This document shows positions 1 to 39,762 of a stretch of 39,762 nt of DNA, piece by piece; position 1 is the first letter of the stretch; the number at the start of each line of letters is the position of its first letter. The position numbers were made by a program, and so were the translations under genes. The notes below the pieces were generated by a model. It was not told the DNA's origin and made no database searches. It was given only the letters and a program-made list of their open reading frames with translations. The DNA comes from an uncultured Flammeovirgaceae bacterium (lineage in GTDB: Bacteria > Bacteroidota > Bacteroidia > Cytophagales > MED-G16), in the NCBI GenBank assembly GCA_913052485.1, contig CAJXDN010000012.1, forward strand, positions 1 to 39,762. The letters are read 5' to 3'.

Positions 1-958
1 TACTACTAGACTCGAAATCAACATCAAATAATGCAGAAGAATTTAATCCCTCGTAATTTAAAGCAACCTCAGAATCTTTATCAAAAGGCCTACTTAGTTT
101 TATGGTTATAACTGCAACTCCACCATTCTCCTCAATAGCTGTGGTATCTACCGATAAAGTTACTTTGGGAGGGTCGTTATCTGTGATAGAGAAGGCAATA
201 CTATCTTCAGAAGCTACTCCAGGACCACTAAGTATAGATAAAGAGAGATAAAATGTCTCTGTTTCCTCATAGAGGTTATCATCAATCGCATAGATATCAA
301 ATGGAGATGAATTAGATGTCCCGTCATTTAATTTAACAGTACTGGTGAAAGCGACATCTGTTGAAGATGCTGTGACAGGAAGAAAATTGATTAATGCCTC
401 AACATCCTCAGTAAGTGTTTCACTTGAACTAACCTGTAGCAAAGATTGTAGAGAACCTTCCTCCTCCAGGACAGTATCTTGACCGGAGACGAGAGATAAA
501 GAAATTATTAAATCATCGTCATTAATTCTTAGGTTCCTTTTACTTGATGAACCAATCAGACCGCATGAGCTAACTTCACCTATTTCAATCTCTATGGTCT
601 CCTCCTGCTCAACCGTTAAATCATCTAAACCAGTTATGTTTACTGTCTTTGACTTTTCCCCAGCCGGTATTATGATGTAGTACTGGTCAGTATTAGTTAA
701 TTCAGATGAATTTTGACCCTCGTTAGGCTCAAAAGAATAATCCGTTCCAAAAGTTGCTGTTCCGCCGAACTTGAAGCTAACATGAATATCTTCAGAATTA
801 ACCTCCGATAATGTAGTAGTAAGTTTGATTACACCTGCGTTTTCCAGCATAGATGTTGCGTCAACATTTATTGTTACTGTTGAAGTTGTGCACTGAGCAT
901 GTATATTATTAATACACGTTGAAAAAGCAATAAAAAATAAAAATAATAGTCTTAGCAT
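1..958 (-). CDS. Secreted Calx-beta repeat protein, partial (C-terminus beyond left edge)
   Basis: An open frame runs leftwards from the ATG at 958-956 to the window edge, giving about 319 residues with no stop. It opens with a hydrophobic Sec signal peptide (MLRLLFLFFIAFSTC) and a likely cleavage after INNIHA, before QC. The remainder consists of beta-rich segments with Calx-beta hallmarks: FGGTATFGTDYSFEP near residues 62-76, the acidic hairpin TVEQEETIEIEIGE, later DNLYEETETFYLSLS, each module closing in an Asp-rich turn such as NDDD or TDNDPP. I count two full modules and the start of a third. Calx-beta modules bind calcium and occur in large surface or secreted adhesion proteins of Bacteroidota. 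In that group such proteins often end in a sorting or gliding-associated domain, which would lie outside this window. Ligand and full length are unknown. Confidence 0.85.
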   Translation of the reverse strand, partial: MLRLLFLFFIAFSTCINNIHAQCTTSTVTINVDATSMLENAGVIKLTTTLSEVNSEDIHVSFKFGGTATFGTDYSFEPNEGQNSSELTNTDQYYIIIPAGEKSKTVNITGLDDLTVEQEETIEIEIGEVSSCGLIGSSSKRNLRINDDDLIISLSLVSGQDTVLEEEGSLQSLLQVSSSETLTEDVEALINFLPVTASSTDVAFTSTVKLNDGTSNSSPFDIYAIDDNLYEETETFYLSLSILSGPGVASEDSIAFSITDNDPPKVTLSVDTTAIEENGGVAVITIKLSRPFDKDSEVALNYEGLNSSALFDVDFESSS

Positions 959-977
959 ACCTTTTTTGCTTAACCTA

Positions 978-1006
978 CAAATATATAAGATTTAGGTGTG
1001 GCACAA
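978..1006 (-). promoter_or_regulatory. Promoter for the Calx-beta gene (TTG-N18-TATATTTG)
   Basis: On the minus strand TTG (1006-1004) is followed after 18 nt by TATATTTG (985-978). This fits the Bacteroidota primary-sigma promoter TTG-N17-23-TAnnTTTG. The -7 box ends 19 nt before the ATG at 958. Confidence 0.65.
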
Positions 1007-1049
1007 TAATTATTAACCTCTTAAAAAACGTATTAAATTGATAATAATT

Positions 1050-2081
1050 TTATTTTTTATTAGCTAATTGACCGCAAGCTGCATTTATATCCTTACCTCG
1101 ACTTCTTCGCAGACCTACATTAACCATTCTGCTGTCAAGATAATCGATGAATAAATTTGTATTTTTTTCGGAAGACTTCTCAAAACCAAGACCATAAACA
1201 GGATTATATTCAATAAGATTAACCTTTGAAGGAATATGTTTAGTGAATTTATAGAGGTTGTCTGCATCCTTAACCGTATCATTCACATCCTTTAACAATA
1301 CATACTCGTACGTAATCTTTCTCTTTGTTTTAGAGAAATAATATTTTAGAGAATCTCTTAAGTCTTCTAGAGAATTAGATCCTCCGATTGGCATTATATT
1401 ATTTCTAATCTCCTCTGATGCAGCGTGTAGGGAGAGTGCTAAATTCACTTTTATATTATCATCAGCTAATCTTCTAATCATTTTAGCAATACCTGATGTT
1501 GATAAGGTTAATCTCTTATATGACATCTCGAGACCCTCATCACTAGTTATAAAATGAATAGATCTAATCACATTTCTATAATTAAGAAGTGGCTCTCCCA
1601 TCCCCATGTACACAATATTTGTGAGAGGCAGGTTATATACTTCTAAACATTTCTTTGATATCAAAACAACCTGATCATATATTTCTCCAGCAGTTAAATT
1701 TCTTATTCTTGACATTTTTCCTGTGGCACAAAAATTACAACTCAGTGAGCAGCCAACTTGAGATGATATACACGCGGTCATCCTAGAATTTTGAGGGATT
1801 AATACACCTTCAACAAAATGGCCGTCAAAAAGTTTAAACTTAATTTTTATAGTTCCGTCTTCACTCCTCTCCTCTATATCCTCCTCAATTTTATTGATAC
1901 AGAAACTTTTATCAAATAAATCTCTATTTAATTTAGATAAATTTGACATATCACTAAAAGAAGAACAAGAGTTGTTCCATAGCCAAGAAAAAACCTGTTT
2001 ATAAACATATGGTTTCATGTTATTCTCTTGACAAAACTTTTTAATGTCAACTAAATCAAGGTCGCGAATATCCTTTTTCAA
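1050..2081 (-). CDS. rlmN: 23S rRNA (adenine-2503-C2) methyltransferase RlmN
   Basis: This radical-SAM enzyme methylates C2 of A2503 in 23S rRNA, and in characterised homologues also A37 of some tRNAs. The 343-residue length is normal. The CxxxCxxC iron-sulfur motif is C111, C115 and C118 (CSLSCNFCATGK). C104, in TACISSQVG, and C336, in NAACGQLA, match the two cysteines that carry and release the methyl group in the Escherichia coli enzyme. YMGMGEPLLNY is the family GGEP-like SAM segment. The start is TTG (2081-2079): an in-frame TAG lies five codons upstream with no ATG between, and a good -7 box sits just upstream. It appears to be a single-gene unit, divergent from the TRAP permease genes. 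Confidence 0.95.
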   Translation of the reverse strand: MKKDIRDLDLVDIKKFCQENNMKPYVYKQVFSWLWNNSCSSFSDMSNLSKLNRDLFDKSFCINKIEEDIEERSEDGTIKIKFKLFDGHFVEGVLIPQNSRMTACISSQVGCSLSCNFCATGKMSRIRNLTAGEIYDQVVLISKKCLEVYNLPLTNIVYMGMGEPLLNYRNVIRSIHFITSDEGLEMSYKRLTLSTSGIAKMIRRLADDNIKVNLALSLHAASEEIRNNIMPIGGSNSLEDLRDSLKYYFSKTKRKITYEYVLLKDVNDTVKDADNLYKFTKHIPSKVNLIEYNPVYGLGFEKSSEKNTNLFIDYLDSRMVNVGLRRSRGKDINAACGQLANKK

Positions 2082-2100
2082 TTTTTTTCTATTCTAAAAG

Positions 2101-2108
2101 CAAAGATA
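2101..2108 (-). promoter_or_regulatory. Promoter -7 element for rlmN (TATCTTTG)
   Basis: TATCTTTG on the minus strand matches TAnnTTTG and ends 19 nt before the TTG start, which supports that start. No TTG is found at the expected -33 position. Confidence 0.5.
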
Positions 2109-2151
2109 TTAAAAGCATATATTTAAAAATTAAGTATTTTAGTTAAATATC

Positions 2152-2631
2152 ATGATTAATAAAATAATAGAAAAGGTTGAGAATTTATGTTCCTGGCTAT
2201 CATTCCTACTAGTCATACTAATAACTGTAGATGTATTCCTCAGATATGTATTTAACTTTTCAAGTGCATCACTATATGAGTTAGAGTGGCATTTTTTTGC
2301 TGCGATATTTTTATTAGGTTCTACTGTGACATTACAAAAAGATCATCATGTAAGAGTTGATGTATTCTATAATAAACTTTCTAAAAAGAAGAAAGAAGTT
2401 ATTAATTTGATTGGAAATATATTTTTTTTAGTTCCTTTCTCATTAATAATATTTTACACATCAATCCCGTTTATCACTGACTCATTTATAATCATGGAGT
2501 CGAGTCCAGATCCAGGAGGTCTACCATTCAGATTTATTATTAAATCAATAATTCCATTATCATTTTTTCTACTTGCTATCATTGGAGTTATTAACATCAC
2601 AAAAAATGTAAAAAATATATCAAATGGATAG
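2152..2631 (+). CDS. TRAP transporter small permease subunit (DctQ family)
   Basis: This is the small four-helix membrane subunit of a tripartite ATP-independent periplasmic (TRAP) transporter, which forms a complex with the large permease and uses an ion gradient to import a solute delivered by a binding protein. The 159 residues contain four hydrophobic segments (about 13-34, 46-62, 85-105 and 130-150). The pattern LVILITVDVFLRYVFNF, then ELEWHFFAAIFLLGS and HHVRVDVFY is typical of DctQ proteins. Its last 8 bases overlap the start of the large permease, so the two are translationally coupled. The gene diverges from rlmN across 70 bp. The substrate is inferred only from the nearby binding protein. 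Confidence 0.9.
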   Translation: MINKIIEKVENLCSWLSFLLVILITVDVFLRYVFNFSSASLYELEWHFFAAIFLLGSTVTLQKDHHVRVDVFYNKLSKKKKEVINLIGNIFFLVPFSLIIFYTSIPFITDSFIIMESSPDPGGLPFRFIIKSIIPLSFFLLAIIGVINITKNVKNISNG

Positions 2632-3949
2632 TATCCCTATAATTCTATTCTTAATAATATTTATTCTCATATTACTAGGGTATCCTGTAGCACTGACACT
2701 TGGAGGGATTTCTGTAATTACAGGGTTAATATTTTTTGATATAGATTTTTTTTATCTAGTATCTCTAAGAATTTATGGGATAATGAACAATTTCGTCTTA
2801 CTCGCTGTCCCTCTTTTTATTTTTATGGGGTTGACACTTGAAAAGTCGGGTATAGCTGAGAGGTTACTTGAGACAATGGCGATACTATTTGGTAAGATTA
2901 GAGGGGGTCTGGCTTACTCAGTAATTATTGTGGGAGGGATGCTAGCTGCATCTACCGGAATTGTTGGAGCAACAGTTGTTACTATGGGCCTAATAAGTTT
3001 ACCGACGATGCTTAAAAGGGGATACGATAAAAAACTTGCCACAGGTGTAATTGCATCATCTGGTACTCTCGGGCAGATCATACCACCATCAGTAGTTCTC
3101 GTTCTCTTGGGAAGTGTTTTAAATGTGTCTGTAGGAAATCTATTCATCTCAGCAGTTTTACCAGGCATCACATTGGTAGTATTCTATATTATTTATGTAT
3201 ACATAATCACTTTACTTAAACCAGAATATGCACCGCCAATGCCAGATGAAATAGTTAAAGACTTTAAAAAGAAGACTAGTATCAAAAAGATAATTAATGC
3301 CTTTTTGCTTCCTTTTATCTTAATTTTTGCAGTACTCGGATCCATATTTTTTGGGATTGCATCACCGACAGAGGCAGCGGGAATTGGTGCAGCTGGCGCA
3401 CTTTTCTTAAGCTTTTTACAAGGGAGTCTGAATATTATGAAGATAAAAGAAATTTCATCTGAAACAACAAAATTAACTTCAATAGTGTTTATGATATTAC
3501 TAGGAGCTACATCTTTCTCACTAGTATTTAGAGGCTTAGAGGGAGATAAAATTATTGTTGATTTGATAACCTCTTCGAGTCTTTCCCCAGAGATATTTTT
3601 AGTATATGTGCTAGTATCTGTATTTGTCGCAGGTTTTTTTATAGACTTTATCGAGATAATTTTTATAGTTGTTCCGGTTATTACTCCAATACTCCTTGCT
3701 CTAAATATTGACCTAATCTGGGTCGGTATCATGTTGGCAATCAATCTTCAAACTTCCTTCTTGACTCCTCCATTTGGTTTCTCATTATTTTACTTAAAAA
3801 GTGTGTCACCTAAAGATGTTAGGACAATGGATATATATAAAGGTGTCCTTCCTTTTGTTTTGATTCAGATACTATTTCTATTGTACCTATTTTTAAATCC
3901 AGATTTTATTTATATAGTTCCCAAGCTAATATCAGGTTATAAATCGTAA
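2624..3949 (+). CDS. TRAP transporter large permease subunit (DctM family)
   Basis: This 441-residue integral membrane protein is the translocating subunit of a TRAP transporter. It has about 12 hydrophobic segments. Family signatures include LILLGYPVALTLGG near the start, LAVPLFIFMGLTLEKSGIAERLLE, GGLAYSVIIVGGMLAASTGIVGATVVTMG, the STGTLGQIIPPS-like loop written here as SSGTLGQIIPPS, SPTEAAGIGAAGAL, and the C-terminal NLQTSFLTPPFGFSLFYLK. It is an ordinary full-length member. The gene overlaps the small subunit by 8 bp, and its 3' end overlaps the convergent binding-protein gene by 13 bp. Import is probably coupled to Na+, which is general for marine TRAP systems and not shown here. Confidence 0.95.
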   Translation: MDSIPIILFLIIFILILLGYPVALTLGGISVITGLIFFDIDFFYLVSLRIYGIMNNFVLLAVPLFIFMGLTLEKSGIAERLLETMAILFGKIRGGLAYSVIIVGGMLAASTGIVGATVVTMGLISLPTMLKRGYDKKLATGVIASSGTLGQIIPPSVVLVLLGSVLNVSVGNLFISAVLPGITLVVFYIIYVYIITLLKPEYAPPMPDEIVKDFKKKTSIKKIINAFLLPFILIFAVLGSIFFGIASPTEAAGIGAAGALFLSFLQGSLNIMKIKEISSETTKLTSIVFMILLGATSFSLVFRGLEGDKIIVDLITSSSLSPEIFLVYVLVSVFVAGFFIDFIEIIFIVVPVITPILLALNIDLIWVGIMLAINLQTSFLTPPFGFSLFYLKSVSPKDVRTMDIYKGVLPFVLIQILFLLYLFLNPDFIYIVPKLISGYKS

Positions 3950-5052
3950 TAAATTTTATCACTCACACTAGACCAGTCATTAAATGAATTCTTAAACTTA
4001 TTATATGCCTCAAATATTTTTTTACTTTTTAGGTCTTTATCTATCATCTCTTCAATAACTTCTCTAGTCTTTAACTTAAAAGTATCTAAAACATCTTTCG
4101 GAAACTTTCTTAGCTGAACTTTCTCCTCATCAATTAATTTATTTAAATAAATACTATTTTTTGCATCAAACTCACATTGCATCCAAATATTTAACGCCTC
4201 TATTCCTTTCTTTATGATTTCCTGTAGATCGGTTGGTAGCTGATAAAATTTATCTCTATTAACGATCATCTCAAGAACACCACCTGGCTCGTGCCAGCCA
4301 GGATAATAATAATATTTAGCCACCTGATAAAATCCCATAAGGTAATCATGATAAGGACCAATCCACTCTGTAGCGTCAATAACTCCTCTCTCAAGATTCG
4401 TATATATTTCCCCTCCAGCAACTGTCACGGCTGTACCACCTGCTTTAGATAACACTTTACCTCCAAAACCAGGTATCCTCATTTTGAGACCTTTCAGATC
4501 ATCAAAGGAATTAATCTCTTTATTAAACCAACCACCCATCTGCATACTTGTATTCCCACCAACAAAAGGAATCAAGTTAAATGGTTCGTATATTTCTCTG
4601 TACAACTCATAACCTCCACCAGAAATTATCCAAGAATTCATTTGTTTTGAATTCATTCCAAACGGTACTGAGGAGAAGAATTGACCGGATGGTATTTTTC
4701 CAGCCCAGTAGTATGAGGCACCACTTCCCATCTCTACAGCACCATTACTTACAGCATCAAATGACTCAAGACTTGGAATTAACTCTCCACCTCCATAGAC
4801 ATTTATGTTTAACCTACCTCCTGACATCTTATTAACCCATTCAGAAAATAAGTTACATCCCTCACCAAGGACGGGCATATTTGGAGACCAAGTAGTCACC
4901 ATCTTCCAGTTATATTTTTTATTAAAATTTACGTTAACAGTCTCCTGTTTTTCTTTTTCATTACTCTCAACACAGGACGAAAAACCTGACACTCCTATAG
5001 CCGAGGCAATAGATTTCTCAATAAATTTTCTTCTATTAGATTTTTTAGACAT
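3937..5052 (-). CDS. TRAP transporter substrate-binding protein, DctP family, probably for a 2-oxo or hydroxy monocarboxylate
   Basis: This periplasmic binding protein supplies the TRAP permease encoded opposite. After signal removal it begins YNWKMVTTWSPNMPVLGEG, and continues with GGELIPSLESFDAVSNGAVEMG, MQMGGWFNKEINSFDDLKG, LKMRIPGFGGKVL, IDATEWIGPYHD and YYYYPGWHEPGG. This set closely recalls TakP-type 2-oxoacid or lactate receptors; the Arg of KMRIPG is the usual carboxylate-binding residue. I start it at the ATG at 5052 (MSKKSNRRKF) and not at an upstream TTG. From there NRRKF followed by a short hydrophobic stretch and SGFSSC looks like a Tat signal with a lipobox, so a lipid-anchored, Tat-exported receptor is likely. 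It runs opposite to the permease genes, which is unusual. Exact substrate is inferred. Confidence 0.9.
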   Translation of the reverse strand: MSKKSNRRKFIEKSIASAIGVSGFSSCVESNEKEKQETVNVNFNKKYNWKMVTTWSPNMPVLGEGCNLFSEWVNKMSGGRLNINVYGGGELIPSLESFDAVSNGAVEMGSGASYYWAGKIPSGQFFSSVPFGMNSKQMNSWIISGGGYELYREIYEPFNLIPFVGGNTSMQMGGWFNKEINSFDDLKGLKMRIPGFGGKVLSKAGGTAVTVAGGEIYTNLERGVIDATEWIGPYHDYLMGFYQVAKYYYYPGWHEPGGVLEMIVNRDKFYQLPTDLQEIIKKGIEALNIWMQCEFDAKNSIYLNKLIDEEKVQLRKFPKDVLDTFKLKTREVIEEMIDKDLKSKKIFEAYNKFKNSFNDWSSVSDKIYYDL

Positions 5053-5132
5053 ATATAGATAATATTTAATTAAAGGTAAATTAAGAAAAATATTTTTTTC
5101 AAGAAATTTAGGAGTAAATTGTCCGCCAATCA

Positions 5133-6350
5133 ATGAGAAAAAAAGATCATAGCTTATTATTTATTTTTATTACGATATTTATTGACATAACAGGTCTTGG
5201 AATAATAATTCCAGTAATTCCTGCACTAATTTCTGAACTTATTGATGGGTCAATAAGTGAGGCCGCTACATACAGTGGTTGGCTCATGTTCTCATATGCA
5301 TCACTTCAATTCCTTTTTGCCCCAATCCTAGGGGGGCTTAGCGATCAGTTTGGAAGGAGACCAATCATCCTTCTTTCACTTTTTGGCTTTGGAATAAATT
5401 ACCTCGTACTTGCAGTTTCAAACTCTATCTTTTGGCTTTTTATTGGGAGGATCTTCCAAGGAATAATGGGTGCAAGTTTAACCACAGCCTCTGCATATGT
5501 TGCGGACATCAGCAGCCCAGAAAAAAAAGCTCAAAACTTTGGTTTAATTGGGGCAGCATTTGGTCTTGGTTTTATTTTCGGCCCTGTTATAGGAGGATAT
5601 CTTGGACAATTTGGTTCCAGGGTTCCTTTCCTTGCTGCAGCAATTTTTACATTATTGAATCTACTTTATGGATATTTTATCCTTCCTGAGTCTCTTGCAA
5701 ATAAGAATAGACGGAAGTTCAATATAAATAGAGCAAACCCTGTAGGAACATTAAAATCTCTAAAAAGATACCCACTAATTTCAGGTCTACTAGTATGCAT
5801 TGTTCTTTTCAACATCGCACAACATGCTACTCATAGCACATGGACATTTTTTACAATTGAAAAATTTACCTGGGAGGAAAGTACAGTCGGATATTCACTT
5901 GGCTTTATAGGACTACTTGCTGCGATTGTTCAGGGTGGGCTGATAAGGGTAATTATACCAAAAATAGGAAATATAAGAAGTGTGTATTTTGGGATGGTAT
6001 TTTATATTGTTGGATTAATACTAATATCTCTTGCTGGAGAGGGATGGATGATTTTTGTATTTGTAATTCCTCTTTCACTTGGAGGTATTTGTGGACCCGC
6101 CTTACAGGGAATTATGACCAATAATATACCAGATAATGAACAGGGTGAATTTCAGGGTGGGATGACGAGTCTAATAAGTCTTACTGCTATACTTGGCCCT
6201 CTATTAATGACAAATCTATTCTCATTCTATACATCTGATAAATCTGGGGTTTATTTTCCTGGTGCACCTTTCGTAATGGGAGCAATACTTTCAGTTTGTG
6301 GGTTAATAATTGCGATTAAATTTCTGTCCAAATCAGATATCAGATATTAA
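5133..6350 (+). CDS. MFS transporter, TetA/TCR-like drug exporter family
   Basis: This 405-residue protein has 12 predicted membrane helices and belongs to the major facilitator superfamily. Motif A is clear in the loop after helix 2 (GGLSDQFGRRPIILLS, about residues 67-82). Helix 1 contains DITGLGIIIPVIPAL, and helix 5 has GLIGAAFGLGFIFGPVIGG, the motif C of proton-coupled exporters. These features place it among the 12-helix TetA-like antiporters. Homologues in environmental bacteria carry many substrates, so resistance to a drug cannot be claimed. It diverges from the TRAP binding protein (80 bp gap), and its last 11 bases overlap the convergent DUF5916 gene. Confidence 0.85.
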   Translation: MRKKDHSLLFIFITIFIDITGLGIIIPVIPALISELIDGSISEAATYSGWLMFSYASLQFLFAPILGGLSDQFGRRPIILLSLFGFGINYLVLAVSNSIFWLFIGRIFQGIMGASLTTASAYVADISSPEKKAQNFGLIGAAFGLGFIFGPVIGGYLGQFGSRVPFLAAAIFTLLNLLYGYFILPESLANKNRRKFNINRANPVGTLKSLKRYPLISGLLVCIVLFNIAQHATHSTWTFFTIEKFTWEESTVGYSLGFIGLLAAIVQGGLIRVIIPKIGNIRSVYFGMVFYIVGLILISLAGEGWMIFVFVIPLSLGGICGPALQGIMTNNIPDNEQGEFQGGMTSLISLTAILGPLLMTNLFSFYTSDKSGVYFPGAPFVMGAILSVCGLIIAIKFLSKSDIRY

Positions 6351-8604
6351 TCCAATAGTTAATCTTAAATGCAAAAGACCTATTTTTCATATTAAGAAAT
6401 AAAGGGTCCTTAGCATAATAATTATCAGTATATACTAAGAAAATATCTGATAGAGGTAGAAATCTCCACTGAAATTTTGCATTGAAATTGATGTTGTCAA
6501 GTTGATTATTATATTGTAGATATGTACTAAAGAATAAATCACTGGAGAAACTCACATCAATTTTTGAATTCAGTGAAAAAAAGTCTGCATCAGAGTAGGG
6601 AGTAGGAAATTTTAAGCTATTAAATTGAGAGCCAACTGATAGATTTAAAAATGGAGGGAACTTATAGGTAAGTGTCCCACCAATATTTTTAATATTTCCA
6701 TTAAAAAACTCTCCGGCTCTACCATTTAACCTGACAGAAAAAACATTTCTTTCTGAGGTGCCAAGATAAAATCTATGATTTATGTAATTATATTCAGAAA
6801 AAGCTGCAAGAGGTACGCCATCCCCAGATCTAGAAGGATCGAAATCTTCTAATAATTTTGTATAAATAATATTTGTTTTTAAAACTAAGTAAGCAGAGGA
6901 TCTAAATCTGAAATTATAATCAATGTCAATATCATAATCCGTAAGTCCATTTTCTTTATTCCTATAAAATTCATAATCAATTCCAGGACCATGTGAATTT
7001 AACGAATTATTTTCAGGGAGGAATTTATATTCAAAAGAAGGACTCAGAAATATGTAGTCTTTTCTCGTAACGAAACCTACCTCGGGATTAAAGTTTTCAC
7101 CCACACCCCAAAAGTAAATATTTGTCTCAAAATTTCTCTCTTCGTAGGAAGCATTTGCACCGTATGAGTTAGATCCAGAGTAAGAATTATTTTCGAGTGA
7201 CTGGTGATAATATAGTTCAGACTTAAATTTTGTATTATTAGTTTGAAGTTTAGACTCAAATCCAAAAACTCTATTAAAGTCATTTAAATCATGGGCATAC
7301 TCATTAGATCTATCATTAAAAAGAGATTGCTTATTTATTAAAAATGCTGATACTTTAGAGTTTTGCATTATATTTTTCTCAAGCACAGCCATACCATAAT
7401 TATAGGATGGAATTCCACTTGATGATAGTTTAGCAGTCTGCATATTTAATATTCCAACTCTCAACCCATCGTTTATTTTTCCGGATAATTTTGCTCCAAA
7501 AACTATAGGGTTCTGAACATACTGACTGGTTGTAGAATCTCTTACTATACCTATTCTCCTCGTAAACATTGGCCTTGCCTCTCTTGAGCCAAGGTTTGAG
7601 AAGAGATCACCATTATCAGTAAAAAACTCTCTTTTCTCGGGTAGAAATAATTCAAATCTGGTTAGGTTGGTTCTTTGCTCATCAACTTCAACTTGTGAAA
7701 AATCAGGGTTAATAGTTAAGTCTAAATTAAGAGAAGAGCTCAGCGCTAACTTCATATCCAAACCAGCATCAAAATCGGAATCTTTGGCTGGTTCAGAAAC
7801 CTTATTTCTTATGCCTGACCCTGATAGGTAAGGAATTAGGACAATATTCTGTGAAGATTTTTTTAGAGGATATTCAAACTCAAGTATTCCGGTTAAAGAT
7901 AAATTTACAGGGGAGAATCCCAACTGAACAGGTGACCATATTGAACCCTCATCTACCTTACTATTTCCTCTGTGTGAGTTAAAATTCCAAATTTTTGAGT
8001 TTGTCTTGAACCTAATAGAATTTAATGGAATCTTAAATTCTGCGGTCCAGTGTCCATCAGAAATTTTTGCACCAGAGTACCACTTAGTATTCCAGTTAAT
8101 ATTAAATGAGCTGAAACCACCTCTACTGCTCCCAGAAGAATTAAAATTGATCTCTCCTCCATCAGATAATAGGGCTTCCCTCTGTATGTTATATGGTGAC
8201 AAACCAAAGTTATATCCGTTCGTCTCATCAAGAAAAGTATCAAAAGTAAATGATATGTAATCTATTGAACCTCCAAAAAAGTCTCTTTTTAAATCTCCTA
8301 GTATAAATTTCTTCGAAGAAATATCTTCCATTCTAGAGAATATATAAAGGAAATTATCGTCGTAAGCAACTCTAAACTCTGTCTCTAGTTCGGCTTTTAC
8401 GGTATCTCTAGGGAAATATTGTACGAAATCAGATGATGGAATAGCGTCAGACCAAAACAATTCATTCATCTCACCATCCAGTATTATTTCCTCATTTACC
8501 TTCTTAGCAAATATTTTTCTTTTTTCAGTTTGTGAATAAAGATTGAAAATAAAAAGGTTTAAAAATAATAATAGTAATAATCTGTATGACATTTCACTAA
8601 GCAT
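6340..8604 (-). CDS. DUF5916 family outer-membrane protein with N-terminal CBM9-like domain
   Basis: This 754-residue protein has a hydrophobic signal peptide ending near FNLYSQ. Translation may begin at 8604 or at a second ATG (8592, MSYRLLLLLF), which gives a cleaner signal. Residues about 35-210 resemble a carbohydrate-binding-module-9-like fold common in Bacteroidota: IILDGEMNELFW, TEFRVAYDDNFLYIFSRMED, DYISFTFDTF, GYNFGLSPYNIQREAL. The rest is the DUF5916 part: LDLTINPDFSQVEVDEQRTNLTRFELFLPEKREFF, MFTRRIGI, and then a long run of alternating polar and aromatic strands that looks like a beta-barrel. An outer-membrane location is inferred. Function and any ligand are unknown. It stands alone between the MFS gene (11 bp 3' overlap) and secDF. 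Confidence 0.85.
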   Translation of the reverse strand: MLSEMSYRLLLLLFLNLFIFNLYSQTEKRKIFAKKVNEEIILDGEMNELFWSDAIPSSDFVQYFPRDTVKAELETEFRVAYDDNFLYIFSRMEDISSKKFILGDLKRDFFGGSIDYISFTFDTFLDETNGYNFGLSPYNIQREALLSDGGEINFNSSGSSRGGFSSFNINWNTKWYSGAKISDGHWTAEFKIPLNSIRFKTNSKIWNFNSHRGNSKVDEGSIWSPVQLGFSPVNLSLTGILEFEYPLKKSSQNIVLIPYLSGSGIRNKVSEPAKDSDFDAGLDMKLALSSSLNLDLTINPDFSQVEVDEQRTNLTRFELFLPEKREFFTDNGDLFSNLGSREARPMFTRRIGIVRDSTTSQYVQNPIVFGAKLSGKINDGLRVGILNMQTAKLSSSGIPSYNYGMAVLEKNIMQNSKVSAFLINKQSLFNDRSNEYAHDLNDFNRVFGFESKLQTNNTKFKSELYYHQSLENNSYSGSNSYGANASYEERNFETNIYFWGVGENFNPEVGFVTRKDYIFLSPSFEYKFLPENNSLNSHGPGIDYEFYRNKENGLTDYDIDIDYNFRFRSSAYLVLKTNIIYTKLLEDFDPSRSGDGVPLAAFSEYNYINHRFYLGTSERNVFSVRLNGRAGEFFNGNIKNIGGTLTYKFPPFLNLSVGSQFNSLKFPTPYSDADFFSLNSKIDVSFSSDLFFSTYLQYNNQLDNINFNAKFQWRFLPLSDIFLVYTDNYYAKDPLFLNMKNRSFAFKINYWINI

Positions 8605-8644
8605 ACGTATTTAGATGCTACTAGTTAATAAATCTTTCTGCAAA

Positions 8645-11617
8645 TTATTTTTTGAAGAGGTCTACAAAAACCGGAGTAGCTACAAAAATAGATGAATAAG
8701 TACCTACTATTATTCCAATTAATAGTGCAAATGAGAAGCCACTTAATGACGGCCCTCCAAACAAGAAAAGGACTAAAACAACAATAAATGTTGTCATAGA
8801 GGTAATAAGTGTCCTACTAATTGTTTTATTTATTGACTCGTTTACAACAGGAATTATTTCACTTCCAGCTTTAATTCCAAGGTTCTCTCTAATCCTATCA
8901 AAAACTACAACAGTATCATTTATTGAATACCCAATTATGGTTAAAAGAGCAGCAATAAACACTTGGTCAATTTCATAAGACACACCAAATAAATTTGCAA
9001 TTGAAAATGCTGATATAACAAAAAGAATATCATGGAATAATGCAAATACTGCGCCAGTTGAGAACTGCCATTTTCTAAATCTTATGAGTATATATATGAA
9101 AATAGCTATGAGGGCAATTAAACCAGAAGAAAAAGAGGAATTTTTAATATCATCAGCAATCGTAGCACCTACTTTAGACGAACTTGATATTGTAAAATTA
9201 TCCTGATTAACCATTGTGTCATCTTCAGTAAAACTAAGTCCAGTTATACCCTTCAGGCCACTAACTAGTCTATCTTTAACGTTAACATCAGCATCATCTG
9301 AGTCATCGTTAATTAAGTAAGATGTAGTGATTTTTAAAATATTGTTTCCCCCAAACGTCTTTACCTCGACTCCTTCATTATCAAATGACTGTTGTAATCC
9401 CGTCTCAATCTCTGAAGGTATCTGTGTATTATCAAATGTCACTACGTAAGAGCGTCCACCTTTAAAATCTACACCTAGTGTGAGACCTTTAATAATTAAT
9501 GATATTAAACCAAGTGATATAAAAGAGATTGAAAAGTAATATGCAATTTTTCTTCTACCTAGAAAATCTATCTTTAGGGACGTTAATAAATTTCTGGAGA
9601 AGGGAAAAGAAAACCTCAGAGGACTTTTCTCTCCTTTTCTACTTAACCTTTCTACAATAACCCTAGTGATATAAACAGCAGAGAAGAATGAACAGATAAT
9701 TCCAATAATTAATGTTATAGCAAAACCTTTGACTGGACCTTGACCTAAGTTGTATAAAATCAAACCAACCAGAAGAGTTGTGAAGTTAGCATCGATAATT
9801 GACGTAAAAGCTTTATCATATCCGTTAGAAATAGCTTGTTTTAAATTTGCTCCATTTCTAAGTTCTTCCTTAATTCTCTCGAAAATTAGAACATTAGCAT
9901 CAATAGACATACCGATAGTTAATACTATACCAGCAATACCAGGTAATGTAAGTGAAGCAGATAATTGAGCTAAAATTCCAAGTATGAAGAAGATGTTAAA
10001 AAATAGGGCAATGTTTGCGATAAGTCCACCACCGGAATAATAAAAAACCATAAATACAAGAACAATGATTAAGCCCGAAACTATAGAACGAAAACCTTGA
10101 CTTTGCGCAACCTTACCAAGGGTAGGACCAATTACAACATCCTCAACAATAGTAGTTGGGGCTGGCAGTGTACCTGCCTTCAGAATATTTGCAAGATCTT
10201 GAGCCTCCTCAATAGTAAAATCTCCAGTAATTTGTGAATTACCGTTAGGGATTTCATTTTGAACAAATGGGGCGGAGTAGACATAGTTATCAAGTACAAT
10301 AGCAACCCTCCTACCAACATTTGTTGATGTTAATCTCCTCCAATTTTTAGCACCGTTAGAATTCATTTGCATCGATATCGATGGCCTAGCACTTTGATCT
10401 AAATCCTGTCTTGCATCTGTAATAACTTCTCCGGTAAGAGGTGCTTTCCCTCCTCTTGAGGTTTTAATTACAAATAACTCAAGAACCTGATCAGTTGGGT
10501 CGGCAGTATCTTCAGTAGGTTTCACTGCCCATAGAAACTTAATTGTATTCGGTATGAGTTGTCTTACCTTCTCGTTTGAGAGTATAGTATTAATCGACAT
10601 TGTATCCTCTAAGTCATAGAATAATCCACCAAACTCTGATCTGAGATTTGCTAATAAGGGAGAAGACAAATTACTCTCTGTAACAACATCTTCTTCATCA
10701 GTTACCTCTGATGATTCAGATTCATTATCTTCAGCATTTTCACCTGACAATAGTGACTCAAGATCATCATCCTGTGATGAACTACTTTCACTAACATTAT
10801 CTCCAATATTATCTATATTTAAAATATTCTGTGATACAGCAAACTGATCAATTATTTGTAATGTTTGGAGCACATCAGTTTCACTAGCCTCGGCCACTTC
10901 CCAGAATTCCAGTTTAGCAACTCCCTGTAATAATTTTCTTACCCTCTCAGGATTATCAACACCAGGAAGCTCAATCTGAATTCTACCTGTACCCTGGAGT
11001 CTTTGGATATTTGGCTGAGACGTTCCAAAACGATCTACCCTAGTCCTTAAAATATTAAATGATCTATCAATCGCTCTGTCAACCTCCTCATTTATAATGT
11101 CTAATATCTCTGAATCAGACGTATCAAAACTAATTCTCCCCCTATTTGATACAGTTGCAAAAATTTCTGCTAAATTTTTCTGAGGAGCTAAATTTTGGAA
11201 CTCACTATAAAACTCAGATATTAAATCTTGCTGAGTACCTTTTATGTTTTGCTTTGCAATTTTTATGGCATTTAAGAAATCGGGATCCTTACTGTCAGAT
11301 GATAAACCAATGAGTATGTCTACTGGTGAAACTTCCAGCGTAACGTGCATCCCACCTTGTAAATCTAAACCTAAATTTAACTCAGACTCCTTGATATCCT
11401 TAAAGGTAAAATCCGAGACAAGATTGTATACTGGCTTATTCCATATAGAATCTAAATACTTTTGTTTCTTATTAAAATCAACGTTACCGTTTTCATCTCT
11501 TGATATATCTGTTGCCTCACCCTGAATTCTCTGAGATACGAATGTAAATTGAAGATAATATATAGAGAGGAATGATATAACTATCGTCAAAAAATAAATT
11601 AGGCCTTTGTTTTTCAT
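8645..11617 (-). CDS. secDF: Protein translocase subunit SecDF (fused SecD-SecF)
   Basis: This inner-membrane RND-type protein helps pull secreted proteins out of the SecYEG channel using a proton or sodium gradient. From the ATG at 11617 it has 990 residues, with SecD and SecF fused as usual in this phylum. The SecD half has a first helix, LGLDLQGGMHVTLEV, VDRFGTSQPNIQ and RIQIELPGVDNPERVRKLL in the P1 region, and TLPGIAGIVLTIGMSIDANVLIFERIKEELR in the membrane part. The SecF half has LGVDFKGGRSYVVTF, IGYSINDTVVVFDRIREN and ISRTLITSMTTFIVVL. About residues 266-316 form a very acidic, Ser-rich insertion. An upstream TTG at 11644 is rejected because the -7 box lies at 11642-11649. Confidence 0.96.
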   Translation of the reverse strand: MKNKGLIYFLTIVISFLSIYYLQFTFVSQRIQGEATDISRDENGNVDFNKKQKYLDSIWNKPVYNLVSDFTFKDIKESELNLGLDLQGGMHVTLEVSPVDILIGLSSDSKDPDFLNAIKIAKQNIKGTQQDLISEFYSEFQNLAPQKNLAEIFATVSNRGRISFDTSDSEILDIINEEVDRAIDRSFNILRTRVDRFGTSQPNIQRLQGTGRIQIELPGVDNPERVRKLLQGVAKLEFWEVAEASETDVLQTLQIIDQFAVSQNILNIDNIGDNVSESSSSQDDDLESLLSGENAEDNESESSEVTDEEDVVTESNLSSPLLANLRSEFGGLFYDLEDTMSINTILSNEKVRQLIPNTIKFLWAVKPTEDTADPTDQVLELFVIKTSRGGKAPLTGEVITDARQDLDQSARPSISMQMNSNGAKNWRRLTSTNVGRRVAIVLDNYVYSAPFVQNEIPNGNSQITGDFTIEEAQDLANILKAGTLPAPTTIVEDVVIGPTLGKVAQSQGFRSIVSGLIIVLVFMVFYYSGGGLIANIALFFNIFFILGILAQLSASLTLPGIAGIVLTIGMSIDANVLIFERIKEELRNGANLKQAISNGYDKAFTSIIDANFTTLLVGLILYNLGQGPVKGFAITLIIGIICSFFSAVYITRVIVERLSRKGEKSPLRFSFPFSRNLLTSLKIDFLGRRKIAYYFSISFISLGLISLIIKGLTLGVDFKGGRSYVVTFDNTQIPSEIETGLQQSFDNEGVEVKTFGGNNILKITTSYLINDDSDDADVNVKDRLVSGLKGITGLSFTEDDTMVNQDNFTISSSSKVGATIADDIKNSSFSSGLIALIAIFIYILIRFRKWQFSTGAVFALFHDILFVISAFSIANLFGVSYEIDQVFIAALLTIIGYSINDTVVVFDRIRENLGIKAGSEIIPVVNESINKTISRTLITSMTTFIVVLVLFLFGGPSLSGFSFALLIGIIVGTYSSIFVATPVFVDLFKK

Positions 11618-11641
11618 TTTTATTTTTAAAAAATCAGTTGA

Positions 11642-11649
11642 CAAAAGTA
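11642..11649 (-). promoter_or_regulatory. Promoter -7 element for secDF (TACTTTTG); decides the start
   Basis: TACTTTTG on the minus strand matches TAnnTTTG and ends 24 nt before the ATG at 11617. It overlaps the possible upstream TTG codon (11644-11642), so transcription would begin downstream of that codon. Confidence 0.5.
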
Positions 11650-11688
11650 TTGAAATAAATGGAAATTAACTAAGAGGAAATTTATTTA

Positions 11689-12309
11689 TTAATTTATGCC
11701 ACTTTCTTTGATGATGTATTCAAGAATAGCCTCTGGAGCAGAGTTATTATTTTTGCTGTTATTCACTATTAAGTCTGATTTATCTTTGTGAGGTAATATA
11801 AATTTATTAAAAGCCGGTAAAACATGGTTATTGTATTTGTATAATACGTCAGACTTGTCATAACCTCTTTTCTCATGATCCCTAGTAATTCTTCTATCAA
11901 TCATTACATTTAAATCACAATCAATAAAAATCTTTTTATCTAAGAATTTCGATATGTTAGGGTCATTAAATAGAAATAATCCCTCTACAATAATTATAGA
12001 CTTAGGCTCAACTCTTAAACTTCTTGGATTAATTTTAGGGTTATTAAAAGTATATTCCTTTCTTATTATGGATTTACCAGATTTAATCTTTATCAAATCC
12101 TCTACTAATTCATCCTGATGAAATGAAGATGGTAAGTCAAAATTATAATTTCCTTGCCTATCTTTTTCCTGATCCTCTCTTTCCTTATAATAATTATCAT
12201 GATAGATAACCGAGAGAATCTCAGGACCCAAACTGCTTTTTAAAAACTTAACAATGAATGATTTTCCTGAACCACTAGACCCACTAATTCCAAATAGTTT
12301 ATTATCCAT
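11689..12309 (-). CDS. udk: Uridine kinase
   Basis: This cytosolic enzyme phosphorylates uridine and cytidine to the monophosphates in pyrimidine salvage. The 206-residue protein has an N-terminal P-loop, GSSGSGKS at residues 10-17. YHDNYYKE and NFDLPSSFHQDEL follow, the uridine-kinase nucleoside-binding motifs. IIVEGLFLF is the Walker B-like strand, and DCDLNVMIDRRITRDHEKRG contains the lid region with its paired arginines. Length matches the family. Its first 8 bases overlap the 3' end of rdgB, so it is the last gene of the DHH-FKBP-rdgB-udk run. A promoter for secDF separates it from the next gene. Phosphoribulokinase is a less likely alternative because of length and motifs. Confidence 0.93.
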   Translation of the reverse strand: MDNKLFGISGSSGSGKSFIVKFLKSSLGPEILSVIYHDNYYKEREDQEKDRQGNYNFDLPSSFHQDELVEDLIKIKSGKSIIRKEYTFNNPKINPRSLRVEPKSIIIVEGLFLFNDPNISKFLDKKIFIDCDLNVMIDRRITRDHEKRGYDKSDVLYKYNNHVLPAFNKFILPHKDKSDLIVNNSKNNNSAPEAILEYIIKESGIN

Positions 12310-12880
12310 ATTTATTTAAGTATGACACTAATTTTCTTACTGCTATAGATCTATGTGAAATTAAATTTTTTTCATCAACTGTCATCTCAGAAAATGTTTT
12401 TTTTGATCCTTCAGGAATAAATATTGGATCATATCCAAATCCACCTTCACCTACCTTTTTCTCTGAAATTTTTCCAGAAATTGATCCCTCAAAAAAATGT
12501 TTAGAGTTGTTAATTATCAGACAAATTACTGTTCTGAAAGATGCCGATCTGTTAGAATTGGATTGTAATTTTTTTAAAACCAAATTAATATTTTCCTCGG
12601 AATTGCATTTATCTCCAGCAAATCTTGCAGATTTTACTCCTGGTAATCCATCAAGAGCATCGATAAAAAGACCCGTATCATCAGAAAAACAATTTATATT
12701 AAATTTCTTACTGATAAAATTTGATTTTAATAGTGCATTTCCCTCTACTGTATCCTCAGTTTCAGGAATATCATCATAAAAATTTAAATCTGGTAGAGAT
12801 ATAATATCATATGAGGTAAGTAGCTGCTGAATCTCTATTAATTTATTTTTATTTCCAGTAACGAAACATATTTTATTCAC
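12302..12880 (-). CDS. rdgB: dITP/XTP pyrophosphatase, RdgB/HAM1 family
   Basis: This house-cleaning enzyme hydrolyses deaminated purine triphosphates (dITP, ITP, XTP) to monophosphates so they are not put into DNA or RNA. All family motifs are present in 192 residues: TGNKNK at 8-13, DDTGLFIDALDGLPGVKSARFAG with the acidic metal ligands, GFGYDPIFIPEG, and the C-terminal SHRSIAVRKL. The start codon is GTG (12880-12878), within a 4-base GTGA overlap with the stop of the upstream FKBP gene, and its own end overlaps udk by 8 bp. Both overlaps point to translational coupling. Confidence 0.95.
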   Translation of the reverse strand: MNKICFVTGNKNKLIEIQQLLTSYDIISLPDLNFYDDIPETEDTVEGNALLKSNFISKKFNINCFSDDTGLFIDALDGLPGVKSARFAGDKCNSEENINLVLKKLQSNSNRSASFRTVICLIINNSKHFFEGSISGKISEKKVGEGGFGYDPIFIPEGSKKTFSEMTVDEKNLISHRSIAVRKLVSYLNKYG

Positions 12881-13521
12881 TTTCTGATTTTAATGAGAGA
12901 AATATCAAATATTAAGATTGAACTTTCAGGTATTACTGGAGTATTTGAATTACCTGACTTACCATAAGCATTACCTGAAGGCATTAATATCTTAATTGAC
13001 CCACCCTGACTAATCTTACTCAAGGACTTACCTAGGCTACTCTTAAAATCTGATAACTGGGCTAGGTATCCATGATCTGAAACAACAGGGAAAAAACTGC
13101 CTACTCCATTATAGGTATATACTATAGGAGAATAGTATTTAGACTCGTCATAATACCCGATGTTTTCAGCTAGGAGTTTAATATTTGTATCAAATATTAC
13201 TAAGTCAACAGAGTCATTGTTGAAAAAGATTGAATCATTTGTATAATAGCCGGCAATATTAATGCTAACAAGATCACCAGTTTCAGGAAACAAAACATTT
13301 TCACCAGAGTCAATTACTGAGTAATAGACTCCTGATCTAGTTGTATCTACATAATTAATTCCCTTTGAGTCAAGATATGAAAATATTAATGATATATCTG
13401 CATCTCTCTGATTTAAGGAATCAATTTCATCCTGAATAGGATCAAAGACGTCAATATATATTTCTTCAGTGTTACAGGAGATAAATAGTATTGATGCCGC
13501 TATGATTGAAATTATTCTCAT
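12877..13521 (-). CDS. Divergent FKBP-like lipoprotein, probably not catalytic
   Basis: This 214-residue protein starts with a lipoprotein signal, ILFISC with the modified Cys near residue 16, so it is probably membrane anchored in the periplasm. The C-terminal part is FKBP-like: GGSIKILMPSGNAYG and VIPESSILIFDISLIKI match the last strands of the fold. The middle is not normal. The stretch that should read like Y-x-G-x-L-x-x-G-x-x-F-D is IAGYYTNDSIFFNND, and the conserved VIxGW helix start is replaced by a longer segment with FKSSLGKSLSKISQGG. Several pocket residues (the Asp after Phe, and Trp) are therefore missing. A chaperone or binding role is more plausible than proline isomerase activity. 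It directly abuts the next FKBP gene and overlaps rdgB. GldI-like function is possible but not shown. Confidence 0.75.
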   Translation of the reverse strand: MRIISIIAASILFISCNTEEIYIDVFDPIQDEIDSLNQRDADISLIFSYLDSKGINYVDTTRSGVYYSVIDSGENVLFPETGDLVSINIAGYYTNDSIFFNNDSVDLVIFDTNIKLLAENIGYYDESKYYSPIVYTYNGVGSFFPVVSDHGYLAQLSDFKSSLGKSLSKISQGGSIKILMPSGNAYGKSGNSNTPVIPESSILIFDISLIKIRK

Positions 13522-14001
13522 TTATTTAATTTCTAATAATTTAAGCCTAAAAATAAGTACGGAGTTCTCTGGAATCGAGCTAGTTGAGGTATTACCATAC
13601 GCCAAACCAGATGGAATTATTAATATTATTGAACCATTTTCATCGATAAGGGGTAGACCTAGTTCCCATCCCTGAATTACTTCATTTGATCCTAATATAA
13701 ACTCAAAAGGTTGATTCGTATAACTTCTATCAAATTCTAAACCATTAAGTAGCATACCTACATATTCTACACCGAGTGTGTCACCTGTAGTTGGATAGAT
13801 TGAATTTCCCTCCTCTAAAATTTTAAAATGAAGACCATTATCAAGTGACTGAAAGCCATCTATATTATTTTCAATGATATATCCTTTAATTCTTTCGACG
13901 TCAAGATTTAATTGCTCCTGCTTAGTTCTTGTGACTACGAGATTCTCACCTGTACAAGAAAGAAATAAGATGAAGATTAAAAAGTAACCAAAAACTTTCA
14001 T
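13522..14001 (-). CDS. FKBP-type peptidyl-prolyl isomerase lipoprotein
   Basis: This 159-residue lipoprotein has a signal ending ILFLSC and a single FKBP domain over about residues 60-159. Pocket residues are largely intact: VEYVGMLLNGLEFDRSY contains the Tyr, Phe and Asp; FEFILGSNEVIQGWELGLPLI has the Val-Ile-x-Gly-Trp motif; LIIPSGLAYGN and IPENSVLIFRLKLLEI complete the domain. It should isomerise Xaa-Pro bonds in proteins in the periplasm. It is the middle of three consecutive FKBP genes, 6 bp downstream of the first and directly adjacent to the third, within an apparent operon with a DHH phosphoesterase. GldI, a gliding-motility FKBP lipoprotein of flavobacteria, belongs to this class, but I cannot equate it with this gene. 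Confidence 0.88.
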   Translation of the reverse strand: MKVFGYFLIFILFLSCTGENLVVTRTKQEQLNLDVERIKGYIIENNIDGFQSLDNGLHFKILEEGNSIYPTTGDTLGVEYVGMLLNGLEFDRSYTNQPFEFILGSNEVIQGWELGLPLIDENGSIILIIPSGLAYGNTSTSSIPENSVLIFRLKLLEIK

Positions 14002-14007
14002 AGGTTA

Positions 14008-14883
14008 CTAATAATCTAAAACCTGAATCTCAAAAATTAAAACTGCATTAGGGGGAATAACACCACCTGCACCTGATGCGCCATAACCCAAAGTACTTGG
14101 TATATATAGGGTACCTTCTGATCCTTTGTTAAAGTATGTTATGCCTTCATCCCATCCTCTTATTACCATACCTTGACCCAGCTGAAAGGAGAAAGGTTGG
14201 TTTCTATCTAGAGAAGAATCAAATTTTTCTCCATTTAATAGCATCCCAGTATAATGAACAGTTACGTTGTCACCTGGAGCTGCATTTTCACCACTGCCCA
14301 TTTTAGTAATTACGTACCTGAGTCCACTATCTGCACTTTTTGCAGTTATGTTATTTTCTTTTAAGTAGTTATCAATCAATTCTAAATCGATGGATAGCTG
14401 GTCGTTACTTTGTTGTTCCATTTCTTGTTGCATTTTTTCATATTGAATTCTTTGAAAATCTTCAAACTCATTTTGTGACATAACGTCTTGTATACCACAA
14501 TAAAAACTAATCATTTTATTTTTTACTGAATCAGGAACCTCAACTGATTGAGGAGCATTTTTAAAAAACTGTTCTGTTGTTAATTGGAAAAAAACACTAT
14601 CACCCTTAACTAGGTTGTCAATTACGTTGTAAATAATTCCACTACTTTCCCAGGAAGAATCTTTCTGTAATACAACTGGATCATTACCAACTTTGTTCAA
14701 GAGTTCATTCCCGTCATAGTCAAAATATTGAAGGTTAATCATTACTATCTGGCCATCTTCTATTTCTTGTCCACTACCATTTTTAAAATATTTTAATTCA
14801 ACACCATTATCTAAAACTTTTTCTCTGTCAACACACGAAAATATAGTAAAAAATAAAATTGTTATATAATAGATTTTTCTCAT
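14008..14883 (-). CDS. Two-domain FKBP-type peptidyl-prolyl isomerase lipoprotein
   Basis: This 291-residue lipoprotein has the signal FTIFSC (Cys near 17). Residues about 25-130 form a first, incomplete FKBP-like domain (DGQIVMINLQYFDYDGNELLN, then LVKGDSVFFQLTTEQFF). A Gln/Glu-rich helical linker follows near 140-165. A complete FKBP domain covers about 195-291: VTVHYTGMLLNGEKFDSSLDR, FSFQLGQGMVIRGWDEGI, LYIPSTLGYGASG and IPPNAVLIFEIQVLDY carry all the standard pocket residues, so this domain should be active. It is first of three FKBP genes and begins 3 bp after the DHH gene. The two-domain layout with a helical linker resembles FkpA-like periplasmic chaperones, but that is an inference. 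Confidence 0.9.
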   Translation of the reverse strand: MRKIYYITILFFTIFSCVDREKVLDNGVELKYFKNGSGQEIEDGQIVMINLQYFDYDGNELLNKVGNDPVVLQKDSSWESSGIIYNVIDNLVKGDSVFFQLTTEQFFKNAPQSVEVPDSVKNKMISFYCGIQDVMSQNEFEDFQRIQYEKMQQEMEQQSNDQLSIDLELIDNYLKENNITAKSADSGLRYVITKMGSGENAAPGDNVTVHYTGMLLNGEKFDSSLDRNQPFSFQLGQGMVIRGWDEGITYFNKGSEGTLYIPSTLGYGASGAGGVIPPNAVLIFEIQVLDY

Positions 14884-14886
14884 GAC

Positions 14887-15885
14887 CTAATAATTTAAAT
14901 CTTTTGAATATTTAGAAATACTTTCTAAAAATTTATCCAAAGCTACTGAAAGTTTATCTTCTAAACTCCCACCAGCAGCATTTTTATGTCCCCCACCATT
15001 GAAATATTTTCTTGCAAACTCATTGACCGAAAAGGATCCGGATGACCTAAATGAGAACTTAATTCTTTCCTTAGTTTCAATAATTAGTAGAGCTACATTA
15101 ACATTTTCAATAGATAGCGCATAATTCACTAACCCCTCAGTATCTCCTTTCTTGAAATTATGGTCCAATAAATCTTGACGAGATAAAACAATATAGGCTA
15201 CATTCCCACCTACAGCTAATTTTAATTTTTCAGATAGAGCATAACCCATTAACTTAATTTTATCATATGAGTTAGAATCATAAATCGCTTTATTAATGTG
15301 ATTTATATCAATTCCTCTCTCTAATAGATCTCCAACAATTCTATGTACTTTTGATGTTGTCGAAAATTTAAATGAACCCGTATCTGTTAAAATCCCAGTG
15401 TAAAGTGCCTCTGAAATATTTTTATCAATTAATTCTGCATCTAAATAGTTAAGAAATTCATATACTAACTCTGCAGTAGCTGAGGCGCTTGTATCATGAA
15501 TTTTAAAGTCATAAAAGTTTACTGGTTCTAAATGATGATCTATAAGAACTTTCTTAGCATCAGACCCTGATATATATTCACCCATCTCATTAATTCTAGA
15601 TAGATTATTAAAATCTAAACAAAAAATGACTGAGGAATTCTTTATAATATTTTCTGACTCCTCTCTCGAATTAGAATAGTTTATAACTTTATCGGAATTA
15701 TGAATCCACTTCAAAAAGTCAGGAAAATCATTTGGGACAATAACATTCACATGATGTCCCATTTTAATTAAGAAATTATAAAGAGCAAGGGAGGACCCAA
15801 TAGCATCACCATCAGGATTGACATGAGTAGTAATAACAATTTTATGGTTAGTCCCCAATAAATCTTTTAGCTTTTGCATTTCCAT
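14887..15885 (-). CDS. DHH family phosphoesterase, NrnA-like (oligoribonuclease / pAp phosphatase)
   Basis: This cytosolic enzyme of the DHH-DHHA1 class probably removes short RNA fragments and dephosphorylates 3'-phosphoadenosine 5'-phosphate, as NrnA does. Motifs, in order: ITTHVNPDGDAIGSS (His and two Asp as Mn2+ ligands), CLDFNNLSRI, LIDHHLEPVNF (the DHH signature), TGILTDTGSFKF, and the C-terminal DHHA1 RNA-binding GGGHKNAAGG. I use the ATG at 15885 (332 residues; another at 15879). A longer TTG start at 15924 would lie on the likely -33 element. It is the first gene of a run leading into the three FKBP genes, rdgB and udk, and diverges from ndk. Confidence 0.9.
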   Translation of the reverse strand: MEMQKLKDLLGTNHKIVITTHVNPDGDAIGSSLALYNFLIKMGHHVNVIVPNDFPDFLKWIHNSDKVINYSNSREESENIIKNSSVIFCLDFNNLSRINEMGEYISGSDAKKVLIDHHLEPVNFYDFKIHDTSASATAELVYEFLNYLDAELIDKNISEALYTGILTDTGSFKFSTTSKVHRIVGDLLERGIDINHINKAIYDSNSYDKIKLMGYALSEKLKLAVGGNVAYIVLSRQDLLDHNFKKGDTEGLVNYALSIENVNVALLIIETKERIKFSFRSSGSFSVNEFARKYFNGGGHKNAAGGSLEDKLSVALDKFLESISKYSKDLNY

Positions 15886-15896
15886 ATTTACGATTG

Positions 15897-15924
15897 CAAA
15901 AGTCAATAATTTTATTGAAAACAA
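15897..15924 (-). promoter_or_regulatory. Probable promoter for the DHH-FKBP run (TTG-N17-GACTTTTG)
   Basis: On the minus strand TTG (15924-15922) is followed after 17 nt by GACTTTTG (15904-15897), one mismatch from TAnnTTTG. The box ends only 11 nt before the ATG at 15885, implying a very short leader. The mismatch keeps confidence low. Confidence 0.35.
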
Positions 15925-15972
15925 AAATTTATTAAGAAATTAAGAGATCTTTTTATTTATGAAACAATACTA

Positions 15973-15980
15973 TATTTTTG
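15973..15980 (+). promoter_or_regulatory. Promoter -7 element for ndk (TATTTTTG); decides the start
   Basis: TATTTTTG matches TAnnTTTG and ends 12 nt before the ATG at 15993, so the transcript would have a leader of roughly 8 nt. The possible earlier TTG start at 15978 lies in this box and is therefore unlikely. Confidence 0.5.
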
Positions 15981-15992
15981 CAGAAAAAAACT

Positions 15993-16397
15993 ATGAGTGG
16001 AAATAAAACTTTTACAATCATTAAACCCGATGCTTATGAGGCAGCTTACTCCGGACCAATAATTGAGAAAATAGAATCCGCAGGTTTCAAAATTTTAAAT
16101 ATGAGACTAGAGAGGTTAGATAATCCTAGGGCAGGTAAATTTTACGCAGTCCATAAAGACAAACCATTTTTCGAGAGGCTATGTGCCTACATGTGTTCTG
16201 GACCAATTATTGTAATTGAGCTTGAGAAAGAAAATGCTGTGGAAGATTTTAGAAAATTAATTGGAGCAACTAATCCAGAAGATGCTGACGAAGGTACTAT
16301 AAGAAAATTATACGCTAAGTCTATAGAGGCAAACGCTGTGCATGGTTCTGACTCAGATGAGAATGCTCAAATTGAGATAAATTTCTTTTTTTCTTAA
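15993..16397 (+). CDS. ndk: Nucleoside diphosphate kinase
   Basis: This cytosolic enzyme moves the terminal phosphate of ATP to nucleoside diphosphates, keeping NTP and dNTP pools balanced. From the ATG at 15993 it has 134 residues, the usual length. The start TFTIIKPDAY is the family signature; GFKILNMRLERL and the substrate-binding segment YAVHKDKPFFERLCAYMCSGP follow. The active-site histidine is H117 in NAVHGSDS, which is phosphorylated during the reaction. The C-terminus INFFFS is typical for this phylum. The gene diverges from the DHH gene and ends 4 bp before the end of convergent scpA. Confidence 0.97.
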   Translation: MSGNKTFTIIKPDAYEAAYSGPIIEKIESAGFKILNMRLERLDNPRAGKFYAVHKDKPFFERLCAYMCSGPIIVIELEKENAVEDFRKLIGATNPEDADEGTIRKLYAKSIEANAVHGSDSDENAQIEINFFFS

Positions 16398-16401
16398 ACT
16401 T

Positions 16402-17133
16402 TTAAAATTTAGAAATCCAGAAGTTATTTAATCCATTACCAATTGATAGTTTAACTTTTGAGTCCTGAATTAATTCTAATATCGCTAGGAAGTTATATAT
16501 AACTAAAATTTTTAATGGGTTCTCTTCAATTAACTTCGAGAAGGAAACTTTAGATTTTGACTTTAACACATTAATTAGGAATTTTTTCTGCTCCCTGATT
16601 GAGTAGGGGTATCTGTATATCTCGTGATTCGGCATATTCTTTTCCTCATTATATTTATCTATGGCATTTTTGAATACAACTAGAAGTTTATAAAGATCTA
16701 CATCCTGTAACTCAGTCTCAACTTTTGCTCTCTCGCCAATTGTATATATCTCAGCAGATAGATTTCCTCGAGATACTTTTTGCTGTCTATCCTCTTCCAT
16801 ATTTGAAAGAGTTCCTATAACAGATTTATATCTTTTATATTCAATTAGATGTTCAACCAGCTCATCTCTTGGATCGATCTCATTTCCATCTTCATCTACT
16901 GATAACCTCGGCAGTAACATCCTCGACTTAATTCTCATTAATGTGGCAGCAACTACTATAAATTCACTTGCTACTTCAATATTCATCTTTTCTAAGTCAG
17001 ATATATACTCAAAAAAATCATTTGTTATTTCCGATATTGGGATATCCATAATATCCAATTCATCTCTCTCTATAAAGAAAAGCAATAAATCAAAAGGACC
17101 CTCAAATAATGGTAATTTTATCTCGTAACTCAT
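16402..17133 (-). CDS. scpA: Segregation and condensation protein A (ScpA kleisin)
   Basis: ScpA is the kleisin subunit that links SMC heads with ScpB in the bacterial condensin complex and helps organise and separate chromosomes. The 243-residue protein opens with YEIKLPLFEGPFDLLLFFIERDELDIMDIPISEI, the strong ScpA signature. The segment ASEFIVVAATLMRIKSRMLLP is the conserved helix that contacts the SMC neck, and the C-terminal winged-helix part holds SKSKVSFSKLIEENP and FLAILELIQDSKVKLS. It is slightly shorter than some homologues but complete. It is convergent with ndk and divergent from dxs. No scpB or smc gene is in the window. Confidence 0.93.
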   Translation of the reverse strand: MSYEIKLPLFEGPFDLLLFFIERDELDIMDIPISEITNDFFEYISDLEKMNIEVASEFIVVAATLMRIKSRMLLPRLSVDEDGNEIDPRDELVEHLIEYKRYKSVIGTLSNMEEDRQQKVSRGNLSAEIYTIGERAKVETELQDVDLYKLLVVFKNAIDKYNEEKNMPNHEIYRYPYSIREQKKFLINVLKSKSKVSFSKLIEENPLKILVIYNFLAILELIQDSKVKLSIGNGLNNFWISKF

Positions 17134-17242
17134 ACTGAAGCGATTAAATACTTCTAAAAAAATAAAATTAATACTTTATAATAAAATTAATAGATTTATA
17201 AACCAATAAATGTAAAATAGAGTATAAGTACTTAACTCAAAT

Positions 17243-19177
17243 ATGAATAAAACAACATATAAATTTCTTGATAAAATAAATCTGCCTAGAGATTTAAGAA
17301 ATTTTGAACATAAGTATCTTGAAAATATATGTGATGACCTTAGAAAGTTTATCATTAACTCCATATCTGAAAATGGTGGTCATTTTGGAGCAAGCTTAGG
17401 AGTTGTTGAATTAACAGTAGCGTTACACTATGTATATAATACACCTGTTGATAAATTAGTTTGGGATGTAGGGCATCAGGCTTATGGACATAAGATTCTT
17501 ACTGGAAGAAAAGATACCTTCCACACAAATAGGATTTACAAGGGATTATCTGGTTTCCCAAAAATCACTGAAAGTAAGTACGACACATTTGGTGTTGGTC
17601 ACTCATCTACATCAATTTCGGCAGCACTTGGAATGGCAATGGCTGCTAAGTTAAGTGGTGACAAGGAAAGGCAACATATTGCAGTAATTGGTGATGGTGG
17701 AATGACTGGGGGGATGTCATTTGAAGGTATGAATCATGCCGGAGACACTGACGCGAATTTGACAATAATACTGAATGATAATTGTATGTCAATTGATCCA
17801 AATGTTGGTGCATTAAAAAAATACTTGACTGATATGTCAACATCTCCAACATTTAATAGTATCCGAAATGATATCTGGCAGGTTCTAGGTAAACTAAAGA
17901 CAGTAGGTGAGAGCGCGAGAGGTATAGCAAAAACAATAGAAAAAAGTTTAAAATCTTTCGTCCTCGATAACTCAAATTTATTTGAGGCATTAAATCTTAG
18001 ATATTTTGGACCGATCGATGGTCATGACATAAACCATCTTGTAAAAACACTAAACGACTTGAAAAAAATTCCTGGTCCAAAACTCCTTCACTGCATAACA
18101 AAAAAAGGTAAAGGATATACCCTTGCTGAAAAGGACCAGACAAAGTGGCACGCCACAGGTAAGTTTGATGTGGAGTCAGGTAAAAGTTTGGCAGCAAAAA
18201 GTAATAAAAAAACCCCGCCAAAATATCAGGATGTATTTGGTCACACAATAGTAGAGCTAGCAAATAGCAATAAAAAAATAGTTGGAATTACTCCTGCTAT
18301 GCCCTCTGGGTCTTCACTTAACATAATGATGGAAAAAATTCCAGATAGAGCATTTGATGTTGGTATCGCTGAACAACATGCCGTTACATTTAGTGCCGGT
18401 CTTGCTACCCAGGGAATGGTACCATTTTGTAATATATATAGCACTTTCATGCAAAGGGCTTACGATCAAGTTATTCACGATGTATGTATTCAAAACTTAC
18501 CAGTAGTTTTCTGTTTAGATAGAGCTGGAGTTGCTGGATCTGACGGACCTACGCATCATGGTGCCTACGACATCGCTTACATGAGGTGTATCCCAAACAT
18601 GATATTATCTGCACCAATGAATGAGTCTGAATTAAGAAATCTAATGTTTACAGCTCAAAGTAAAAACAATGGTCCTTTCACCATCAGGTACCCGAGGGGT
18701 AAGGGAGTTCAGGTAGAGTGGGAAACTGAAATGGAAATAATTGAAATTGGTAAGGGAAGAGTGGTCTGTGAGGGAGATGATATTGCAATATTATCAATCG
18801 GACATATTGGTAATTATGTTACAAAAGCGATAAAGAAATTAAATAAAGAAAAGATATTTCCATCTCATTATGATATGAGATTTGTAAAGCCAATTGATCA
18901 AGAGTTACTTCATAAGATTCTTAAAAAATATAAATTTATTTTAACCGTGGAAGACGGTTGTGTTATAGGTGGTTTCGGCTCTGCTGTTTTAGAGTTCATG
19001 GCTGAAAATAATTACACCAATTCCGTTCAGAGACTAGGTATTCCAGATAGAATTATAGAACATGGATCCCAAGATGAGCTTTATAGGGAGTGTTACTATG
19101 ATGAAGAAGCTATCTATCAATTTTGCAATAAAATGCTTGATCACCAAGGCACTAAATTTGAGGAATTAGCTATCTAG
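17243..19177 (+). CDS. dxs: 1-deoxy-D-xylulose-5-phosphate synthase
   Basis: This thiamine-diphosphate enzyme condenses pyruvate with glyceraldehyde 3-phosphate, the first step of the MEP route to isoprenoids, and the product also feeds thiamine and pyridoxal synthesis. The 644-residue protein shows GGHFGASLGVVELTVALHYV, WDVGHQAYGHKILTGR, the diphosphate-binding motif GDGGMTGGMSFEGMNHAG ending in LNDNCMSID, and the second domain with GIAEQHAVTFSAGLATQG (catalytic Glu) and DRAGVAGSDGPTHHGAYD. The C-terminal domain has VEDGCVIGGFGSAV. All expected elements are present and length is normal. It diverges from scpA over 109 bp, where I see no clear promoter. Its 3' end overlaps kynureninase by 8 bp. 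Confidence 0.97.
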   Translation: MNKTTYKFLDKINLPRDLRNFEHKYLENICDDLRKFIINSISENGGHFGASLGVVELTVALHYVYNTPVDKLVWDVGHQAYGHKILTGRKDTFHTNRIYKGLSGFPKITESKYDTFGVGHSSTSISAALGMAMAAKLSGDKERQHIAVIGDGGMTGGMSFEGMNHAGDTDANLTIILNDNCMSIDPNVGALKKYLTDMSTSPTFNSIRNDIWQVLGKLKTVGESARGIAKTIEKSLKSFVLDNSNLFEALNLRYFGPIDGHDINHLVKTLNDLKKIPGPKLLHCITKKGKGYTLAEKDQTKWHATGKFDVESGKSLAAKSNKKTPPKYQDVFGHTIVELANSNKKIVGITPAMPSGSSLNIMMEKIPDRAFDVGIAEQHAVTFSAGLATQGMVPFCNIYSTFMQRAYDQVIHDVCIQNLPVVFCLDRAGVAGSDGPTHHGAYDIAYMRCIPNMILSAPMNESELRNLMFTAQSKNNGPFTIRYPRGKGVQVEWETEMEIIEIGKGRVVCEGDDIAILSIGHIGNYVTKAIKKLNKEKIFPSHYDMRFVKPIDQELLHKILKKYKFILTVEDGCVIGGFGSAVLEFMAENNYTNSVQRLGIPDRIIEHGSQDELYRECYYDEEAIYQFCNKMLDHQGTKFEELAI

Positions 19178-20417
19178 TTTTTAATATGCTCTCCAATTCT
19201 TTTACAAAATAATATACCTCTAGGTAGGAGTTATATAAAGGTACTGGCGCCACTCTCAAGACATTGGGCTTCCTGTAATCGACAACAAATTTTTTATTGA
19301 GATGACTAAATATAAGCTCGGCATCTTTAAAAAAATATAGCGACAATTGTGCACCTCTCCTATCATGGTCTTTAGGTGTAATAATTTCAAAATAATTTGA
19401 ATAGTCTTTTATACTAGTTAAACCATCATATAAAGACTGAGTCAATAACTTTGATTTTGAGAAGAGCTTTTTTAACCCAACATCCTTGAAGATTTTTATA
19501 GATGCTAGATGAATATCCATTAGAATTACGGGAGGATTACTGATTACCCAGCCCTCTGCACTACTTTCTGGTTTATAGTCTTCATTCATCTCAAACCTAG
19601 AAGATAATTTATTTCCCCACCAGCCTTCTAATCGTAAAATACTTTTATTTAAATTCCTTGAATTTATATATATACCTGAAATTCCACCGGGTCCAGAATT
19701 GAGATATTTATAACTACACCATGAGGCAAAGTCTACATCTAATTTTTTTAAATTTATTTCAACATTTCCAATAGCATGAGCAAAATCTACTCCAAGAATT
19801 ATATTATATTTTTTACATACACTTGATATCTTTTTTAAATCCAATTGTTGGCCAGTATAATACTGAATCCCCGGTAACAGTACAAGACTCAGGCTTTCAT
19901 TATTTCTTTCAATCAAATCAACTATCTCTTCTTCATTGATGACTTTATTATTTGATTTAATTAACAAAAGAGATGAATCATCTAGATTATTTATTTTTAA
20001 GTGGGAGTTAACAACATATCTATCAGAAGAGAAAGCATTATCTTCTATTAGTATTTTATTTCGGTTTTTTGAGGGTTTAAAAAAAGAGACCATAAGAAGA
20101 TGAAGATTTACAGTCAGGGCATTCATTATAGCTAACTCTGAGGTATCACATCCTAGTAAATCTTTCAATATTAATTTAATATCATCCTGAATCTTGATCC
20201 ATGGATAATCACCACTAAAATGTGATTCCACAGCTGAATTTTTCCACTGATCTAAATGTTTATTTATTCTTTCTCTGACAGATTTATGTTGTAGTCCTAA
20301 AGAGTTTCCACAAAAATATATTTTATCTGATGTATCACCTTTACCGTACTCAAATTGATTTTTTATCCAAGATATATCATCTTGTGAATCCATTTTTAAA
20401 GCATCCTGTTTTTTCAT
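19170..20417 (-). CDS. kynU: Kynureninase
   Basis: This PLP enzyme cleaves L-kynurenine or 3-hydroxykynurenine to anthranilate or 3-hydroxyanthranilate plus alanine, in tryptophan breakdown and the NAD de novo route. The 415-residue length is right for the family. IYFCGNSLGLQ lies near residues 33-43, the PLP-phosphate segment is MNALTVNLHLLM near 98-109, GVDFAHAIGN carries D211 that pairs with the PLP ring nitrogen, and SWCSYKYLNSGPGG carries the PLP-binding K237. Downstream GWWGNKLSSRFEM and GWVISNPPVILMDIHLAS are also family hallmarks. A second ATG (20393) is possible. It diverges from an SDR gene with only 31 bp between. Other kynurenine-route genes (kmo, haao) are not in this window. Confidence 0.93.
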   Translation of the reverse strand: MKKQDALKMDSQDDISWIKNQFEYGKGDTSDKIYFCGNSLGLQHKSVRERINKHLDQWKNSAVESHFSGDYPWIKIQDDIKLILKDLLGCDTSELAIMNALTVNLHLLMVSFFKPSKNRNKILIEDNAFSSDRYVVNSHLKINNLDDSSLLLIKSNNKVINEEEIVDLIERNNESLSLVLLPGIQYYTGQQLDLKKISSVCKKYNIILGVDFAHAIGNVEINLKKLDVDFASWCSYKYLNSGPGGISGIYINSRNLNKSILRLEGWWGNKLSSRFEMNEDYKPESSAEGWVISNPPVILMDIHLASIKIFKDVGLKKLFSKSKLLTQSLYDGLTSIKDYSNYFEIITPKDHDRRGAQLSLYFFKDAELIFSHLNKKFVVDYRKPNVLRVAPVPLYNSYLEVYYFVKELESILKTR

Positions 20418-20448
20418 ATATTGAATATAAATAAATAAAAAAGAAATT

Positions 20449-21237
20449 ATGAATCTTTCTTTAAAAGGTAAAAGAGCAGTGGTTTGTGGAAGTACTCAGG
20501 GAATTGGGAAATCTATCGCATTAAGATTAGCTGAACAGGGGGCCGCAATAACTCTAATCTCAAGGGATGAAAATAAACTCCAAGCTGTAAAAAATAAATT
20601 AGAATCAATTAATGACAATAAGCATAATTTCATTGCATGTAACTTTAAAAATTTAAATTCACTTAAAACAAAGTTTAAAGACTTCTTAGATTCAAACTAT
20701 GAACCTACAATTCTAATTAATAATACTGGAGGTCCGCCACCTGGAGAAATTTCTGAGGCAACAATAGAGGAATTGGAGGAGTACATGACTATGCACCTTC
20801 ACTGTAGTCATTATTTATCGAAGAGTCTTCTTCCAATAATGAAAAGTAAAAAGTTCGGAAGAATTGTTAATATAATTTCTATATCAGTAAAAGCCCCTAT
20901 TGATAATTTAGGGGTATCAAATACTGTGAGGTGGGCAATGGCTAGTTGGGCAAAAACGTTATCAAATGAAGTAGCAGAATATGGTATAACAGTAAATAAC
21001 ATTTTACCGGGATTTACCGATACAGAAAGGCTTAGAAGTTTACTAAAGAGTAGAGCAAAAAACTCAAATATGACAGTTAAAGAAATTTCAGATAATATTA
21101 TATCAAGTATTCCATCAAAGAGGTTTGGTAGCCCTGATGAAATTGCTGATGCAGCTTTATTTTTATGTTGTAAATCTGCAAATTATATAAACGGAATAAA
21201 TTTACCAGTAGATGGTGGGTTTACCAAAAGTCTGTAG
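20449..21237 (+). CDS. SDR family protein with the Tyr and Lys of the active site replaced
   Basis: This 262-residue protein has the short-chain dehydrogenase/reductase fold. The nucleotide-binding motif is CGSTQGIGKSIA (about 13-24), NNTGGPPPGE (91-100) replaces the usual NNAG region, and the C-terminus has NNILPGFTDTERL and INLPVDGGF. The catalytic Ser is probably S144, in NIISISV. Counting from it, the normal YxxxK becomes S157 and R161 in GVSNTVRWAMASWAKTLS. A known SDR subgroup with NNxGGPPPG and NLGLSN-like segments shares this loss, so normal hydride chemistry is doubtful. Similar genes occur near kynurenine-route genes in flavobacteria, to my recollection. Substrate is unknown. It diverges from kynU and precedes a dipeptidase gene by 37 bp. 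Confidence 0.85.
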   Translation: MNLSLKGKRAVVCGSTQGIGKSIALRLAEQGAAITLISRDENKLQAVKNKLESINDNKHNFIACNFKNLNSLKTKFKDFLDSNYEPTILINNTGGPPPGEISEATIEELEEYMTMHLHCSHYLSKSLLPIMKSKKFGRIVNIISISVKAPIDNLGVSNTVRWAMASWAKTLSNEVAEYGITVNNILPGFTDTERLRSLLKSRAKNSNMTVKEISDNIISSIPSKRFGSPDEIADAALFLCCKSANYINGINLPVDGGFTKSL

Positions 21238-21274
21238 CGCAATAGGGTTAAAATCATAAAATATTTTATAACAG

Positions 21275-22408
21275 ATGATAAGGGAAAAAGCAATAAGGTA
21301 TTCTCAAGAACTACTAATAGCTGATGGTCACATTGATCTGCCTTATCGGCTATTTAAGGAAAACCTGCTATATGAGAAAAATATAGATCTCGATTATGAG
21401 ACACAAGGAAATTTTGATATACCAAAAGCTGAAAAGGGAGGACTCAATTGTCCATTTATGGCAATTTATATACCAGCTAATAAATCAGAAAAGGAAGCTT
21501 TTAATTTTGCTAATTCTTTAATCGATTTAGTTAAGAATGTGACTAATTCGAATGAAAAATTTGATAGGGCACTCTCACCAAATGATGTAATTAATAATTT
21601 CAAAAATGATAAAATATCTCTACCAATGGGTATGGAAAATGGTTCTGCACTAGGAAATAATATTGAAAATTTAAATTATTTTTTTAAGAGAGGTATAAGA
21701 TATATAACCCTCACTCATTCTAAGAATAATCGAATATGTGATTCCTCATATGATAAATTAAAGAGAAGAGGAGGACTTAGTAATTTTGGTAAAACCCTTA
21801 TTAAAAAGATGAATGATATTGGGATGATGATTGATGTCTCTCATGTCTCTGATGATTCATTTTTTGATATAATAAAAATTTCAAAAAAGCCTGTAATAGC
21901 ATCTCACTCTTCACCCAGACATTTTACTCCGAACTTTGAGAGGAATTTAAATGACGAAATGATAAAACTTATAGCAGTTAATAATGGAGTTATTCTGGTC
22001 AACTTTGGATCATCATTTGTAAATAAAAAATCCAATAAACTTTTTAATAAAATAAATCAATTAGTAGCTAAATGGAGAGAAGAAAAAAGCAGTAAAATTT
22101 CAGATGAAGAAGAAGATAATTATAGAAATTTATTAATTAATAAGTATGACCCTTTTGCAGACATTGAAGATGTTCTTGACACAATAGATTATATAATTGA
22201 TCTTATTGGAGAGGAATACGTTGGTCTCGGATCTGATTTTGACGGGTTAGGTAATTCACTACCAAATCAATTAAAAGATACATCAACTTATGTAAACCTG
22301 ATAGAGGGTTTACTGAGGAGGAAACACTCAAAAAAAACTATCGAGAAAATATGTTATAAGAATTTTTTCAGAGTGTGGGAAGCTAACCTCCAAAATCATC
22401 AAACCTAA
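21275..22408 (+). CDS. Membrane dipeptidase-like metallopeptidase, M19 (renal dipeptidase) family
   Basis: M19 enzymes use two zinc ions to hydrolyse dipeptides, including those with a C-terminal D-residue. The 377-residue protein keeps all ligands: H19 and D21 in [10 protein letters not shown]121 in [10 protein letters not shown]190 in IDVSHVSD and H211 in [12 protein letters not shown]215 and D321 (GLGSDFDG) are the substrate-binding Arg and catalytic Asp. I see no signal peptide, so it is probably cytosolic. It lies 37 bp downstream of the SDR gene on the same strand, so co-transcription is likely, and the two may act with kynU in amino-acid breakdown, which is only an inference. Its last 26 bases overlap the 3' end of the convergent nqrF gene. 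Confidence 0.92.
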
Positions 22409-23684
22409 TATTCTCATCAGGTACACCCATGTCTTCAAGCATTTTAAGAACTGCCTGATTCATCAGAGGAGGTCCACATAAATAATACTCAACATCCTCG
22501 GGCTCTTTGTGTTTACTGAGATAGTTATCGTAGAGAACCTGGTGGATGAATCCCTCATATCCATCTTTGTTGTCTTCTAATTTCTCTTTAATATTCCAGT
22601 TATCTTCTGGAAGGGGTTCTGAAAGACCTACATAAAAGTTAAAGTTCTTGAAGTCTTTCTCAATTTTTCTAAAATGATCCATATAAAATAATTCCTTTTT
22701 AGATCTACCACCATACCAGTAAGAAACTTTTCTTCTGGTTTTCTGTGTATTAAATAAGTGAAAGATATGTGATCTTAAAGGAGCCATTCCAGCACCTCCA
22801 CCAATATAGATCATTTCCCTAGGTGTTTCATTAATATGGAATTCTCCATAAGGCCCAGAAATAAATATCTTATCGCCAGGTTTACGAGAGAAGACATAAG
22901 AGGAACAAATTCCTGGATTGATACCCATCCAATCATTTTTAACTCTATCCCATGGTGGGGTTGCAATCCTTATGTTCAGCATTATTATGTTACCCTCTGC
23001 AGGATGATTTGCCATTGAGTATGCTCTAAATATCGGCTCATCATTTTTCATCTTTAACGGCCACAGGTTAAACTTATCCCAGTCACCTTTAAATACATCT
23101 TTCTTATGACCTAAATCAGGATGAGGAGTGATGTCCATATCATTGAAATCTATCTCCGTTTCGGGTACATCGATTTGAATGTAACCGCCTGATTCAAAAT
23201 TAAGGGTTTCTCCCGGTGGTAGCTTCACAACAAACTCTTTAATGAATGTAGATACATTATAATTGGAAACAACTTCACACTCCCACTTTTTGATTCCAAA
23301 TATTTCCTCAGGTATTTCTATTTTCATATCCTGCTTAACTTTTACCTGACACGATAATCTGACATTGTCTGACTTCTCTGACCTCGATAAATGTCCGACT
23401 TCTGTAGGTAATACATCACCTCCTCCCTCTGATACAGTACATTTACACATCGCACACGTTCCGCCACCACCACAAGCTGAGGGTAGAAACATTTTTTGAG
23501 CTGATAGTGTAGATAGAAGGGTTGATCCAGCAGAAGTTATAATAGGGTTATCTGAGTCACCATTAATTATTATGTTGACATCACCTGATTGGACAAGTTT
23601 AGATTGAGCAAACAATAAAATAAAAACTAGGAGTAAGATAACTATTGAGAAAGCTATCACTGACGTTGCTATTGTTAAAGACAC
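22383..23684 (-). CDS. nqrF: Na+-translocating NADH:quinone reductase subunit F
   Basis: NqrF is the NADH-oxidising subunit of the sodium-pumping Na+-NQR complex; it passes electrons through FAD and a 2Fe-2S centre towards quinone. The 433-residue protein has one N-terminal membrane helix (about 5-27), then a ferredoxin domain with ligands C71, C77, C80 and C112 ([10 protein letters not shown] and SCQV). The FAD/NADH part carries [44 protein letters not shown] and [13 protein letters not shown]. The start codon is GTG at 23684-23682. It has its own promoter and is not next to nqrABCDE here, although in most genomes nqrF closes that operon. Confidence 0.95.
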
Positions 23685-23705
23685 TTTTTTCTCTTAAAAT
23701 TTTGA

Positions 23706-23713
23706 CAAATATA
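23706..23713 (-). promoter_or_regulatory. Promoter -7 element for nqrF (TATATTTG)
   Basis: TATATTTG on the minus strand is a full TAnnTTTG match that ends 21 nt before the GTG start of nqrF. It indicates that nqrF is transcribed separately from accD. No well-spaced TTG lies upstream. Confidence 0.5.
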
Positions 23714-23755
23714 AATCAGAAATCAATTGATGTAACAGAAATTAAAAAAAATTAA

Positions 23756-24598
23756 TTAGTTTTTTAACATCTTTAATAATTTAGAAATTTTATTTTTTAA
23801 ATCTCTTCTGTCTACTATAAAATCTAGGAATCCGTGATCAACAAGAAACTCAGATCTCTGAAATCCTTTAGGCAAATTAGAACCAATAGTTTCTTTAATT
23901 ACTCTAGGACCAGCAAACCCAATTAAAGCCCCAGGCTCTGCAATATTAAAGTCACCAAGCATAGCGTAGGATGCTGATACACCACCAGTGGTAGGGTCTG
24001 TCATCAATGAAATATAAGGAATTTTATTTTTTGATAATAAAGATAATTTTGCCGAAGTTTTTGCCATCTGCATTAATGAATATGTCGACTCCATCATCCT
24101 GGCACCACCTGACTTTGAGATAATCATTAAAGGAATCTTTTTTTCTAATGAAAAATCTATGGCCCTAGAGATCTTTTCTCCAACAACTGAGCCCATAGAG
24201 CCACCAATAAAAGAAAAATCCATACAAGAGATTACGATTTTATGTCCGTCTAACTTTCCTTGGGCTGTCCTGATAGCATCATTTAATCCTGTTGATTTAA
24301 CTGTTTTAGTAACTCTATCCTTATACGACTTAGTATCTTTAAATTTTAGTGGGTCGGAGGAAAGGAGATCTTTATCTAATTCCTTGAAAGATTTATTATC
24401 AAATAATATTTCAAAATATTCTTTCGATCCAATCCTTACATGATAGTCATCTTCAGGACATACGAAAGAATTATTTTTTAATTCTCTAATATGAACTATT
24501 GATCCTCCTGGAGTTTTATACCACATCCCGTCAGGTAACTCTTTTTTCTGGGATGTTGGTGTATTAATATTTTTCTGCTTCCTATTAAACCAATTCAT
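23756..24598 (-). CDS. accD: Acetyl-CoA carboxylase carboxyltransferase subunit beta (zinc ribbon degenerate)
   Basis: AccD, with AccA, forms the carboxyltransferase that moves CO2 from biotin to acetyl-CoA to make malonyl-CoA, the first committed step in fatty acid synthesis. The 280-residue protein has the crotonase-type core: [72 protein letters not shown] and [16 protein letters not shown]. The N-terminal region that normally carries a four-Cys zinc ribbon keeps only C47 (SFVCPEDD), with TPGG where the first Cys pair would be. Zinc binding is thus unlikely here. It follows a DUF4834 gene and carB on the same strand, with a 17 bp gap. Confidence 0.95.
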
Positions 24599-24615
24599 AC
24601 AGTAAAGTTAGAAAT

Positions 24616-24795
24616 TTAATCAACTTCTTCATAATCAATAAAATCACCCTCCTCATCTAATATTCCTTTCTTATTTTTATCCTTAGATTTCTTAAAATTA
24701 TTAACTGACTTACCGATAAATGTTTTTACATAGAAAGTTGAAATTTTATATATCACATAAATTAATATGAAAATAAAGAGTAAAAACTTAAACAT
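24616..24795 (-). CDS. Small DUF4834-like membrane protein (59 aa)
   Basis: A 59-residue open frame begins at the ATG 24795-24793, which overlaps the carB stop by one base (TAATG), a strong sign of translational coupling. The sequence is MFKFLLFIFILIYVIYKIS, one membrane helix with the N-terminus, followed by a basic stretch (FKKSKDKNKKG) and an acidic tail (DEEGDFIDYEEVD). This pattern matches DUF4834, a small Bacteroidota family of unknown function with a helix, basic linker and conserved acidic end. The gap between accD and carB is otherwise unexplained. Function is unknown; a membrane-anchored cytoplasmic tail is what can be seen. Confidence 0.75.
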   Translation of the reverse strand: MFKFLLFIFILIYVIYKISTFYVKTFIGKSVNNFKKSKDKNKKGILDEEGDFIDYEEVD

Positions 24796-27608
24796 TATTT
24801 ACTGAGGTATAAATTTCTTTTGGAGTATATATCGAGAAAATAGTCATCCATTAAATCATCAATAAAATAGATAGACTCACCTGTAGATTTCATCTCGGGA
24901 CCTAGTTCTTTATTTACATTTGGGAATTTATCGAAAGAGAAAACAGGTTCTTTAATCGAGTAACCATTCTTGTAAGGATTCATCTTGAAGTCACTCACTT
25001 TTTTATTACCAAGTATAATTTTTACTGCATAATTCACATATGGTTCTTTATATGCTTTAGATATAAAAGGAACAGTCCTGGAAGCTCGTGGATTAGCCTC
25101 TATTATGTAAACCTTATCGTCTTTTATCGCGAATTGTATATTAATCAGGCCGACGGTCTTCAGAGCTAGAGCAATTTTCTCTGTGTATTTTTTAATTTGA
25201 TTTATGACAAAATCACCTAAACTATATGGTGGTAATACAGCGTTTGAATCTCCAGAATGTATACCTGCTGGCTCGACGTGTTCCATGATACCAATTATAT
25301 AAACATTTTTACCATCACAAATTGCATCTGCTTCAGCCTCAATTGCTCCTTCCAGAAAATGATCAAGTAAAATTTTCCCTTCTGGTTTATCTTTTATTAG
25401 ATCAACTACATGTTCCTCGAGGTCTTTCTCATTAATAACTATTTTCATGGACTGACCTCCTAGGACATAAGAAGGTCTTACTAGTAAAGGAAAACCTATC
25501 TTCTTTGATAACTCAATCGCATCAGTAGCTGAGTCAATTGTCCCGTACTCAGGGTATGGTATTTTATTTGCTTTTAGTAAGTCAGAAAATCTTCCCCTAT
25601 CTTCTGCCAGGTCTAGGGCGTCAAAAGATGTACCTAAAATTTTAATTCCATATTTATCTAACTTTTCGGAAAGTTTTAAGGCAGTCTGTCCTCCCAACTG
25701 GACAATGACTCCCACTGGTTTTTCATGTAAAATAATTTCGTACAGGTGCTCCCAGAAAACAGGTTCAAAATACAATTTATCAGCAACATCAAAATCTGTT
25801 GATACAGTTTCCGGGTTACAGTTTATCATGATCGTCTCGTAACCGCATTCTTTAGCAGCAAGGACACCGTGGACACAACAGTAATCAAATTCAATACCTT
25901 GACCAATCCTATTAGGACCAGAACCAATAACTACAACTTTCTCTCTGTCTGATGAGACTGATTCATTTTCATCACCAAAAGTAGAATAATAATATGGCGT
26001 CGCTGCCTCGAACTCTGCAGCACATGTATCTACCAACTTATATTTTCTGTTAATACCAAGATCCATCCTTTTATTAAATATTTCACTTTCAAGACATCCT
26101 AACAAGTGTGCAATCTGCCTGTCGGCGTAACCCTTTTCCTTCATTAACTTCAGAACATTTTTAGGAAGTGAATCAAGGTCAAATTTTTGAGCTTCTCTTT
26201 CCAGTAGGACTAATTCGTAAATTTGATTTAAAAACCACTTATCAATTTTTGTCAATTGATGAATTGTATTAAAAGGCAGTCCTAACTTAAGTGCGTCATA
26301 TATGTGAAATAAACGATTCCAACTTGGGTTTTTTAAACTATCAAGTAGTTTATTCTGATCTTTTAACTCCCTACCGTCTGCACCAAGACCATTTCTTTTG
26401 ATCTCTAGAGATTGGCAAGCTTTCTGTAGAGCTTCCTGAAAATTATTTCCAATTCCCATAGCCTCGCCCACAGATTTCATTTGAAGACCTAACTTCCTGT
26501 CTGAACCTTTAAACTTATCAAAATTCCATCTAGGAATTTTTACAATTACATAGTCTAGAGAAGGCTCGAAAAATGCCGAAGTAGTTCCTGTTATCTGATT
26601 TTTAAGTTCGTCAAGGTTATAGCCTATAGCTAATTTAGCAGCAACTTTTGCAATTGGATATCCGGTCGCCTTGGAGGCAAGGGCCGATGAACGGGAAACT
26701 CTTGGATTTATTTCAATACCAATTATATCATCAGTCTCAGGGTTTACTGCGAATTGTACATTACATCCACCAGCAAAGTCTCCAATACCATTCATCATTT
26801 TGATTGCAAGGTTTCTCATCTCCTGGTACACCGTATCTGGCAGTGTCATGGCAGGGGCAACCGTTATCGAATCACCCGTGTGGATACCCATTGCGTCGAA
26901 GTTTTCTATGGAACAAATAATTATAACATTACCTATATTATCTCTCAGTAGTTCCAGTTCGTACTCTTTCCATCCAAGTACACTTTGTTCAACTAAAACC
27001 TCATGAACAGGAGACTTATTTAATCCGTGGTTAAGTGCATTATCAAAATCTTTTTCTTCCTCAACAAATCCACCACCAGATCCTCCGAGAGTGAAGGATG
27101 GTCTGATCACAAGGGGGAAACCAATTTCTTGAGCAATTTCTTTACCTCTTAGATAAGACTTAGCTATTTCGCCTTTACATACACCGACGTTAAGTTCCTT
27201 CATTTTTAATCTGAATAGCTCTCTGTCTTCTGTTGTATTTATCGCATCAACATTTACACCAATCATTCTCACCTTATACTTTTCCCAAATACCAGCTTTA
27301 TCACAATCAATCGCTAAATTCAATGCTGTCTGTCCACCCATTGTGGGGAGAACAGCATCAATTTTATGTTTTTCTAAAATCTGAATAATTGATTTTTTTG
27401 TTAGAGATTTTAAATAAATATTATCAGCTGTGACAGAATCTGTCATAATTGTAGCTGGATTTGAATTGATGAGAGTTACCTCAATACCTTCTTCCCTTAA
27501 TGACCTTGATGCTTGTGACCCAGAATAATCAAACTCACATGCTTGACCAATAATTATAGGACCTGAACCGATGATTAAAATTGACTTGATGCTCTTGTCT
27601 CGAGGCAT
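24795..27608 (-). CDS. carB: Carbamoyl-phosphate synthase large subunit, lacking the C-terminal MGS-like domain
   Basis: CarB makes carbamoyl phosphate from bicarbonate, glutamine-derived ammonia and two ATP, for pyrimidine and arginine synthesis; it pairs with CarA, which is not in this window. The 937-residue protein has two homologous ATP-grasp halves: the first with IIIGQACEFDYSGSQA, RPSFTLGGSGGGF and INPRVSRSSALASKATGYP, a middle oligomerisation part, and the second with GIGQGIEFDYCCVHG-like GPNRIGQGIEFDYCCVHG, RPSYVLGGQSM and EANPRASRTVPFISK. It ends soon after the second half (GESIYFIDDLMDDYF). E. coli CarB is 1073 residues, so the roughly 130-residue MGS-like regulatory domain is missing, as in other flavobacteria to my knowledge. 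Confidence 0.96.
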   Translation of the reverse strand: MPRDKSIKSILIIGSGPIIIGQACEFDYSGSQASRSLREEGIEVTLINSNPATIMTDSVTADNIYLKSLTKKSIIQILEKHKIDAVLPTMGGQTALNLAIDCDKAGIWEKYKVRMIGVNVDAINTTEDRELFRLKMKELNVGVCKGEIAKSYLRGKEIAQEIGFPLVIRPSFTLGGSGGGFVEEEKDFDNALNHGLNKSPVHEVLVEQSVLGWKEYELELLRDNIGNVIIICSIENFDAMGIHTGDSITVAPAMTLPDTVYQEMRNLAIKMMNGIGDFAGGCNVQFAVNPETDDIIGIEINPRVSRSSALASKATGYPIAKVAAKLAIGYNLDELKNQITGTTSAFFEPSLDYVIVKIPRWNFDKFKGSDRKLGLQMKSVGEAMGIGNNFQEALQKACQSLEIKRNGLGADGRELKDQNKLLDSLKNPSWNRLFHIYDALKLGLPFNTIHQLTKIDKWFLNQIYELVLLEREAQKFDLDSLPKNVLKLMKEKGYADRQIAHLLGCLESEIFNKRMDLGINRKYKLVDTCAAEFEAATPYYYSTFGDENESVSSDREKVVVIGSGPNRIGQGIEFDYCCVHGVLAAKECGYETIMINCNPETVSTDFDVADKLYFEPVFWEHLYEIILHEKPVGVIVQLGGQTALKLSEKLDKYGIKILGTSFDALDLAEDRGRFSDLLKANKIPYPEYGTIDSATDAIELSKKIGFPLLVRPSYVLGGQSMKIVINEKDLEEHVVDLIKDKPEGKILLDHFLEGAIEAEADAICDGKNVYIIGIMEHVEPAGIHSGDSNAVLPPYSLGDFVINQIKKYTEKIALALKTVGLINIQFAIKDDKVYIIEANPRASRTVPFISKAYKEPYVNYAVKIILGNKKVSDFKMNPYKNGYSIKEPVFSFDKFPNVNKELGPEMKSTGESIYFIDDLMDDYFLDIYSKRNLYLSK

Positions 27609-27815
27609 TGAAATTTATTTTGCAATATAAATTGTAATTCCGAAATTTTACAGAGTTTCAAGAGAAAAATTGAAATAATTTTTTAATAAAACTTAATCTA
27701 AAATAACCTCTGAAATGTTTGTTTAAAAAATAAAATTTTGCTCTTTAAGGTCAAAAAAATGATTTTATTAAGATTAAAACAAAAAAAGTTTAAAAAATCA
27801 CAATGGAAAAATAAG

Positions 27816-27837
27816 ATAAGGCAAATAAATACCTTAT
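27816..27837 (-). terminator. Probable intrinsic terminator after sucB
   Basis: Read on the minus strand, ATAAGG (27837-27832) and CCTTAT (27821-27816) form a 6 bp stem with a 10 nt loop, followed by a T-rich tail (CTTATTTTTCC). It lies 13 bp after the sucB stop. The stem is short and AT-rich, so support is moderate. Confidence 0.45.
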
Positions 27838-27849
27838 AAAATTTAGTAT

Positions 27850-29052
27850 TTAAATTTCAAGCATTAATCTTGAAGGATCCTCTAGTAGTTCCTTGACTCT
27901 TACTAGAAAACTCACAGATTCTCTTCCATCAATAATTCTATGATCATATGACAAAGCTAGATACATCATAGGTCTTACAACTAGTTCATCATTAACTACT
28001 ACTCCTCTTTTAACAATATTATGCATTCCTAAAATAGCTGACTGAGGAGCGTTTATAATTGGTGTTGATAACATAGAACCAAAAATTCCACCATTTGTTA
28101 TAGTAAAAGTTCCACCTTGCATCTCATCAATAGAAAGTTTACCATCTCTTGCCTTTATGGCTAATCTTATAACTTCACTTTCAATAACATCAAATCCCAT
28201 CTGATCGGCATCACGAATGACTGGAACTACAAGACCTTTAGGAGTTGATACTGCGATTGAGATATTACAACTACTATTATAGACAATTTCATCACCATCT
28301 ATCATAGCATTAACTGCGGGCCACTCATTCAGAGCTATACAACAAGCCTTTGTAAAAAATGACATAAAACCTAAATTAACACCATATTTTTCTTTAAATG
28401 ACTCTTTGTATTTAGATCTCAAACTCATAATAGATGACATGTCCACTTCATTAAAAGTAGTTAGCATGGCAGTTTCGTTTTTGACACTGACTAATCTTTT
28501 TGCAATTGTTTTTCTTAACTGAGTCATTTTAACTCTATTCTGACTATCAGTTGGTTCTGATTTTTCCTCTGCACTACTATTTGTAACATTTAAGACATCT
28601 TCTTTAGTAATTTTTCCACCAATACCAGAACCACTAATATTATTTATATCAATACCTTTATCGTCTATTATTTTTTGAGCAACAGGAGTTACATTACTTG
28701 TTGTATCCTCTATTTTTTTATCCTCTTCTTTGACTTCAGAATATTCAGGTTGATCAATAGTTTCATCATCAGGTTTTATAGATTTATCTGATTCTTGAAC
28801 TTCAAAATCACCTTGTTCTATTGAACATATATGAGCACCTATCTCTAAAGTATCACCTTCCTGTGCCTTAATTTTTAATTTACCTGAAGATTCTGCGGTA
28901 AGATCAAAAGTGGCTTTGTCTGAATCTATTTCTGCGATAACATCATCTAGTTCTATAATATCGCCATCTTTCTTAAGCCAGGATGAGATAGTAACCTCAT
29001 TTATTGATTCGCCAACCGCAGGTACCATCATTTTTAAAATTTCATTTTTCAT
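27850..29052 (-). CDS. sucB: 2-oxoglutarate dehydrogenase E2, dihydrolipoamide succinyltransferase
   Basis: SucB is the core of the 2-oxoglutarate dehydrogenase complex; it transfers the succinyl group from lipoate to CoA in the citric acid cycle. The 400-residue protein has an N-terminal lipoyl domain (about 5-80) with the modified Lys in [11 protein letters not shown], an acidic linker, a peripheral-subunit-binding domain ([23 protein letters not shown], about 121-155) and the catalytic domain with [34 protein letters not shown] and the active-site [13 protein letters not shown] (His and Asp). Normal length. It begins 6 bp after the sucA stop, so sucA-sucB is an operon. Confidence 0.96.
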
Positions 29053-29058
29053 GATCTG

Positions 29059-31755
29059 TTATTTAAATATTTTCTTTAATAATTCGTCTTGCTCCTTAAG
29101 ATGAACTTGCATAAATCCAGTAGACGGAGATGAACTTCTTTTTCTTGAAATTAGCTTTATATTTTTCAGGTTAAATGAAGAAATGTAAGACCAGTAACCC
29201 ATATTTTGATTTTCTTCTTGAGCCCATATTACACTCCCTACATTCTTGTATGAACTAATAATACTTTCAATCTTTTCCTGTGGAAATGGACTTAACTGCT
29301 CCAATCTAATTATTGCAACATCTTTTATTTTTTTACTAGATCTATACTCACTTAGATCATAATAAAATTTCCCAGTACAAAGTACTATCTTCTTAATTGA
29401 TTTCTTGTTTTTAATATTATCATCAATTACTTCACTAAATTTTGATTCAGTAAATTCATCAAAACTTGAGATGACAGAAGGGTGCCTTAATAAACTTTTT
29501 GGACTTAGTAAAAAACATGGCTTTCTAAACTCCCATGATAATTGTCTTCTTATCAGATGAAATAAATTAGAAGGAGTTGTCAAATTAGCTACTACCATAT
29601 TATCCTCCGAACATAAGCTCAGTAACCTATGTGGTCTAGCACTAGAATGTTCAGGTCCCTGACCTTCGTACCCGTGAGGCAATAATACTAAAAGTCCATT
29701 CATTTTCTCCCATTTTGTTTCAGCAGAGGATATGAACTGATCAATTATAACTTGAGCGCCATTTGAGAAATCACCAAACTGAGCTTCCCATACTACCAAC
29801 GTATTAGGACTTGCCATTGAATAGCCATACTCAAAACCTAAAACACCAAATTCTGATAGAAGAGAATTGTAAATATTAAAATTAGCCTGTTTTTCAGAGA
29901 TATTACTTAGTGATACATAGGGCTCATTACTATTGGCATCAAATAATTTAGCATGTCTATGAGAAAATGTTCCTCTAATTACGTCTTGACCAGAAATCCT
30001 AACATTTTTATTTTCTAGAAGTAATGATCCATAAGCTAATAATTCTGCATCAGCCCAATTCAAATATTTCTTTTCAAAAAAACTATTCTCCCTATCCTTT
30101 AATAATCTAGCTATCTGTTTAAGTGGTTTAAATCCGTCTGGCACAATAACCAGAGCCTTTCCTACAGAATTAATTACACTTTTGTTGATAGAAGTATCTG
30201 GAGAATCTTGAAAGTCAATAGGTTTTGATGTTCTTAAAAAACTCCATTCCTCATCTTTCTTTTGGGGTTTATATGGAAGTGGTTTCTGCTTAACCTCATT
30301 TAGCCTTTCTTGTAACATAGACTTAAACTCCTTATTTAATTTACCCGATAACCCTTTATCAATATCTGAATTTAATTCAACTATTTTTTTAAAGTACACA
30401 TCTCTTGGGCTTGGATGTTTTGATATTAAATTGTAAAGATTAGGTTGAGTAAACTTCGGCTCATCACTTTCGTTATGACCATGTCTTCTGTAACACAGAA
30501 GATCAATAAATACGTCTTTATTGAACTTTTGCCTGTATTCTAGAGCAAATTGGGAAGCAAAATAAACTGCTTCAGGATCATCACCATTAACATGTAAAAC
30601 TGGCGAGTCAATTATCTTAGCTAGATCAGTACAGTATATGCTTGATCTTGCGTCATCATAGTCAGTTGTGAAACCTATTTGATTATTGATTATAAAATGA
30701 ACTACACCCCCCACATGATAACCTTTCAATTTTGCCATCTGAATAGTTTCATAAACTATTCCTTGACCAGCAATTGCAGCATCACCATGAATTAAAATTG
30801 GAATAGCAGAATTAAAATGACCTTCATAATCTTCATCTATTTGGGCTCTGGTATAGCCCATTACTACTGGATTTACTGACTCTAGATGACTTGGGTTTGG
30901 AATTAATTTGACATAAATACTTTTATCCTCATCCTTTATGTAGCTATTGTAGCCAAGGTGATATTTAACATCACCATCACCAAAAATGAGATCTGGATCC
31001 ATATTACCTTCAAACTCATTAAAAATTTCATCATAGGTTTTCTGTAAAATACTTGTTAATACATTTAGCCTACCCCTGTGTGCCATTCCGATTACAATTT
31101 CTCTGACATCTTTCTTACAAGCAGATTGAACTATTTCATTTAAGAAAGTAATAGTATTTTCTCCTCCTTCTAGAGAGAAACGTTTTTGACCAATATATTT
31201 TGTATGTAAAAAATTTTCAAAAACAACAGCTTCATTTAATTTTGATAAAATACTCTTCTGTTTTTGAATATCAATATTTTGATTGTACCACTTATTTTCA
31301 ACCCACTCCTTAATCCAATTTACCTCATCAAGATCTCTAATATTAACATATTCAAAACCAATGGGTCCAAGATATATTTTATTTAGCTTTTCAATTATAT
31401 CCTTTAATGACCCTTTATCTAATCCTATCTCTGCACCTGAAGAAAATTTCTGAGATAAATCAGCGTCTGATAAGCCAAATTCATCGATGGAAAGGTTAAC
31501 ATTATGATTCCTTCTAGTTCTAACAGGATTGGTTAGTGATTTGAGATGTCCATATCTTCGGTAAGCTTCTATTAACTGGGAAACCGAGGATTCGGTAAAT
31601 TTAACAGAACCTAGAGCATTAGTTATTGAGTAGTCAAAACCCTCAAAAAACTTCTGCCAAGAAATATCAATGGATGAAGGATCTGATTTATATTTTGTGT
31701 ATAAATCATCAATGTAGTTAATATCTGATCCAGAAACATAATTATACTTTGTCAT
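29059..31755 (-). CDS. sucA: 2-oxoglutarate dehydrogenase E1 component
   Basis: SucA is the thiamine-diphosphate decarboxylase of the 2-oxoglutarate dehydrogenase complex; it decarboxylates 2-oxoglutarate and passes the succinyl group to the E2 lipoyl domain. The 898-residue protein is close to the family norm of about 930. The N-terminus has NYVSGSDINYIDDLYTKYKSD, followed by FSLEGGENTI, IGMAHRGRLNVL, GDGDVKYHLGYNS, HGDAAIAGQGIVYETIQMA and FIINNQIGFTTD in the cofactor-binding half. The C-terminal half has VVWEAQFGDFSNGAQVIIDQFISS and LLPHGYEGQGPEHSSARPHR. It starts the sucA-sucB operon, with a good promoter just upstream. Confidence 0.96.
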   Translation of the reverse strand: MTKYNYVSGSDINYIDDLYTKYKSDPSSIDISWQKFFEGFDYSITNALGSVKFTESSVSQLIEAYRRYGHLKSLTNPVRTRRNHNVNLSIDEFGLSDADLSQKFSSGAEIGLDKGSLKDIIEKLNKIYLGPIGFEYVNIRDLDEVNWIKEWVENKWYNQNIDIQKQKSILSKLNEAVVFENFLHTKYIGQKRFSLEGGENTITFLNEIVQSACKKDVREIVIGMAHRGRLNVLTSILQKTYDEIFNEFEGNMDPDLIFGDGDVKYHLGYNSYIKDEDKSIYVKLIPNPSHLESVNPVVMGYTRAQIDEDYEGHFNSAIPILIHGDAAIAGQGIVYETIQMAKLKGYHVGGVVHFIINNQIGFTTDYDDARSSIYCTDLAKIIDSPVLHVNGDDPEAVYFASQFALEYRQKFNKDVFIDLLCYRRHGHNESDEPKFTQPNLYNLISKHPSPRDVYFKKIVELNSDIDKGLSGKLNKEFKSMLQERLNEVKQKPLPYKPQKKDEEWSFLRTSKPIDFQDSPDTSINKSVINSVGKALVIVPDGFKPLKQIARLLKDRENSFFEKKYLNWADAELLAYGSLLLENKNVRISGQDVIRGTFSHRHAKLFDANSNEPYVSLSNISEKQANFNIYNSLLSEFGVLGFEYGYSMASPNTLVVWEAQFGDFSNGAQVIIDQFISSAETKWEKMNGLLVLLPHGYEGQGPEHSSARPHRLLSLCSEDNMVVANLTTPSNLFHLIRRQLSWEFRKPCFLLSPKSLLRHPSVISSFDEFTESKFSEVIDDNIKNKKSIKKIVLCTGKFYYDLSEYRSSKKIKDVAIIRLEQLSPFPQEKIESIISSYKNVGSVIWAQEENQNMGYWSYISSFNLKNIKLISRKRSSSPSTGFMQVHLKEQDELLKKIFK

Positions 31756-31769
31756 CTTAATAATTTCAA

Positions 31770-31798
31770 CAAAAATATCTATAAATTATTAAATACAA
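31770..31798 (-). promoter_or_regulatory. Promoter for sucA-sucB (TTG-N18-TATTTTTG)
   Basis: On the minus strand TTG (31798-31796) is followed after 18 nt by TATTTTTG (31777-31770), a full -7 match, 14 nt before the sucA ATG. The implied leader is about 10 nt. Confidence 0.6.
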
Positions 31799-31878
31799 AA
31801 ACCGTTTAACCGATTATACAAATAAATATATATAATATTATAATTTTTATTATAAATACTTAATAACAAAATCATTCA

Positions 31879-31908
31879 TTGAAAATATTTATAATATGTA
31901 TATATTTG
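31879..31908 (+). promoter_or_regulatory. Promoter for rpsP-rimM-trmD (TTG-N19-TATATTTG)
   Basis: TTG at 31879-31881 is followed after exactly 19 nt by TATATTTG (31901-31908), then GCGCAC. This is the cleanest promoter in the window. The -7 box ends 53 nt before the rpsP ATG, so this operon alone has a leader of near 50 nt. Confidence 0.75.
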
Positions 31909-31961
31909 CGCACAATTTTTATGAAAGTAAATAGACGAGATCTATATAAACAAAATATATT

Positions 31962-32585
31962 ATGGCAGTTAAAATAAGATTATCAAGAAGAGGAAGAAAG
32001 AAACTAGCAATTTACGATATAGTAGTTGCAGACGCTAGATCACCAAGAGATGGAAGAATTATTGAAAAATTAGGTAACTACAATCCTAACTCAAATCCTG
32101 CTATAATTAATTTAGACGTTGATAAGGCCCTAGATTGGGTTATGAAAGGAGCTCAGCCTAGTCAAACAGCTAGAGCTATTTTATCCTACAAAGGTGTAAT
32201 GATGAAAAAGCATCTACAGATAGGTGTTAACAAAGGTGCACTAAAACAAGATGTTGCAGATAAAAAATTTGAGACATGGCTTAAAGAAAAAGAATCAAAA
32301 ATCAACAAAAAAATTGATTCAATTAATGAAGCATCTGAAAAAGATAAAACAAAAAGATTATCAGAAGAAAAGGCATATAATAAGAAAAGAGAGGATGATA
32401 TCAAGAAAAGATTAGAAGAAGTTCTTGCTGCTGAAAAAGCAAAAGAAGAAGCTCCTGCTGCTGAAGAAGCAAAAGAAGAAGCTCCTGCTGTTGAAGAAGC
32501 AAAAGAAGAAGCTCCTGCTGCTGAAGAAGCAAAAGAAGAAGCTCCTGCTGCTGAAGAAGCAAAAGAAGAAGACTCTAAAAAATAA
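31962..32585 (+). CDS. rpsP: 30S ribosomal protein S16 with long repeat-bearing C-terminal tail
   Basis: S16 binds 16S rRNA in the body of the small subunit and is needed early in its assembly. The core is residues 1 to about 80: MAVKIRLSRRGRKKLAIYDIVVAD, RSPRDGRIIEKLGNYNP, and QPSQTARAILSYKGVMMK. E. coli S16 is 82 residues; here the protein is 207. After the core comes a charged, probably helical region, then 4.7 copies of a 10-residue Ala/Glu/Lys/Pro repeat (EAPAAEEAKE), ending in KK. Such extensions are seen in other Bacteroidota. Their role is not known; the tail would project from the ribosome surface. It is first in the rpsP-rimM-trmD operon. Confidence 0.95.
   Translation: MAVKIRLSRRGRKKLAIYDIVVADARSPRDGRIIEKLGNYNPNSNPAIINLDVDKALDWVMKGAQPSQTARAILSYKGVMMKKHLQIGVNKGALKQDVADKKFETWLKEKESKINKKIDSINEASEKDKTKRLSEEKAYNKKREDDIKKRLEEVLAAEKAKEEAPAAEEAKEEAPAVEEAKEEAPAAEEAKEEAPAAEEAKEEDSKK
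32431..32571 (+). repeat. Tandem 30-bp repeat in the rpsP 3' end (4.7 copies)
   Basis: Units start at 32431, 32461, 32491, 32521 and 32551 and read like CTGAAGAAGCAAAAGAAGAA followed by GCTCCTGCTG. Copies are nearly identical; the first has ctgaaaaagc, the third ttgaagaagc. The 30-bp period keeps the frame, so copy number changes would add or remove 10 residues of the S16 tail without breaking the gene. Confidence 0.95.
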
Positions 32586-32590
32586 TCCTA

Positions 32591-33091
32591 ATGGGATTCA
32601 CCCATATTGGAAAAATTACAAAACATAAGGGACTTAAAGGTTATTGCATATTAAAATTAAATTCAGAACCTGAATTTGATTTTTTTAAAATCAATCCTTT
32701 GTATATAGAATTAAGTGGAAGCAAAGTACCCTTTTCAGTTGAAAAGTTTCTAATAATCAACTCAAAAACAATAGAGCTAAAGTTTAAAAATTATAACTCA
32801 AGAGAAGCTAATAACATATTAATTAATGGAAATATTTTTTTAAAAAATAAAAGAGGAATAGAGTTTGAAAGTGAACTCTCAAAAATAATTGGATATGAAA
32901 TAAAAGAAAATAATAAGGTTATAGGCACAATAAATAACTTCTATAAGAAAAATCAACCTATTCTATTTTGTGATATTAATAACAAAGAAATTTTGATACC
33001 ATACACTAAAGAAATAGTTCATAGAGTTGATAATTTAAAAAAAGAAATTCATGTAATTATTCCAAAAGGATTATTAGATTTAAATCAATGA
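32591..33091 (+). CDS. rimM: Ribosome maturation factor RimM
   Basis: RimM binds S19 and the head of the 30S subunit and helps 16S rRNA processing. The 166-residue protein has an N-terminal RimM barrel (about 1-85) starting FTHIGKITKHKGLKGYCILK, and a C-terminal PRC-barrel (about 95-166) with IIGYEIKENNKVIGTINNFYKKNQPILF and ILIPYTKEIVHRVDNLKKEIHVIIPKGLLDL. The last part is the well-conserved RimM ending. It begins 5 bp after rpsP and overlaps trmD by 4 bp, which fits the classic rpsP-rimM-trmD order. It is more Lys/Asn-rich than many homologues, in keeping with the AT-rich genome. Confidence 0.93.
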   Translation: MGFTHIGKITKHKGLKGYCILKLNSEPEFDFFKINPLYIELSGSKVPFSVEKFLIINSKTIELKFKNYNSREANNILINGNIFLKNKRGIEFESELSKIIGYEIKENNKVIGTINNFYKKNQPILFCDINNKEILIPYTKEIVHRVDNLKKEIHVIIPKGLLDLNQ

Positions 33092-33765
33092 ATTATATTG
33101 ATATAATTACCTGTCAACCGGAACTGTTGGACAGCCCCTTAAATAATAGTATTTTGAAGATCGCTCAAGATAAAAAACTAGTTAACATAAAGATTCATAA
33201 TCTCAGAGATTTTTCCGATAATAAGCACAAAAAAGTAGATGATTATGCTTTTGGTGGTGGCGGTGGTATGGTGTTAAAGATAGAACCAATTTTTAACTGT
33301 ATTGAGTCTATAAAAAAAGAAAAAAAAGTTGATGAAATTATTTATATGTCCCCTGATGGAGAAAAACTGAGTCAAAAAACAAGCAATTCTCTATCATTAA
33401 AAAAGAATATTATAATTTTATGCGGTCACTATAAAGGGGTAGATGAAAGAGTAAGAGAACATTTAATTACGAAAGAGATAAGCATTGGAGATTATGTGTT
33501 AACAGGAGGAGAGTTACCTGCAGTAATATTAATTGATTCGATAATAAGGTTAATACCTGGAGTAGTTTCTAATGAACCTGCTGCTTTATCTGATTCCTTT
33601 CAAGATAGTTTACTAGGGTATCCAAATTACACAAGACCCTCCGAATTTAATAAATGGAAAGTACCTAAAATTTTACTTTCTGGGCATCAGAAAGAAATTG
33701 AAGAATGGAGACTCAAAAAATCTTATCAAAAAACTAAACAGAAAAGACCTGACCTTCTAAATTAG
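33088..33765 (+). CDS. trmD: tRNA (guanine-N1-)-methyltransferase TrmD
   Basis: TrmD uses SAM to methylate N1 of G37 next to the anticodon in tRNAs reading CNN codons, which prevents +1 frameshifts. The 225-residue protein shows DIITCQPELLDSPLNNSI, the HNLRDFSDNKHKKVDDYAFGGGGGMVLK segment, CGHYKGVDERVREH, the trefoil-knot SAM site GDYVLTGGELPAVILIDSIIRLIPGV, and the C-terminal SLLGYPNYTRPSEF and LSGHQKEIEEWR with the conserved His and Gln. Normal length. It starts in an ATGA overlap with rimM and is last in the operon; rplS, which often follows, is absent here. Confidence 0.96.
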   Translation: MNYIDIITCQPELLDSPLNNSILKIAQDKKLVNIKIHNLRDFSDNKHKKVDDYAFGGGGGMVLKIEPIFNCIESIKKEKKVDEIIYMSPDGEKLSQKTSNSLSLKKNIIILCGHYKGVDERVREHLITKEISIGDYVLTGGELPAVILIDSIIRLIPGVVSNEPAALSDSFQDSLLGYPNYTRPSEFNKWKVPKILLSGHQKEIEEWRLKKSYQKTKQKRPDLLN

Positions 33766-33863
33766 AGTGAGATTAAAAATAGTGCAGAGGATAAAAATAA
33801 CCACATAGATACTCTTATAAGGTATTTTCTTTTATATGACTTTTTTAGTGATGGAATATACAT
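33762..33863 (-). CDS. Possible 33-aa membrane micro-protein
   Basis: A short frame starts at ATG 33863-33861 and ends at TAA 33764-33762, overlapping the trmD stop by 4 bp. The peptide has a basic start (SLKKSYKRKY) followed by about 16 hydrophobic residues (VSMWLFLSSALFLISL), as in a single-pass micro-protein. It lies 13 bp downstream of a three-copy TTAACA repeat array. I do not recognise it. The array is so near the ATG that a promoter would have to overlap the start, which argues against it, so it may be chance. Confidence 0.25.
   Translation of the reverse strand: MYIPSLKKSYKRKYLIRVSMWLFLSSALFLISL
33809..33836 (+). terminator. Weak terminator-like hairpin after trmD
   Basis: ATAC at 33809-33812, a central CTTATAAG, and GTAT at 33822-33825 can form a short hairpin with one bulge, followed by TTTCTTTTAT. 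It lies 44 bp after the trmD stop. The stem is weak and overlaps the possible micro-ORF. Confidence 0.3.
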
Positions 33864-33876
33864 AACGTTGTATTAA

Positions 33877-33904
33877 TGTTAACTCAATGTTAAGAAATTG
33901 TTAA
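33877..33904 (-). promoter_or_regulatory. Three-copy TTAACA-N5 direct repeat, Pho-box-like operator
   Basis: TGTTAA occurs on + at 33877-33882, 33888-33893 and 33899-33904, an exact 11-bp period; on - this reads TTAACA-N5-TTAACA-N5-TTAACA. It resembles PhoP sites of Bacillus subtilis (TTAACA-N5 repeats) and, in the period, the E. coli Pho box. The regulator here is inferred. It lies between the ends of trmD and DUF2490. Confidence 0.5.
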
Positions 33905-33951
33905 CAAATATCCAAATGATCTATGGATTTAGAATTTAAAAGCGTTAATTA

Positions 33952-34593
33952 TCAGATCTTTATACTTAAAGCAAGTACAAAAATATTTTTTTGAGACCAC
34001 GAAACAGTTTCACCAGAAACCTTCCTATTAGATTCCAAAATAAAACTAGGTTTAAAAACAAAAGGTGTTTTTTTGAATTTGATGTTTATACCAAGGATAA
34101 TTCTATTTCTTGCAAACTGACTCTCAGTTAAAAAAATTTCATTTTGAATGAATGGATTATAATTATCAAATAATTTTAATGCATAAGAATACCTTAATCT
34201 ATATCTAAATACATTATTACTCAATTCTTTAACTCTAAACTCATTTCTTAACCTAATTTTCATATTGTCATTTAGCTTGTAGGTAATATCAAGATGTGGT
34301 CTTATCTCTGAAACTCTTCCTTCTTTCTTTAAATTATATATTTCCCTATAATATAAACCCACTTTAAATTTTTTAAGTTTATATGCTACACCCAGATCAA
34401 TCCTTCCTTGTTTAGATTCTTTTAAGGAGTTATCATATTTATTTCTATATTCAATTTTGACTTCAAAATCATCAAATATATCACCCTGAACATCAATAGT
34501 TGGCCAGGTTTGGTAAATAGACTGGGAATTTACAATTTGATTTGATAATAATAAAATTATAAAACATAAAACAATTCTTAAATAAATTTTCAT
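33952..34593 (-). CDS. DUF2490 family outer-membrane beta-barrel protein
   Basis: This 213-residue protein starts with a signal peptide (IVLCFIILLLSNQIVNS, cleaved before QSIYQTWP). The mature part is made of short alternating strands rich in Arg, Lys and Tyr, with typical DUF2490 segments: a start near QTWPTIDVQGDIFDDFEVKIEYRNKY, RIDLGVAYKLKKFKVGLYYRE, RNEFRVKELSNNVFRYRLRYSY, and a final strand ending FVLALSIKI. A small outer-membrane barrel is therefore likely. The function of this family is unknown. It is single, lying between dapF on the same strand and trmD convergent, and has a Pho-box-like repeat upstream, so phosphate control is a possibility. Confidence 0.85.
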   Translation of the reverse strand: MKIYLRIVLCFIILLLSNQIVNSQSIYQTWPTIDVQGDIFDDFEVKIEYRNKYDNSLKESKQGRIDLGVAYKLKKFKVGLYYREIYNLKKEGRVSEIRPHLDITYKLNDNMKIRLRNEFRVKELSNNVFRYRLRYSYALKLFDNYNPFIQNEIFLTESQFARNRIILGINIKFKKTPFVFKPSFILESNRKVSGETVSWSQKNIFVLALSIKI

Positions 34594-34605
34594 AGGACAA
34601 TTTTA

Positions 34606-34642
34606 TAAAACTAGTTTTTAGAAAATGTTAATCTGGTGTTAA
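34606..34642 (-). promoter_or_regulatory. Pho-box-like repeat plus -7-like box upstream of DUF2490
   Basis: TTAACA (34642-34637) and TTAACA (34631-34626) are 11 bp apart on the minus strand; a weaker TAAAAA (34620-34615) continues the same period. TAGTTTTA (34613-34606), one mismatch from TAnnTTTG, follows the second copy after 12 nt and lies 12 nt before the ATG at 34593. A repeat array in the -33 position is the layout expected of an activator-dependent promoter. Confidence 0.5.
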
Positions 34643-34671
34643 GAAATCATTATAATAATTTGGAAACTATA

Positions 34672-35436
34672 TCAAAGGTGCATTTTACCTTGATATTCTA
34701 GTAAAGGATTACCTATCAGATATATATTTGAAAATTCATTTGATCTGTTTTTCTGAAAAGTTACTTTTAACTCACCACCTTTAGTCATTACTTTTTCAGC
34801 ATAATATTTATTTTTTAAACTAAACGCAATTACTGATGCTACGGCACCTGTACCACAACTTAAAGTCTCTCTCTCTACTCCTTTTTCAAAAGTCCTAACA
34901 TATATAGATCCATTTCCTAGATCAGAAACTATATTAACATTACAATCCATTTGCTCATAAAAAGGAAGATTTCTTATTTCAGTTGCCTCTTTTTTAATAT
35001 CAAAATTATTGGCATCATCAACAAACTTTACATGATGTGGCGCACCTGTATTAATAAAGTAATCTTTTCCAAAATATTTATAAGAGGTGATATCTTGCAT
35101 TTTTAACTTAATTTCTGAAGTTATTATAGCTGAATATTTTTGGTTTTGACAAGAAAATAAGGCTTCATCATTGATTTTATTATTTGATTTTAAGTAATGA
35201 AGCGAGCAAAGACTACCATTACCACAAAAACTTTCAGATCCATCAGGGTTATAGAAAGACAACTCAAAATCATTTTCATTTGATTTAGAAATAAATAATA
35301 TTCCATCTGATTTTCTAACAACTGGATCCTTAATTAGTTGTTCAATTAAATTATAATAATTTGTGTTTTGAGAGATTAAATCTATCAGAATGAAATTATT
35401 ACCTGATGACTGATACTTATAAAATTGAATTTGCAT
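34672..35436 (-). CDS. dapF: Diaminopimelate epimerase
   Basis: DapF converts LL-diaminopimelate to the meso form, needed for peptidoglycan cross-links and lysine. From the ATG at 35436 it has 254 residues, somewhat shorter than E. coli (274). It begins MQIQFYKYQSSGNNFILIDL, the family start. The two catalytic cysteines are C71, in FCGNGSLC, and C194, in LSCGTGAVAS. The substrate-binding NPDGSE, NTGAPHHVKF and RTFEKGVERET also match. The more distant TTG start at 35451 lies inside the terminator of rplS and is unlikely. It follows rplS on the same strand, but the terminator between suggests limited read-through. Confidence 0.95.
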   Translation of the reverse strand: MQIQFYKYQSSGNNFILIDLISQNTNYYNLIEQLIKDPVVRKSDGILFISKSNENDFELSFYNPDGSESFCGNGSLCSLHYLKSNNKINDEALFSCQNQKYSAIITSEIKLKMQDITSYKYFGKDYFINTGAPHHVKFVDDANNFDIKKEATEIRNLPFYEQMDCNVNIVSDLGNGSIYVRTFEKGVERETLSCGTGAVASVIAFSLKNKYYAEKVMTKGGELKVTFQKNRSNEFSNIYLIGNPLLEYQGKMHL

Positions 35437-35460
35437 AAAAAAACCAATCAAAAAGATTGG
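35437..35460 (-). terminator. Intrinsic terminator of rplS, abutting the dapF start
   Basis: On the minus strand CCAATC (35460-35455) and GATTGG (35449-35444) form a 6 bp stem with a 5 nt loop of T, followed by seven T (35443-35437). The T run ends directly at the dapF ATG (35436). It is 7 bp after the rplS stop. Confidence 0.75.
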
Positions 35461-35467
35461 CTTAAAT

Positions 35468-35821
35468 TTAAATTTTCTCTTTGATTTTAGCGTTTTTACC
35501 TTTTCTCTTTCTAAGATAAAAAATTCTAGCCCTTCTCACTTTACCTTTTCTTAAGACTTCAATCTTTTCGATGTTTGGAGAAAAAATTGGCATAATTTTT
35601 TCAACAGCAATAGAATCAGAGACCTTTCTTACAGTAAAAGTTTCTCCATTTGAACCAACATTTTTTCTTTGTATGACTGTACCTTGGAACTGCTGGACTC
35701 TCTCCTTATTACCTTCTCTAATTTTAACATGAACATTAACGGTATCTCCAGCACTAAAGTCAGGAAAGCTCTTGCTTAGTTCTTTATTTTCTTTGCTTAA
35801 ATTAATATCAGTTGTTGACAT
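35468..35821 (-). CDS. rplS: 50S ribosomal protein L19
   Basis: L19 lies at the 30S-50S interface, in contact with 16S rRNA in a bridge between the subunits. The 117-residue length is normal. Conserved parts are [90 protein letters not shown], which form the SH3-like barrel and basic tail. In many bacteria rplS is the last gene of rpsP-rimM-trmD-rplS; here it lies 1.7 kb away and on the other strand. It has its own promoter and terminator, so it is a single-gene unit. Confidence 0.97.
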
Positions 35822-35838
35822 TGTTTTTTTTAGGTGTG

Positions 35839-35846
35839 CAAATATA
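35839..35846 (-). promoter_or_regulatory. Promoter -7 element for rplS (TATATTTG)
   Basis: TATATTTG on the minus strand ends 17 nt before the rplS ATG and is followed by CACACC, much like the rpsP promoter (TATATTTG then CGCACA). No TTG is found at the right distance upstream. Confidence 0.6.
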
Positions 35847-35963
35847 GTCTATTTTTAATTTTTTTTAATTTTCTGTAGATAAATTAATATCATAATAAGA
35901 GATTCGTATTTTTATTTTTTATAATTCTAATAAAAGAATTAAATAAATCGGATTTGTATTGAT

Positions 35964-35971
35964 TAAATTTG
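35964..35971 (+). promoter_or_regulatory. Promoter -7 element for secA (TAAATTTG)
   Basis: TAAATTTG matches TAnnTTTG and ends 10 nt before the secA ATG at 35982. The implied leader is only about 6 nt. No good TTG is seen 18-20 nt upstream. Confidence 0.45.
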
Positions 35972-35981
35972 TGTTAATACT

Positions 35982-38900
35982 ATGTTTGATTTCATTAAAA
36001 AAATTTTGGGTTCAAAATCTGATAAAGATCTAAAGGATATATATCCCTTAATTGACAAAATTAATATAGAATTTAATAAACTTAAAACCTTATCAGATGA
36101 TGAGCTTAGAAATAAAACTTTTGAGTTTAAAGAAGTAGTTCAAAATAATCTTAAAAAGTCTGAACAGGAAATTAATAATTTAAGAGAAGAATATAAAAAA
36201 TCAGAAGGGTCATTATCTGAAAAAGAAAATCTTTTAAACGAAATCGATTCCATAAAAGAATCACAAAAAGAAATCATTGAAAAAACTCTTGAAAAACTTT
36301 TACCAGAAGCATTTGCAGTTGTAAAGGAAACAGCAAGAAGATTTACTGAGAATGAAAGTTTGGAGGTGACTGCTACAGACTTCGATAGAGAGATAGCAAG
36401 TAAAAAAGATAATGTTGAAGTTGATGGTTCTAGAGCTATTTGGTATAATGAGTGGGTTGCTGCTGGTGTTGATATTAAGTGGAATATGATTCACTATGAT
36501 GTTCAATTAATCGGAGGAGTTGTTTTACATCAAGGAAAAATTTCTGAAATGGCTACTGGTGAAGGAAAAACATTGGTTGCTACTCTACCTGCTTATTTAA
36601 ATGCGCTTTCAAAAAGAGGCGTTCATATAGTAACTGTAAATGACTATTTAGCTAAAAGGGACGCTGAATGGAATGCTCCAATATTTGAGTTTCACGGACT
36701 AAAAGTTGACTGTATAGATAAACATGAATCTAATTCAAAAGAGAGGATAAATGCTTACAATGCAGATATTACATATGGAACTAATAATGAATTTGGATTT
36801 GATTATTTAAGAGATAATATGGTTAGAGAGAAGGGTGAATTAGTTCAAAGAGAACATAACTTTGCAATGGTTGACGAAGTAGACTCAGTCCTGATCGATG
36901 AAGCTAGAACACCACTTATTATTTCTGGCCCTGTACCAAGGGGTGACGATCATGAGTTTTTTGAATTAAAGCCTAGAGTCCAGAAATTATTTGATCTACA
37001 AAAAAAACTAGTAACCCAATATCTCGCCGAAGCAAAAAAATTAATATCAGAGGGTAAAGAAGATGAGGGTGGACTGTCATTATTTAGAGCACACAGAGGA
37101 TTACCAAAATATAAGCCTTTAATAAAATATCTAAGTGAAATTGGTACTAAGGCCATTATGCAAAAAACTGAAAACTACTATTTACAAGATAATTCTAAGC
37201 TAATGCCTGAAGCTGACGAGCCATTGTATTTTACTATTGAAGAAAAAAGTAATAGCATTCAACTAACTGAAAAAGGGACCGACAATATAACTAGCTCAGG
37301 AGATGATAATAATTTCTTCATAGTTCCAGACATAGGAGTAGATATTAATAAATTAGAAAATTCAGGAAAACCAGTAGATGAGATAGCAAAAGAAAAAGAA
37401 AAAATAATTCAAGACTACAGTGTAAAAACCAAAAGAATACATACAATAAATCAACTACTTAAAGCATACTCAATGTTTGAGAAAGATCAAGAGTATGTTG
37501 TAATTGATTCTAAAGTTAAAATTGTTGATGAGCAAACTGGTAGAATAATGGAGGGAAGAAGATACTCTGATGGTCTTCATCAGGCAATAGAGGCAAAAGA
37601 AAATGTGAAAATTGAAGACGCCTCTCAAACATACGCAACTATAACCTTACAAAATTATTTTAGAATGTATAATAAACTTTCTGGAATGACCGGTACTGCT
37701 GAAACAGAAGCTGGAGAATTTTGGGAAATTTATAAACTTGATTGTGTTGTTATTCCGACTAATAGAGATATCTCAAGGTCTGATATGGAGGATAAAGTTT
37801 ATAAAACTTTAAAAGGAAAGTTCAATGCAGTTATTGATGAAATAGAAGAACTTAGAAACAATGGGAGACCAATCTTAGTGGGAACAACCTCAGTTGAAAT
37901 TTCTGAATTATTGAGTAGAATGCTGAATATGAAAAAAATTAAGCATCAAGTTCTAAATGCGAAGCAACATGCAAAAGAAGCTGACATAGTAGCTGAAGCC
38001 GGGAAGCCGGGAACTGTAACAATAGCAACTAATATGGCAGGGAGAGGGACTGATATAAAATTAACTGAAGAATCAAGAGCAAGTGGAGGACTTGCAATCG
38101 TTGGAACAGAGAGACATGAGTCCAGAAGAGTTGATAGACAATTAAGAGGTAGATCTGGTAGACAGGGTGATGTTGGATCATCTCAGTTCTTTGTTTCATT
38201 AGAAGATAATTTAATGAGACTTTTTGGATCGGACAGAATGATAAAAGTGATGGACAGAATGAATATGGATGAAGATGAGGTTATACAACACAGTATGATT
38301 ACTAAGTCAATCGAGAGAGCCCAAAAGAAAGTTGAAGAGAATAATTTTGCTATCAGAAAAAGGTTGTTAGAGTACGACAATGTAATGAACTCTCAAAGGG
38401 AAGTAATTTACAAAAAAAGAAGAAATGCCATATATGGAGAAAGACTTGATGTAGACATATTAAACATGCTTTATGATACATGTGAGGATATTGTATTGAC
38501 AACTAAAAATTCTGAAAGTTATGATGATTTTAGACTCAATGTTTTAACAGTCCTTGGTTTAGATTATAATTTATCTGCCGAAGAATTTTTAAAATTTGAT
38601 TCAAATATTATCACTGAAAAGTTATATGAGAAAGTAGTAGAAAACTATGAGAAGAAAAATGCTAGTATAGTCTCTGCTTCTATGCCAATAATTAAAAAAA
38701 TAAAAAAAGAGAGAGGTACAGTTGTCAAGGACGTACTTATTCCATTTACTGATGGAACCAAACAAATAGGTGTGTCAATTAATTTGGAAGATATCATAGA
38801 AGATGAAGGTAAAAGCATATTAGTAGAAATGCAAAAAATTGTTTCTCTAGGAATGATTGACTTTAATTGGAAAGAACATCTAAGGGAGATGGATGATCTA

Positions 38901-39311
38901 AAACAATCGGTTCAGAGTGCTGTTTATGAGCAAAAAGATCCTCTGGTTATTTATAAATTTGAAGGTTTTGAATTATTTAAGAAATTCATTGCTAAGGTTA
39001 ACCAAGATACAGTTTCATTTTTAACAAAATGTTTAATTCCTATTCAAAATCCTAGTCAAGTCCAAGAAAACAAAAGTTCATCAAATAAGAAAGAATCCTA
39101 TGAAACAAACAAGGAAGAATCAAGATCTTTACTAACTGGAAATAGAACTCAACAAGTCGAAAGAACACAACCAATTAAATCACAGAAAACATATGGTAGA
39201 AACTCCAGAGTATCAGTAAAATATAATGATGGTTCAGTCAAGAAAGATATAAAATTTAAGAAAGTAGAAAATGATATTAATCTAGAAAAATGTATAATTT
39301 TAGAAGATTAG
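35982..39311 (+). CDS. secA: Preprotein translocase subunit SecA
   Basis: SecA is the ATPase that pushes unfolded preproteins through SecYEG. The 1109-residue protein is longer than E. coli SecA (901), as is normal in Bacteroidota. It starts with FIKKILGSKSDKDLK; a Lys/Glu-rich helical insert follows near 65-100. Walker A is TGEGKTLVATLPAYLNAL near residue 193 and the Walker B DEVDSVLIDEARTPLIISGP near 297. A second insert lies about 330-480. NBD2 has EQTGRIMEGRRYSDGLHQAIEAKE, TLQNYFRMYNKLSGMTGTA, TIATNMAGRGTDIKL and GGLAIVGTERHESRRVDRQLRGRSGRQGD. The C-terminus ends EKCIILED and lacks the CxCx(8)CH zinc motif found in many SecA proteins. Confidence 0.98.
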   Translation: MFDFIKKILGSKSDKDLKDIYPLIDKINIEFNKLKTLSDDELRNKTFEFKEVVQNNLKKSEQEINNLREEYKKSEGSLSEKENLLNEIDSIKESQKEIIEKTLEKLLPEAFAVVKETARRFTENESLEVTATDFDREIASKKDNVEVDGSRAIWYNEWVAAGVDIKWNMIHYDVQLIGGVVLHQGKISEMATGEGKTLVATLPAYLNALSKRGVHIVTVNDYLAKRDAEWNAPIFEFHGLKVDCIDKHESNSKERINAYNADITYGTNNEFGFDYLRDNMVREKGELVQREHNFAMVDEVDSVLIDEARTPLIISGPVPRGDDHEFFELKPRVQKLFDLQKKLVTQYLAEAKKLISEGKEDEGGLSLFRAHRGLPKYKPLIKYLSEIGTKAIMQKTENYYLQDNSKLMPEADEPLYFTIEEKSNSIQLTEKGTDNITSSGDDNNFFIVPDIGVDINKLENSGKPVDEIAKEKEKIIQDYSVKTKRIHTINQLLKAYSMFEKDQEYVVIDSKVKIVDEQTGRIMEGRRYSDGLHQAIEAKENVKIEDASQTYATITLQNYFRMYNKLSGMTGTAETEAGEFWEIYKLDCVVIPTNRDISRSDMEDKVYKTLKGKFNAVIDEIEELRNNGRPILVGTTSVEISELLSRMLNMKKIKHQVLNAKQHAKEADIVAEAGKPGTVTIATNMAGRGTDIKLTEESRASGGLAIVGTERHESRRVDRQLRGRSGRQGDVGSSQFFVSLEDNLMRLFGSDRMIKVMDRMNMDEDEVIQHSMITKSIERAQKKVEENNFAIRKRLLEYDNVMNSQREVIYKKRRNAIYGERLDVDILNMLYDTCEDIVLTTKNSESYDDFRLNVLTVLGLDYNLSAEEFLKFDSNIITEKLYEKVVENYEKKNASIVSASMPIIKKIKKERGTVVKDVLIPFTDGTKQIGVSINLEDIIEDEGKSILVEMQKIVSLGMIDFNWKEHLREMDDLKQSVQSAVYEQKDPLVIYKFEGFELFKKFIAKVNQDTVSFLTKCLIPIQNPSQVQENKSSSNKKESYETNKEESRSLLTGNRTQQVERTQPIKSQKTYGRNSRVSVKYNDGSVKKDIKFKKVENDINLEKCIILED

Positions 39312-39762
39312 TATATATAAGCTTATTTTATGTTTTAATCTCTTGTTCATCAAAAAGAATAGTATCTAATATAAATAATGAGAGGGATTACTTTGAAGAT
39401 TTATCCTATATAAGATCTCAAGAAGAAAGAAAAATTATTGATACAACCAATTCCAAATTTATAAGTGGTCCATATAAAAATGATATTAGCTACGAGCTCG
39501 ATAGTATCATTAAAATTATAAAAGATGAAAATAAATCAGATCGGTTTTTAGAAGGGTATACGATTCAGTTATATTTAGGTGGTGATAGAATTAAAGCTGA
39601 AGAGATTGAGGAAAAAATAACTGAAATTGACAGTCTTATATATAAAAATACAGTTTTTACTCAACCCAACTATCGAGTTAAAATTGGCCAATATATTGAT
39701 AGATTCCAGGTTTCAGAGGAATATCAGAAGTTTAAAAAACTATTTCCAAATGCAATAATTAT
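39290..39762 (+). CDS. SPOR-like domain lipoprotein, partial (C-terminus beyond right edge)
   Basis: A frame opens at ATG 39290, overlapping the secA 3' end by 22 bases, and runs to the window edge without a stop (157 residues). The start is a lipoprotein signal: basic MYNFRR, hydrophobic LVYISLFYVLISC with the modified Cys near residue 19, followed by SSKR. From about residue 90 it resembles a SPOR-type repeat: GYTIQLYLGGDRIKAEEIEEKI, and then the second part YRVKIGQYIDRFQVSEEYQKFKKLFPNAII. SPOR domains bind peptidoglycan with bare glycan strands. In Bacteroidota such lipoproteins are common; its specific role is unknown. The overlap with secA suggests co-transcription. Confidence 0.75.
   Translation, partial: MYNFRRLVYISLFYVLISCSSKRIVSNINNERDYFEDLSYIRSQEERKIIDTTNSKFISGPYKNDISYELDSIIKIIKDENKSDRFLEGYTIQLYLGGDRIKAEEIEEKITEIDSLIYKNTVFTQPNYRVKIGQYIDRFQVSEEYQKFKKLFPNAII

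Follow-up and report, generated by a model that had tools for sequence, protein, structure and literature searches.

The window analysed here, a stretch of 39,762 nucleotides, comes from a marine lineage of the Cytophagales that is on record under the name uncultured Marinoscillum, and not from a flavobacterium as a preliminary description of this DNA had supposed. It contains a gene for a DUF2490 outer-membrane protein, accompanied by repeats of the hexamer TTAACA, and the last nucleotides of the window overlap a second contig, C9, that carries a further gene preceded by the same repeat. The features that concern us are as follows.

Window 34626..34642, minus strand: Pho-box-like pair TTAACACCAGATTAACA, an exact match to TTAACA-N5-TTAACA, 5' of the DUF2490 gene.
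Window 34598..34605, minus strand: -7 element TAAAATTG, with one mismatch to TAnnTTTG, exactly 20 nt below the box.
Window 33952..34593, minus strand: DUF2490 gene (PF10677), encoding a 213-aa outer-membrane barrel, a putative porin of TCDB class 1.B.81.
Window 33877..33904, minus strand: triple box TTAACAATTTCTTAACATTGAGTTAACA, three perfect units, pointing away from the DUF2490 gene.
Window 33762..33863, minus strand: unannotated ORF of 33 aa, MYIPSLKKSYKRKYLIRVSMWLFLSSALFLISL, starting 13 nt after the triple box and tail-to-tail with trmD.
Window 39708..39762, no strand: window-C9 junction, a 55-nt exact overlap between the end of the window and the start of C9.
C9:73-1038 (window ~39780-40745), minus strand, next contig: PiT-like gene, encoding a 321-aa membrane protein.
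C9:1130-1146 (window ~40837-40853): box TTAACATTCTTTTAACA, the fourth exact pair, upstream of the PiT-like gene.

Two other stretches of the window attracted attention in passing. A ribosomal protein S16 with a long C-terminal tail of EEAPAAEEAK-type repeats is encoded at 31962-32585, and three lipoproteins with C-termini of peptidyl-prolyl isomerase (FKBP) type, judged by eye, follow one another on the minus strand at 12877-14883.

Upstream of the DUF2490 gene, the minus-strand TTAACA units at 34637-34642 and 34626-34631 define an 11-bp period, and a degenerate third unit, CTAAAA, follows at 34615-34620 on the same strand. The preliminary description had placed these units correctly, and had correctly measured 12 nt from the second unit to TAGTTTTA and 32 nt from it to the ATG (34593). 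Its choice of TAGTTTTA as the -7 element has to be abandoned, as 12 nt is not the conserved distance. We assign this role to TAAAATTG because aligned orthologous promoters keep TANAATTG exactly 20 nt below the box. In the alignment with the promoters of genomes G006 and G013, the latter from another genus, ATTTCTTAAC is followed by a unit 11 bp on, 20 nt, TANAATTG and the ATG; the window's box aligns with TTAACCCTAATTTAACA in G013 and with a degenerate TTAACATATCAGTAATA in G006, and the spacing to TANAATTG is the same in all three orthologous promoters (three species, two genera). Transcription of the DUF2490 gene should begin at or next to its ATG, which predicts a leaderless or nearly leaderless mRNA. 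Only the DUF2490 gene, of all sites in the window, has the composite of a box and TAnnTTTG (≤1 mismatch) at 20-22 nt, and none of 60 shuffles produced this composite with an exact box.

Compared with the other boxes, the DUF2490 box is a weak one: with a matrix trained on PiT-like promoters it scores 11.9, which is what the best sites in shuffled windows reach on average. Conservation of the repeat among orthologues, which the preliminary description had proposed as a check, extends to G013 and, in degenerate form, to G006; it does not extend to the congeneric genomes G003, G005, G008 and G010, whose DUF2490 genes are without the box, and the box is likewise absent in L083. Among the DUF2490 promoters of other families, 1 of 29 carries a box even when 2 mismatches are allowed, which is no enrichment. 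These promoters and the box-less orthologues rule out the box as a general feature of DUF2490 genes.

Within the 1.19-Mb genome, which is 78% complete and was examined by pattern and by family only, exact pairs number four, against one for the reversed pattern; three lie in the window and one at the start of C9. Because the end of the window overlaps the start of C9 by 55 nt, all four can be placed inside ~7 kb. A SPOR reading frame runs on across the junction, and genome G002 has the same gene order. Since the count is four against one for the reversed pattern, a lone exact pair in 1.2 Mb is not significant, and significance comes from position and conservation. Pairs with up to two mismatches number 28 in the window, compared with 14.7 ± 3.6 in shuffled sequence, and none of 100 shuffles reaches 28. 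Weak box-like repeats, with two mismatches per pair, also lie in the rplS/secA divergent region (35961-35988). An Rfam search over window positions 33700-34720 returned no match, and therefore no known RNA lies there.

The gene behind the fourth exact pair encodes a protein present in 14 of the 15 genomes of the window's family. Searches of these 15 genomes with PF01384 (PHO4) and PF12849 (PstS) gave no match (PF01384 at E 0.001), and a PDB sequence search with the profile of the PiT-like protein found no PiT match; its identity came from fold comparison instead. Queried with the predicted structure (pLDDT 78), Foldseek placed chains A and B of TmPiT (6L85) first, with probability 1.00 and E values of 0.0066 and 0.013, the next matches lying at 0.13-0.15, and the chains of this sodium-dependent phosphate transporter are the only confident structural matches of the model. 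In the wider PiT-like family PF01384 does find its target, with matches in 12 of 15 proteins (best E 1.6e-6). Judged by its modelled fold, the partner gene is a divergent PiT-type phosphate transporter, the only phosphate transporter that PF01384, PF12849 and fold together recognise in these incomplete family genomes.

PiT-like promoters carry the box well beyond the window, and it stands before this transporter gene in most of 80 relatives. Within the window's family these promoters show either the box itself or a form of it with two mismatches. Outside the family, among 69 promoters of Cytophagales and Balneolales, 19 contain an exact pair and 45 a pair with at most one mismatch, at -100..-40. 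The corresponding numbers for control promoters, each searched over a wider stretch of 300 nt, are 0 of 894 and 18 of 894 (2%), and only 0.04% of 60-bp segments from other parts of these loci, read on one strand, contain a pair with one mismatch or fewer. The commonest forms of the box at PiT-like promoters, TTAACAATTTCTTAACA and TTAACAATTTGTTAACA, include the sequence found at window positions 33888-33904. A perfect TAnnTTTG lies 20-22 nt after the second unit in 36 of 46 PiT-like promoters, and so constant a spacing is what one would expect if an activator stands in for the -33 element. The earlier proposal of a PhoB/OmpR-type tandem box in activator position is thereby strengthened by the constant -7 spacing and by the Cytophagales promoters, as far as comparison of sequences can carry it.

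In two relatives, G012 and G014, the DUF2490 gene lies directly 3' of the PiT-like gene. Two different arrangements, a box of its own and a position adjoining the PiT-like gene, tie DUF2490 to the regulon, and a functional link is therefore supported. In both relatives (loci L004 and L003) the DUF2490 frame overlaps the end of the PiT-like gene and has no ATG, GTG or TTG before the signal peptide; translation there might begin at an ATT or be coupled.

These observations bear on an alternative in which two of the sites, the triple box and the one at the PiT-like gene, are genuine PHO boxes and the DUF2490 pair is a chance occurrence in AT-rich DNA, the gene being transcribed by readthrough from rplS-dapF or from a plain promoter. 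The reversed pattern does yield roughly one exact pair per genome, the matrix score is low, several orthologues have no box, and rplS-dapF lies upstream on the same strand, with dapF 78 nt from the DUF2490 gene. A chance pair, however, would not be expected to belong to a composite site whose -7 element three species from two genera keep at a distance of exactly 20 nt and which shuffling does not reproduce, to fall inside the 7 kb that hold every other exact box, or to precede a gene that two relatives keep in an operon with the box-controlled PiT-like gene. We consider this alternative unlikely, and membership of DUF2490 in a phosphate regulon likely.

The triple box is the top-scoring site of the window, reaching 26.9 of a maximum of 28.7 with a matrix built solely from other families' PiT-like promoters. 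It had been described as a recurrence of the motif downstream of the DUF2490 gene; the motif is indeed there, in three perfect units, yet it is not an element of the DUF2490 gene and fronts the separate 33-aa ORF. No clear -7 element was recognised for this second promoter in the window. The product of this ORF has a cationic N-terminus followed by a single hydrophobic segment. Its orthologues in G006 and G013, the latter from another genus, each stand behind a triple box, and of the first ten codons compared with G006, five are identical, five are synonymous (third positions) and none is replaced.

Triples nearly identical to the window's occur in most congeners. In most other congeners, however, the triple box lies between carB and odhB, where it precedes the gene for an 86-aa secreted protein, and both this ORF and its box are absent from the corresponding gap in the window (27609-27849). 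At seven carB-odhB loci the secreted protein begins MKYILMLILFSFISLDSFAKEKKKG, belongs to an unknown family and has 86 aa (82 in L022), and the box before it is a triple or near-triple TTAACA in most congeners. The carB-odhB locus of G012 (L058) has a triple box and then a 35-codon ORF starting MIIPSIERHENI, similar to the start of the window's MYIPSLKKSY ORF. These comparisons suggest that box and short gene have changed places in the genome. A survey of 148 genomes of the order for the triple box was set aside, the matches being too few and showing no clear theme.

That phosphate is the signal is suggested by the genes which exact boxes front in four larger genomes of the Cytophagales (Algoriphagus kandeliae, A. 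iocasae, Belliella pelovolcani and Marivirga arenosa). Their exact pairs total 15, against about five for the reversed pattern. Three lie between a PiT-like gene and a divergent Na/Pi cotransporter, two are upstream of phosphate-selective porins (Algoriphagus, Belliella), one is upstream of a PhoB-like regulator (Belliella), one is near a PhoD phosphatase and at least three are upstream of TonB-receptor-like genes; the remaining boxes look like chance. In Belliella, Algoriphagus and Marivirga (L246, L253 and L247) a reverse-oriented exact box lies ~100-135 bp upstream of a TonB-receptor-like OMP_b-brl_4 gene, which makes this gene a candidate phosphate-regulated receptor. PstS-type promoters of the order carry weak boxes (≤2 mismatches) in 10 of 30 cases, against 6.6% of controls. 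PhoX promoters of the class have a box in 2 of 28 cases, with no enrichment, which rules out a class-wide PhoX rule.

The comparative evidence identifies the repeat as a putative PHO box, with binding of a regulator predicted, and comparative support for its phosphate nature is strong. The earlier suggestion of phosphate as the likely signal agrees with the many Cytophagales in which the box precedes genes for phosphate uptake and one for a PhoB-like regulator. The literature searched yielded no PHO-box consensus for Cytophagales.

The genome has two OmpR-family response regulators. One is RprY-like and lies on C9, and the other, L015, is PhoB-like and lies on another contig (G000:C2) in a DUF3108-regulator-kinase cluster. 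Against the NCBIfam PhoB cut-offs the response regulator scores 211.7 of 270 and 205.3 of 296, both below. The box-fronted regulator of Belliella (L256) is 60% identical to L015, with the same DUF3108-regulator-kinase order, and 39% identical to the RprY-like regulator. The promoter of L015 in this genome contains four degenerate TTAAC-like units exactly 11 bp apart. Binding by another regulator, such as the RprY-like one, would make phosphate genes only part of a general envelope stress response; the presence of two OmpR-family candidates, with the RprY-like gene on the same contig as the PiT-like gene, gives this idea some footing. The genes behind exact boxes in the four genomes are, however, mostly concerned with phosphate uptake, and it is an L015-type regulator and not RprY that the Belliella box fronts, just as it is the L015 promoter that has the four phased units. 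Control by an RprY-type regulator is thus improbable, and a PhoB-type regulator, most likely L015, is the better candidate. A study of Bacteroides fragilis found that PhoB binds the pst promoter there and that the phosphate permease gene BF3715 depends on PhoB (PMC3547664).

Closer inspection of the DUF2490 protein is consistent with a role in transport. Its match to PF10677 scores 63.5 bits (gathering cut-off 29.8), and its AlphaFold model (pLDDT 85) has a signal helix at residues 2-21 and 11 long strands. The best Foldseek match of this model is NanC, with probability 1.00, and porins are among the matches. When residues were assigned to the two faces of the barrel by strand parity in six sequences, the polar face was found to have 15 Lys/Arg and 6 Asp/Glu columns conserved in all six, and the apolar face none. 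A lumen of this basic character would fit a channel for anions. Most likely, DUF2490 admits phosphate through the outer membrane and acts in concert with the PiT-like symporter.

DUF2490 is classed among the putative porins and no function has been established for the family (PMC4827864), and membrane lipids of marine bacteria shift in phosphate starvation (PMC4796936). Both facts leave room for a phosphate-regulated protein that forms no phosphate pore and instead stabilises or remodels the outer membrane at low phosphate. The conserved basic polar face, the NanC-like fold and the direct linkage to a phosphate symporter all favour transport over this membrane role, to which we give a small share of the probability.

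We regard it as probable that DUF2490 is a phosphate-regulated anion channel that works with the PiT-like transporter under the control of a PhoB-type PHO box. From the computed box, its conservation and geometry, the co-regulated gene classes and the barrel model, we infer regulator binding, activation at low phosphate and phosphate permeation. The tandem 11-bp site would be bound by a PhoB-type response regulator, most likely L015; bound under phosphate limitation, the regulator would replace the -33 element, with the -7 element ~20 nt downstream. The regulon would be very small, comprising the DUF2490 channel, the divergent PiT-family inner-membrane symporter and the 33-aa membrane protein, to which the gene of the regulator should probably be added. 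DUF2490, as a monomeric barrel with a basic lumen, would pass phosphate (or other phosphorus anions) over the outer membrane and so supply the PiT-like symporter, a part played elsewhere by porins of the OprP type. More tentatively, the DUF2490 channel, the divergent PiT and the new 33-aa protein might form a minimal phosphate regulon with a PhoB-type box in a streamlined marine lineage whose 15 genomes gave no PF12849 or PF01384 match, and which would sense phosphate independently of the Pst transporter.

DUF2490 is a widespread outer-membrane family of the Bacteroidota, to which the phosphate box and the symporter operon give a testable role. TTAACA-N5-TTAACA with a fixed -7 spacing would serve as a marker for phosphate-regulon genes of Cytophagales, including the hypothetical 33-aa and 86-aa proteins.

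The PHO boxes of E. coli, Streptomyces coelicolor and Bacillus subtilis are likewise 11-bp tandem direct repeats in activator position at phosphate transport genes, and in Belliella, as there, the box also fronts the regulator. In B. subtilis the box of PhoP likewise resembles TTAACA. The unit here is TTAACA, whereas CTGTCAT or GTTCACC is found in known PHO boxes (PMC4415409), and here a rigid 20-22 nt separates the box from the TAnnTTTG -7 element of Bacteroidota. With the B. fragilis PhoB regulon, as far as the available text describes it (PMC3547664), the present system shares a PhoB-type regulator over phosphate transport, including the permease BF3715; a pst operon is part of that regulon, whereas the window's family gives no PF12849 match. 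The PiT-like partner has both signature repeats of PiT proteins (PF01384) and TmPiT as its top Foldseek match, and PF01384 is detected in most wider members, whereas Pfam does not detect those of the window's own family. The NanC/KdgM anion channels are the closest structural match to the DUF2490 model, for which a basic lumen is predicted and a weak PF06178 match falls below cut-off, but the identity is 10%. Known NanC/KdgM members carry acidic sugars. OprO/OprP porins (PF07396) are also outer-membrane barrels; compared with them DUF2490 is a shorter, unrelated barrel of ~190 mature residues, and the same box stands before their gene in Algoriphagus and Belliella.
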